Source of the DNA: an uncultured Erysipelotrichaceae bacterium
GTDB lineage: Bacteria > Bacillota_I > Bacilli_A > Erysipelotrichales > Erysipelotrichaceae
Direction of reading: 5' to 3'
NCBI GenBank assembly: GCA_946537255.1
Contig: CAMNFS010000014.1
Location: 1-40,949 of the forward strand
DNA: 40,949 nt
The notes beneath the pieces were generated by a model. The model saw only the letters and a program-made list of their open reading frames with translations. It was not told where the DNA came from and ran no database searches. The first letter of the stretch is position 1. Each line of letters begins with the position of its first letter. Made by a program: the position numbers and the translations under genes. Shown here in pieces: positions 1 through 40,949 of the stretch.

Positions 1-299
1 TGATCAATCCGCCGGATCTTCTGATCCTTTGGATCCAGAAACTCAATCTGATCCGGTTCCATATTCTGAAAGCTGACATCCTCAGAAAAGAACAGCTTCC
101 GGATCTTCTGCCAGAAAAAACCGGACAGGGTTCCAAGCGCGATCGCGGCTCCGGCAAGGGCCTGAATCATGTAAGTCATGATGGAGGGATCAATGTACGC
201 CTGTACATCCTTCAGGGAAAAGGCGAAGAACGCAGATGTGAAATACAGAAACCATGCGCCCTTTTTCAGAAGGGTTCTTCTGTCATATCTTTTTTTCAT
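1..299 (-). CDS. Small membrane protein with YIDPS motif, C-terminus cut by window edge
   Basis: An open frame runs from an ATG at 297-299 on the minus strand off the left edge, giving 99 codons. The visible protein starts MKKRYDRRTLLKKGAWFLYF, has a first hydrophobic segment (about residues 15-28), then AYIDPS, a second hydrophobic segment (about 38-60), and a charged tail with several Asp/Glu. Short proteins with a YIDPG-type motif between two hydrophobic segments are often seen near surface-polysaccharide genes of Bacillota; that link is from memory and no function is known to me. There is no Shine-Dalgarno sequence before the ATG. A TATACT box lies 9 bases upstream, so the mRNA may be leaderless. 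An in-frame GTG seven codons earlier is the only nearby alternative start. Confidence 0.6.
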   Translation of the reverse strand, partial: MKKRYDRRTLLKKGAWFLYFTSAFFAFSLKDVQAYIDPSIMTYMIQALAGAAIALGTLSGFFWQKIRKLFFSEDVSFQNMEPDQIEFLDPKDQKIRRID

Positions 300-308
300 A
301 ACGGATTC

Positions 309-335
309 AGTATAGTACACCATTGAATCTGTCAA
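309..335 (-). promoter_or_regulatory. Promoter for the left-edge membrane protein
   Basis: On the minus strand a perfect TTGACA (330-335) is followed after 15 bases by TATACT (309-314). The spacer is shorter than the usual 17. The start codon at 299 lies 9 bases beyond the -10 box, so the predicted transcript would begin only about 2-4 bases before the ATG. The promoter is divergent from groES. Confidence 0.5.
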
Positions 336-362
336 AGCCAAAAGTGCGGAACCCGGAAAGAA

Positions 363-389
363 TTAGCACTTAAAAAGAAAGAGTGCTAA
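363..389. promoter_or_regulatory. CIRCE element 1 (HrcA operator)
   Basis: TTAGCACTT-N9-GAGTGCTAA matches the CIRCE consensus TTAGCACTC-N9-GAGTGCTAA at 17 of 18 arm positions. It lies just upstream of the -35 box of the groES promoter. HrcA repressor binding is established for this element in Gram-positive groESL operons; hrcA itself is not in the window. Confidence 0.92.
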
Positions 390-396
390 TTTCCTG

Positions 397-424
397 TTGA
401 CTTTGAAAATGAAAGAAATATAAT
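397..424 (+). promoter_or_regulatory. Sigma-A promoter of groES-groEL
   Basis: TTGACT (397-402) and a perfect TATAAT (419-424) are 16 bases apart and sit between the two CIRCE elements. The predicted start point is near 431, so the second CIRCE element would be at the start of the transcript. Confidence 0.88.
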
Positions 425-435
425 GTCTATTGGAA

Positions 436-462
436 TTAGCAAAGCACTCAGAAGAGTGCTAA
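436..462. promoter_or_regulatory. CIRCE element 2, degenerate left arm
   Basis: TTAGCAAAG-N9-GAGTGCTAA has a perfect right arm, while the last three bases of the left arm differ from consensus. The same bases also form a tighter inverted repeat, AGCACTC-AGAA-GAGTGCT, which could fold as an RNA hairpin in the leader. It lies between the predicted start point and the groES ribosome site GGAGG (470-474). Confidence 0.8.
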
Positions 463-483
463 GGAAGATGGAGGATAAGAAAG

Positions 484-771
484 ATGTTGAAACCACTGCA
501 TGATTACGTTGTCCTTGAAAAAGTAAAGGAAGAAGTCAAGACAAAGTCCGGTATTCTTCTCACCACCGGTGAGGCAAAGGACGCGCCGAGCATGGGAACC
601 GTTGTGGCGGTCGGCCCGGGAAAGGTTAATGACGGCGTGCTCGTTCCCATTGATCTTGAAAAGGGACAGAAAGTGATCTATAAGAAATATTCCGGAACCG
701 AAGTGACGGTAGACAAGAAGGAATATCTGCTGATCTCTGCCGAAGACATTCTGGCAGTAGTAGGGAAATAA
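484..771 (+). CDS. groES: Co-chaperonin GroES
   Basis: This 95-residue protein has the usual GroES length. It forms the heptameric lid of the GroEL chamber in the cytoplasm. The N-terminal strand LKPLHDYVVLEK, the mobile loop KSGILLTTGEAKDAPSMG (about residues 22-39), the VVAVGPGK segment and the C-terminal EYLLISAEDILAVV are all recognisable. The start is set by GGAGG 9 bases upstream of the ATG. It is the first gene of a two-gene operon with groEL 30 bases downstream, under a sigma-A promoter flanked by two CIRCE operators, so heat-inducible HrcA control is expected. Confidence 0.98.
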   Translation: MLKPLHDYVVLEKVKEEVKTKSGILLTTGEAKDAPSMGTVVAVGPGKVNDGVLVPIDLEKGQKVIYKKYSGTEVTVDKKEYLLISAEDILAVVGK

Positions 772-2415
<1,644 letters not shown>

Positions 2416-2444
2416 GCATCCGAAAACAACTGAAAGATAACCAG

Positions 2445-2473
2445 GAAGGATATGTCATGCATGTCCTTCTTTT
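2445..2473 (+). terminator. First rho-independent terminator of groESL
   Basis: GAAGGATATG (2445-2454) pairs with CATGTCCTTC (2460-2469), with one G-U pair and a five-base loop, followed by TTTT. It lies 30 bases after the groEL stop codon. Confidence 0.65.
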
Positions 2474-2480
2474 GGCTGAA

Positions 2481-2500
2481 ACGGGCACTGCCCGTTTTTT
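2481..2500 (+). terminator. Second rho-independent terminator of groESL
   Basis: ACGGGC (2481-2486) pairs with GCCCGT (2490-2495) around a three-base loop and runs into six T residues ending at 2500. It follows the first hairpin closely, so groESL seems doubly insulated from the next cassette. Confidence 0.85.
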
Positions 2501-2585
2501 CTGTTATGCGGGCACAGGAATTCTGCCTTTTTTCAGGCAGAGTTCTCTTCCTTTCCGGAGTCACGGGGCAGACAGATCAGATTCA

Positions 2586-2594
2586 TGATAAAGT
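2586..2594 (+). promoter_or_regulatory. Possible extended -10 promoter of the cytidylyltransferase cassette
   Basis: TGATAAAGT fits TGnTAnnnT, and no clear -35 box is seen. It lies 21 bases before the ATG at 2616, with the ribosome site GGGGAAGGAG between. Some promoter is needed here because groESL ends in two terminators, but this match is weak. Confidence 0.35.
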
Positions 2595-2615
2595 ATTGGG
2601 GAAGGAGTTTCTGTT

Positions 2616-3326
2616 ATGAACATTGCGATTATTACCGCAGCCGGTGTCGGCACGAGAACCAAGCAGCTGGTTCCGAAGCAGTTTCTGAATGTATATGACA
2701 AGCCGATTATCATATATACCCTGGAATGCTTTCAGAATCATCCCGAGATCGATGAAATCTATGTGGCGATTCTCGAGGGCTGGGAAGGATTCATGGATCT
2801 CTATGCCAAGCAGTTCAGTATCACCAAGCTGAAAGGGATCATACGGGGCGGAAAGACCGGCCAGGAATCCATTGAAAACGTGCTCTATGAAATCAGAAAG
2901 ACACATGCGGATGACGATATCGTACTGGTTCATGACGGCGCAAGACCCTATCTTCCATCCGAAGTCATTACCGACAATATCGCGACCTGCCGCAAACACG
3001 GCAACGGCATCACTGCCATCGACTGCAAGGAGGCCATGCTGGTGACACCGGATAAGATTCAGAGCGTGGAAAGCATTGACCGCGAGATTCTTTACCGCAC
3101 TCAGACGCCGCATGCCATGCCGCTGAAGGAAATGGTCGAGCTTCATGACATGGCAAGGGAAAAGGGGATTGAGGGATCGGTCGCGACATGCACTCTGCTT
3201 ATTGAATGCGGCTTTCAGGTATGGTTCAACCGCGGCAGCGATCTGAACTTCAAGATTACCTCCAAGGAGGATCTGCTTCTGTTCAAGGCGCTTCTGAGCG
3301 AGCAGGCTCCTTCATGGATGAAATAA
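2616..3326 (+). CDS. IspD/TarI-family cytidylyltransferase
   Basis: This 236-residue enzyme of the IspD family (GT-A-like fold) should transfer CMP from CTP to a phosphorylated alcohol, releasing pyrophosphate. The N-terminal nucleotide loop AIITAAGVGTRTK...PKQF (residues 4-25), VLVHDGARPYL (near 108-118), YRTQTPHAM and the late NFKITSKEDLLL are family signatures. GGGGAAGGAG precedes the ATG. Two family roles are known: IspD makes CDP-methylerythritol for isoprenoids, and TarI makes CDP-ribitol for wall teichoic acid. The gene is 19 bases before a TPP enzyme in an operon that ends with LicD, and no isoprenoid gene is nearby. I therefore infer it activates a polyol phosphate for a surface polymer. 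The actual substrate is unknown. Confidence 0.88.
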   Translation: MNIAIITAAGVGTRTKQLVPKQFLNVYDKPIIIYTLECFQNHPEIDEIYVAILEGWEGFMDLYAKQFSITKLKGIIRGGKTGQESIENVLYEIRKTHADDDIVLVHDGARPYLPSEVITDNIATCRKHGNGITAIDCKEAMLVTPDKIQSVESIDREILYRTQTPHAMPLKEMVELHDMAREKGIEGSVATCTLLIECGFQVWFNRGSDLNFKITSKEDLLLFKALLSEQAPSWMK

Positions 3327-3345
3327 CAGGAAGAGGAAACAGACA

Positions 3346-5133
3346 ATGAATGTATCGGAATATATCGTGAAATATCTCGAGGAGGTATCGCATACGGACC
3401 ACGCCTATGTGATTGTCGGCGGAGCGGCACTCTGGATCTGCAAGGCACTCTCAAAGGCCGAAAAGCTGAAGTTCACCTTCACGAATCATGAACAGGCCGC
3501 GGTGATGGCAGCGGATGGCTATGCCCGGGTCTCCGGGAAACCGGGAGTTGCCTTTGTGACCAACGGGCCGGCGCTTGCCAATGCGGTGACCGGTATGGCT
3601 CAGGCTTATGTCGACAGCTCTCCGGTGGTTCTTTTCACCGGCAACAGCGGGCTTGCCCACGTTCAGTTTGAACGCGAACATAACATGCGCCAGTACGGTA
3701 CACAGGATGTACGGACGGATCTTCTGATGAAGCCCGTGACAAAGAAGTACTACCTGCTGGATGATCCGGCAAAGACCGGCGAAATCCTCGCAGACGCGTT
3801 TTCCACCGCCGCCGGCGGCAGACCCGGACCGGTATGCATCGAAGTTCCCGTCAGTGTGCAGTCGATGCAGTGCACCTGTGCCTTTCCGCCCGAAAAGGCA
3901 GAGGAAAGCACCGTGTCTCTTTCTGAGGAAACAGTACGGGCAGTCCTGAAGCAACTGAGGGAAGCGAAGCGGCCGCTGATTCTCGCCGGTCAGGGAGTCC
4001 GTCTTTCCGATACGGCAGAGGAACTCCATCAGCTCGCACAGGCGCTGGATGTACCGGTGGTCAATTCCCGCATGGGCATTGACACGATGGAATCTTCCAG
4101 CCGGTATTTTGTCGGCAGATGCGGCAACCACGGCAGCCGGGCAAGCCATTTTGCCCTGCAGACCTGTGATGTGCTTCTGGTGCTTGGAAGCAGGCTTGCG
4201 CCGAATACCACCGGATACAACGTCAGGGACTTTTCGAAACAGTCGCATAAGATTCTGATTGAAATCGATCCGACGGAGCTGGTGCAGTGGGGAGTTGCGA
4301 TCGATGAAACCCATGAAGGAGACCTGCGTGACTTCTTCCGTCAGGCCCTGGATCTGATTCGGAAAGAAGACATGCACGCAGATCACGGGAAGTGGCTGGA
4401 TACCTGTGAGGAATGGAAAATGTCCTGGCCGATCGTTCAGGATAAGTTCAGAACAGAAGATGTGATCAACTCCTATCAGCTTGTCGATACCGTCACAAAA
4501 CATGCCGGAGCCGGGGATCTTGTGATCGCCGATACCGGCAGCTCCTGCTCGGTTGTCGCTCAGGTCTGGGATGTGAAAAAGGATCAGCGGGTCTTTATTT
4601 CCGGGGGTCTGTCCGGCATGGGATACTGGGCAACCTCCATGGGGCTTGCGGAAGCCTATGGAAAAAAGGGCAGGGTCATCTGCTTTGTCGGCGATGGCAG
4701 CCTGCAGATGAACATTCAGGAATTCGCCACCCTGCATGCATACAATATTCCCGTCAAGCTGTTTGTCGTAACCAATGACGGATATCAGTTTGTCCGCATG
4801 AGTCAGTCCAGCTATGACATCAATCCGACCTTCGGCACGGATATTTCGGACGGGGTTCCGATACCCGATATTGAAAAGGTCACAAAAGCCTATGGTCTGA
4901 ACTATCTTTCCTGCAAGGATCCTGCCATGCTCGATGAAACAGTGGAACAGGCACTGAACATGGACGGACCGGTGGTATGTGAAGTGACGGTAACCAAGAA
5001 TCTGAATGTGGAGCCGCGGATCCGCTCGATTGCCGCAAGCGACGGTACCTTCATCATGCCGGCCTATGAAAACCTCTATCCCTACCTTGAGGAAGAGGTT
5101 CTCAAGGCAGAGCTCAGGAAAGCGATGGAGTAA
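3346..5133 (+). CDS. Acetolactate-synthase-like thiamine pyrophosphate enzyme
   Basis: This 595-residue protein has all three domains of the acetolactate synthase/pyruvate oxidase class. The N-terminal pyrimidine-binding domain carries the cofactor-activating glutamate at about E49 (FTNHEQAAVMAADGYAR). The middle domain spans about residues 190-340. The C-terminal pyrophosphate domain has GDGSLQMN near 449 with the paired Asn near 477. Such enzymes decarboxylate a 2-keto acid and may join the product to an aldehyde or ketone. Its place between a CDP-transferase and a LicD gene, and the lack of an IlvN regulatory subunit or other branched-chain genes, argue against a role in valine/isoleucine synthesis. 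The full middle domain separates it from the shorter phosphonopyruvate decarboxylases, and no PEP mutase is present. The reaction is unknown. Confidence 0.85.
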   Translation: MNVSEYIVKYLEEVSHTDHAYVIVGGAALWICKALSKAEKLKFTFTNHEQAAVMAADGYARVSGKPGVAFVTNGPALANAVTGMAQAYVDSSPVVLFTGNSGLAHVQFEREHNMRQYGTQDVRTDLLMKPVTKKYYLLDDPAKTGEILADAFSTAAGGRPGPVCIEVPVSVQSMQCTCAFPPEKAEESTVSLSEETVRAVLKQLREAKRPLILAGQGVRLSDTAEELHQLAQALDVPVVNSRMGIDTMESSSRYFVGRCGNHGSRASHFALQTCDVLLVLGSRLAPNTTGYNVRDFSKQSHKILIEIDPTELVQWGVAIDETHEGDLRDFFRQALDLIRKEDMHADHGKWLDTCEEWKMSWPIVQDKFRTEDVINSYQLVDTVTKHAGAGDLVIADTGSSCSVVAQVWDVKKDQRVFISGGLSGMGYWATSMGLAEAYGKKGRVICFVGDGSLQMNIQEFATLHAYNIPVKLFVVTNDGYQFVRMSQSSYDINPTFGTDISDGVPIPDIEKVTKAYGLNYLSCKDPAMLDETVEQALNMDGPVVCEVTVTKNLNVEPRIRSIAASDGTFIMPAYENLYPYLEEEVLKAELRKAME

Positions 5134-5138
5134 CGCTC

Positions 5139-5957
5139 ATGAAGGAAATCACCCTGTCTCAGCAGAAACAGATGATGCTGGAGATGCTGATGGATTTTCA
5201 TCACTTCTGTGAGGAACATGATCTTCGGTATTATCTGACTGGCGGAACACTGCTTGGAGCGGTGCGCCATAAGGGATATATTCCCTGGGATGATGATATC
5301 GATGTCGGTATGCCGCGAAAAGACTATGAGGAATTCTGCCGGATCTACAACAGCGAAAAATCCAACCCTGATTATTATCTGTACACGATCCATAATGAGC
5401 CGGAACTGTATGTTTCCAGCGGAAAGCTTGTCAACACGAAGACCGTCATGGAAGAAGCAGTCGACAGTCCGGTGAAGCTCGGCGTGTATCTGGATGTTTT
5501 TCCCCTTGATACGCTTGGCCGCAATGAAGAAGAGGCGAAGAAGCTGACAGCGGACGCGCTGTCCATCCGCAAGCAGCTGGATGTGCAGAACTGGAAGCTG
5601 ATCAGGGAGCGGGCCTGGTATAAGAATGTCGTAATCTTTGCGATCAAAGCCCTTTCTCCTCGCAATAAGAGAAAAAAGCTGATCGCTCAGCAGGACAGAC
5701 TGTGCCGCAGCTATCAGGATATCGATCTTGGTGCCTGGGTCGGCTACCCGTGCGCGGCCATGAAGATCGAGCTTCTGAAGGGGGACTGGTTCAGGGAACG
5801 GATCCTGCAGCCCTTTGAAAACGCTGCGTTCTATATTCCAAAGGAATATGAGCAGGTACTCAATGTCTTCTATGGTCCGGACTGGAAGAAACTTCCGCCG
5901 CTGGAAAAACAGAAGACGCACCATGCGTACAGGGTCTGGTACAAAGAAGGAATCTGA
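5139..5957 (+). CDS. LicD-family phosphotransferase
   Basis: This 272-residue LicD (nucleotidyltransferase-fold) protein has the family hallmark LTGGTLLGAVRHKGYIPWDDD (residues about 32-52), including the metal-binding aspartates in WDDDIDVGMPR. Family members transfer phosphocholine, phosphoribitol or a similar group from a CDP donor onto a surface glycan. It starts 5 bases after the TPP enzyme stop and is last in the three-gene operon, followed by a strong hairpin. The cassette suggests that the CDP-alcohol made by the first gene is the LicD donor; the alcohol cannot be read from sequence. No signal peptide is seen, so it acts in the cytoplasm. Confidence 0.92.
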   Translation: MKEITLSQQKQMMLEMLMDFHHFCEEHDLRYYLTGGTLLGAVRHKGYIPWDDDIDVGMPRKDYEEFCRIYNSEKSNPDYYLYTIHNEPELYVSSGKLVNTKTVMEEAVDSPVKLGVYLDVFPLDTLGRNEEEAKKLTADALSIRKQLDVQNWKLIRERAWYKNVVIFAIKALSPRNKRKKLIAQQDRLCRSYQDIDLGAWVGYPCAAMKIELLKGDWFRERILQPFENAAFYIPKEYEQVLNVFYGPDWKKLPPLEKQKTHHAYRVWYKEGI

Positions 5958-5961
5958 ATCC

Positions 5962-5985
5962 AAAGGAGAGCGGAAGCTCTCCTTT
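5962..5985 (+). terminator. Terminator after licD
   Basis: AAAGGAGAGC (5962-5971) pairs perfectly with GCTCTCCTTT (5976-5985) around a GGAA tetraloop. The only U-tract is the short TTT at the stem end. It separates the plus-strand cassette from the convergent minus-strand flippase. Confidence 0.75.
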
Positions 5986-6024
5986 CCGCTTCCTTGCCCC
6001 AGGCGTGGGAAACAGAAAAGAAAA

Positions 6025-6042
6025 CGGACCGTTTCCGGTCCG
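6025..6042 (-). terminator. Terminator of the minus-strand flippase operon
   Basis: Read on the minus strand, CGGACCG-GAAA-CGGTCCG is followed by TTTTCTTTTC. It begins 3 bases after the flippase stop codon. Confidence 0.85.
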
Positions 6043-6044
6043 CC

Positions 6045-7472
6045 TCAGCTGCGGGTACGGGATCTTTGATAGAAGACGCCTGCTCCTGCCACTGAAAGAA
6101 TCACGATGAGCCAGCGCAGGATCATGTACGGATAGATGAAGTTCATCAGCACCGCAGACGCCGTAAGGGCTGCTCCGATCCCGAAAATAAGGGGAAGATC
6201 ATACGCACCTGGAAACTGCTCGGTCTTCTGAATGTGCCGGTAGCTGATGTAATGGGTCAGGGCAAGGAAGATATAGGAGATCAGGGTTGTTGCCCCGGCA
6301 ATTTTATAATCGAACAAAGGAATCATGATCCAGTTCAGCACGATGTTGAGAACGGCTGCCGCAAGCGTCGCAGCCCCGACATATTCTGTCCGGCTGTAAT
6401 GGTATTCCACATTGGAAAACATCGTGTAGACAAAGATGAAGTAAACCGAGGCGCTGACGGTCGGTACGATCGGTACCGCGTCGGCGTAGCGGTTTCCGGC
6501 AAAGATGGTGATTACCTCCGGCGCAAGTCCCATCGCCCCAAGGCACAGAAGGGCAATACAGATGAACAACGGCCGGCTGTTTTTCCGGATACTGTCATAT
6601 TCCTTTGTTTTCAGTTTCTGAAAGCAGTAAGGGACAAAGCTGTTTTCAACCGCGGAACAGATCATCAGAACCATGGAGGCGATCATATAGGCAATGCTGT
6701 ACTTGGCAACCTGCGCATCTCCCACCATCCGTCCGATCATCAGACGGTCAGAGGAATTCAGAAGGATATTGGACAGATAATGCGGCAGCAGCGGCAGGGC
6801 GAAGCGCAGGGAGGACAGCCAGATTTTCCGGTCATAGATTTTCTTTCCCTGAATCAGAAGGATCACCAGGATCGGAAGCCCGATCAGTACTCTTACAAGC
6901 AGGTCCGCTTCAATCCTTGCCTCCATGCGGTTATTGAAATGCGTTACCGCGTAGATGCTGAAGGCGTAGCTGAATACCGTAAGCAGAACGGATACCACGG
7001 TTGTGGCAATGTAGCGATAGTGGAAGCGCTCCTTTGACTTCCAGAAATCCAGCGGGTTCGATACAAAGATATGCACGAACATCAGGAAGGTAAGCAGCGG
7101 AGAAAGCTTGAACAGACTTCCCCAGAAGGAAGGGGAGATCAGAAACAGCAGGAAGAAGAACAGAAAGACCGCCATATCAAGACCGATGATGACGGAGACA
7201 TAGGAATCCTCGTCGTCCTTATGATCTGCCAGCCCCTTGAGAAAGGTTTCATAGGAGAGATTCAGAGTCAGAATAATGCCGAGAATGCCAAGCCAGGTGT
7301 TGTACTGATCATAGACGCCGTATTCCTCCTGGGAAAGAATCCGGGTGAAAACCGGTGTCGTGAAAAGAGAAAAGGCGCTTTGAAAAACAGAACATGCAAG
7401 TGCCCAGAAGGAAGCTTTGACCGGAGCGGAGAAGGACCGGTATTTTTCTTTCAGCTGATGGATGAGTTTCAT
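6045..7472 (-). CDS. Wzx-like polysaccharide flippase
   Basis: This 475-residue protein consists almost wholly of hydrophobic segments, about 12-14. It opens with a short basic stretch (MKLIHQLKEKYRSF) and then SFWALACSVFQSAFSLFTTPVFTRILSQEEYGVYDQYNTW. The TR(I/L)L..EEYG motif is typical of oligosaccharide flippases of the polysaccharide-synthesis/MATE-like superfamily. Such proteins move undecaprenyl-linked glycan units across the membrane. It overlaps the upstream GT4 gene by 4 bases (ATGA), so translation is likely coupled. The repeat unit it carries cannot be deduced. Confidence 0.9.
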   Translation of the reverse strand: MKLIHQLKEKYRSFSAPVKASFWALACSVFQSAFSLFTTPVFTRILSQEEYGVYDQYNTWLGILGIILTLNLSYETFLKGLADHKDDEDSYVSVIIGLDMAVFLFFFLLFLISPSFWGSLFKLSPLLTFLMFVHIFVSNPLDFWKSKERFHYRYIATTVVSVLLTVFSYAFSIYAVTHFNNRMEARIEADLLVRVLIGLPILVILLIQGKKIYDRKIWLSSLRFALPLLPHYLSNILLNSSDRLMIGRMVGDAQVAKYSIAYMIASMVLMICSAVENSFVPYCFQKLKTKEYDSIRKNSRPLFICIALLCLGAMGLAPEVITIFAGNRYADAVPIVPTVSASVYFIFVYTMFSNVEYHYSRTEYVGAATLAAAVLNIVLNWIMIPLFDYKIAGATTLISYIFLALTHYISYRHIQKTEQFPGAYDLPLIFGIGAALTASAVLMNFIYPYMILRWLIVILSVAGAGVFYQRSRTRS

Positions 7473-8704
7473 TTCAGATCCTGCTCCGGAAGAAAGGAAT
7501 TGCTGACAAGGTGTTCACCGATGACCAGAAGCCTCCGGTTGTAATCCTCGCTTGAAAACCGGCTGACGGCATAGCGTCTTGTTTCCTGAATGGAATTGAT
7601 GCTTTTGCGTTCGGCCCGTACAACGATCGCTTTCATGCGGCTGATATCCCCGAAAGGAACATAAGTGCCGAATGGCGCGTGCGCGCAGGTCGGCACACCG
7701 GAGATATCAAAGCCGAGAATCGGGGTTCCGCAGGCAAGGGCCTGAATGCAGGTGTTGGGCTGTGTTTCCGCAAGACTCGTACATACAAACAGATCCGCCA
7801 TGGAATAATACTCCGCAAGACGGTCTTCACTGGCCTCATATCCGATTGGTATGAAATTGGCCGGACATTCGGAAGAATCCGCTTTAAAACCGACATGCAC
7901 AAATACAAGATCGGGAAGAGAGAGACATTTTTCCGCAAGCTTCAGATAGTAACTGCCGCCTTTTCGATAACTCGGATACGGACAGACATTCAGTATGACC
8001 TTCTGCTCCGGCCGGATTGAGAGTTTTTTCCGCAGGGCAGCCGGGTCTCTGGGACAGTAGATGGTTTTGACATCCACCCCTTCATCGACGCCATACACCG
8101 GATAGTCCTTTAAAAGGGAGGATTCCCTGGCCCGCGAAGCAGTATAGGGAACCGTCACAAAACAGAGCTTCATTCCCTGATAGGCTTTCTTTTTCTTCAT
8201 CTGAAGCGTACGGGAGGTATCGAAAAACCAGCTGATCGGATAGTCTTTTCTGCGTGGGCAGCTGCCGCATTCGGACTTAAAGCGTTCACAGTCATACGCA
8301 AAAGCACACGCCCCGGTCATCATATATTCGTCCCACATGATCTGTACGGTCGGAATCTGCAGTTCTCTGAGGCATTCATACAGGGCATAGATGTTGATAT
8401 AGTGGCCATGAAGATTGCCGAGATACACAAGATCCGGCTCAAAACTCGATATCATCCGGATGGCCTTATCGGTAGCGGATGGAGAAAAACAGCCGTTGAG
8501 ACCGGTCAGTCTGCCAAGCAGATTGTGCAGTTTCCCTTCGAAGTCACTCGAAAGCCGGATGACATCCGGATCGCCCCCATTGTCACCGTGGCCGTAAAGA
8601 ACCATGACTTTGTGGCCATGGTCGATCAGATAGCGGCGCAGGCCGCAGATCAGCCTGCCGGTGCTTTCAAAGTTGTAAAAGGTATTAATCAGGAGTATCT
8701 TCAT
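7469..8704 (-). CDS. GT4-family glycosyltransferase with cysteine cluster
   Basis: This 411-residue protein is a GT-B retaining glycosyltransferase. The N-terminal half begins MKILLINTFYNFESTGRLICGL. A cysteine cluster in the middle (ACAFAYDC...CGSCPRRKDYP, about residues 130-155) is typical of WcaC-like colanic-acid-type enzymes and may bind metal. The C-terminal donor domain has KVILNVCPYPSYRKGG and SLAETQPNTCIQALACGTPILGFD. In that last block the second acidic residue of the usual E-x7-E donor motif is Gln. It heads a two-gene minus-strand operon with the flippase. Upstream is an extended -10 box and only a weak ribosome site (ATAGGT). Confidence 0.88.
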   Translation of the reverse strand: MKILLINTFYNFESTGRLICGLRRYLIDHGHKVMVLYGHGDNGGDPDVIRLSSDFEGKLHNLLGRLTGLNGCFSPSATDKAIRMISSFEPDLVYLGNLHGHYINIYALYECLRELQIPTVQIMWDEYMMTGACAFAYDCERFKSECGSCPRRKDYPISWFFDTSRTLQMKKKKAYQGMKLCFVTVPYTASRARESSLLKDYPVYGVDEGVDVKTIYCPRDPAALRKKLSIRPEQKVILNVCPYPSYRKGGSYYLKLAEKCLSLPDLVFVHVGFKADSSECPANFIPIGYEASEDRLAEYYSMADLFVCTSLAETQPNTCIQALACGTPILGFDISGVPTCAHAPFGTYVPFGDISRMKAIVVRAERKSINSIQETRRYAVSRFSSEDYNRRLLVIGEHLVSNSFLPEQDLK

Positions 8705-8751
8705 CGTAACCTATCGTTTCATCCCTGTCTGTTTTCAGAAAACACAAGCAT

Positions 8752-8760
8752 ATCATAGCA
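8752..8760 (-). promoter_or_regulatory. Extended -10 promoter of the GT4-flippase operon
   Basis: TGCTATGAT on the minus strand fits the extended -10 consensus TGnTATAAT with one mismatch in the hexamer. No -35 match is visible at the expected distance. The predicted transcript would start about 40 bases before the GT4 ATG. Confidence 0.5.
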
Positions 8761-8868
8761 TATGCCGCAGACTGGTTCCGATTCCTTCTTCATTGGCCGT
8801 ATATGGCTGAGAGAAGAGGAACCGTTTGTCTTTGGTTTTATGAAACAGGAAACAGGATCGAAGGTTCT

Positions 8869-8892
8869 GTTCTTCCATCCGGATGGAAGAAC
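8869..8892. repeat. Perfect 24-base palindrome
   Basis: GTTCTTCCATCC is followed directly by its exact reverse complement, GGATGGAAGAAC. It sits between two divergent promoters. There is no loop and no T-tract, so it looks more like a protein-binding site than a terminator, though either is unproven. Confidence 0.6.
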
Positions 8893-9081
8893 CATACAAT
8901 CCCTGCAGAATCTCTTTTTCCATACAGAAGAATGGGTCATATCCGGAGTGGATTTCTGCTTTATGACGTGGCTTCTGCCATTTTCCTTATTAAGGATCCC
9001 TGGTGAAAGGAGAAACGCATCTCCTGAGAATCAGCTCTGACCGCTTGCCTGAGGCAGGAACGGGAGAGAACAAGGCGAATG

Positions 9082-9090
9082 TGGTATTCT
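9082..9090 (+). promoter_or_regulatory. Extended -10 promoter
   Basis: TGGTATTCT matches TGnTATAAT with one mismatch in the hexamer and has no obvious -35 box. It lies 37 bases before the ATG at 9128, whose ribosome site is GGAGG (9118-9122). Confidence 0.45.
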
Positions 9091-9127
9091 GTATACATCC
9101 TGAAACAGAAAAGGATCGGAGGTTTTC

Positions 9128-10153
9128 ATGAGTGAGACAAAGGAATGGCTGATTGATGTGCCGGTGCAGTTCAACATCTGGATCCGGCCGGAATGCCAGC
9201 GCCGCCAGTGGGATGTGCTCAGGCGGGTGCGGCCACGGATTCTTTTTATTGTTTCAGACGGCGGAAGAGATGAGAGGGAATGGGAGCTGATCCGGAAAAA
9301 CCGTGAGATGATCGACAGCGAACTGGACTGGGACTGTGAAGTACACCGTCTTTACAGTGACCGGAACGTTGGGATGTATCAGAATCAGATGAATGCCAAT
9401 GAATATATCTGGGCCCGTGTGGACCGCTGCATCTTCATGGAGGATGACAACGTGCCTTCGGAAAGCTTCTTTCCTTTCTGCAGGGAACTTCTGGAAAAGT
9501 ACAAGGATGATCTGAGAATCTCCATGATCTCCGGTCTCAACGTGCTGGGGGATTATGAGCGGCCGAGCGCGGATTACTTCTTTTCAAGATCGTGCCATGT
9601 CTGGGGCTTTGCGACCTGGCGCAGGGTCTATGAAAACTACTACAACTTCAATTATGGAAAGGATCCTTATGTCATGGACCTGATCCATAAGGAGCTTGGC
9701 GGTCATACCGCAATGAAGAAGATCATGGATGCCTATGCCGTGCAGGAATACTATCAGGGCCATAAGGCATTCGAGGAATTCTTTCTGGAATTCAGCTTTT
9801 TTGCCTACCATCAGATGGCCATTATTCCCAAGCGCAACCTCATCTCCAACATCGGCGCGACTGCGGATTCCGCTCATTTTGTGGAGTTCAGCGAGCTTCC
9901 GAAGGAAGTGCAGCAGATCTTCAACATGAAGACCTGGACCTACGGGTTTCCTTTGAAGGATCCGGAATACTTTGTGCCGGACTACTACTATGACCGGCGT
10001 GTTCATGAAATCTACGCGGATATCGGCTGGCCGAAAATCAAACGGCAGATCGAACGGAAGTATCTCTATATCAGATCCGGAAAGAATATTCTGGAAGGGG
10101 CGAAGAAGGTGCTGCGGCGCCGGGCGGCCCGCAACCGGGAATTTGAGAAGTAG
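9128..10153 (+). CDS. GT-A glycosyltransferase, HlpA-like
   Basis: This 341-residue protein resembles the GT2-like 'hemolytic protein HlpA' glycosyltransferases. It begins with a VPVQFNIWIRPECQRRQWDVLRRVRP segment and has LFIVSDGG near residue 38. The EDDN in CIFMEDDNVPSESFFPF (about residues 105-108) is the likely metal/nucleotide DxD-type motif, and SRSCHVWGFATWRRVW-like residues follow (about 157-168). The C-terminus is strongly basic (KKVLRRRAARNREFEK). There is no membrane segment, so it is cytoplasmic. GGAGG lies 5 bases upstream. It has its own promoter, and its terminator overlaps the stop codon, so it is monocistronic. The acceptor and the sugar are unknown. Confidence 0.82.
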   Translation: MSETKEWLIDVPVQFNIWIRPECQRRQWDVLRRVRPRILFIVSDGGRDEREWELIRKNREMIDSELDWDCEVHRLYSDRNVGMYQNQMNANEYIWARVDRCIFMEDDNVPSESFFPFCRELLEKYKDDLRISMISGLNVLGDYERPSADYFFSRSCHVWGFATWRRVYENYYNFNYGKDPYVMDLIHKELGGHTAMKKIMDAYAVQEYYQGHKAFEEFFLEFSFFAYHQMAIIPKRNLISNIGATADSAHFVEFSELPKEVQQIFNMKTWTYGFPLKDPEYFVPDYYYDRRVHEIYADIGWPKIKRQIERKYLYIRSGKNILEGAKKVLRRRAARNREFEK

Positions 10154-10172
10154 CAGTGGCTGCTTCTTTTTT
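10147..10172 (+). terminator. Terminator overlapping the stop codon
   Basis: AGCAG (10152-10156) pairs with CTGCT (10160-10164). The stem extends past a T-T mismatch by three more pairs, and the U-rich tract runs from 10167 to 10172. The TAG stop codon (10151-10153) lies inside the 5-prime arm. Confidence 0.75.
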
Positions 10173-10211
10173 CTCTTACTCCCTGAAAACCCATGTGGGA
10201 AAAGCAACTCA

Positions 10212-10220
10212 TGCTATAAT
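10212..10220 (+). promoter_or_regulatory. Extended -10 promoter of the epimerase operon
   Basis: TGCTATAAT is a perfect extended -10 element with no clear -35 box. It follows the terminator of the preceding gene and lies 62 bases before the epimerase start. Confidence 0.7.
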
Positions 10221-10282
10221 GAAAACCACCTGAAAGGTATTGTTTTTTCTTTTTGTGCGGGAATTTTGAAAAGGGGAAAGAT

Positions 10283-11410
10283 ATGCGGAAACTGAAAGTA
10301 ATGACCGTTCTCGGGACGCGGCCAGAGATTATCCGTCTCAGTGAGACGATCCGGGCATGCGAGCGATATTTTGATCATGTTCTGGTACACACCGGGCAGA
10401 ATTATGATCCCCGGCTGAATGATATTTTCTTCGAGGATCTTGATCTAAGGCAGCCGGATTACTATCTTGACTGCGCCGGGAAAAATCTCGGGGAAACAAT
10501 GGGAAACATTCTGTCGAGAACCTATGATGTCATGCTGAAGGAAAAACCGGACGCGCTTCTGATTCTCGGAGATACCAACAGCGCGCTTTCCGCGATCTGC
10601 GCCAAGCGGCTGAAGACGCCGATCTTTCATATGGAAGCCGGCAACCGCTGCTGGGACTGGAATGTTTCGGAAATGATCAACCGCCGCATTGTCGACAGTA
10701 TTTCCGACATCAATCTTCCCTATACCGAAAACAGCCGCAGATACCTGCTTTCCGAAGGAATTGACGGGAAGACGATCTTTGTGACCGGATCACCGATGAG
10801 GGAAGTTCTGAGCCGTCATATGGACGCGATTCAGAAAAGCACCATACTGGATGAACTGAAGCTGGAGAAGGGGAAATATATTCTTGTTTCCGCCCATCGG
10901 GAGGAGAATATCGACATCGAGGAAAACTTCATGTCCCTGATGAACGCGATCAATCATGTGGCGGAGGACTATCAGATGCCGGTGATCTATTCCACCCATC
11001 CAAGATCCCGGAAGTTCATCGAAGCCCGCAATTTCACATTCCATCCGCTGGTCCGGAATCTGCAGCCGTTCGGCTTCTTTGACTACAATCATCTGCAGAT
11101 GAACAGCTACTGTGTGATTTCCGACAGCGGCACGCTGAGTGAGGAAAGCGCGATTCTTGATTTCAACGGGGTGCTGATCCGCACCAGCACCGAGCGTCCG
11201 GAAGCGCTCGACGCCGGTTCGGTCATCATCGGCGGAATCCGTGAGGAAACGATCGAACAGGCAATTGATCTGTCGGTCTCCATGCGGCGCAATCATGAAA
11301 TCATGGGATGCTCGAAGGATTACATGGATGAGAATGTCTCCGTCAAGGTCGTCAAGCTGATCCAGAGTTATACGGATATTGTGAGGAGAACAGTATGGCT
11401 GGAGCACTGA
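10283..11410 (+). CDS. Non-hydrolysing UDP-HexNAc 2-epimerase (CapG/FnlC-like)
   Basis: This 375-residue GT-B-fold epimerase begins MRKLKVMTVLGTRPEIIRLS. It has LVHTGQNYD, LLILGDTNSALSA, FHMEAGNRCWDW with NRRIVDSISD, and the late ISDSGTLSEESA loop. Family members invert C2 of UDP-GlcNAc-type sugars. The MEAGNRC variant, rather than MEAGLR, is the form I associate with CapG/FnlC in UDP-L-FucNAc synthesis, so a plain UDP-ManNAc product is less certain. The partner enzymes FnlA and FnlB are not in the window. I prefer the ATG at 10283, with AAGGGGAAAG just upstream, over an in-frame ATG at 10253. The 3-prime end overlaps the next gene by 16 bases, which implies coupled translation. Confidence 0.88.
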   Translation: MRKLKVMTVLGTRPEIIRLSETIRACERYFDHVLVHTGQNYDPRLNDIFFEDLDLRQPDYYLDCAGKNLGETMGNILSRTYDVMLKEKPDALLILGDTNSALSAICAKRLKTPIFHMEAGNRCWDWNVSEMINRRIVDSISDINLPYTENSRRYLLSEGIDGKTIFVTGSPMREVLSRHMDAIQKSTILDELKLEKGKYILVSAHREENIDIEENFMSLMNAINHVAEDYQMPVIYSTHPRSRKFIEARNFTFHPLVRNLQPFGFFDYNHLQMNSYCVISDSGTLSEESAILDFNGVLIRTSTERPEALDAGSVIIGGIREETIEQAIDLSVSMRRNHEIMGCSKDYMDENVSVKVVKLIQSYTDIVRRTVWLEH

Positions 11411-13614
11411 GTTTCTTACTGGAAAACGATACCTGGCAGGGTATCGGATACTATCTTCAGCACTGGAACAGTGATGCTTTTTCGCTTGGGTGCCTGGCGG
11501 TACTCGTCATTCTTCTCTCCGGCTATTTCTACGGATGTGTTTTCCGCCGCTTTATCGAGCCGCTTGAAAGAATTGACTGCACCCTGATCGGTGTCATGTT
11601 CATTCTGGCTGTGTTTCAGATTCTGGTTTTCTTCATGGTAAGCAATGATATCAGTACTTCTGTTGCGTATTTTGCGCTTGCCGGGATTCTGCTGATCAGT
11701 CCGCTCCTTTGTCTTGTGACCTGGTCCAGGGTGATCCCTTCGTGGCAGAATCTTGTTTCTCTTTTGGTCGGTCTGCTGATGACCGGTCTGCTTGTCTATG
11801 GATCCATGGGGCTCAATACCAACAATATCTACTTTGACTCCATTACCTATCTTTCCGAGGTGGTGGAAAGCGCTCAGAATGAGCTGTTTGCCCATATGGC
11901 GTATCCTGGCGGATATATTCTTTCCCGGATCGATCCGCTTCATGATTTCACCGGCTATTACTATTTCTGGGGCATTGTGCTGAGATGGATTCAGAATCTG
12001 TTCTCCTATAAGGCTGTTCTGACACCGATCTATATCTGGGGCGCTACGGTACTCTATGGCATGTGCCTGGGCAGTCTTACTGTCAGCTGCGCGTCCGTTC
12101 TTTTCGGGAAGCGATGGTGGCTTGGCATTCTGTTTCTGATCGGGCTCATGGCGCCGTATTATACCAACTACTTCAATACCACGCTGGCCTTTTTCGGCAA
12201 CACCATGCGTACAGCTGTGATCGGCGCCTGCGTGATGACTGCCTTTCTGATTCTGAAGGAAAAAACCAACGCGCTTCTTTTCGTGCCGCTGACCGTACTG
12301 TATTACGCGGCCCTGCACGTCAGTTCCTCCAGCATGTTTCTGATTGCCTTTATCACTGCCGGTCTGTTTTTCGGACTGGCCTTCTCGATGGAAAAAAACT
12401 GGAAGCGCTGGACCGGCTTCATTCTTTCCGCGTTTCCGCTGTTCCGCTATGCGTTCCTTGTGTTCTTCGGCTCCAGTTTTTCCTATCCTGTCATTCTGGG
12501 GGCGACCGCCGCGATCATCGGCGTTCTGGTTCTGATCGCCTTCCTGCTGAGAAAGCATCTTGCGGTTGTGGACAAGGTATTCCTGGTACTGTTTCCGATA
12601 TTGTTTGCGGCGCTTTGCGTATATTCGTTCCTGATGAAGGACAGTGTCTATAACTATGCCTATTTCTTCCGCTCCAGCAGTCTGGATGACATGACCGTCA
12701 ATATGACCTCCCATCTTTCCACCACCGAACTCATCCGCAACATCATCTTCTATGCTCTGCTTGCGCTGACGCTTGTGAACTTCAAATATGAGAAGCGCTT
12801 CAAGGTTTTCCTTTATGCGATCATCCTGCTGTTTCTCAATCCGCTTGTTCAGCCGGCGGTTTCCAATCTGCTGACGCAGGGTGTCTACAGCCGCAGTTTT
12901 GACATTCTGAACAACCCGTTCACACTCTGTTTCCTGGCGGCTTCCTTTGAGCATCTGATTCCCATTAAGCCGCTTGCCTGGACCGTGCTTGCCCTGGTGG
13001 CCGGATTCTCTTTGAAGATCGGCTGGGATACGCTGACAACTCCGTATTCCAAGGCCCTGACCGTCGGAACAGATGACTGGAACTGGGAAGCCAAGGTGAG
13101 CAACGACTCCTATGAGGTCTATCAGTATGTCAACGAAACCCTTTCTTCCAAAGCCTTTGATATCCGGGAGCGCACCTATGACAACCGGCCGATCATCCTT
13201 TCCCAGGATTCCGGTCTCAAGGGATATGTCCCGGGTATTGAAATGGCGTTCTCCACGGAGGATTACCGGTCTGCTCTTGACGGCAACACCAGCAATCCGC
13301 TCTCTCAGGACATGATTACCCTGATGTATCCGGACCGCCGCTATACCGAGGATGATTTCGGAGAAGCCGGTGACTACTCCAAGCTTGGAAAGCTGTTTCT
13401 GGCAAGTGATGCGGACTATGTTGTGCTGAATAATACTCTCGCGGTTTGGGATGAGCGCGGCTGGTTCTACAAGCCGTATCAGTCCCTGATCGACAACGGC
13501 ATGTGCCAGAAGCTGTTTGAGAATGAATCCTGGGTCGTGCTCAAGATCAACAGGGAATGGGAAACCAAACCGAAGAGCAGTGAGCGCTACTGGGTTCATA
13601 TGTATGACGAATAG
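11395..13614 (+). CDS. Large multi-pass membrane protein, possible GT-C or polymerase
   Basis: This 739-residue protein is not recognised with confidence. About 13-15 hydrophobic segments fill the first 540 residues. A longer non-membrane stretch (about residues 145-190) contains FDSITYLSEV and PGGYILSRIDPLHDFTGYYYF. A C-terminal domain of about 180 residues, probably extracytoplasmic, follows the last membrane segment. Acidic residues in the first large loop plus a soluble C-terminus resemble GT-C glycosyltransferases and Wzy-type polymerases. It overlaps the epimerase gene by 16 bases and is followed 10 bases later by a GT2 gene, so it belongs to the same operon. The exact reaction is unknown. 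Confidence 0.8.
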   Translation: MAGALSFLLENDTWQGIGYYLQHWNSDAFSLGCLAVLVILLSGYFYGCVFRRFIEPLERIDCTLIGVMFILAVFQILVFFMVSNDISTSVAYFALAGILLISPLLCLVTWSRVIPSWQNLVSLLVGLLMTGLLVYGSMGLNTNNIYFDSITYLSEVVESAQNELFAHMAYPGGYILSRIDPLHDFTGYYYFWGIVLRWIQNLFSYKAVLTPIYIWGATVLYGMCLGSLTVSCASVLFGKRWWLGILFLIGLMAPYYTNYFNTTLAFFGNTMRTAVIGACVMTAFLILKEKTNALLFVPLTVLYYAALHVSSSSMFLIAFITAGLFFGLAFSMEKNWKRWTGFILSAFPLFRYAFLVFFGSSFSYPVILGATAAIIGVLVLIAFLLRKHLAVVDKVFLVLFPILFAALCVYSFLMKDSVYNYAYFFRSSSLDDMTVNMTSHLSTTELIRNIIFYALLALTLVNFKYEKRFKVFLYAIILLFLNPLVQPAVSNLLTQGVYSRSFDILNNPFTLCFLAASFEHLIPIKPLAWTVLALVAGFSLKIGWDTLTTPYSKALTVGTDDWNWEAKVSNDSYEVYQYVNETLSSKAFDIRERTYDNRPIILSQDSGLKGYVPGIEMAFSTEDYRSALDGNTSNPLSQDMITLMYPDRRYTEDDFGEAGDYSKLGKLFLASDADYVVLNNTLAVWDERGWFYKPYQSLIDNGMCQKLFENESWVVLKINREWETKPKSSERYWVHMYDE

Positions 13615-13624
13615 GGAGGAGGCC

Positions 13625-14572
13625 ATGGTTCTTACCAGCATCATCATCCCGGTATTCAACAAGGAGCGCTATCTTCAGGCCTGTGTGGATTCGGCCCTTG
13701 CGCAAAAGGACGCGAAGGTGGAGATTCTGTGCATCAATGACGGTTCAACGGATCGCTCCCTGGCGGTTCTTGAAGAATATTCCGACCGTGAAAACGTGCG
13801 GATCATCAGCACCGAAAACCATGGCATCTCCGCGGCGAGAAACCGGGGACTTGCGGAGGCGAAGGGGACGTATGTTCTGTTTCTTGACGCCGATGACAGA
13901 CTTCCTGAAACGGCGGTCCGCACGCTGGTATCCTGCGCGGAAAAAGAGAACGCGGATATTGTCTCCGGGCGGCAGGAAACCTATGAAAACGGGGTTCTGA
14001 TTGACCGGATAGATGAACCGAAAGCAGGAATTGCCAGAGGAAAGGACATGCTGAGACTGTGCATGGAGGACTTCGGACCGACGCACCATGTATGGGCGGC
14101 CATTTTCCGGCGGGAATTCATTCAGGATATCCGTTTTGAGGAAACAGCGATTGTGCATGAGGACAGTCACTTCATGTTTGAATGCGCGCTGAAGGAACCG
14201 GTCTTTCTTCTGATCGAGGACTATGTCTACTGCTATACCCTGGATCACAGTTCGCTTTCCCATTCCGGTTTCACCCGGAAAAAGGCGGAATCCATCCTGA
14301 TGCTTGCGGAAAAGGAGTATCAGGCCGTAAGGAAGCAGGCGCCGGAGCTTGCCCCGCTTGCGGAGAATCTTCTGATCAAGGCGGATATGGCAGTCCTTGC
14401 CAACTGTCCTGATTCCGACATTGCCTCTTCCCTGATTCCGGATGTACGGAAAAGAAAGCAGTATTTCATCCCGGAATCCACCTTTGACCGGATGCTGTTT
14501 ACTCTGATTACCTGGCACCTGTATGGAGTTTACCGGCTTCTGTACGCGGTTCGCTTTGGCAGAAAACACTGA
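13625..14572 (+). CDS. GT2-family glycosyltransferase
   Basis: This 315-residue GT-A enzyme begins MVLTSIIIPVFNKERYLQAC. It has the nucleotide-binding INDGSTDRS (near residue 40) and the metal-binding LFLDADDRLPE (near 85-95), so its N-terminal domain is typical of inverting GT2 enzymes. The C-terminal 200 residues carry EDSHFMFECALKEP and a late basic/hydrophobic end. I chose the ATG at 13625 because GGGAGGAGG lies 4-12 bases upstream. A longer in-frame start at 13517 would run back into the preceding gene and lacks this site. It is the last gene of the epimerase operon. The sugar is unknown. Confidence 0.9.
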   Translation: MVLTSIIIPVFNKERYLQACVDSALAQKDAKVEILCINDGSTDRSLAVLEEYSDRENVRIISTENHGISAARNRGLAEAKGTYVLFLDADDRLPETAVRTLVSCAEKENADIVSGRQETYENGVLIDRIDEPKAGIARGKDMLRLCMEDFGPTHHVWAAIFRREFIQDIRFEETAIVHEDSHFMFECALKEPVFLLIEDYVYCYTLDHSSLSHSGFTRKKAESILMLAEKEYQAVRKQAPELAPLAENLLIKADMAVLANCPDSDIASSLIPDVRKRKQYFIPESTFDRMLFTLITWHLYGVYRLLYAVRFGRKH

Positions 14573-14588
14573 GAAATTCTGTGGTTTG

Positions 14589-14597
14589 TGCTAACAT
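14589..14597 (+). promoter_or_regulatory. Extended -10 element before the DPM1-like gene
   Basis: TGCTAACAT fits TGnTAnnnT and lies 20 bases before the ATG at 14618. A second AT-rich box, TATAAC (14609-14614), is closer. No Shine-Dalgarno sequence is seen before the ATG, so the leader must be very short or translation must start unusually. Confidence 0.4.
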
Positions 14598-14617
14598 GAA
14601 TACCGGTTTATAACGAT

Positions 14618-15316
14618 ATGAAAACACTGATTGTAATACCTGCCTATAACGAAGAAGAAAGCATTGTCCGGGTGGTGGAACATCTGAAAGAGGTACTTCC
14701 CACCTATGATTTTGTGGTGATCAATGACGGAAGCAAGGACCGTACGCGCGACCTCTGCAAGGAACATGGCTACCCTCTGATTGATCAGAGAATCAATCTG
14801 GGGCTTTCCGGTACGTTTCAGTGCGGCATGCGCTATGCCCTTCGCCATGGGTATGACGCGGTGATTCAGTTTGACGCGGATGGACAGCACCGCCCGGAAT
14901 ACATCCCGGCAATGGAGAAGAAGATCGAAGAAGGCTATGATATTGTGATCGGCAGCCGGTTCGTTGACAGACCCAAGCCCCGCAGCATGCGGATGTTTGG
15001 AAACAACATGATTGAACTGTTCACCAGACTCGTAACCGGGAAGGATATTCATGATCCGACCTCGGGCATGCGGATGTACGGAAAACGGATCATCCGCTTC
15101 ATGGCGGAACAGATCAACCTGGCGCCGGAGCCGGATACGATTTCCTATCTGATGCGCTGCGGCGCAAAGGTCACCGAGGTGCCGGTTGAAATGGATGAAC
15201 GGCTGGCAGGAGAGAGTTATCTTACGGTCTGGAAAAGCATGCAGTATATGATGAATGTCTGTGTAAGTATTCTGGTCATCGGGGCGTTCCGGCCGCGGAT
15301 CAGTCTGGAGGAATAA
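14618..15316 (+). CDS. DPM1-like polyprenyl-phosphate glycosyltransferase (GT2)
   Basis: This 232-residue compact GT2 enzyme begins MKTLIVIPAYNEEESIVRVVEHL. It has VINDGSKDRTRDLC, the metal-binding QFDADGQHRPEYIPAM (about residues 86-101), a GSRF motif, and the late PTSGMRMYGKRIIRF. This pattern is that of dolichol-phosphate-mannose-synthase-like enzymes, which make polyprenyl-phosphate sugars on the inner membrane face. It has no membrane segments except a possible C-terminal amphipathic stretch. The DUF2304 gene that follows 2 bases later is a frequent partner of this family. The product would be the natural donor for the GT-C-like proteins downstream (inference). No ribosome site is visible before the ATG. 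Confidence 0.9.
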   Translation: MKTLIVIPAYNEEESIVRVVEHLKEVLPTYDFVVINDGSKDRTRDLCKEHGYPLIDQRINLGLSGTFQCGMRYALRHGYDAVIQFDADGQHRPEYIPAMEKKIEEGYDIVIGSRFVDRPKPRSMRMFGNNMIELFTRLVTGKDIHDPTSGMRMYGKRIIRFMAEQINLAPEPDTISYLMRCGAKVTEVPVEMDERLAGESYLTVWKSMQYMMNVCVSILVIGAFRPRISLEE

Positions 15317-15318
15317 AC

Positions 15319-15729
15319 ATGTCAGATACCATTCGAATCGTATTAGTGATCGGTGCGGTCATTGGCTTTGCCTTCTTTATGATCAACATCCGCAAATCCA
15401 AGCTGGTCATCGGCGACGGGATCTTCTGGTTTGTTTTTGCGGCAGTTGTGCTGATTCTGGGTCTGTTTCCGGAAATCGCCTTTGCGATTTCAAGAGCCCT
15501 TGGCGTCGCGCAGGCGGCGAACCTGGTCTATCTGTTTATCATCGCGATGCTTCTGTTCCGGATTTTCCAGATGGATATCAAAATCTCCCAGCTGAATACC
15601 AAGCTTCAGAAGCTTACCCAGGATACCGCGATTTTCCGCTCGGATTACGAAAAGGAGATGGCTCTGAAGGAAAGCAGTTCTCTGAATCAGGTTCACGGGA
15701 CGCCGGAATCCGAAAAAGCGCAGCAGTGA
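15319..15729 (+). CDS. DUF2304 family membrane protein
   Basis: This 136-residue protein has three hydrophobic segments (about residues 5-22, 33-52 and 68-84) followed by a cytoplasmic coiled-coil-like tail (QMDIKISQLNTKLQKLTQ). The ...KLVIGDGIFWFVFAAVVLILGLFPE region is typical of DUF2304. GGAGG stands 7 bases before the ATG, and the gene begins 2 bases after the DPM1-like gene. DUF2304 proteins commonly sit beside such GT2 genes. A role in anchoring the enzyme or translocating its lipid product has been suggested but is unproven. Confidence 0.85.
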   Translation: MSDTIRIVLVIGAVIGFAFFMINIRKSKLVIGDGIFWFVFAAVVLILGLFPEIAFAISRALGVAQAANLVYLFIIAMLLFRIFQMDIKISQLNTKLQKLTQDTAIFRSDYEKEMALKESSSLNQVHGTPESEKAQQ

Positions 15730-15768
15730 CAGCCGATTCTTCCATGTGAAGATCAGGAGGTAGTTCTC

Positions 15769-16665
15769 ATGAAAAAATCCATTCTTCTTCTGAACGGGTC
15801 TTCCGGAACCGGAAGGATCCGGGAAATCTGTTTTGATCTGATCGAGCAGCTCTACCGGGCAGGATACCGTACGGAAGTCTGTCCGCTCATCCCGGAAGAC
15901 AGTCAGAGAATCAATGAATTCCTGAATGAAAAGGGACCGAAATGTGATCTTCTGGTCTGTGCCGGAGGGGACGGGACGCTGTTTCATCTTGTGAATACTC
16001 TGATGAAAATGAAGAAGAAGCCGGTGATCGGATATCTTCCGACCGGGTCTACCAATGACTTTGCCCGGGGAATCGAGATTCCGACGGATCTTCCCTCTGC
16101 CTGCCGGATTCTTACGGAAGGAAAGCCGTTTGCCTATGATGTCGGCTGTCTGAACGGTACGTATTACAACTATGTGGCGGCTTTCGGCGCCTTTTCGTCA
16201 GTCAGCTATTCCACCGATCAGGATGTCAAGAATGTCCTTGGACATACCGCCTATACCATCAACGGCCTCAGTCATCTCGGTGAGAATCTGAACTACCGGA
16301 CCCATCTTAAGATCAAGGCGGATCACTTCCAGGCGGAAGGGGACTATCTGTTCGGGGCGATCTATAACTCGATTTCGATCGGCGGCTTCGTAATCTCACC
16401 GGAAAATACCCCGGACAACGGCAAGTTTGACATAATGCTTATAAAAGCGCCGGACAATATCGCTGAGGCCAGTTCGATCTTCGGAGCGCTGGCAAACCAG
16501 GAAATCGACAGATGTCCGGAAATACTGCACCGTGAGATCTCCAGCGCTGAGATTCTCTTTGACCGGCCGACGAAATGGACCCTGGACGGGGAGTACGGCG
16601 GCATCTTTGACAGAGCCAGTTTCTCTGTTGCCAGCAAGGCGGTTACCATCATGGTTTCCCGCTGA
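15769..16665 (+). CDS. DAGK_cat-family lipid kinase (diacylglycerol kinase-like)
   Basis: This 298-residue protein has the diacylglycerol/sphingosine kinase catalytic fold. Near the N-terminus is LLLNGSSGTGRIR. The ATP-binding CAGGDGTLFHLVNTL (about residues 63-78) and GYLPTGSTNDFARGIEIP (about 84-101) follow, with NGKFDIMLIKAP and TLDGEY towards the C-terminus. Soluble DgkB-type members return diacylglycerol, released during lipoteichoic acid synthesis, to phosphatidic acid. That role would suit the glycolipid genes here, but the lipid substrate is inferred. AGGAGG stands 7 bases before the ATG. The gene probably shares a transcript with the two genes upstream and ends in a 12-pair terminator. 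Confidence 0.9.
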   Translation: MKKSILLLNGSSGTGRIREICFDLIEQLYRAGYRTEVCPLIPEDSQRINEFLNEKGPKCDLLVCAGGDGTLFHLVNTLMKMKKKPVIGYLPTGSTNDFARGIEIPTDLPSACRILTEGKPFAYDVGCLNGTYYNYVAAFGAFSSVSYSTDQDVKNVLGHTAYTINGLSHLGENLNYRTHLKIKADHFQAEGDYLFGAIYNSISIGGFVISPENTPDNGKFDIMLIKAPDNIAEASSIFGALANQEIDRCPEILHREISSAEILFDRPTKWTLDGEYGGIFDRASFSVASKAVTIMVSR

Positions 16666-16795
16666 TCAAAACACGGGATCCTGCAGTCTGAAACGCCTGC
16701 CTGTGCGTTTTCCTTACTTTGAAAAAGAAGGACAGAAGAATCAGGTTCTTGCAAATCTGGTGTTGATGAAGAGATCAGATAGGTAGCGAGAGATT

Positions 16796-16829
16796 AAGAC
16801 GTGGTACAGATGAAAGTGCCGCGTCTTTT
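16796..16829 (+). terminator. Terminator of the GT2-DUF2304-kinase transcript
   Basis: AAGACGTGGTAC (16796-16807) pairs with GTGCCGCGTCTT (16816-16827), 12 pairs including two G-U, around an eight-base loop, ending in TTTT. It is 130 bases beyond the kinase stop codon. Confidence 0.8.
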
Positions 16830-17008
16830 GTTATCATCCTTCAGGTTTTCTTTTTCATGAGGGTATGAATTGAGAACCTGAAGTTCCGCCAGACCTGTCT
16901 TTTCAAAACGGCTGGCAGAAACCACATCAAGAGATCCTGCGGTCCTTTGTCCGCATCATGAAAGAGGAATCTTCTTTGTTTGCTGAAAAAAGATATCGGA
17001 GAAGGCGA

Positions 17009-17058
17009 AGAAAAAAGAAAGCGGCTTCCTCACTCCTTTGAAAAGGGAAGAAGCCGCT
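17009..17058 (-). terminator. Terminator of yfhO
   Basis: On the minus strand AGCGGCTTC (17050-17058) pairs with GAAGCCGCT (17020-17028) and is followed by a TTTCTTTTTTC tract. It begins 5 bases after the YfhO stop codon. Confidence 0.85.
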
Positions 17059-17062
17059 GAGA

Positions 17063-19330
17063 TTATTTTCTGAAATGGAAGAAAAGGGTCAGGGCAAGCA
17101 CGGCCGCCCCGAGGATTGTCAGCCATTTTCCTTCCTTCAGGCCAAAGGGTGTAAACCACATCTGGATATCGTTGTTTCCGCGATCCACCGCAAATCCGCA
17201 CAGTCCGCCATTGACCGGATAGACTTTCTTTTCCTGACCGTTGACGGTGATCCGCCAGCCTCTGTCATACGGCACCGAAACCACCGCAAATCCCGGTTTC
17301 TCTGTTCTGAGACCTGCGCTGACATGGTTTCCGGACGCGCTGGCGCTGTAGCACTGTACCTCTTCGTCTGAAAGAAGCGCCTGTATGGCCTCTTTGTCTT
17401 CGGGATGGCAGATGATGTCCGAAGTAATGCGTTCCGACATGGAAGGATCATATTCCTCATAGGTGAGAATCCCTTTTCCGTATGTTTTGCCAAGGTTGAT
17501 GTAGTCAAGATTCTCATAGACCGCCCAGGTATCCGCGAAGTATGCGACGCGTTTCCCGTTTCTGAAGGGGCAGGGGTCCTCTCTGCCGGTTACGGCATAA
17601 CGGGCAGATACCAGGGTCATGATATCGGGATTGGTAATGTCGAAGGTCCATGGCAGATAATCCACCACGTGTTCCGGATCCAGCCTGACCAGATCATTTG
17701 TGCTGGCAAGATATGTGCTGTCATAGGCCATCAGCCCCATGATATTCTCATCGAGATTGTAATTGGTTCCGCGGCCGAAATAGACAGCGTAGCGGTCAAT
17801 ATAGTTTCGATAGAACCGTTCATTGTTTGCTGGATCCAGTGTCAGAGTCCAGGAATTATAGTAATTCTTTTCTCCAAGAATCACGGCGGTGCGGTCGGTA
17901 TCCTCTTTGGAAAGCTCACGCTGGGTTTCATTTCCAAAGCAGCTGAGTCCGCTGGCCGCGATCATTTCAAGGACAGTAACGACAAGAAGCGCCTTTCGAT
18001 TGTTGTGACTGAAGAAAAAGGCGGAAAGAGGAAAGAAGGGAACAAATACCAGAAGCAGTACATATCCATCCAGAATTGCAAAGTCCTCCCTCGCCATCAG
18101 CGCAATCAGCCAGGGCGAAACCGCCAAAGCTGCGGCAAGCACCCACCCGGTGCGCAGGACGGTCTTCTGATCTGCCGTACCTGGATCTTCTATCATCGGC
18201 AGGATCATCGCGATCCACAGGAAGGTGACATTGATCAGCCAGCGGTAGGACGGTTCCGAGAATCCATGCATGATCGAATTCAATAACGGAATCAGGGCAA
18301 AGGCGGTGATGAGGGCAAATACGATCCTGTTAAACGTGCGTTCTCTTTTTTTTCTGAGAAACAGCTGCGGTACAAGCACCGCGCAGAGAGAGCCGGCCCA
18401 GAGATAGGCCGCCATCAGCTGATGGTTCGGAGTGTCATAGAGATAGAGTCTTGAGATGTTGTCCGTACGGTATGCCACAACGCTTGTCGGAGTGAAAAGA
18501 GCGAACAGATAGTCGAGATATGGAACGATGCTCTGATAGAAGAAAAGAGAGCTTCTTTCCCCGACCCGGCTGTTGGCCAGCACATTCAGAATTTCCGGTA
18601 CCACGATGAATCCGGCCAGCAGAAACCCGATCAGATAACAGCCGATGAGTTTCATGGCTTCTTTCATCATGCCTTTCATGTCACCGTATTCCTTCCGCCA
18701 TCGGAAGATGAAATAGAGGATGGTGAACAGACTGGTCATATAGAACAGGTAATAGCTGTTGAGGAAGAGAAAGAAAACCATGAATACATAGAAAAACGGC
18801 TTCCGTTCTCTGATCCAGCGGTCAACCGAAAGATAATACAGCGGCAGAAAGCTGATGTAGCTGGCAAAGAAGGGATCCCGCATGATCTGGATCAGATAGG
18901 CGGAAAAAGCAAACATCAAAGCCCCCAGCACGCTGGTGTCTTTCCGGTAGTTCTGATAGCGGCAATACGCATAGAAGCTTAATCCGGCAGTGAGATACCG
19001 CAGCCAGGTCATCCAGACAATTGCTTCGCTGTAGGGAAGATCCGTAAAGACAAAAAAGTATTCAAAGAAGTCATTGAAGTAGAACAGCTTGCTCGAATAG
19101 AAATCATTTCCGAGCAGATTGACCCATGACCAATAGGGCAGGGTTCCGTCACTCTGCCATGCCCGGACCATGGTCCGGAGATTTTCAAAATTGCTGGAGT
19201 AGATGGTGCGCATGTCCCATCCCAGGATGAATGCCTTTCCCGTAAGAAAATACGGAAGAAACATCAGTCCGCAGATGCCCGATATCAGAAGAATGACAAG
19301 CGCCCAGCCGGGAATCGTTTTCTTTTTCAT
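17063..19330 (-). CDS. YfhO family membrane protein (GT-C-like)
   Basis: This 755-residue protein matches the YfhO family. It has about 12-13 hydrophobic segments in the first 470 residues and a last one at the extreme C-terminus (LTILGAAVLALTLFFHF). The first extracytoplasmic loop carries FILGWDMRTIYSSNFENLR, whose Asp is at the usual catalytic position of GT-C enzymes. The extracytoplasmic C-terminal domain shows the family pattern GFAVVSVPYDRGWRITVNGQ...YPVNGGLCGF. YfhO works with CsbB-type GT2 enzymes to add sugars to lipoteichoic or teichoic acid in Bacillus and Listeria; a DPM1-like GT2 lies 2 kb away here. The ATG has no ribosome site and follows a TATAAT box by only 11 bases. Confidence 0.9.
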   Translation of the reverse strand: MKKKTIPGWALVILLISGICGLMFLPYFLTGKAFILGWDMRTIYSSNFENLRTMVRAWQSDGTLPYWSWVNLLGNDFYSSKLFYFNDFFEYFFVFTDLPYSEAIVWMTWLRYLTAGLSFYAYCRYQNYRKDTSVLGALMFAFSAYLIQIMRDPFFASYISFLPLYYLSVDRWIRERKPFFYVFMVFFLFLNSYYLFYMTSLFTILYFIFRWRKEYGDMKGMMKEAMKLIGCYLIGFLLAGFIVVPEILNVLANSRVGERSSLFFYQSIVPYLDYLFALFTPTSVVAYRTDNISRLYLYDTPNHQLMAAYLWAGSLCAVLVPQLFLRKKRERTFNRIVFALITAFALIPLLNSIMHGFSEPSYRWLINVTFLWIAMILPMIEDPGTADQKTVLRTGWVLAAALAVSPWLIALMAREDFAILDGYVLLLVFVPFFPLSAFFFSHNNRKALLVVTVLEMIAASGLSCFGNETQRELSKEDTDRTAVILGEKNYYNSWTLTLDPANNERFYRNYIDRYAVYFGRGTNYNLDENIMGLMAYDSTYLASTNDLVRLDPEHVVDYLPWTFDITNPDIMTLVSARYAVTGREDPCPFRNGKRVAYFADTWAVYENLDYINLGKTYGKGILTYEEYDPSMSERITSDIICHPEDKEAIQALLSDEEVQCYSASASGNHVSAGLRTEKPGFAVVSVPYDRGWRITVNGQEKKVYPVNGGLCGFAVDRGNNDIQMWFTPFGLKEGKWLTILGAAVLALTLFFHFRK

Positions 19331-19341
19331 GGAATATGACT

Positions 19342-19347
19342 ATTATA
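19342..19347 (-). promoter_or_regulatory. -10 box of yfhO, leaderless-type placement
   Basis: A perfect TATAAT on the minus strand ends 11 bases before the YfhO ATG. The next in-frame codons upstream of the ATG end in a TAA stop, so no earlier start is available. A start point about 7 bases downstream of the box would leave a leader of about 4-5 bases. No -35 box is clear. Confidence 0.6.
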
Positions 19348-19464
19348 CAGGCATTTGGAGGAAGGGATGGGAAAGGAATCGGAAGAAAAAGGAAATGCGC
19401 TTTGGTTTCCTGCCGTCTGAAATACGGAATCCATTGGCATCAGCTTCTGAAGGCAGGATTTTAA

Positions 19465-19473
19465 TGGTACGAT
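19465..19473 (+). promoter_or_regulatory. Extended -10 box, leaderless-type placement
   Basis: TGGTACGAT ends 6 bases before the ATG at 19480, with an in-frame TAG at 19474-19476 between them. A start point 7 bases beyond the box would coincide with the A of the ATG. There is no ribosome site. Confidence 0.45.
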
Positions 19474-19479
19474 TAGGCT

Positions 19480-21153
19480 ATGAAAAGGGGCAGAAAGATC
19501 GCACTGCTGATCATGATCAACGGATTGTTTCTTCTTTTTGTTCTGGCGCGGAGGCAGAATGGATTTGAAGGCAATGACGATGAGCTCATGAATCTGATTG
19601 CCGCGGGAGGCTTCGGCAGTTCGAATGCGCATCTCATCTATATGAGCGCCATTGCGGAAGGATTCATTTCGCTTCTTTACCGGCTGCCGTTTTTTCTGAA
19701 TTACTATCTGATGTTTCTTCTGGCGGTTTCCTTTCTTTCGATTTCCATCATTACATCCGTCTGTTTTGCAAAATACCCTCTCAGAATCGGGGTGCTGTGC
19801 ACGCTGGGGCTGAATCTTCTTTTTCTTTTTGATTTCGAAGTATCGCTACAGTATACCAAAAGCGCCGCTTTGCTTGCCTCGGCGGGTGTGATCCTCATGC
19901 ATCTGGGAAGCAGGAGCGGCTCGGTAAGACGCAGTCTTTTCGGTCTTCTTTTCCTGATTACTGCCCTGAGCATCCGTCTTGAAAGCGCCCTGTTCACTCT
20001 GCCGTTTTTTCTCTGGTGGATGAAGGAATCCATTGGCTTTGAACTGTTTCATCCCGAAACATGGAAGCACTCCCTGCAGATGGCCAGGACCACACGGCGG
20101 CTATGGGCAGTGGCCGTTTCGGCAGCGGCGGCGCTGTTTTCCATTCTTGTCGGCCGGCTTCCGTATCTTACCCGGGCCTGGAGGGAGTATGAAATCTATA
20201 ACAAGGCGCGCACCGCTTTGCTCGATTATGGAATGGCGGATTATGAGACCCATGCGGATGAATATGTTTCCATCGGTGTTTCATATACGGAATATGAGCT
20301 TCTTTCAAAATGGGTATATGCGGATCCGGAAGTATTTTCCGCAGAGAAGCTTCAGAGAATCAACGGAATTGAAAAGAACCGGATGTCGGTTCAATCCCTG
20401 CTTGAAGCCCTCAGACATCTGATCCTCGCGCTTCTGCATGGTTCCTATGCGGCAGGCGTGATTCTGCTTGGAGTCGTTCTCTTTCGGCATGGCAGAAAGG
20501 ACAGGCAGAGTCTGGTATGGACATCCTTTCTTCTGATCCTGATGGAATATCTGTTTCTTGGGGTACTTGGAAGAATCAATGTACGGGTCGAACTGGGAAT
20601 CTGGATCGCGCCGCTTCTGGTGTTTCTGTATGAATGCCGCGGCAGTAAGGTCTCTTTGTCTGTGCGGGAAGGATGGATCATCGGAATTCTATCCGCTGCC
20701 ATTGTCTGTCGCAGCGGGATCGCCGCTTTTCTGCAGATGCAGGAAAATCAAGCGGAAAAAACACGCATGGAACGGTTTGCGGAGGCAGTCAGAAACCGGA
20801 ATGAGGATCTCTATCTTCTGGATGAAATGACTATTTACGGGGAAGGAATGATATTCGGCAGTCCGTATGCATTGACAGCCGGCATCAGCGGCCGTTTCTG
20901 CAATATCTGCCCGCTTGGCGGCTGGGAATACCCGGCTCCGTTTCTGATGGATAATCTCAGCGTATACGGAGTGAATAATCCGCTGAAGGATCTTCTGTAT
21001 CAGGAGCGGGTTCATCTTGCCTGCAGCGGGAGAGAGGGGATTCAGGATACGATCCTTACCTGTCTTCAGGAAAACTACGATCCGGGTGCGTACATGGAAC
21101 AGACGGATGAAATAGAAGGCATTCCGATCTATGACTTTCATGTCGGATCATGA
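19480..21153 (+). CDS. Multi-pass membrane protein, NDDELMN family, copy 1
   Basis: This 557-residue protein is of a family I do not recognise. Hydrophobic segments begin at residue 7, and I count about 10-12 in the first 430 residues. The first loop holds FEGNDDELMNLIAAGGFG (about residues 27-44); paired acidic residues after the first membrane segment are the mark of GT-C glycosyltransferases. The C-terminal 130 residues look extracytoplasmic and end with CPLGGWEYPAPFLMDNL, NPLKDLLY and GIPIYDFHV. The next gene is a full-length paralogue with the same motifs in the same order. The ATG follows an in-frame TAG by one codon and has no ribosome site. A lipid-linked-sugar transferase is the best guess. 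Confidence 0.8.
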   Translation: MKRGRKIALLIMINGLFLLFVLARRQNGFEGNDDELMNLIAAGGFGSSNAHLIYMSAIAEGFISLLYRLPFFLNYYLMFLLAVSFLSISIITSVCFAKYPLRIGVLCTLGLNLLFLFDFEVSLQYTKSAALLASAGVILMHLGSRSGSVRRSLFGLLFLITALSIRLESALFTLPFFLWWMKESIGFELFHPETWKHSLQMARTTRRLWAVAVSAAAALFSILVGRLPYLTRAWREYEIYNKARTALLDYGMADYETHADEYVSIGVSYTEYELLSKWVYADPEVFSAEKLQRINGIEKNRMSVQSLLEALRHLILALLHGSYAAGVILLGVVLFRHGRKDRQSLVWTSFLLILMEYLFLGVLGRINVRVELGIWIAPLLVFLYECRGSKVSLSVREGWIIGILSAAIVCRSGIAAFLQMQENQAEKTRMERFAEAVRNRNEDLYLLDEMTIYGEGMIFGSPYALTAGISGRFCNICPLGGWEYPAPFLMDNLSVYGVNNPLKDLLYQERVHLACSGREGIQDTILTCLQENYDPGAYMEQTDEIEGIPIYDFHVGS

Positions 21154-21232
21154 AAGAGATACGGCTGAGAAAACTTTGGATCGATCGACGGTTTTGAAAA
21201 ATGACAGCGGGATCAATGGTATTTTTAAAGGT

Positions 21233-22912
21233 ATGAAAAAAAGGGCAGAAAAGCAGACGATACTGATTCTCATCAACGGGATGATTCTTTTTCTTGTGCT
21301 TTTTCTGAGACAGGCCGGATATGACGGCAATGATGATGAGCTCATGAATGTGATCGCCGCCGGCGGATTTGGCAGGGAAAACGCCCATCTCTTCTTCATC
21401 GGCGCCCTGGCGGAGGGAATCCTCTCTTTTCTGTACCGGCTGCCGTTTTCCGCAAACTATTATCTGATTTTTTTTCTGACGGTTTCCTTTGTTTCCCTTT
21501 CCGTATTAAGTCTCATCTGTTTCTCGGATGAGCCGCTGAGCAGGGGGATTGTGTATACACTGGGGCTGAATCTTCTGTTTCTGTATGATCTTCATGTCTC
21601 TCTGCAGTTTACCAAAAGTGCTGTGGTGCTTGCGACTGCGGGCATTCTTCTGATGCATCATGGCAATCACAGACATTCCCACGGTATGGGGATATGCGGC
21701 CTGTTACTGCTGGGGCTTGCCTTTTCCATCCGGTTTGAAAGTGTTCTTTCAGCCCTGCCGTTTTTCTTCTGGTGGGTTATCAGAGATCTGGGTCTGTTTG
21801 AAAAAGCACCGGAAGGAACCGGGCGGAAGCTGTTTTCCCATGGGACGCTGAGATCACTTGGCTTTCTTGGCGTCAGTGTCGCGGTACTTGCAGTGATGAT
21901 TACCATTGACCGGATGCCTTATCAAAACAGAGACTGGCAGGAGTATGAAGCGTTCAACACGGCCCGCAGCGCGGTTCTTGACTATGGAATGGCAGACTAT
22001 GATACGCACGCGGATGAATATGTTTCCATCGGGGTTTCCTTTACCGAGCATCAGCTGCTTTCCAACTGGGTTTTCGCGGACCCGGAAGTATTCACTGCGG
22101 AAAAGCTGCAGAGGATCCGCACCATTTATGATCCCCCGGGACCGGCCGTCTTTTTTGCGGAGTCCGTCCGGCTTCTTGGCAGGGGGATGGTTCAGTGTGT
22201 CTATGCCAGAGCGTTTCTGCTCATGGTTCTGGCAGTTGTGATGGCTGGGAAAAAGAACTGCCGGATTCTTGCGGCCTTTCTGTTTGCGGTGATCGTTCTG
22301 GAGTATCTGTTTCTTGGAATGATCGGCAGAATCAATGTGCGGGCACAGCTCTGCATCTGGATCACTCCGCTGCTGATTCTGCTGTATGAAATCCGTCAGG
22401 AAAGGATCACGGTTCCTGAAAAATCCCGGATCATCTTTGTTTTGGCCGGCCTTCTGATCGCGGTCAGCAGTGTGCTTCCGGCACTGCGGCAGTTTCAGAA
22501 GAATCGGGCCGCTGAACCCACCCGGATGGAGCAGTTTGTCCTGGAGGCTTCACAGAAGAAGGAAGAACTGTACTTTCTTGATGAGTACACCATCTATGGG
22601 GAAGGCATGATCTACGCGGATCCATCTCTCATTTCCCGTACGGTTATGAACCGGTATGTCAATCTCTGCCCGCTTGGCGGCTGGGAATACCCGGCCCCGT
22701 TTCTGATGGCAAATCTTGGAAAATACGGTGTGACAAATCCTCTGAAGGATCTTCTGTACCGCGATCACACGCATCTTGCCTGCACCGGGAAAAACGGGAT
22801 GCAGGATCTCATCCTGAGATATCTGCAGGAAAACTATGACAGCGGGGCAGTGATGGAACAGACGGGTGAAATCGCCGGAATTCCTGTTTATGACTTCCGC
22901 GTCAGTCAATGA
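21233..22912 (+). CDS. Multi-pass membrane protein, NDDELMN family, copy 2
   Basis: This 559-residue protein is a tandem paralogue of the preceding gene. Shared blocks include YDGNDDELMNVIAAGGFG in the first loop, AEG..S.LYRLPF, LGLNLLFLYD, DYGMADYDTHADEYVSIGVS, LGMIGRINVRA, YTIYGEGMIYADP, CPLGGWEYPAPFLMANL and NPLKDLLYRD. I start it at the ATG at 21233, preceded by AAAGG, because this aligns with copy 1. An in-frame ATG at 21131 would add 34 hydrophilic residues and overlap copy 1. The pair differ throughout at neutral sites, so this is an old duplication, perhaps with different sugar or acceptor specificity (inference). Confidence 0.8.
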   Translation: MKKRAEKQTILILINGMILFLVLFLRQAGYDGNDDELMNVIAAGGFGRENAHLFFIGALAEGILSFLYRLPFSANYYLIFFLTVSFVSLSVLSLICFSDEPLSRGIVYTLGLNLLFLYDLHVSLQFTKSAVVLATAGILLMHHGNHRHSHGMGICGLLLLGLAFSIRFESVLSALPFFFWWVIRDLGLFEKAPEGTGRKLFSHGTLRSLGFLGVSVAVLAVMITIDRMPYQNRDWQEYEAFNTARSAVLDYGMADYDTHADEYVSIGVSFTEHQLLSNWVFADPEVFTAEKLQRIRTIYDPPGPAVFFAESVRLLGRGMVQCVYARAFLLMVLAVVMAGKKNCRILAAFLFAVIVLEYLFLGMIGRINVRAQLCIWITPLLILLYEIRQERITVPEKSRIIFVLAGLLIAVSSVLPALRQFQKNRAAEPTRMEQFVLEASQKKEELYFLDEYTIYGEGMIYADPSLISRTVMNRYVNLCPLGGWEYPAPFLMANLGKYGVTNPLKDLLYRDHTHLACTGKNGMQDLILRYLQENYDSGAVMEQTGEIAGIPVYDFRVSQ

Positions 22913-22924
22913 TCCCCCGGACTG

Positions 22925-22933
22925 TGCTAGAAT
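22925..22933 (+). promoter_or_regulatory. Extended -10 promoter before the DUF6056-like genes
   Basis: TGCTAGAAT matches TGnTATAAT with one mismatch in the hexamer. It lies 13 bases after the previous stop codon and 25 bases before the ATG at 22959, whose ribosome site GGAAAGGGG is at 22944-22952. Confidence 0.5.
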
Positions 22934-22958
22934 ACGGGTATCCGGAAAGGGGACATGC

Positions 22959-24719
22959 ATGGGGAAAAGAATCCGGGCTTTTTTTCAGTCACCGCTGAAC
23001 TGTCTGATGACAGCTGTTTTTCTTCTGATCCTTCTCCTCAATTGTCTGACAGTCAAAACCTCGGATGATCTTGGCTATTCGATTCATTCGGGGCTGGCTG
23101 ATCTTTTTCACAGAGAATACATCCAGTACATGACATGGACCGGGCGTACCGTTGCCCATCTTCTAGCCCGTACGTTTCTTTCCATGCCGAAGGCGGTGTT
23201 CAACCTCTGCAATTCCTTTGTATTTGTGCTTCATGCATGGCTGATTTCCTTTCACGCCTGCGGTCATAAGGAAGCCATTACCCCGCAGCGCTATCTTCTT
23301 GCGGTCATGGGGCTGTTTCTTTTCGCTCCGGTATTCGGGCAGACGGTTCTCTGGGAGACCGGCTCCTGCAATTACCTCTGGACGGCGACCATCATTCTGA
23401 TCTTTCTGTACTTTTTCCGGCAGTATGGAGAAGATGGAACTTCGCATCGTTCCTCTTTTACGGCCGGCATGTTTTTTCTCGGCGTGGCGGCGGGATGGAC
23501 GAATGAGAACACCGGCGGCGCCGGTATTCTCATGGCGCTGTTTCTTCTGATTGATTCCTGCCGGAAAGGCCGCCGGATGACTTCCTGGATGATCAGCGGC
23601 CTGATCGGCGCGCTGACTGGGTTTATGGCCATGATTCTTGCGCCTGGAAACGCGGTGCGGGCAGCGGATTTTGTGAATGAAGGCGGCCGGGCCTATGTGC
23701 TGGTCCATGATCTGTTCAATGCCCTCAATGTGCTTGGCTCTTTCAGGGGGCTTTTAGCTCTGATGCTTGGCTTTGGCGCCTTTGCGGCGGTTGCCTGGAA
23801 GAAAAAAGAAGAGCTGATTCTTCCGTCTGCGTATGTTTTCTGCGGGGCGGCGGCAGTTGCCGCGATCATTCTCAGCCCGGTCCCTGTGGAATTTGACCGC
23901 TCCATGTTCGGAGCGGCGGTATTTGTTCTGATCGGAACGCTTTCGGCCTTGCATGCCGCGAAAAAAAGTGCGGATCTTGGAAAGGAACTGCGCGCCTGTA
24001 CCGGGATTCTCTGCGTGTGTTCTTTGTTTGCGTTTGCCCGGGCCGTCATTGATCTTTCCTATACCCGCTACCAGTACAATGTGCGGGAAAACTGGGTAAG
24101 CAGTCAGAAGGCGCTTGGCAACCGCAATCCGGTCGTGCCGGAAATCAACAGCGAGTTCTTTACCACCTATAATGCCATGTATGGACTCAACGATCTTCTG
24201 GAATCAAAGGATTTTGTAAACAACCGCAATTACGCTCTGACGCATGGGATTGATTCCGTGACCAGCACGACAGTCGACAAATGGAATCTGATCTACAGAA
24301 ACGGGGATCCGCTTCTGATGAACGAAACTCAGCTTGCCCCGTATCTTGCACGTCTGTCTCAGATTCAGGACGCGGAGGTATTTGTGACCAGCAGCTATCT
24401 CGATGAAAGCTATGCGGAATGGCTGAAGCTTTTCGGAACGAAAGGGACCGGCTATCTGTATGGAAGGCTTGGCTCCGGACTTTCCATCGAGTCAGAGCCT
24501 GGCGGAAAGGAAGAAATGGCCGGTGATCATTATGTCTGGATCAACGCGTCCAAGGATCCGGCCTATTGCGATATATTGATTGACGGACAGGAGGCAGGCA
24601 ATGACCGGTCGGGCATCACCCTGACCTGCATCAACAGACAGTCCGGTCAGATCCTCGATACAGTGACCTTCTGCACTGAAAGCGGGGAGGAAGGAAGCCG
24701 TCACTATGACGAGCGGTAA
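22959..24719 (+). CDS. DUF6056-like membrane protein, copy 1
   Basis: This 586-residue protein has about 10-11 hydrophobic segments in its first 400 residues and a soluble C-terminus of about 190 residues. The first loop has KTSDDLGYSIHSG followed by MTWTGRTVAHLLARTFLS. Later blocks are ETGSCNYLWTATI, WTNENTGG and ILAPGNAVRAADF. These SDD, W(T/S)GR, NEN and PGNxxR motifs are shared with the next gene and fit the DUF6056 family as I remember it. That family is thought to be GT-C-like, but no reaction is established. GGAAAGGGG lies 6 bases before the chosen ATG, so I reject the longer in-frame start at 22866 inside the previous gene. Confidence 0.82.
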   Translation: MGKRIRAFFQSPLNCLMTAVFLLILLLNCLTVKTSDDLGYSIHSGLADLFHREYIQYMTWTGRTVAHLLARTFLSMPKAVFNLCNSFVFVLHAWLISFHACGHKEAITPQRYLLAVMGLFLFAPVFGQTVLWETGSCNYLWTATIILIFLYFFRQYGEDGTSHRSSFTAGMFFLGVAAGWTNENTGGAGILMALFLLIDSCRKGRRMTSWMISGLIGALTGFMAMILAPGNAVRAADFVNEGGRAYVLVHDLFNALNVLGSFRGLLALMLGFGAFAAVAWKKKEELILPSAYVFCGAAAVAAIILSPVPVEFDRSMFGAAVFVLIGTLSALHAAKKSADLGKELRACTGILCVCSLFAFARAVIDLSYTRYQYNVRENWVSSQKALGNRNPVVPEINSEFFTTYNAMYGLNDLLESKDFVNNRNYALTHGIDSVTSTTVDKWNLIYRNGDPLLMNETQLAPYLARLSQIQDAEVFVTSSYLDESYAEWLKLFGTKGTGYLYGRLGSGLSIESEPGGKEEMAGDHYVWINASKDPAYCDILIDGQEAGNDRSGITLTCINRQSGQILDTVTFCTESGEEGSRHYDER

Positions 24720-24752
24720 GAAAGGAAAAGAAGGGAGAAGGTCAGATCAGTC

Positions 24753-26216
24753 GTGAAGAAGGTGTTGGAAGAAATCAGGCACAGAAAAAAAGAGGAATGG
24801 CTTGCCCTTGCGGCAGTGCTTGTCTTTTTCCTGTTTTTCGCTCTGATCACCCACTGGACGCCCGCCTGCGGGGATGACTGGGTCTATGCGACCGGCGGAA
24901 GATGGAACAATCCTTTCGTGCAGGCCATGCGGATGTATCAGACCTGGAGCGGAAGATATCTCAGCGAGCTGTGGGGATTTCTTGTGGCTCCCCATAAGCC
25001 GTTATGGAATCTTCTGAATCCGCTTCTGTTCACCGGGATTCTGATTCTTCTCACGGTGCTTTCAAAGCGCAGAAATCATCTGCTGATGCGGATCACACTG
25101 GCCATTCTGCTTGTTCTGATGGTCTCAAATCATCTGCGGATGCAGACATACACATGGATCATGGGAACGACCTATGTGCTGCCTCTGTTTCTGTTTCTGA
25201 TTCAGATTTATCTGCTTCGGGAGATGATACTGGAGAAACATGACAGATCCTGGACCGTTCCGGTACTGTGCGTGCTGAATTTCTGCATTCCTCTTTATAT
25301 GGAAAACGCGGCGGCGCTGATGGTGGGGGGAGATCTTCTGGTTCTGATCTATCTTGCCTTCTTTCAGCAGCGGCGTCTGAAGCGGATGGGACTGATTACG
25401 GTGTTTGCGGTGATCGGAACCCTGATTATCCTGCTTTCTCCAGGCGCCAGAGCCCGCATGAGCAATGACAACGCGGCGTTTGCGTCATTGAGCCTTCTGG
25501 AAAAGATTGCCGGAAACTGGCCGCTGTTTCTGGAACATACCTTTACCGAGCATTCCCTGATCACCACCGCTCTGTTTGCGGCCGGGGCATGGACGATCTA
25601 TCATCTTCGCCCGGCCGGGATCCTGCGTTCCGTCTTTGCGCTTGCGGTATGCGCTGGCGTCATTCTTCGCAACGGCTGGTTTTATTTCCTTCTGTATCTT
25701 GTGATGATTGTACTGATCTTTGCATATGAAGAGGATCAGCGCCTGAAATACTATCTGATCTATCTTCTGCTGTGCGCGCTTGGCGCAAACGCAGTCATGG
25801 TTGTCTCACCGATCTTCGACAGCCGCTCAGGGCTCTATACGGTATATCTCATGATCCTGGCCGCACTGACCATGGCGGATGAGGCGGAAATCAAACCGCT
25901 TTCAAGCTGGATACTGGCAGGGGTGTCTGCGGCGTTTGCGGCAGTCAGTATGGTTTCGTACTATCAGGTGTATCACATGGTTCATGAGATCAATATCCGC
26001 CGCTACCAGCAGATTGAATACTACCGGCTCAGACCGGATGCCGGAGACGCCTGGCTGATTGCCTATCCGGATGAATCCATTCATTCCCCGAATGTGCAGG
26101 AAGGGGATGAGACGCATATGTATTATTTCAAGGAATATTACAGTCTGAGTCAGGACCTGCATCTGGTATTCTATTATCTGAAGGAATATACAACAGAAAA
26201 CATATTCGGAGGCTGA
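24753..26216 (+). CDS. DUF6056-like membrane protein, copy 2
   Basis: This 487-residue protein has about 11-12 hydrophobic segments. Its first loop has THWTPACGDDWVYATGG and then QTWSGRYLSELWGFLV. IMGTTYVLPLFLFL, MENAAALMVGGDLL and LSPGARARMSND follow, paralleling the motifs of the preceding gene. The GDD pair after the first membrane segment and the WSGR block are the best candidates for catalytic residues if it is a GT-C glycosyltransferase. It starts at GTG, with AAGGGAGAAGG about 12 bases upstream, 33 bases after the previous stop. It lacks the long soluble C-terminal domain of copy 1, ending 60-70 residues after the last membrane segment. The HAD phosphatase gene starts 1 base after its stop. 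Confidence 0.82.
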   Translation: MKKVLEEIRHRKKEEWLALAAVLVFFLFFALITHWTPACGDDWVYATGGRWNNPFVQAMRMYQTWSGRYLSELWGFLVAPHKPLWNLLNPLLFTGILILLTVLSKRRNHLLMRITLAILLVLMVSNHLRMQTYTWIMGTTYVLPLFLFLIQIYLLREMILEKHDRSWTVPVLCVLNFCIPLYMENAAALMVGGDLLVLIYLAFFQQRRLKRMGLITVFAVIGTLIILLSPGARARMSNDNAAFASLSLLEKIAGNWPLFLEHTFTEHSLITTALFAAGAWTIYHLRPAGILRSVFALAVCAGVILRNGWFYFLLYLVMIVLIFAYEEDQRLKYYLIYLLLCALGANAVMVVSPIFDSRSGLYTVYLMILAALTMADEAEIKPLSSWILAGVSAAFAAVSMVSYYQVYHMVHEINIRRYQQIEYYRLRPDAGDAWLIAYPDESIHSPNVQEGDETHMYYFKEYYSLSQDLHLVFYYLKEYTTENIFGG

Positions 26217-26217
26217 C

Positions 26218-26778
26218 GTGAACGTATATGACTGGGATGACACAATCTACCGGGGAGACAGCACCTTCGGACTCGTCCTGTATGCCTACAGGCACCGTCC
26301 GAAAACCCTCCTCTCCATTCCAAGAACCGCCGCGTGCGGACTTCTTTACGTGCTTCGGCTGATGAAGAAACAGACCTTCAAGGAAAACCTGTTTCACATG
26401 TTTGTAATGATTCCGGATATGGATGCGTTTGTGGAGGAGTACACAGCCTCCCATATGGATCATGTCAAGCAGTTCTACAGAGACGGACAGAAGCCGGATG
26501 ATCTTGTGATTTCCGCCAGTCCGGAATTTCTGATTCAGAGTTTCTGTCGGCGTGCCGGCATCCGCCGGTGCATGGCCTCGCCGGTGAACCCGAAGACGGG
26601 AAAATATGAGGGACTCAACTGTCATGGGGAAGAGAAGGTGCGCCGCTTCCGGGAGATCTATCCCGATGCGTCCATTGAATCCTTTTATTCGGATTCCCGT
26701 TCAGATACCCCGCTTGCAAAGCTTGCGGATCATGCATATCTTGTCAAGGGCGACCGTCTGAAGGAGTGGAAGGTATGA
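26218..26778 (+). CDS. HAD-superfamily phosphatase
   Basis: This 186-residue HAD hydrolase has motif I at its very N-terminus (VYDWDDTIYRGDST; nucleophile near D5, acid/base near D7). Motif II is LVISASPEF, and a late YSDSRSDTPL supplies the metal-binding acidic residues. The phosphoserine-phosphatase-like (HAD-IB) layout suggests it removes phosphate from a small molecule or lipid-linked intermediate; the substrate is not readable. It starts at GTG with CGGAGG about 6 bases upstream, 1 base after the DUF6056-like gene. It overlaps the MBOAT gene by 4 bases (ATGA), so the genes are translationally coupled. It has no membrane segment beyond a short hydrophobic helix near residues 35-48. Confidence 0.88.
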   Translation: MNVYDWDDTIYRGDSTFGLVLYAYRHRPKTLLSIPRTAACGLLYVLRLMKKQTFKENLFHMFVMIPDMDAFVEEYTASHMDHVKQFYRDGQKPDDLVISASPEFLIQSFCRRAGIRRCMASPVNPKTGKYEGLNCHGEEKVRRFREIYPDASIESFYSDSRSDTPLAKLADHAYLVKGDRLKEWKV

Positions 26779-28151
26779 CGATTCTTTCACCCGGGTATCT
26801 TGCCTTTTCCGCCGCTTCTTCCGTTGTTACCTGGATGCTTCAGGGGAAACGCCGGATCTGGACGGTACTGGTGTTCAATCTGCTGTTTCTGCTTCTGCTG
26901 CAGGCCAAGACCGTGGATCTTGTCTATGTTCTGGCGGTTACCGTCTTTTCCTTCCTGGCTGCCCGAAACATGCACGCAGTATCCCCGAAGCTTTCCCTGT
27001 TTCTTTCCGTTCTGCCTGCCGTCGGTCTTTGCGCATGCAAATGCGCGGTTTTTGTGCCGGGGGCTTCGCCTGTGCTTCCTCTTGGCATCTCGTTTTATAC
27101 CTTCCGGGCAGTCAGCTATCTGCTGGAGGTCAGAAAGGGAAATCTTGAAGCGGCGTCCTTTGCAAAGGTATTTGATTACATCTGCTTTTTTCCGGTATTT
27201 CTGGCTGGCCCGATTCATCGTCCGGGGGCTTTTTTTGAGGAACTGGAAACCCCGTTTGTTTTTTCCTACACGGATCAGAAAAACGGCTTTGTGCAGATGA
27301 TGCTGGGACTGTTTGAGAAGATCGTAATCGCGGATTTTCTCAGCCGGCTGACCGCTCTTTTCTATGGCGCAGCGCTCTCTGGCTGGTATACCGTGCTTGG
27401 CATGATCTTCTACGCGTTTTATATCTACGCGGACTTTGACGCGTATTCCAATGTGGCCATCGGAACCGCCCGGATGCTGGGCTTTCATCCGGAACGCAAT
27501 TTTCACGCGCCGTACTGTTCCGCTTCCATCATGGAGTTCTGGCGGCGCTGGCATATCTCTCTTTCTTCCTGGCTGCGGGATTATGTCTACATTCCGCTGG
27601 GCGGAAGCCGTAAGGGAACCGTCCGCAAGTATCTCAATATTCTGATTGTGTTTCTTGTCAGCGGCCTTTGGCATGGCAATACCGTTCTGTTTCTGATCTG
27701 GGGTCTGGGGCATGGCATTCTGAGTGTTGCCGAAAACATGATCGCTTCCTTTTTCAGAAAGAAAAAGCATGAAGGCGTGAAGGTCCTGAGACCGCTTCTT
27801 GTGGCAGTGAATTTTCTTTTCGTCGCACTGCTCTGGGTGTTTTTCCGTTGTGCGACTGTGAATGAAGCAGTCGGGATCCTTACCCGCATGACCATGATCA
27901 AAACGGATTTTCTGATTGATGTGAGTCAGGTTGGAATCACCATCAATGAATGGTACTGGGGACTGATCTGTCTGATCATGCTTGTCATCAGTGATATTCT
28001 GCGATACCGCATGAATATGCTGGATGTGCTTTCCCGTCAGATTATGCCGGTACGCTGGGCGTTCTATCTCATTTTGCTGTTTACTGCCATGGTGTTTGGC
28101 GTCTATGGACCAGGCTATCATCCGGAGGACTTTATCTATGTTACGTTCTGA
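26775..28151 (+). CDS. MBOAT-family O-acyltransferase, copy 1 (AlgI/DltB-like)
   Basis: This 458-residue MBOAT protein has about 10-12 hydrophobic segments. Signature blocks are FPVFLAGPIHRPGAFFEE (about residues 139-156), EFWRRWHISLSSWLRDYVY (His near 260), PLGGSRKG, and SGLWHGN, whose His near 300 is the expected catalytic residue. Members move an acyl group through the membrane and hand it to an extracytoplasmic partner that acylates glycan. The partner here is the SGNH protein that overlaps its 3-prime end. The ATG at 26775 has AAGGAG 8 bases upstream and overlaps the HAD stop. A GTG at 26766 is possible but less well placed. The acyl group is probably acetyl, by analogy. Confidence 0.93.
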   Translation: MTILSPGYLAFSAASSVVTWMLQGKRRIWTVLVFNLLFLLLLQAKTVDLVYVLAVTVFSFLAARNMHAVSPKLSLFLSVLPAVGLCACKCAVFVPGASPVLPLGISFYTFRAVSYLLEVRKGNLEAASFAKVFDYICFFPVFLAGPIHRPGAFFEELETPFVFSYTDQKNGFVQMMLGLFEKIVIADFLSRLTALFYGAALSGWYTVLGMIFYAFYIYADFDAYSNVAIGTARMLGFHPERNFHAPYCSASIMEFWRRWHISLSSWLRDYVYIPLGGSRKGTVRKYLNILIVFLVSGLWHGNTVLFLIWGLGHGILSVAENMIASFFRKKKHEGVKVLRPLLVAVNFLFVALLWVFFRCATVNEAVGILTRMTMIKTDFLIDVSQVGITINEWYWGLICLIMLVISDILRYRMNMLDVLSRQIMPVRWAFYLILLFTAMVFGVYGPGYHPEDFIYVTF

Positions 28152-29670
28152 TGAGGAAACCCGGACATTGAACAAAGAGGCAGGAAAGAAGGGGGTCTTT
28201 CTGCGCTGGCTGAAAACCGCTCTTATGATCGCTGGCAAGATGGCCGTGATCATAGCCGCGGCAATATGCATGTGGAAGGGGCTGACGCCATACTTCCGCC
28301 TGGAGCGCACCTATGAAGGAGACTGGTTCCGCAATCTTCCGGCGCACAAGGTGGATGTGCTCGCGCTTGGCTCCTCGCATGTGCAGTATGCTTTCAATCC
28401 GGCCAATTTCTACGCCGAGACCGGATGGTACAGCTATGTGCTGGGTTCTTCCTGTCAGCCGTTTTCCGAAAGCTATTACATGCTGAAGGAGGCATTGGTT
28501 ACCCAGCATCCTTCGGTTGTGATTCTTGATGTATTCACCCTGCTGCCGCAGAGTCAGGTCTGCTATGCGGATGGGACCTATTATCTTGCGATGGACATGA
28601 TGAGTGAGCCAACCCGCACGGAAGCGGCAGGGGGACTGCCGGAGGATATGGATCCCGACACCAAACTCAGCTATACCTATGATTTTTACATGAATCATGA
28701 CAACTGGAAAAACATGAATCTTTCCGATCTTGCCAGCGTGATCCGAAACGCAGAGCCAAAGGAAGGATACTCGTGGGACATGGGCTATGTCAGACAGCAG
28801 CCGGAACATCCTGCCTATACGCCCCTGCAGCGGTTTTCGGTAAAGGAGAAGGTGGAACTTTCCGAATCGGAGAAAACATGGATTGACCGGATGATTGATC
28901 TCTGTGAAAAGGAACAGATTCACCTGCTGTTCATCAAGAGCCCCTATCTTGAAAATCAGAAGGACGCCGACAAGCTCGCGGCGGTGTGGGAATACCTGGA
29001 CAGCCGGAACATGCCGTATATTGACTTTATTGAAAAGGCACAGGAACTGGAATGGTTTCTCGACATGGATGGCGATACCTGGCACAACAATACCTGGGGC
29101 GCGGAAATCGTGACCAGGTATCTTGCGGATTATGTCAGAAAGAATCAATGGGTACAGCAGCACAGTGAGGATGAGATGATGGATACCCTGATGCATACCG
29201 GCATGAAGAAATCCGCCGAGGACCTTCTGAACGCCAGGAATGTGAATATCTACCGGCTGATGGAAGAGGGGGCGAAATATCCCTGCACGATTCTCTTCCG
29301 CTATAAGGGATATGAGGACAGCTCCATCGGCGACTATGAAAACAAAGCCCTGAGAGCGCTGGGACTTTCCCATGATTTTCAGAATGACAGGGAAAGCGAT
29401 TATTATGCCATCGTACGGGACGGCAAGCTCATTCAGGATGGATCAGAGCCCTTTGAAACGGTTCTGGATGGAAAGAAGATCACGTTCCTTGAGGATGATA
29501 TCCGGATTGACAACGCGTCCGTTGGAACCCCGGGTGAGCTCATGATTGTGTTTGTGGATGACGCGTGGTCCTGGATCAATCCGCTCGGCATTGATTATTC
29601 CACCCGCTGGTTCTGGAAAAACGGGTGCGATGGCTGGAACTGCACGGCAAGTGCGGTAAGTGAGGAATGA
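28138..29670 (+). CDS. SGNH-type acyltransferase partner of MBOAT, copy 1
   Basis: This 510-residue protein has an N-terminal membrane anchor (about residues 28-46) and an extracytoplasmic SGNH/DltD-like domain. Block I is VLALGSSHVQYAF (nucleophile probably Ser80), a later block is FIKSPYL, and the Asp-x-x-His block is GDTWHNNTWGAE (about 320-332). After it comes a domain of about 150 residues (YPCTILFRYKGYED ... INPLGIDYSTRW) that loosely recalls the ILEI/PANDER-like module of bacterial surface-polymer proteins. It overlaps the MBOAT gene by 14 bases, and GGAGG lies 9 bases before the ATG at 28138. It should complete transfer of an acyl group onto a glycan outside the cell, as in AlgI-AlgJ or DltB-DltD pairs. 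Confidence 0.85.
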   Translation: MLRSDEETRTLNKEAGKKGVFLRWLKTALMIAGKMAVIIAAAICMWKGLTPYFRLERTYEGDWFRNLPAHKVDVLALGSSHVQYAFNPANFYAETGWYSYVLGSSCQPFSESYYMLKEALVTQHPSVVILDVFTLLPQSQVCYADGTYYLAMDMMSEPTRTEAAGGLPEDMDPDTKLSYTYDFYMNHDNWKNMNLSDLASVIRNAEPKEGYSWDMGYVRQQPEHPAYTPLQRFSVKEKVELSESEKTWIDRMIDLCEKEQIHLLFIKSPYLENQKDADKLAAVWEYLDSRNMPYIDFIEKAQELEWFLDMDGDTWHNNTWGAEIVTRYLADYVRKNQWVQQHSEDEMMDTLMHTGMKKSAEDLLNARNVNIYRLMEEGAKYPCTILFRYKGYEDSSIGDYENKALRALGLSHDFQNDRESDYYAIVRDGKLIQDGSEPFETVLDGKKITFLEDDIRIDNASVGTPGELMIVFVDDAWSWINPLGIDYSTRWFWKNGCDGWNCTASAVSEE

Positions 29671-29677
29671 TCGGACA

Positions 29678-29686
29678 TGCTATACT
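29678..29686 (+). promoter_or_regulatory. Extended -10 box, leaderless-type placement
   Basis: TGCTATACT matches the extended -10 consensus with one mismatch. It ends 10 bases before the ATG at 29697, and no -35 box is clear. The stretch AGGCT right before the ATG is identical to that before the gene at 19480. Confidence 0.5.
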
Positions 29687-29696
29687 TGATGAGGCT

Positions 29697-30656
29697 ATGG
29701 AACAGGAACTGATTACGGTTGTCATACCGGTATACAACGTTTCCAGATGGCTTGGTGAATGCCTGGAAAGCATTCAGAGGCAGACCTGGAAGAATCTTGA
29801 AATTCTCGCGGTCAATGATGGAAGCACGGATGAAAGCCGCGACATCGCCCTTGGCTATGCGGCACAGGATCCAAGGATCACGGTGCTCGACAAGGCAAAC
29901 GGGGGACTCTCGGACGCGCGGAATTTCGGAATTGCCCACGCGCACGGAAGCTTTATCTGCTTTATTGACGGGGATGATACGATTGCCCCGGAATTCTGTG
30001 AAACGCTGTATGAAGCGATCAGAGACAGCGACATCGCGGCCTGTGACATGGAATATGTCTATGAGGACGGACGCAGGGAATTCAGCAGCGGCGGAAGTTT
30101 TGAGAAGACATCCGTGGAACAGATGCCATCCCTGATCCGCATCAACAACAGCGCGTGCAATAAGCTCTACCGCACCGCTCTGTTTGATCAGATTCAGTTT
30201 CCCAAGGGGAAGCTGTATGAGGATCTTGCGACGGTTCCGATTCAGATCTTCCGCAGCCGCTTTGTAAACAAGGTGAATGAACCGATGTATTTCTACCGGC
30301 AGAGGTCCGGCAGTATTCAGCACCATGTCGATGAACGCGTGTTTGATATCTATGACGCGGTTGACCGGATTGATTCCTATGTGAAAAGCCATGGCGGATC
30401 AAAGGGTGTTCAGGATGAGGTGCACCGCATGTATCTGATCTATGGCCTGGATATTGTGACCCTGAAGATCAAGGACATGGATGAAAAAGAAAAACGTCCG
30501 GATTTTCTGAAGAAAAACATGGAACGGCTCCGTCAGTCGTGTCCGGATTACAAAGCCGACCCGTTTTACAAAGAGGCGCCGTTTAAGAAAAAACTGATCT
30601 ACTGGCTGCTGGGAAAAGGAATGTACAGCACTGTTCTGAGGATATATGACCGATAA
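29697..30656 (+). CDS. GT2-family glycosyltransferase
   Basis: This 319-residue inverting GT2 enzyme begins MEQELITVVIPVYNVSRWLGEC. It has AVNDGSTDESRDI, GGLSDARNFGIAHA, the metal-binding CFIDGDDTIAPEF (about residues 82-94), ACNKLYRTALF and EDLATVPIQIF. The fold is that of capsule and teichoic glycosyltransferases, and the sugar is unknown. An ATG 30 bases upstream (29667) overlaps the SGNH stop as ATGA and could also serve as start. I prefer 29697 because the family normally begins a few residues before the VVIPVYN strand. The gene overlaps the following GT4 by 11 bases. Confidence 0.9.
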   Translation: MEQELITVVIPVYNVSRWLGECLESIQRQTWKNLEILAVNDGSTDESRDIALGYAAQDPRITVLDKANGGLSDARNFGIAHAHGSFICFIDGDDTIAPEFCETLYEAIRDSDIAACDMEYVYEDGRREFSSGGSFEKTSVEQMPSLIRINNSACNKLYRTALFDQIQFPKGKLYEDLATVPIQIFRSRFVNKVNEPMYFYRQRSGSIQHHVDERVFDIYDAVDRIDSYVKSHGGSKGVQDEVHRMYLIYGLDIVTLKIKDMDEKEKRPDFLKKNMERLRQSCPDYKADPFYKEAPFKKKLIYWLLGKGMYSTVLRIYDR

Positions 30657-31803
30657 GAGAAAAATACTGTTTGTAAATGATGAGATGCGGATGGGAGGAG
30701 TTGCGAGGGTTCTGAATACCCTGATGGCAGCCCTGCCGGAAGACAGATATGAAATCGACCTGCTGATTCTGCACCGGGAGGGGATGCTGCTGAAGGAGAT
30801 CCCTTCCAAGGTACATGTCATTGAAGGATCGGATTTTTTCCGTCAGGTGGATCAGAGCCTGAATCTTCTCTGGCAGGAAAAGGATCTTGCCGGCATTGCC
30901 GGAAAACTCCGTCTGCTTGCCTATATGAAAACCGGCCTGATCCGGAACAGGATCCGGAAAGAGCGGAAGAAGCTGCTGCATAAGCAGTATGACGTCGAGG
31001 TCGCGGCGAAGGAAGGATTCTGTACGATCTTTACTGCCTGCGGTGACAGCAAGCGCAAGATCAACTGGGTTCTGACGGATTACAGTGTCTGCAACTATTC
31101 CCGCAATCATATGCCTCTGGTCAAAAAGGCACTGGAGGAGATTGACCTCAATATCGCTGACAGCGAGCAGGCACTCATCGCGTATGAAACGGTGTTTCAT
31201 GTGACCAACGGCATCACGATTCACAACCTCATGGATACGGATCGGATTGAACGATGCCTGAAGGAGGATGACGGCAGTGAGATCAGCGGAACAGATGGAC
31301 CGAATGTGATCACGGTTGCCCGGTTTCATCCGCAGAAAAGCATTGACCGGCTTCTGATCGCCAGTCATGAAACCTATCTCGCCGGCAATCATCACACCCT
31401 GTATCTGATCGGCGGGGGAGAGGAAGAGGAGAAGCTGCGGCAGATGGTGAAGGAAATGAACATGCCGAATGTTGTTTTCCTTGGCTACCGCCAGAATCCC
31501 TACGCGGATATGGCAAAAGCGGACCTGTATGTTTCCAGTTCATTGTATGAGGGTTTTGCGACCGTTATTTCCGAAAGTCTCATTGTCGGAACACCGGTTC
31601 TTGCGACCAGGGTCAGCGGCGCCGAGGAACAGATTACGGAAAAGGATCATGGCTGGGTGGTCGAAAACACCCAGGAGGGACTGACGGAAGGGATGAAGAA
31701 TGCGCTCTCTTCCATCGGTGATCTGAAGGACATGAAGTATTTCCTGAAGGACTACCGCTATCCGAATGAAGAAATCCTGCAGCAGTTCATGGAGGTGCTC
31801 TGA
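30646..31803 (+). CDS. GT4-family glycosyltransferase
   Basis: This 385-residue GT-B retaining glycosyltransferase begins with KILFVNDEMRMGGVARVLNTL. The donor domain has VITVARFHPQKSIDRLL, LYLIGGGEEEEKLRQ, NVVFLGY and SSSLYEGFATVISESLIVGTP, in which the E-x7-E donor motif is intact. This contrasts with the minus-strand GT4 at 7469. GAGG lies 4-7 bases before the ATG, inside the preceding GT2 gene, and the 11-base overlap implies coupled translation. It is cytoplasmic or peripheral, with no membrane segment. The sugar is unknown. Confidence 0.9.
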   Translation: MTDKRKILFVNDEMRMGGVARVLNTLMAALPEDRYEIDLLILHREGMLLKEIPSKVHVIEGSDFFRQVDQSLNLLWQEKDLAGIAGKLRLLAYMKTGLIRNRIRKERKKLLHKQYDVEVAAKEGFCTIFTACGDSKRKINWVLTDYSVCNYSRNHMPLVKKALEEIDLNIADSEQALIAYETVFHVTNGITIHNLMDTDRIERCLKEDDGSEISGTDGPNVITVARFHPQKSIDRLLIASHETYLAGNHHTLYLIGGGEEEEKLRQMVKEMNMPNVVFLGYRQNPYADMAKADLYVSSSLYEGFATVISESLIVGTPVLATRVSGAEEQITEKDHGWVVENTQEGLTEGMKNALSSIGDLKDMKYFLKDYRYPNEEILQQFMEVL

Positions 31804-31828
31804 GGACCCATGGATCTGCGGGGGTTTC

Positions 31829-31861
31829 ATGGCGGCAGGATTGGATGAGAAAACGTTATGA
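31829..31861 (+). CDS. Possible 10-residue leader peptide
   Basis: A mini-frame, MAAGLDEKTL, has a run of five G (31820-31824) about 4 bases before its ATG. Its TGA overlaps the ATG of the next gene as ATGA. The next gene has no good ribosome site of its own, so ribosomes finishing this peptide could restart there. It could equally be chance in a 54-base gap. Confidence 0.3.
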   Translation: MAAGLDEKTL

Positions 31862-33441
31862 CAGTAGATAAGACAAAAACCGGGCGTCTTGAATGGCTGC
31901 TGCACCGGCTGGTGCTGGTGCTGGTGATCATTCAGCCGCTCATTGATATGGATTATCTGTTCTATGAACAGTTTCAGGCAATCGGTCTTCCGCGATTTGC
32001 GACCGTTGTCCGTTTTGTGGTGCTTCCGCTTCTGGTCATCGCCTCCTTTATTCTGCGGGATCCGAAGAAAAAGCGCACCTTTGTCATAGCGGCGGTCTAC
32101 GGCATTCTGTTTGTGATCTATTTTGTTCTGCACACCCGCCAGTGCAGCGCGCTGGTGGAACGGCTCTGGCTGACGGATAATTTCCGCTTCAATACCTGGC
32201 AGGAGCTGACTTATGTGCTGACGCTGATTCTTCCCTATGGAATGATCTATCTTGCCTGTCATGAATCATTTGACCGGAAGGAACTGCGGTCCATGATCTT
32301 CTGGCTTTCCGGTCTGATCTCTGTTCCGATTCTGCTCGGGGATCTCTATGTCTTCGGACGCTCCACCTATTACGGGAATACGGTCGGGAATTTCTTTTCG
32401 TGGTTTTCAGGCATCTATGACTGGTACCATCCCCGCACCCTTGCCTCAAAATTCTTTTTCAATGAAGGCAACACCGTCGGCATTCTCCTGTTCATGATTC
32501 TGCCGGTTCTTTATTACTTTTACGCTGAGGCAAAGGACACCCGGACAAAGCGTACCGCCGCGGTTCTGATTGTGATCCAGAGTTTTGCGATGCAGATGCT
32601 TGCGACCCGGGTTGCGACCTATGGGGCAGTTGCGATGCCGCTGCTGTTTCTTGCCTGCTATCTGTCTGACCGTCTGCTTCTGAAACACGGCAGTGTGCAG
32701 AAGTCCGTCTGTATCGCGTGTCTTGTCACCGCGGCCTTTTTCGGGGCGGTGCTCAACTGGACACCGGCTGTTCAGAATCAGAAGGTGGACGCGAAAAATG
32801 ATGTCGCTCTTCTTCACAACGGGGCGATTCAGTTTGCGGCGGATGATCTCAAAAGGGCGGAGGATCTGGTTCCGGGAAGCGAAGAGTGGATCAACTTCTA
32901 TGTCTATGCCTTTGAGACCTACGGCATCAACGCAAGATATATCCAGTCCGTTCCTTCGATGTACTACACGGAGTATTACAGTTACCAGCATGATCCCTGG
33001 TTCTGGTACCATGTATGCATGGACATTCCGGTGTTTGACAGAGTCAACGGGCGGCAGGTGGAAACGATCTTCTTCAATTACAAATATGAGCTTCTGAAGC
33101 CGCATGAGAAGATTCTCGGCATGGGCTACAGTACCTTTATGAACGGATCCATCGTACTCGAGAAAGATTTTGCGCAGCAGGTGTATACGCTCGGCTATGC
33201 CGGAGCCGTACTGCTTCTTGGCCCATGGATCGCCGTGCTTCTGTATGGCGTGTATCTTGTTCTGCGGTATTGGAAACAGATGATCACGCTTGAAAATCTG
33301 GTTCTCTTTATCGCGATCGGAGCCGGTTTTGGAAGTGCCTGGCTCTCCGGTCATTTCCTGGATCAGTTTCTGACAACGATTCCCACCGCTTTGATTACCG
33401 CGGTTCTGCTCAACCGCGCAAAGGAGGCCGCAAATGCCTGA
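31858..33441 (+). CDS. O-antigen ligase/polymerase-like membrane protein
   Basis: This 527-residue protein has about 11-12 hydrophobic segments. A long extracytoplasmic stretch (about residues 300-420; TPAVQNQKVDAKND ... HDPWFWYHVCMD) lies before the last two or three segments. This layout, and an N-terminus with VIIQPLIDMDYLF, match O-antigen ligase/Wzy-like proteins of Bacillota. Such proteins polymerise or ligate lipid-linked glycans outside the cell. A conserved-looking LATRVATYGAV loop carries an Arg often needed in this class. The gene lies 54 bases after the GT4 and overlaps the following GT2 by 8 bases. The ATG has no clear ribosome site; see the mini-frame just upstream. Confidence 0.78.
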   Translation: MTVDKTKTGRLEWLLHRLVLVLVIIQPLIDMDYLFYEQFQAIGLPRFATVVRFVVLPLLVIASFILRDPKKKRTFVIAAVYGILFVIYFVLHTRQCSALVERLWLTDNFRFNTWQELTYVLTLILPYGMIYLACHESFDRKELRSMIFWLSGLISVPILLGDLYVFGRSTYYGNTVGNFFSWFSGIYDWYHPRTLASKFFFNEGNTVGILLFMILPVLYYFYAEAKDTRTKRTAAVLIVIQSFAMQMLATRVATYGAVAMPLLFLACYLSDRLLLKHGSVQKSVCIACLVTAAFFGAVLNWTPAVQNQKVDAKNDVALLHNGAIQFAADDLKRAEDLVPGSEEWINFYVYAFETYGINARYIQSVPSMYYTEYYSYQHDPWFWYHVCMDIPVFDRVNGRQVETIFFNYKYELLKPHEKILGMGYSTFMNGSIVLEKDFAQQVYTLGYAGAVLLLGPWIAVLLYGVYLVLRYWKQMITLENLVLFIAIGAGFGSAWLSGHFLDQFLTTIPTALITAVLLNRAKEAANA

Positions 33442-34408
33442 GGTATCTGTGATTGTTCCCTGCTATAACGCCGAAAAAACCGTAACCCGTGCGCTGGACA
33501 GTCTGGCTTCTCAGACCTTCAGGGATCTTGAGATCATCGCCGTCAATGACGGCAGTACGGATGGAACGCTTCAGACCCTGAAAGCCTGGAAGGATGCCCA
33601 TCCCGATATCAATATCCGGATCTTTTCCAAGGAAAACGAGGGGATCGCGGAAACCCGCAACTTCGCGCTTTCGAAAGTGAGGGGAACGTATTTCGGATTT
33701 CTTGACAGTGATGACTACACCAGTCCGGAAATGATTCAGGAAATGAAGGAACTCGCGGATCGGGACAGCCTGCAGCTGGTTGTGTCGGATTTTCTCTGGG
33801 TGAATTCCAGAGGGGAGAGACTGCAGAAGGAAGGGCCGTATGCCTGCGGAAGCGACATGATGGTAAATCTTTTCGCGGTTCTCTGGAACAAGCTGTACCG
33901 CACGGAATTCATCCGTTCACTCGATATCCGTTTTCCGAAAGGATGCCGGTATGAGGATAACTGCTTTCTCTACTGTCTGGCTCCGCATCTTTCCCGGATC
34001 GGCTTTACGGAAAAGCCCTATGTGCACTATGTGCAGGTGGAGAATTCCATCACCCACAACAACAATGAACAGGTCAAGAACATGGTTGAGGTATTTGAGA
34101 TCATCATTGACTATTACAGAACCCATGGCTTCTTTGACAGATATCATGACGCACTGGAATATATTACGATCAAGGCTTTTCTTGGAAACAGCTTCCTGCG
34201 CTCCTGCCAGGTAAAGGACAGAAAAGAGCGGAAGGAAGCGGTGAGAATGGGATGGGATCTTCTGAACCGGGAATTTCCCGACTGGCACCGCAATCCGTAT
34301 CTCAGATCTCTCGGGGGTCTGAAAAACAGATATTTCTCCATGGTGTATGACTGGAATATCGATCTTCTGACCTGGTATTTCCATACCTTTGGTTCCAGCA
34401 ATTTGTAG
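33434..34408 (+). CDS. GT2-family glycosyltransferase
   Basis: This 324-residue GT2 enzyme begins MPEVSVIVPCYNAEKTVTRALD. It has AVNDGSTDGTLQ, EGIAETRNFALSKVRG, the metal-binding FLDSDDYTSPEM (about residues 93-104), LWNKLYRTEFI and CRYEDNCFLY. It resembles the GT2 at 29697 in layout. The ATG lies inside the end of the polymerase-like gene (8-base overlap) with AAGGAGG about 5 bases upstream, so the start is well supported. The MBOAT gene begins 7 bases after its stop. It is cytoplasmic, and the sugar is unknown. Confidence 0.92.
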   Translation: MPEVSVIVPCYNAEKTVTRALDSLASQTFRDLEIIAVNDGSTDGTLQTLKAWKDAHPDINIRIFSKENEGIAETRNFALSKVRGTYFGFLDSDDYTSPEMIQEMKELADRDSLQLVVSDFLWVNSRGERLQKEGPYACGSDMMVNLFAVLWNKLYRTEFIRSLDIRFPKGCRYEDNCFLYCLAPHLSRIGFTEKPYVHYVQVENSITHNNNEQVKNMVEVFEIIIDYYRTHGFFDRYHDALEYITIKAFLGNSFLRSCQVKDRKERKEAVRMGWDLLNREFPDWHRNPYLRSLGGLKNRYFSMVYDWNIDLLTWYFHTFGSSNL

Positions 34409-34415
34409 AGGCAGT

Positions 34416-35804
34416 ATGCAGTTTGACAGTGTTGGATTCTTTCTGGCGGCAGGGCCCGTCATTCTGATCAGTTATCTGTTTCCGCAGCGGATCCGGAACT
34501 GGTTTTTGGTATTGCTTTCGCTGCTGTTCTGCGCGGCGTTTTCCTGGTCATCTCTGTTTGTTCTTGTGGGACTGATCCTGGTGACCTATGGCTTTTCCAT
34601 TTTGCTGGAAAAAAATCCGTCGAAACCGCTGTTTGTTCTTGCCTGTATTCTCTGCGCGGGGCTTCTGGTTCTGTTTCGTTTCTATGATCCTTCATCCGGC
34701 ATCCTGTTTTCAAAACAGATCCCGTTTTCTTTCGCGGTGCCGGTCGGTGTTTCCTTTTATACCCTGAATGCCATCAGCTATCTCAGTGATCTTTATACCG
34801 GAAAACTGGAACGGAAGCTGCCGTTTGTGACACTGGCGCTGTTTCTTTCCTTCTTTCCGACTGTCACTTCCGGTCCTTTGATGCGGGCAGGGGAGTTTGC
34901 TCAGGAAGCGGACCGGGAAAAACCGTTTGCCTATGAGCCCATCCGGGATGGCTTTCTGCTTCTTTTAATCGGATATGTCATGAAGCTTGTGATTGCCGGA
35001 CGCTGCGCGCTGATGGTCAATCACGTCTATATGGATGAAAGCCTGAGGGGCTTTCCGGTGGTTCTTGCGGTTTTGCTCTACAGCCTGGAAATCTATACTG
35101 ACTTTGCCGGCTATTCCCTGATTGCCAAAGGCCTTGCAAAAGCGCTGGGGTTTGCGGTTCCGGATAATTTTCATCAGCCGTATTTTTCCGCTTCCATCCG
35201 GGAATTCTGGCGCCGCTGGCACATGTCGCTGTCCGGCTGGCTCAAGGACTATGTCTATATTCCGCTGGGTGGTTCCCATGGATCGCGATGGTTTAAATTC
35301 CGCAATCTGATCCTGACTTTTCTTGTGTCGGGATTCTGGCATGGAAGGGGAATGACCTTTCTTTTCTGGGGCCTTCTGCATGCACTGTTTCAGATCGGGG
35401 AGGATCTTTCCGCCTCCTTTGTCACATGGAAGAATCCGGATGGATTCGGACATCGGGCAGTGACCTTTTTGCTGGTCACCTTCGCCTGGATCTTTTTCGC
35501 AAGCACCGGCATGTCTCAGGCTCTTTCCATTCTTGCCCGCTGTTTCTCCCTTGAAAACTACGGGAGTATCTTTACCCCGGCAGTATGTGAATGGGGTCTC
35601 GATGCGCGCAACTGGTGCTTCCTCGGCGCGGGGCTTATGGTACTTCTGCCGGTTGATCTTATGGAATACCATGACATCAGCGTGCTGGCATGGTTTGGGA
35701 AACGGAACCGGTTTGAGAAGCTGATTCTGGTATGGATCTGTGTGCTTCTTGCAGTATTCTCTCTGAATCTTTCCGGAAGCGAATTTATCTATATGCAGTT
35801 TTAA
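34416..35804 (+). CDS. MBOAT-family O-acyltransferase, copy 2
   Basis: This 462-residue second MBOAT protein of the locus has about 10-12 hydrophobic segments. Signature blocks are FFPTVTSGPLMRAGEFAQEA, EFWRRWHMSLSGWLKDYVY (His near 269), PLGGSHGS and SGFWHGRG, whose His near 309 should be catalytic. It matches copy 1 at 26775 in order and spacing of these blocks but differs widely elsewhere, so the two may move different acyl groups or serve different acceptors. I chose the ATG at 34416, with GAGG 4-7 bases upstream, over an in-frame start at 34389 inside the GT2 gene. The SGNH partner follows 9 bases later. Confidence 0.93.
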   Translation: MQFDSVGFFLAAGPVILISYLFPQRIRNWFLVLLSLLFCAAFSWSSLFVLVGLILVTYGFSILLEKNPSKPLFVLACILCAGLLVLFRFYDPSSGILFSKQIPFSFAVPVGVSFYTLNAISYLSDLYTGKLERKLPFVTLALFLSFFPTVTSGPLMRAGEFAQEADREKPFAYEPIRDGFLLLLIGYVMKLVIAGRCALMVNHVYMDESLRGFPVVLAVLLYSLEIYTDFAGYSLIAKGLAKALGFAVPDNFHQPYFSASIREFWRRWHMSLSGWLKDYVYIPLGGSHGSRWFKFRNLILTFLVSGFWHGRGMTFLFWGLLHALFQIGEDLSASFVTWKNPDGFGHRAVTFLLVTFAWIFFASTGMSQALSILARCFSLENYGSIFTPAVCEWGLDARNWCFLGAGLMVLLPVDLMEYHDISVLAWFGKRNRFEKLILVWICVLLAVFSLNLSGSEFIYMQF

Positions 35805-35813
35805 GGAGATGGC

Positions 35814-37226
35814 ATGAAAGCAAAACCGCTGACAACACTGATACGGATTCTGATAAGCGCAGTGCTGGTCTTACTGCCGGTGTTTTTGATCTGCATGTAT
35901 ATCCGGCTGTTTCCGATGAATTACGCGGATGGCGAGGCACCGTATTATTTCTGGAACCGGGATGTTTCCAGAAGCAGTTCTGATCGCAGGTACCGGGTTC
36001 TCATTCTCGGCGATTCCGCCGCCAATGCGGCATACCTTCCGGAAGTGCTTTCCGAGGATACGATCAATCTTTCCCTGGGCGGAACAACCCCGGTGGAAAA
36101 CTATTATGTGCTTTCCGACTGGCTGAACGCGCATGAGGCTCCGGAAACCGTCTTTCTTTCCTTCATGGATTACCATATGATCTATGACAACATGTTCTAT
36201 GAACGGACCGTCTATGCCCATCGCCTTACCCCGTCTCAGGAAAGGGAGGTGCTTTCGGAAGCCAGGGACTGTCAGGATGAGAACATCGCCATAAAGGATG
36301 CGGAAGAGCAGCTGTTCCAGTATGATCATTACCTTCCTCAGAAATACCTTCCGGCACTTCTGAACGCAGGCTTTTCCAGCCGCCGGGCGGAAAATGAAGC
36401 GCATTACGCGGCTGTTTCCCTCCATCGGGGCGCCTATATCGGACTGAGTGATGCGGTCTATATGGATACGGATCCGAATGTCTATGACAGCTATGTGGTG
36501 AATCCGCTCTATGACCGCTATTACCGGAAGATTCTTGCGCTGTGCCAGGAAAAAGGCATTCAGGCAAGGATCATTTCTCTTCCCAAAACCGGAAATTCCG
36601 TACTGACGGAACGCTTTCATAATCAGCGGGACGGTTATTATGAAGCGCTTGCGGAGGAGTATCCGTGTGCGCAGTATGATGCCAGAATTGAAACGATGGA
36701 CAACCGCTGTTTTCTCGACTGGGAACATTTCAATACCAGCGGTGCATGGCTGTTTTCCAGCCGTCTGAGACGCATGTATCCCGATGTGTTTCATGAGGAA
36801 GTGCCGAGTGATGAAACCCTGATCGGCCAGCTGGAATATCTGAAGCTGATTCCCCAGCCGGACCAGCTCCTGAACTGTCTGAACAACGATTACTTTTCCG
36901 CGCTTCTGATTACTCAGGATTCCCGGCTGGCCCTTCTTTCCGGGGCGGAAGATACCGGAATCCGTCTTGGCAGCAAGACCATCTGGCTGAAAAGCAGGGT
37001 CATTGAAAAGGTGCTGTATAACGAAAACGACGGACGCGATACATCCGTCAGCTTTGTGATCAATGAAGACGGCAGTCAGGCAGTCCGTCTTGGTGAAAAC
37101 TGGCTTCCGGTTACCGTGGATGATTATGCCGGAGCTACCGTCATTCTCTTAAGTCATCGAAACAGCGCGGCAGCGGAAGTGCGCAATTATCTCAAGGACG
37201 GTACCGGATATGTTCTGAAGAAATGA
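35814..37226 (+). CDS. SGNH-type acyltransferase partner of MBOAT, copy 2
   Basis: This 470-residue protein has one N-terminal membrane anchor (about residues 9-33) and an extracytoplasmic SGNH domain. Block I is VLILGDSAANAAYLP (nucleophile Ser68), followed by INLSLGGTTPVENYY, and the Asp-x-x-His block is FLDWEHFNTSGAWLF. A C-terminal extension of about 150 residues follows the catalytic block, as in the copy at 28138. AAGGAG stands 5 bases before the ATG, and it is coupled to the MBOAT gene 9 bases upstream. It is the last gene of the long plus-strand run. No terminator with a clear T-tract follows; a weak GGGGAAA/TTTCCTC hairpin is near 37236-37265. Confidence 0.85.
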   Translation: MKAKPLTTLIRILISAVLVLLPVFLICMYIRLFPMNYADGEAPYYFWNRDVSRSSSDRRYRVLILGDSAANAAYLPEVLSEDTINLSLGGTTPVENYYVLSDWLNAHEAPETVFLSFMDYHMIYDNMFYERTVYAHRLTPSQEREVLSEARDCQDENIAIKDAEEQLFQYDHYLPQKYLPALLNAGFSSRRAENEAHYAAVSLHRGAYIGLSDAVYMDTDPNVYDSYVVNPLYDRYYRKILALCQEKGIQARIISLPKTGNSVLTERFHNQRDGYYEALAEEYPCAQYDARIETMDNRCFLDWEHFNTSGAWLFSSRLRRMYPDVFHEEVPSDETLIGQLEYLKLIPQPDQLLNCLNNDYFSALLITQDSRLALLSGAEDTGIRLGSKTIWLKSRVIEKVLYNENDGRDTSVSFVINEDGSQAVRLGENWLPVTVDDYAGATVILLSHRNSAAAEVRNYLKDGTGYVLKK

Positions 37227-37423
37227 TTCAGATGCTGGGGAAACGGCTTTAGCCATGGCTTTCCTCTGTCTCATGACGGACAAACCGGAAATCGCAGCAG
37301 TCCCCGCCCTGACACAGGGTTTTGGTGCGGATGAAATCCATGAAGGGAAGGGAACCGCAGTTGATGATATCCGCTTGGCAGCACATACTGCCGAGCTTCA
37401 TCAGATCATGCATGGCATGGAAT

Positions 37424-37602
37424 GTGCAGGAATTGCATATCTTGATATTGCAGAATATGCATATTATGCATATTTTCTGTTACTTGATGTGCAGAAAATG
37501 CTTTTTTAGAGAATGGACAGGATGCAGAAAATACAGACAGGAATAAAGATGATATGCAAATTCTGCATTTTGAAAATTGACAGGACATGCAGATAATGCA
37601 TA
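37424..37602. promoter_or_regulatory. Phased array of TGCA-N5-TGCA operator boxes
   Basis: The 404-base gap before the XRE-nucleotidyltransferase gene holds thirteen TGCA words between 37409 and 37625. Six boxes of the form RTGCA-N5-TGCAT, some with one degenerate arm, start at 37424, 37457, 37489, 37522, 37554 and 37587. Steps are 33, 32, 33, 32 and 33 bases, or about three helical turns. An extra box at 37448 overlaps the second, and a half box at 37621 precedes the ATG. Every box is a dyad with arms 9 bases apart. The last box fills the spacer of the promoter. The likeliest reader is the XRE domain encoded next door (inference). Confidence 0.75.
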
Positions 37603-37606
37603 TTCT
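37577..37606 (+). promoter_or_regulatory. Promoter of the XRE-nucleotidyltransferase gene
   Basis: A perfect TTGACA (37577-37582) is followed after 18 bases by TATTCT (37601-37606). The operator box at 37587-37601 lies in the spacer, where bound repressor would block RNA polymerase. The ATG is at 37631, with a weak AGGTG 13 bases upstream. Confidence 0.65.
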
Positions 37607-37630
37607 ATTGATAGGTGAAAGTGCAAAGAT

Positions 37631-38137
37631 ATGTCGGAACTCAAGGAATGCAGAATCAGAAAACGACTGACGCAGCAGGAGGCTGCCTCCTGGATCGGTA
37701 TTTCTCTGCGTTCCTATGTCACCTATGAAAATGACATCTCGAAGAGAAGCACACCGAAGTACCGCTTTCTGATGCAGGAAATGGAACGGCTGAATCCTCT
37801 GGATGAGGAACACGGCATCCTGACCGTGCGGGAAATCCGTTCTGCCTGTGAGGAGGTATTCTCACAGAGCCCGGTCGATTGTTGTTTCCTGTTTGGCTCT
37901 TATGCGGAAGGAACGGCGAAGGAGGGGAGTGATGTGAATCTTGTCATCTCCTTCAGTCAGGAACCGCGGGTTCAGCTTTGGGAAGAGGAACTGGAATCCA
38001 TGCTTCATAAACGCGTTACCTTGCTGGATGTAAAAGACCTGGCCAATAATGAAACACTGATCCGGCAGGTGCTGAAAGGAGGAATCCGAATGATTCCGCA
38101 GACGGACAACGTCAGCGGAAAAAAAAGACCTGAATAA
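37631..38137 (+). CDS. XRE-family HTH fused to MntA-like nucleotidyltransferase
   Basis: This 168-residue two-domain protein has a helix-turn-helix of the XRE type at residues 5-55 (RIRKRLTQQEAASWIGISLRSYVTYEND). Residues about 68-155 form a minimal nucleotidyltransferase domain with FLFGSYAEGTAKEGSDVNLVI. The family motif is GS-x10-D-x-D; here G89, S90 and D101 are present but the second Asp is Asn103, so catalysis may be lost or altered. MntA proteins act as antitoxins that AMPylate HEPN toxins. No HEPN gene is adjacent: upstream is the operator array, downstream a secreted protein. The HTH and the boxes suggest autoregulation. Confidence 0.85.
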   Translation: MSELKECRIRKRLTQQEAASWIGISLRSYVTYENDISKRSTPKYRFLMQEMERLNPLDEEHGILTVREIRSACEEVFSQSPVDCCFLFGSYAEGTAKEGSDVNLVISFSQEPRVQLWEEELESMLHKRVTLLDVKDLANNETLIRQVLKGGIRMIPQTDNVSGKKRPE

Positions 38138-38189
38138 ATTCTCAGAAGAAATGACAGTCATAAAGATTGCTTTGAAAAAGGAGGAAAAG

Positions 38190-39140
38190 ATGAAAAAACT
38201 GCTTCAGAGACTTCTCGCATGCACCTGTGCTTTTGCCGCAGTCATGTTGACCTACGCGGTACCGGCTCAGGCTCAGCTCAACGGCGGCGGCCCTTACGGG
38301 GACATCGACGGCTATTACACCTGGGAGATCAATGGGAAAGGATGGACCGTCTATTCCCAGAACGGATATTCCTGGATCTATGATGACCGCGGCAACCGGA
38401 CATATCTGGATGCCTATGGCAATCAGCTTTACAATGTGACCCCGGCAGCTGCCAAGACGATTACCCAGTACAGTCTGACCTACAACAGCACCTACAATGG
38501 TGTGGTTGTCTATTCCAACCCGGACGGCAAGCTGTATACCGTCAGCAGTGACGGACGTCTGAACGCGGTCGGCGGCTCTGCACCGGCGCCTGCCCCGCAG
38601 CCTGCCGCAAACAACTACACGTTCTTCTATTCCTTCACCACTCCGAGCGGGTACAACATCTATACAGATGAGCGCGGCAACAACTGGTGGTTCGCGGCCG
38701 GCGGTATCCCTAACCGCTGGACAGGCGGATATCCTGCCGGAAGCTATTGGAAACAGGGCATCGGCAACTACACGTATTACTTCTCCTATGTTTCCAATGA
38801 AGGCTACTATATCTATACCGATGACTACCATAACTTCTGGTGGTTCAGCGCGGATGGAACACCGCACATGGTCAGCAGAGGCAGCGGCGGAGGATCCGGC
38901 GGTGACCGTGATCCGAACGTGGATTATACCCGTACCAATACCCTGACAGCGGATGGTCAGAAACAGATTGTCTATGTCGGCCAGTACTGGAAGGCACCGT
39001 CCACCGTATCCTGGACACCTGCGGGATGCCGTCTGCTTGGCTGGGACTATGCGGAAGGCACCGGCTATGTCCGCTGGAAACCGGGCGCATCCATTAAGAA
39101 TACCGGCCAGGATCTGATGCTGTACGCGGTTTACGGATAA
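38190..39140 (+). CDS. Secreted aromatic-repeat protein with Flg_new-like C-terminus
   Basis: This 316-residue protein has a signal peptide (MKKLLQRL...PAQA, cleavage likely after Ala28). The mature part is rich in Tyr, Trp, Gly and Asn. Related units are seen: DGYYTWEINGKGWTVYS; YNGVVVYSNPDGKLYTVSSDG; SGYNIYTDERGNNWWFAAGG; and EGYYIYTDDYHNFWWFSADG, the last two being about 60 residues apart. A PAPAPQPAA linker (near 138) and a Gly/Ser linker separate regions. The last 65 residues (PAGCRLLGWDY ... WKPGASI ... DLMLYAVYG) resemble the InlB B-repeat/Flg_new module of surface proteins. AAGGAGG lies before the ATG at 38190. There is no LPXTG motif, so it is secreted or loosely wall-bound. The ligand is unknown. 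Confidence 0.82.
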   Translation: MKKLLQRLLACTCAFAAVMLTYAVPAQAQLNGGGPYGDIDGYYTWEINGKGWTVYSQNGYSWIYDDRGNRTYLDAYGNQLYNVTPAAAKTITQYSLTYNSTYNGVVVYSNPDGKLYTVSSDGRLNAVGGSAPAPAPQPAANNYTFFYSFTTPSGYNIYTDERGNNWWFAAGGIPNRWTGGYPAGSYWKQGIGNYTYYFSYVSNEGYYIYTDDYHNFWWFSADGTPHMVSRGSGGGSGGDRDPNVDYTRTNTLTADGQKQIVYVGQYWKAPSTVSWTPAGCRLLGWDYAEGTGYVRWKPGASIKNTGQDLMLYAVYG

Positions 39141-39151
39141 GACGACTGATG

Positions 39152-39179
39152 AGAACTGTTCTTCGGAGCAGTTCTTTTT
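39152..39179 (+). terminator. Terminator of the secreted-protein gene
   Basis: AGAACTGTTC (39152-39161) pairs with GAGCAGTTCT (39166-39175), one G-U pair, around a TTCG tetraloop, and runs into five T residues (39175-39179). Confidence 0.9.
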
Positions 39180-39188
39180 CTTACAGGA

Positions 39189-39213
39189 AAGAACCATGCG
39201 GCGCATGGTTCTT
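39189..39213 (-). terminator. Terminator of the serpin gene
   Basis: AAGAACCATGC (39189-39199) pairs perfectly with GCATGGTTCTT (39203-39213) around a three-base loop. On the minus strand it lies 38 bases past the serpin stop codon. The U-tract is weak (TTCTTTCC), so confidence is lower than for its neighbour. Confidence 0.6.
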
Positions 39214-39251
39214 CAAAGAGAGTATCTGTAATGTGCAGAACATATGGAAAG

Positions 39252-40553
39252 CTATTCCACAATCTGTCCAAAGAACAGAGGCTCCGGGGTTCCGTTGTCA
39301 GTAAAGAGGATGAAGTGGAAGGGATGATCTGCCTTGAACACCTTGATAATCGGTTCTTCTTCAAAGGGTGCAGCACCTTCCGTCATCGCGATGACAGTTG
39401 CGGCGGCTGCCTCAATACCGCTTTCTTCTGTTTTGATCCGCGCCTTCTGTATGATATCCGTAATATACAGTTTCATCTCTTCGCTCATGATGGAAAAATC
39501 CGCATTGGATGTAAAAGCAAGCTCTGCGCCGCGGGCCTTGCAGAAATCGATCAGCTCATTTTCAGAAAGAGAGGTTTCCGTTTCAAACTTCGGCAGGGTG
39601 ACGTCAACGGTCTCAAGACTTGCGGAGCGAAGCTTTTCCATTGCGTTTTCCGAATTGCCTAATATAAACAGTGCATTGACACCGCCATGCATGGGAAGGC
39701 AGACCATTGTTGTTTCATCATCTTCGTAAAACGCAAATTCACTTCTCTGATGCATGAACTCCTTTTTTACGATTCGCTGATCACTGGCAGTAAAATCACC
39801 TTCTCTGGTCAGATATTCATCGAATGAATCTATCCAAGCGCTGCGCAGATAAAGTGCATTCGCCAATAAGAGATCAGAAGAAGAGAGGTCATTGCTGATC
39901 TTTGGAATAAGGCCATTGGTATTTTCACTGATCCAGCCGTTTACCGCATCAGTGATCCTGTTTTCCGGGACGTTCTCTGCCACAGCACCGTAATGTTCCT
40001 TTACATATGCCTGATACGTATTCGAAAGTTTCCCGGTGGATTTTGTGTTGCGCCAAATGGAATTAACAAGACGGAACGCGCCATCCGGTGCTTTTTCAGA
40101 ATCCCCATAGTACTTCTTGTTTTCTTCAAACTCATCTGCTGCGTTTTTCAGCCACTGGTTAAATCTGTTTTCCGAGGCGGCAACTGAGGAATACCATTGG
40201 TTCAATTCCTCCATGCTGGAAAATCCCATTGCGGTAAGCAGTTCAGCCTTTGTGTCGCTGTCAGCGCCGGCAGCCGCCAGCGCCAGAGCGGCACGGAAGG
40301 AGGTGGGTGAAATGATGTAGTTCTGATTCTGATAGCCTTTATCTTCAATAAAGCGAATCAGTGAAGCAGTAAAGTCATCTGTTTCGTGTGAATTCGGAGA
40401 CATGACTGAAGATGGCTCTTCTGTTTTCTGTACAATAGGCTGATCCGTTGACAGCGGTGTTTCCTGAGGCGATGAATGTGCCGTACCGCATCCGCTCAGC
40501 AGTGCCGCAAAAGCAAATAAAACTTTCTTAAAAGAAAACGATTTTTCCCTCAT
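39252..40553 (-). CDS. Serpin lipoprotein (serine protease inhibitor)
   Basis: This 433-residue protein has a lipoprotein signal ending LLSGC (lipid-bearing Cys22), a Ser/Thr/Pro-rich linker of about 40 residues, then a full serpin fold: NYIISPTSFRAALALAAAGADSDTKAEL, LVNSIWRN, LANALYLRSAWIDSF, VTLPKFETET and FKADHPFHFILF. The reactive-loop hinge EESGIEAAAATVIAMT (from residue 376) has the small residues needed for loop insertion, so it is probably inhibitory. By canonical counting P1-P1' is Gly393-Ala394 (TEGAAP), which would suit an elastase-like protease; loop-length variation could shift this. The start at 40553 has AAAGGAG about 7 bases upstream and places the lipobox correctly. It would be anchored outside the membrane. 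Confidence 0.93.
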   Translation of the reverse strand: MREKSFSFKKVLFAFAALLSGCGTAHSSPQETPLSTDQPIVQKTEEPSSVMSPNSHETDDFTASLIRFIEDKGYQNQNYIISPTSFRAALALAAAGADSDTKAELLTAMGFSSMEELNQWYSSVAASENRFNQWLKNAADEFEENKKYYGDSEKAPDGAFRLVNSIWRNTKSTGKLSNTYQAYVKEHYGAVAENVPENRITDAVNGWISENTNGLIPKISNDLSSSDLLLANALYLRSAWIDSFDEYLTREGDFTASDQRIVKKEFMHQRSEFAFYEDDETTMVCLPMHGGVNALFILGNSENAMEKLRSASLETVDVTLPKFETETSLSENELIDFCKARGAELAFTSNADFSIMSEEMKLYITDIIQKARIKTEESGIEAAAATVIAMTEGAAPFEEEPIIKVFKADHPFHFILFTDNGTPEPLFFGQIVE

Positions 40554-40579
40554 AATGGTCTCCTTTGAATACCGTTGAA

Positions 40580-40607
40580 CAGGTACCTGAATCCAATATG
40601 ACATATT
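40580..40607. promoter_or_regulatory. Two short palindromes upstream of the serpin
   Basis: CAGGTACCTG (40580-40589) and AATATG-A-CATATT (40595-40607) lie 27-54 bases before the serpin ATG. Either could be an operator for this gene. No promoter boxes are clear enough to call. Confidence 0.3.
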
Positions 40608-40949
40608 TTACGTCAGTCGTCACAGGCGGTGTTAAGGTTTCCGTGGCTGATACGGATGGAAAGAAGCCTGGCAGTACGATTGTCTCCTGAATGAATCAGA
40701 ACGGGACCGTTCTGGACAAAAAATGCCATTGCCAGCTCCGGTGATGTGATTACCGCAGCCATTCAGGGCAAGGAAAGCTATACCGGAACTGATTCTGTAA
40801 TATATGGAGTCACAGGCAGGATACGCGATCTTTTCAGGGGGAAGATCACGCCCGTCAAGACAATGGAATACACTGGATATGCGGCGGAGATTGATCCGGC
40901 AGAGGACATTCTCTCCGCGACGATCGCAGGCGGAACGCTGAAGCATGGT
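40598..40949 (+). pseudogene. Frameshifted fragment of a repeat-bearing surface protein, runs off the right edge
   Basis: Two neighbouring plus-strand frames together read like surface-protein Ig-like repeats. Frame one starts at an ATG at 40598, reads MTYFTSVVTGGVKVSVADTD and stops at 40688-40690. Frame two, shifted by one base, is open from 40695 to the window end and reads SYTGTDSVIYGVTG, then KTMEYTGYAAEIDPAED and SATIAGGTLKHG. The YTGT...Y.V...YTG...G..L..G pattern is common in repeats of large Gram-positive adhesins. Neither frame has a ribosome site or a signal peptide. I read it as a degraded 3-prime or internal remnant. Frame two might continue outside the window. Confidence 0.45.

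Follow-up and report, generated by a model that had tools for sequence, protein, structure and literature searches.

Among the predicted toxin-antitoxin modules of prokaryotes, HEPN-MNT is said to be the most abundant (PMC7641770). Its transcriptional control is hardly known, because the MntA proteins studied so far have no DNA-binding domain; MntA of Shewanella nevertheless binds and represses its own promoter, though it is devoid of a helix-turn-helix (HTH) domain (PMC4621449). The principle of a multi-site operator is not new, since extended operators with wrapping have been described for other toxin-antitoxin systems and for plasmid copy-control systems. The operator of the antitoxin Rv2827c contains four repeats in about 130 bp, and binding to it is negatively cooperative (PMC7319586). 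As to an operator for an XRE-MntA protein, no description was found in the open-access papers searched, a coverage that leaves out most subscription journals.

The DNA analysed here (the window) is a stretch of 40,949 nucleotides from an uncultured Erysipelotrichaceae bacterium, in which the original prediction had placed, at 37409-37635, a helically phased array of TGCA boxes upstream of an orphan XRE gene.

The gene product and its module

The gene at 37631-38137 (plus strand) encodes a protein of 168 residues, which carries an XRE-type HTH domain (about residues 1-55) and a Pol-beta-type minimal nucleotidyltransferase domain of the MntA type (about residues 66-155). The matches to XRE-type HTH models are weak (HTH_19 at 6.5e-05, HTH_31 and HTH_3 weaker still) and all lie under the Pfam cut-offs; the nucleotidyltransferase part passes the cut-offs for Polbeta/NTP_transf_2 and matches PF18765 at 3.5e-11. 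The NCBIfam model of the MntA antitoxin, NF047752, gives 7.7e-11, but with 41.8 of 60 bits this too is under the cut-off. In a profile search, MntA structures were the best match for the product and the HTH part matched the HTH of PezA. An AlphaFold2 model made with a 40-sequence alignment (mean pLDDT 87) consists of an N-terminal domain of five helices and a nucleotidyltransferase domain of alpha/beta type, and its best matches among solved structures are MntA/MNT antitoxins. Thus the name 'orphan XRE gene' was correct inasmuch as the protein is of XRE type and the array belongs to it, but profile and fold matches identify an XRE-MntA nucleotidyltransferase fusion and not a plain XRE protein. 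We assign the gene to a HepT/MntA (HEPN-MNT, type VII) toxin-antitoxin module, as its antitoxin.

GTDB contigs yielded no homologues when the protein alone served as query, and GTDB genomes yielded 445 related stretches when an alignment did, 80 of which were kept; these come mostly from Lachnospiraceae, Erysipelotrichaceae and other Clostridia of gut or rumen. Within the family of the window genome, 22 of 273 genomes have a homologue, and the homologues in gut Firmicutes are mostly 45-60% identical to the window protein. All homologue counts given here concern loci related by descent and are therefore not independent.

HepT, a HEPN protein, is encoded directly downstream in 62 of 85 homologous loci, usually with an 8-base overlap with the antitoxin gene. 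At the window locus it is absent downstream of the gene, and no match to PF01934 (HepT family) was found anywhere in the whole genome. The slot usually held by HepT is occupied by a gene (38151-39140, plus strand) that begins 14 bases 3' of the antitoxin gene; its product is secreted, contains repeated units rich in tyrosine and tryptophan, and matches no Pfam model. Further on, at 39252-40604 (minus strand), lies a gene for a lipoprotein-like secreted serpin (PF00079, 1e-62). The GS...DxD plus third Asp active site is not intact either: the window protein reads GS, D101, N103 and T130, so that two of the three catalytic aspartates are changed (D103N, D130T), whereas all three are kept in 79 of 85 loci. 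Since HepT is missing and D103 and D130 are replaced, the window copy is, judging from its sequence, a degenerate toxin-less relative and not a working module. With the toxin gone and the active site altered, regulation by DNA binding is probably the only role left to the surviving protein.

The array and its counterparts upstream of homologues

Direct counting confirmed 13 TGCA words within 37409-37635, starting at 37409, 37425, 37434, 37449, 37458, 37467, 37490, 37523, 37555, 37564, 37588, 37597 and 37622. The chance rate had been put at roughly one per 215 bases; the whole window has 140 TGCA words (about 0.7 per 215 bases), and the density of the array is unmatched by any other stretch of the window. 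TGCA-N5-TGCA occurs seven times in the window for an expectation of 0.69, and five of the seven are inside the array. The six dyads start, as predicted, at 37424, 37457, 37489, 37522, 37554 and 37587, i.e. with steps of 33, 32, 33, 32 and 33 bases, but the perfect form RTGCA-N5-TGCAY is found at only four of the six places. When the region 37401-37640 was submitted to 2000 dinucleotide shuffles, no shuffle attained 13 TGCA words, five dyads or six places in register, and the highest values seen were 11, 3 and 4, respectively. The array is real and its 32-33 bp period is a genuine design.

The dyads, numbered from the promoter outwards, were scored with a homologue-derived matrix for which the 99% control level is 7.7; having been trained on exact TGCA-N5-TGCA sites, the matrix favours such sites, while the histogram of TGCA-TGCA distances given below is independent of it. 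Dyad 1 (37587-37601, ATGCAGATAATGCAT, score 15.8) and dyad 2 (37554-37568, ATGCAAATTCTGCAT, score 21.6) match the proximal and the distal dyad of homologues, respectively. Dyad 3 (37522-37536, ATGCAGAAAATACAG) is in register but decayed: the word at 37523 has TACA for second arm, and the score, 5.1, is below the control level. In dyad 4 (37489-37503, GTGCAGAAAATGCTT, score 16.5) the word at 37490 is followed by TGCT. Dyad 5 (37457-37471, ATGCATATTATGCAT, score 20.2) is a perfect palindrome, overlapped by an extra arm (37449-37461, TGCAGAATATGCA, score 14.8) that is outside the 32-33 bp series. Dyad 6, the most distal (37424-37438, GTGCAGGAATTGCAT), has the perfect form and scores 19.6. Dyad 1 sits, as had been claimed, between a -35 hexamer TTGACA (37577-37582) and a -10 hexamer TATTCT (37601-37606), both on the plus strand, in a spacer of 18 bases. 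A further half-site, the TGCA at 37622-37625 just 5' of the start codon, extends the dyad series; leaders resembling GGAGGTGCAAATATG are present in most homologues.

Upstream of homologues the same organization is found. The 150 bases preceding the gene contain 470 TGCA words in 88 homologous loci, whereas 82 control stretches of the same length, taken further upstream, contain 52, and the commonest TGCA-TGCA distances in the 88 loci are 9 (134 times), 33 (91 times) and 24 (69 times). The palindrome shared by these loci is RTGCAAAWWTTGCAY, in a symmetric consensus A-N-RTGCAAAWWTTGCAY-N-T. Neighbouring dyads are 30-34 bp apart with a mode at 33, the spacing being about 30-32 in some loci and 33-34 in others. 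In most loci the proximal dyad is preceded by TTGACA or a similar hexamer and followed by a TATAAT-like or TAATAAT-like sequence. In-register sites are occupied in 77 homologues at frequencies of 97% for site 1, 94% for site 2, 27% for site 3 and at most 6% from site 4 on; the dyad overlapping the gene's own promoter is conserved together with the gene in nearly all of these 77 and is present in the window. In nearly all homologues a TGCA half-site is also present between the Shine-Dalgarno sequence (GGAGG) and the ATG, in phase with the dyads (L042, L052 and L075 are examples), where it could possibly serve as a roadblock or in control at the level of translation. The original prediction had made its operator reading depend on finding the period upstream of homologues; conserved as it is before most of them, the reading survives. 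We conclude from these comparisons that the array is a conserved family element and not a one-off. Its length shows no correlation with the loss of the toxin: a link between longer arrays and absence of HepT was rejected across homologues (19 orphans versus 55, Mann-Whitney p 0.69).

There is good evidence, from comparative data, that the encoded protein reads the TGCA boxes. Where homologues have diverged, the box letters follow those of the recognition helix, YQNYET and YQSYET going with CGCA...TGCG and YQRYEH with TGCC...GGCA, a covariation drawn from about six loci. In 268 genomes of the family, strong dyad pairs occur only at the antitoxin gene (8 genomes) or beside a HepT-like fragment (1 genome). 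At L160, positions 1350-1560 of a low-completeness genome, TGCA dyads with a 30-bp period lie beside an apparent HepT C-terminal fragment (minus strand) with no antitoxin gene nearby. A wider regulon in the window genome was considered and rejected: RTGCA-N5-TGCAY is found 14 times in 2.4 Mb, and both the cluster and the paired pattern only at the array. Viral contigs gave many matches to the paired pattern; among 80 such loci examined, three have strong dyad pairs and none the antitoxin gene. Two of the strong-pair loci were inspected, and one of them (L187, positions 2588-2634) holds GGGTGCAAGATTTGCACCC twice, at a distance of about 34 bp, within an apparent phage replication region, with no XRE-MntA gene.

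Probable growth of the array and its possible function

The window has six in-register places, of which five (sites 1, 2, 4, 5 and 6) are strong, as compared to the usual two and a maximum of four in the 77 homologues. To see how the units resemble each other, we split the array into three 65-bp units of two dyads and compared their likeness outside the boxes with that of shuffles. The likeness of units 4-3 and 2-1 was reached by 0.5% of shuffles, that of 6-5 and 2-1 by 0.4% and that of 6-5 and 4-3 by 7%. Because two of the three pairs resemble each other beyond shuffles, it is likely that a two-dyad core has grown to about six places by tandem duplication. On its left the array adjoins a minus-strand gene (37249-37413), which is what remains of the C-terminal part of an ATC_hydrolase (PF14196) gene; its identity to the longer copies found in the genus is 63-75%. 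At the nucleotide level this homology breaks off at about 37407, just where the array begins, which suggests that this position is probably the left edge of an acquired module inserted into the ATC_hydrolase gene. A divergent promoter for the minus-strand gene was rejected as an explanation of the distal boxes, which do not serve that gene since it is only a remnant with homology up to about 37407.

The array is very probably an autoregulatory operator on which cooperating dimers of the XRE-MntA antitoxin-type protein would repress their own promoter; the shared palindrome, the promoter geometry and the helix-linked box letters of the homologues argue for this reading. Each RTGCA-N5-TGCAY dyad would be occupied by one dimer; a separation of about three helical turns would place the dimers on the same side of the double helix, where they would cooperate in binding. 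Occupation of the proximal dyad, inside the -35/-10 spacer, would then block RNA polymerase. The two-dyad core together with the leader half-site would constitute the family-wide operator, and extra dyads, by raising the local protein concentration, would probably make repression tighter or more switch-like. Multi-site cooperative repression is therefore what we regard as likely at the window array. The original prediction held that such an array exceeds the needs of a simple autorepressor. This applies only to the three or four upstream dyads; the whole family has the proximal two as its standard operator, and they look like simple autorepression.

One alternative is that these three or four distal dyads are functionless leftovers of a decaying tandem duplication. 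The decay of dyad 3, the damage to one arm of dyad 4, the absence of HepT and the altered active site all fit such a history, but dyads 5 and 6 score like functional ones and have kept the register, and we hold it to be a serious though rather improbable possibility. Another is that the protein polymerises over the six dyads, and that wrapping, a filament or a loop goes beyond autorepression, e.g. in silencing of the flanking DNA. With six places kept in register along some 180 bp of a single helical face, at a compatible 32-33 bp spacing, the array would permit this, and precedents exist in the spiral of about 120 bp formed by CcdA-CcdB (PMC3920265) and in CopG/ParD2 (PMC8251345). However, the decayed dyad 3 interrupts the continuous series, and most homologues have two dyads only, so that polymerisation is not needed for the function of the family; we consider it unlikely. 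Also improbable is the composite picture of a toxin-less, enzymatically dead antitoxin turned into a dedicated regulator, with an operator expanded to six phased sites, a cooperative assembly over about 180 bp and the leader half-site of the family as a second, roadblock-like layer of control.

It could also be that the binding unit spans TGCA-N20-TGCA, its heads being separated by about 24 bp, and that neighbouring units meet at the 9-bp dyad. Arrays should therefore start and finish with a half-site, and a lone TGCA does recur 22-24 bp beyond both outer dyads in homologues whatever their number of dyads; in L052, TGCA is found at -127, -103/-94, -71/-62, -38/-29 and -5. Bridging thus accounts for the conserved end half-sites, which one dimer per 9-bp dyad does not, and 24 is the third commonest distance between TGCA words. 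Yet the 9-bp distance is constant while the gap takes values between 21 and 25, as expected of a rigid 9-bp dimer site, and a single XRE dimer would suit the A/T-rich symmetry inside the dyad; on balance we find this arrangement a real but quite unlikely alternative. Finally, that the array is a product of chance or a low-complexity repeat in an A/T-rich region where TGCA is locally frequent has a negligible probability and was rejected, in view of the shuffles and of a position and spacing kept in dozens of homologues.

Relation to described systems

A large branch of gut Firmicutes has HEPN-MNT antitoxins joined to an XRE domain and, before their genes, a very probable operator that is highly conserved, easy to recognise and fixed in its geometry. 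This makes it a ready system for studying how cooperativity depends on spacing (30-34 bp) and on the number of sites (2 to 6).

With HepT/MntA of Shewanella (SO_3166/SO_3165; PMC4621449, PMC7641770) the window protein shares the MntA-type nucleotidyltransferase fold and, as far as repression can be predicted here, autorepression by the antitoxin through palindromes near the -35 and -10 hexamers. The homologues share with HepT/MntA modules an antitoxin gene located 5' of HepT and overlapping it. Shewanella MntA differs in having no HTH and two dissimilar palindromes, in place of a fused XRE HTH and phased boxes of one consensus, and the window copy in turn is without HepT and without two catalytic aspartates. 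In S. suis, Xress-MNTss (PMC8406773) also combines XRE and MNT in one autoregulated operon with promoter palindromes, but as two separate proteins, the MNT being reported as the toxin and a phased array not being described. AbiEi and Rv2827c (type IV AbiE, PMC7319586) are likewise DNA-binding antitoxins that autorepress via tandem inverted repeats over the promoter; the antitoxin is unrelated, however, the repeats are of 23 bp with another spacing, and the nucleotidyltransferase-like toxin is a separate protein. CcdA-CcdB and CopG/ParD2 (PMC3920265, PMC8251345), for which DNA wrapping was proposed, also line up several dimers along an extended operator, but these are ribbon-helix-helix proteins with other sites, and the extended CcdAB structure is made by the complex with the toxin.
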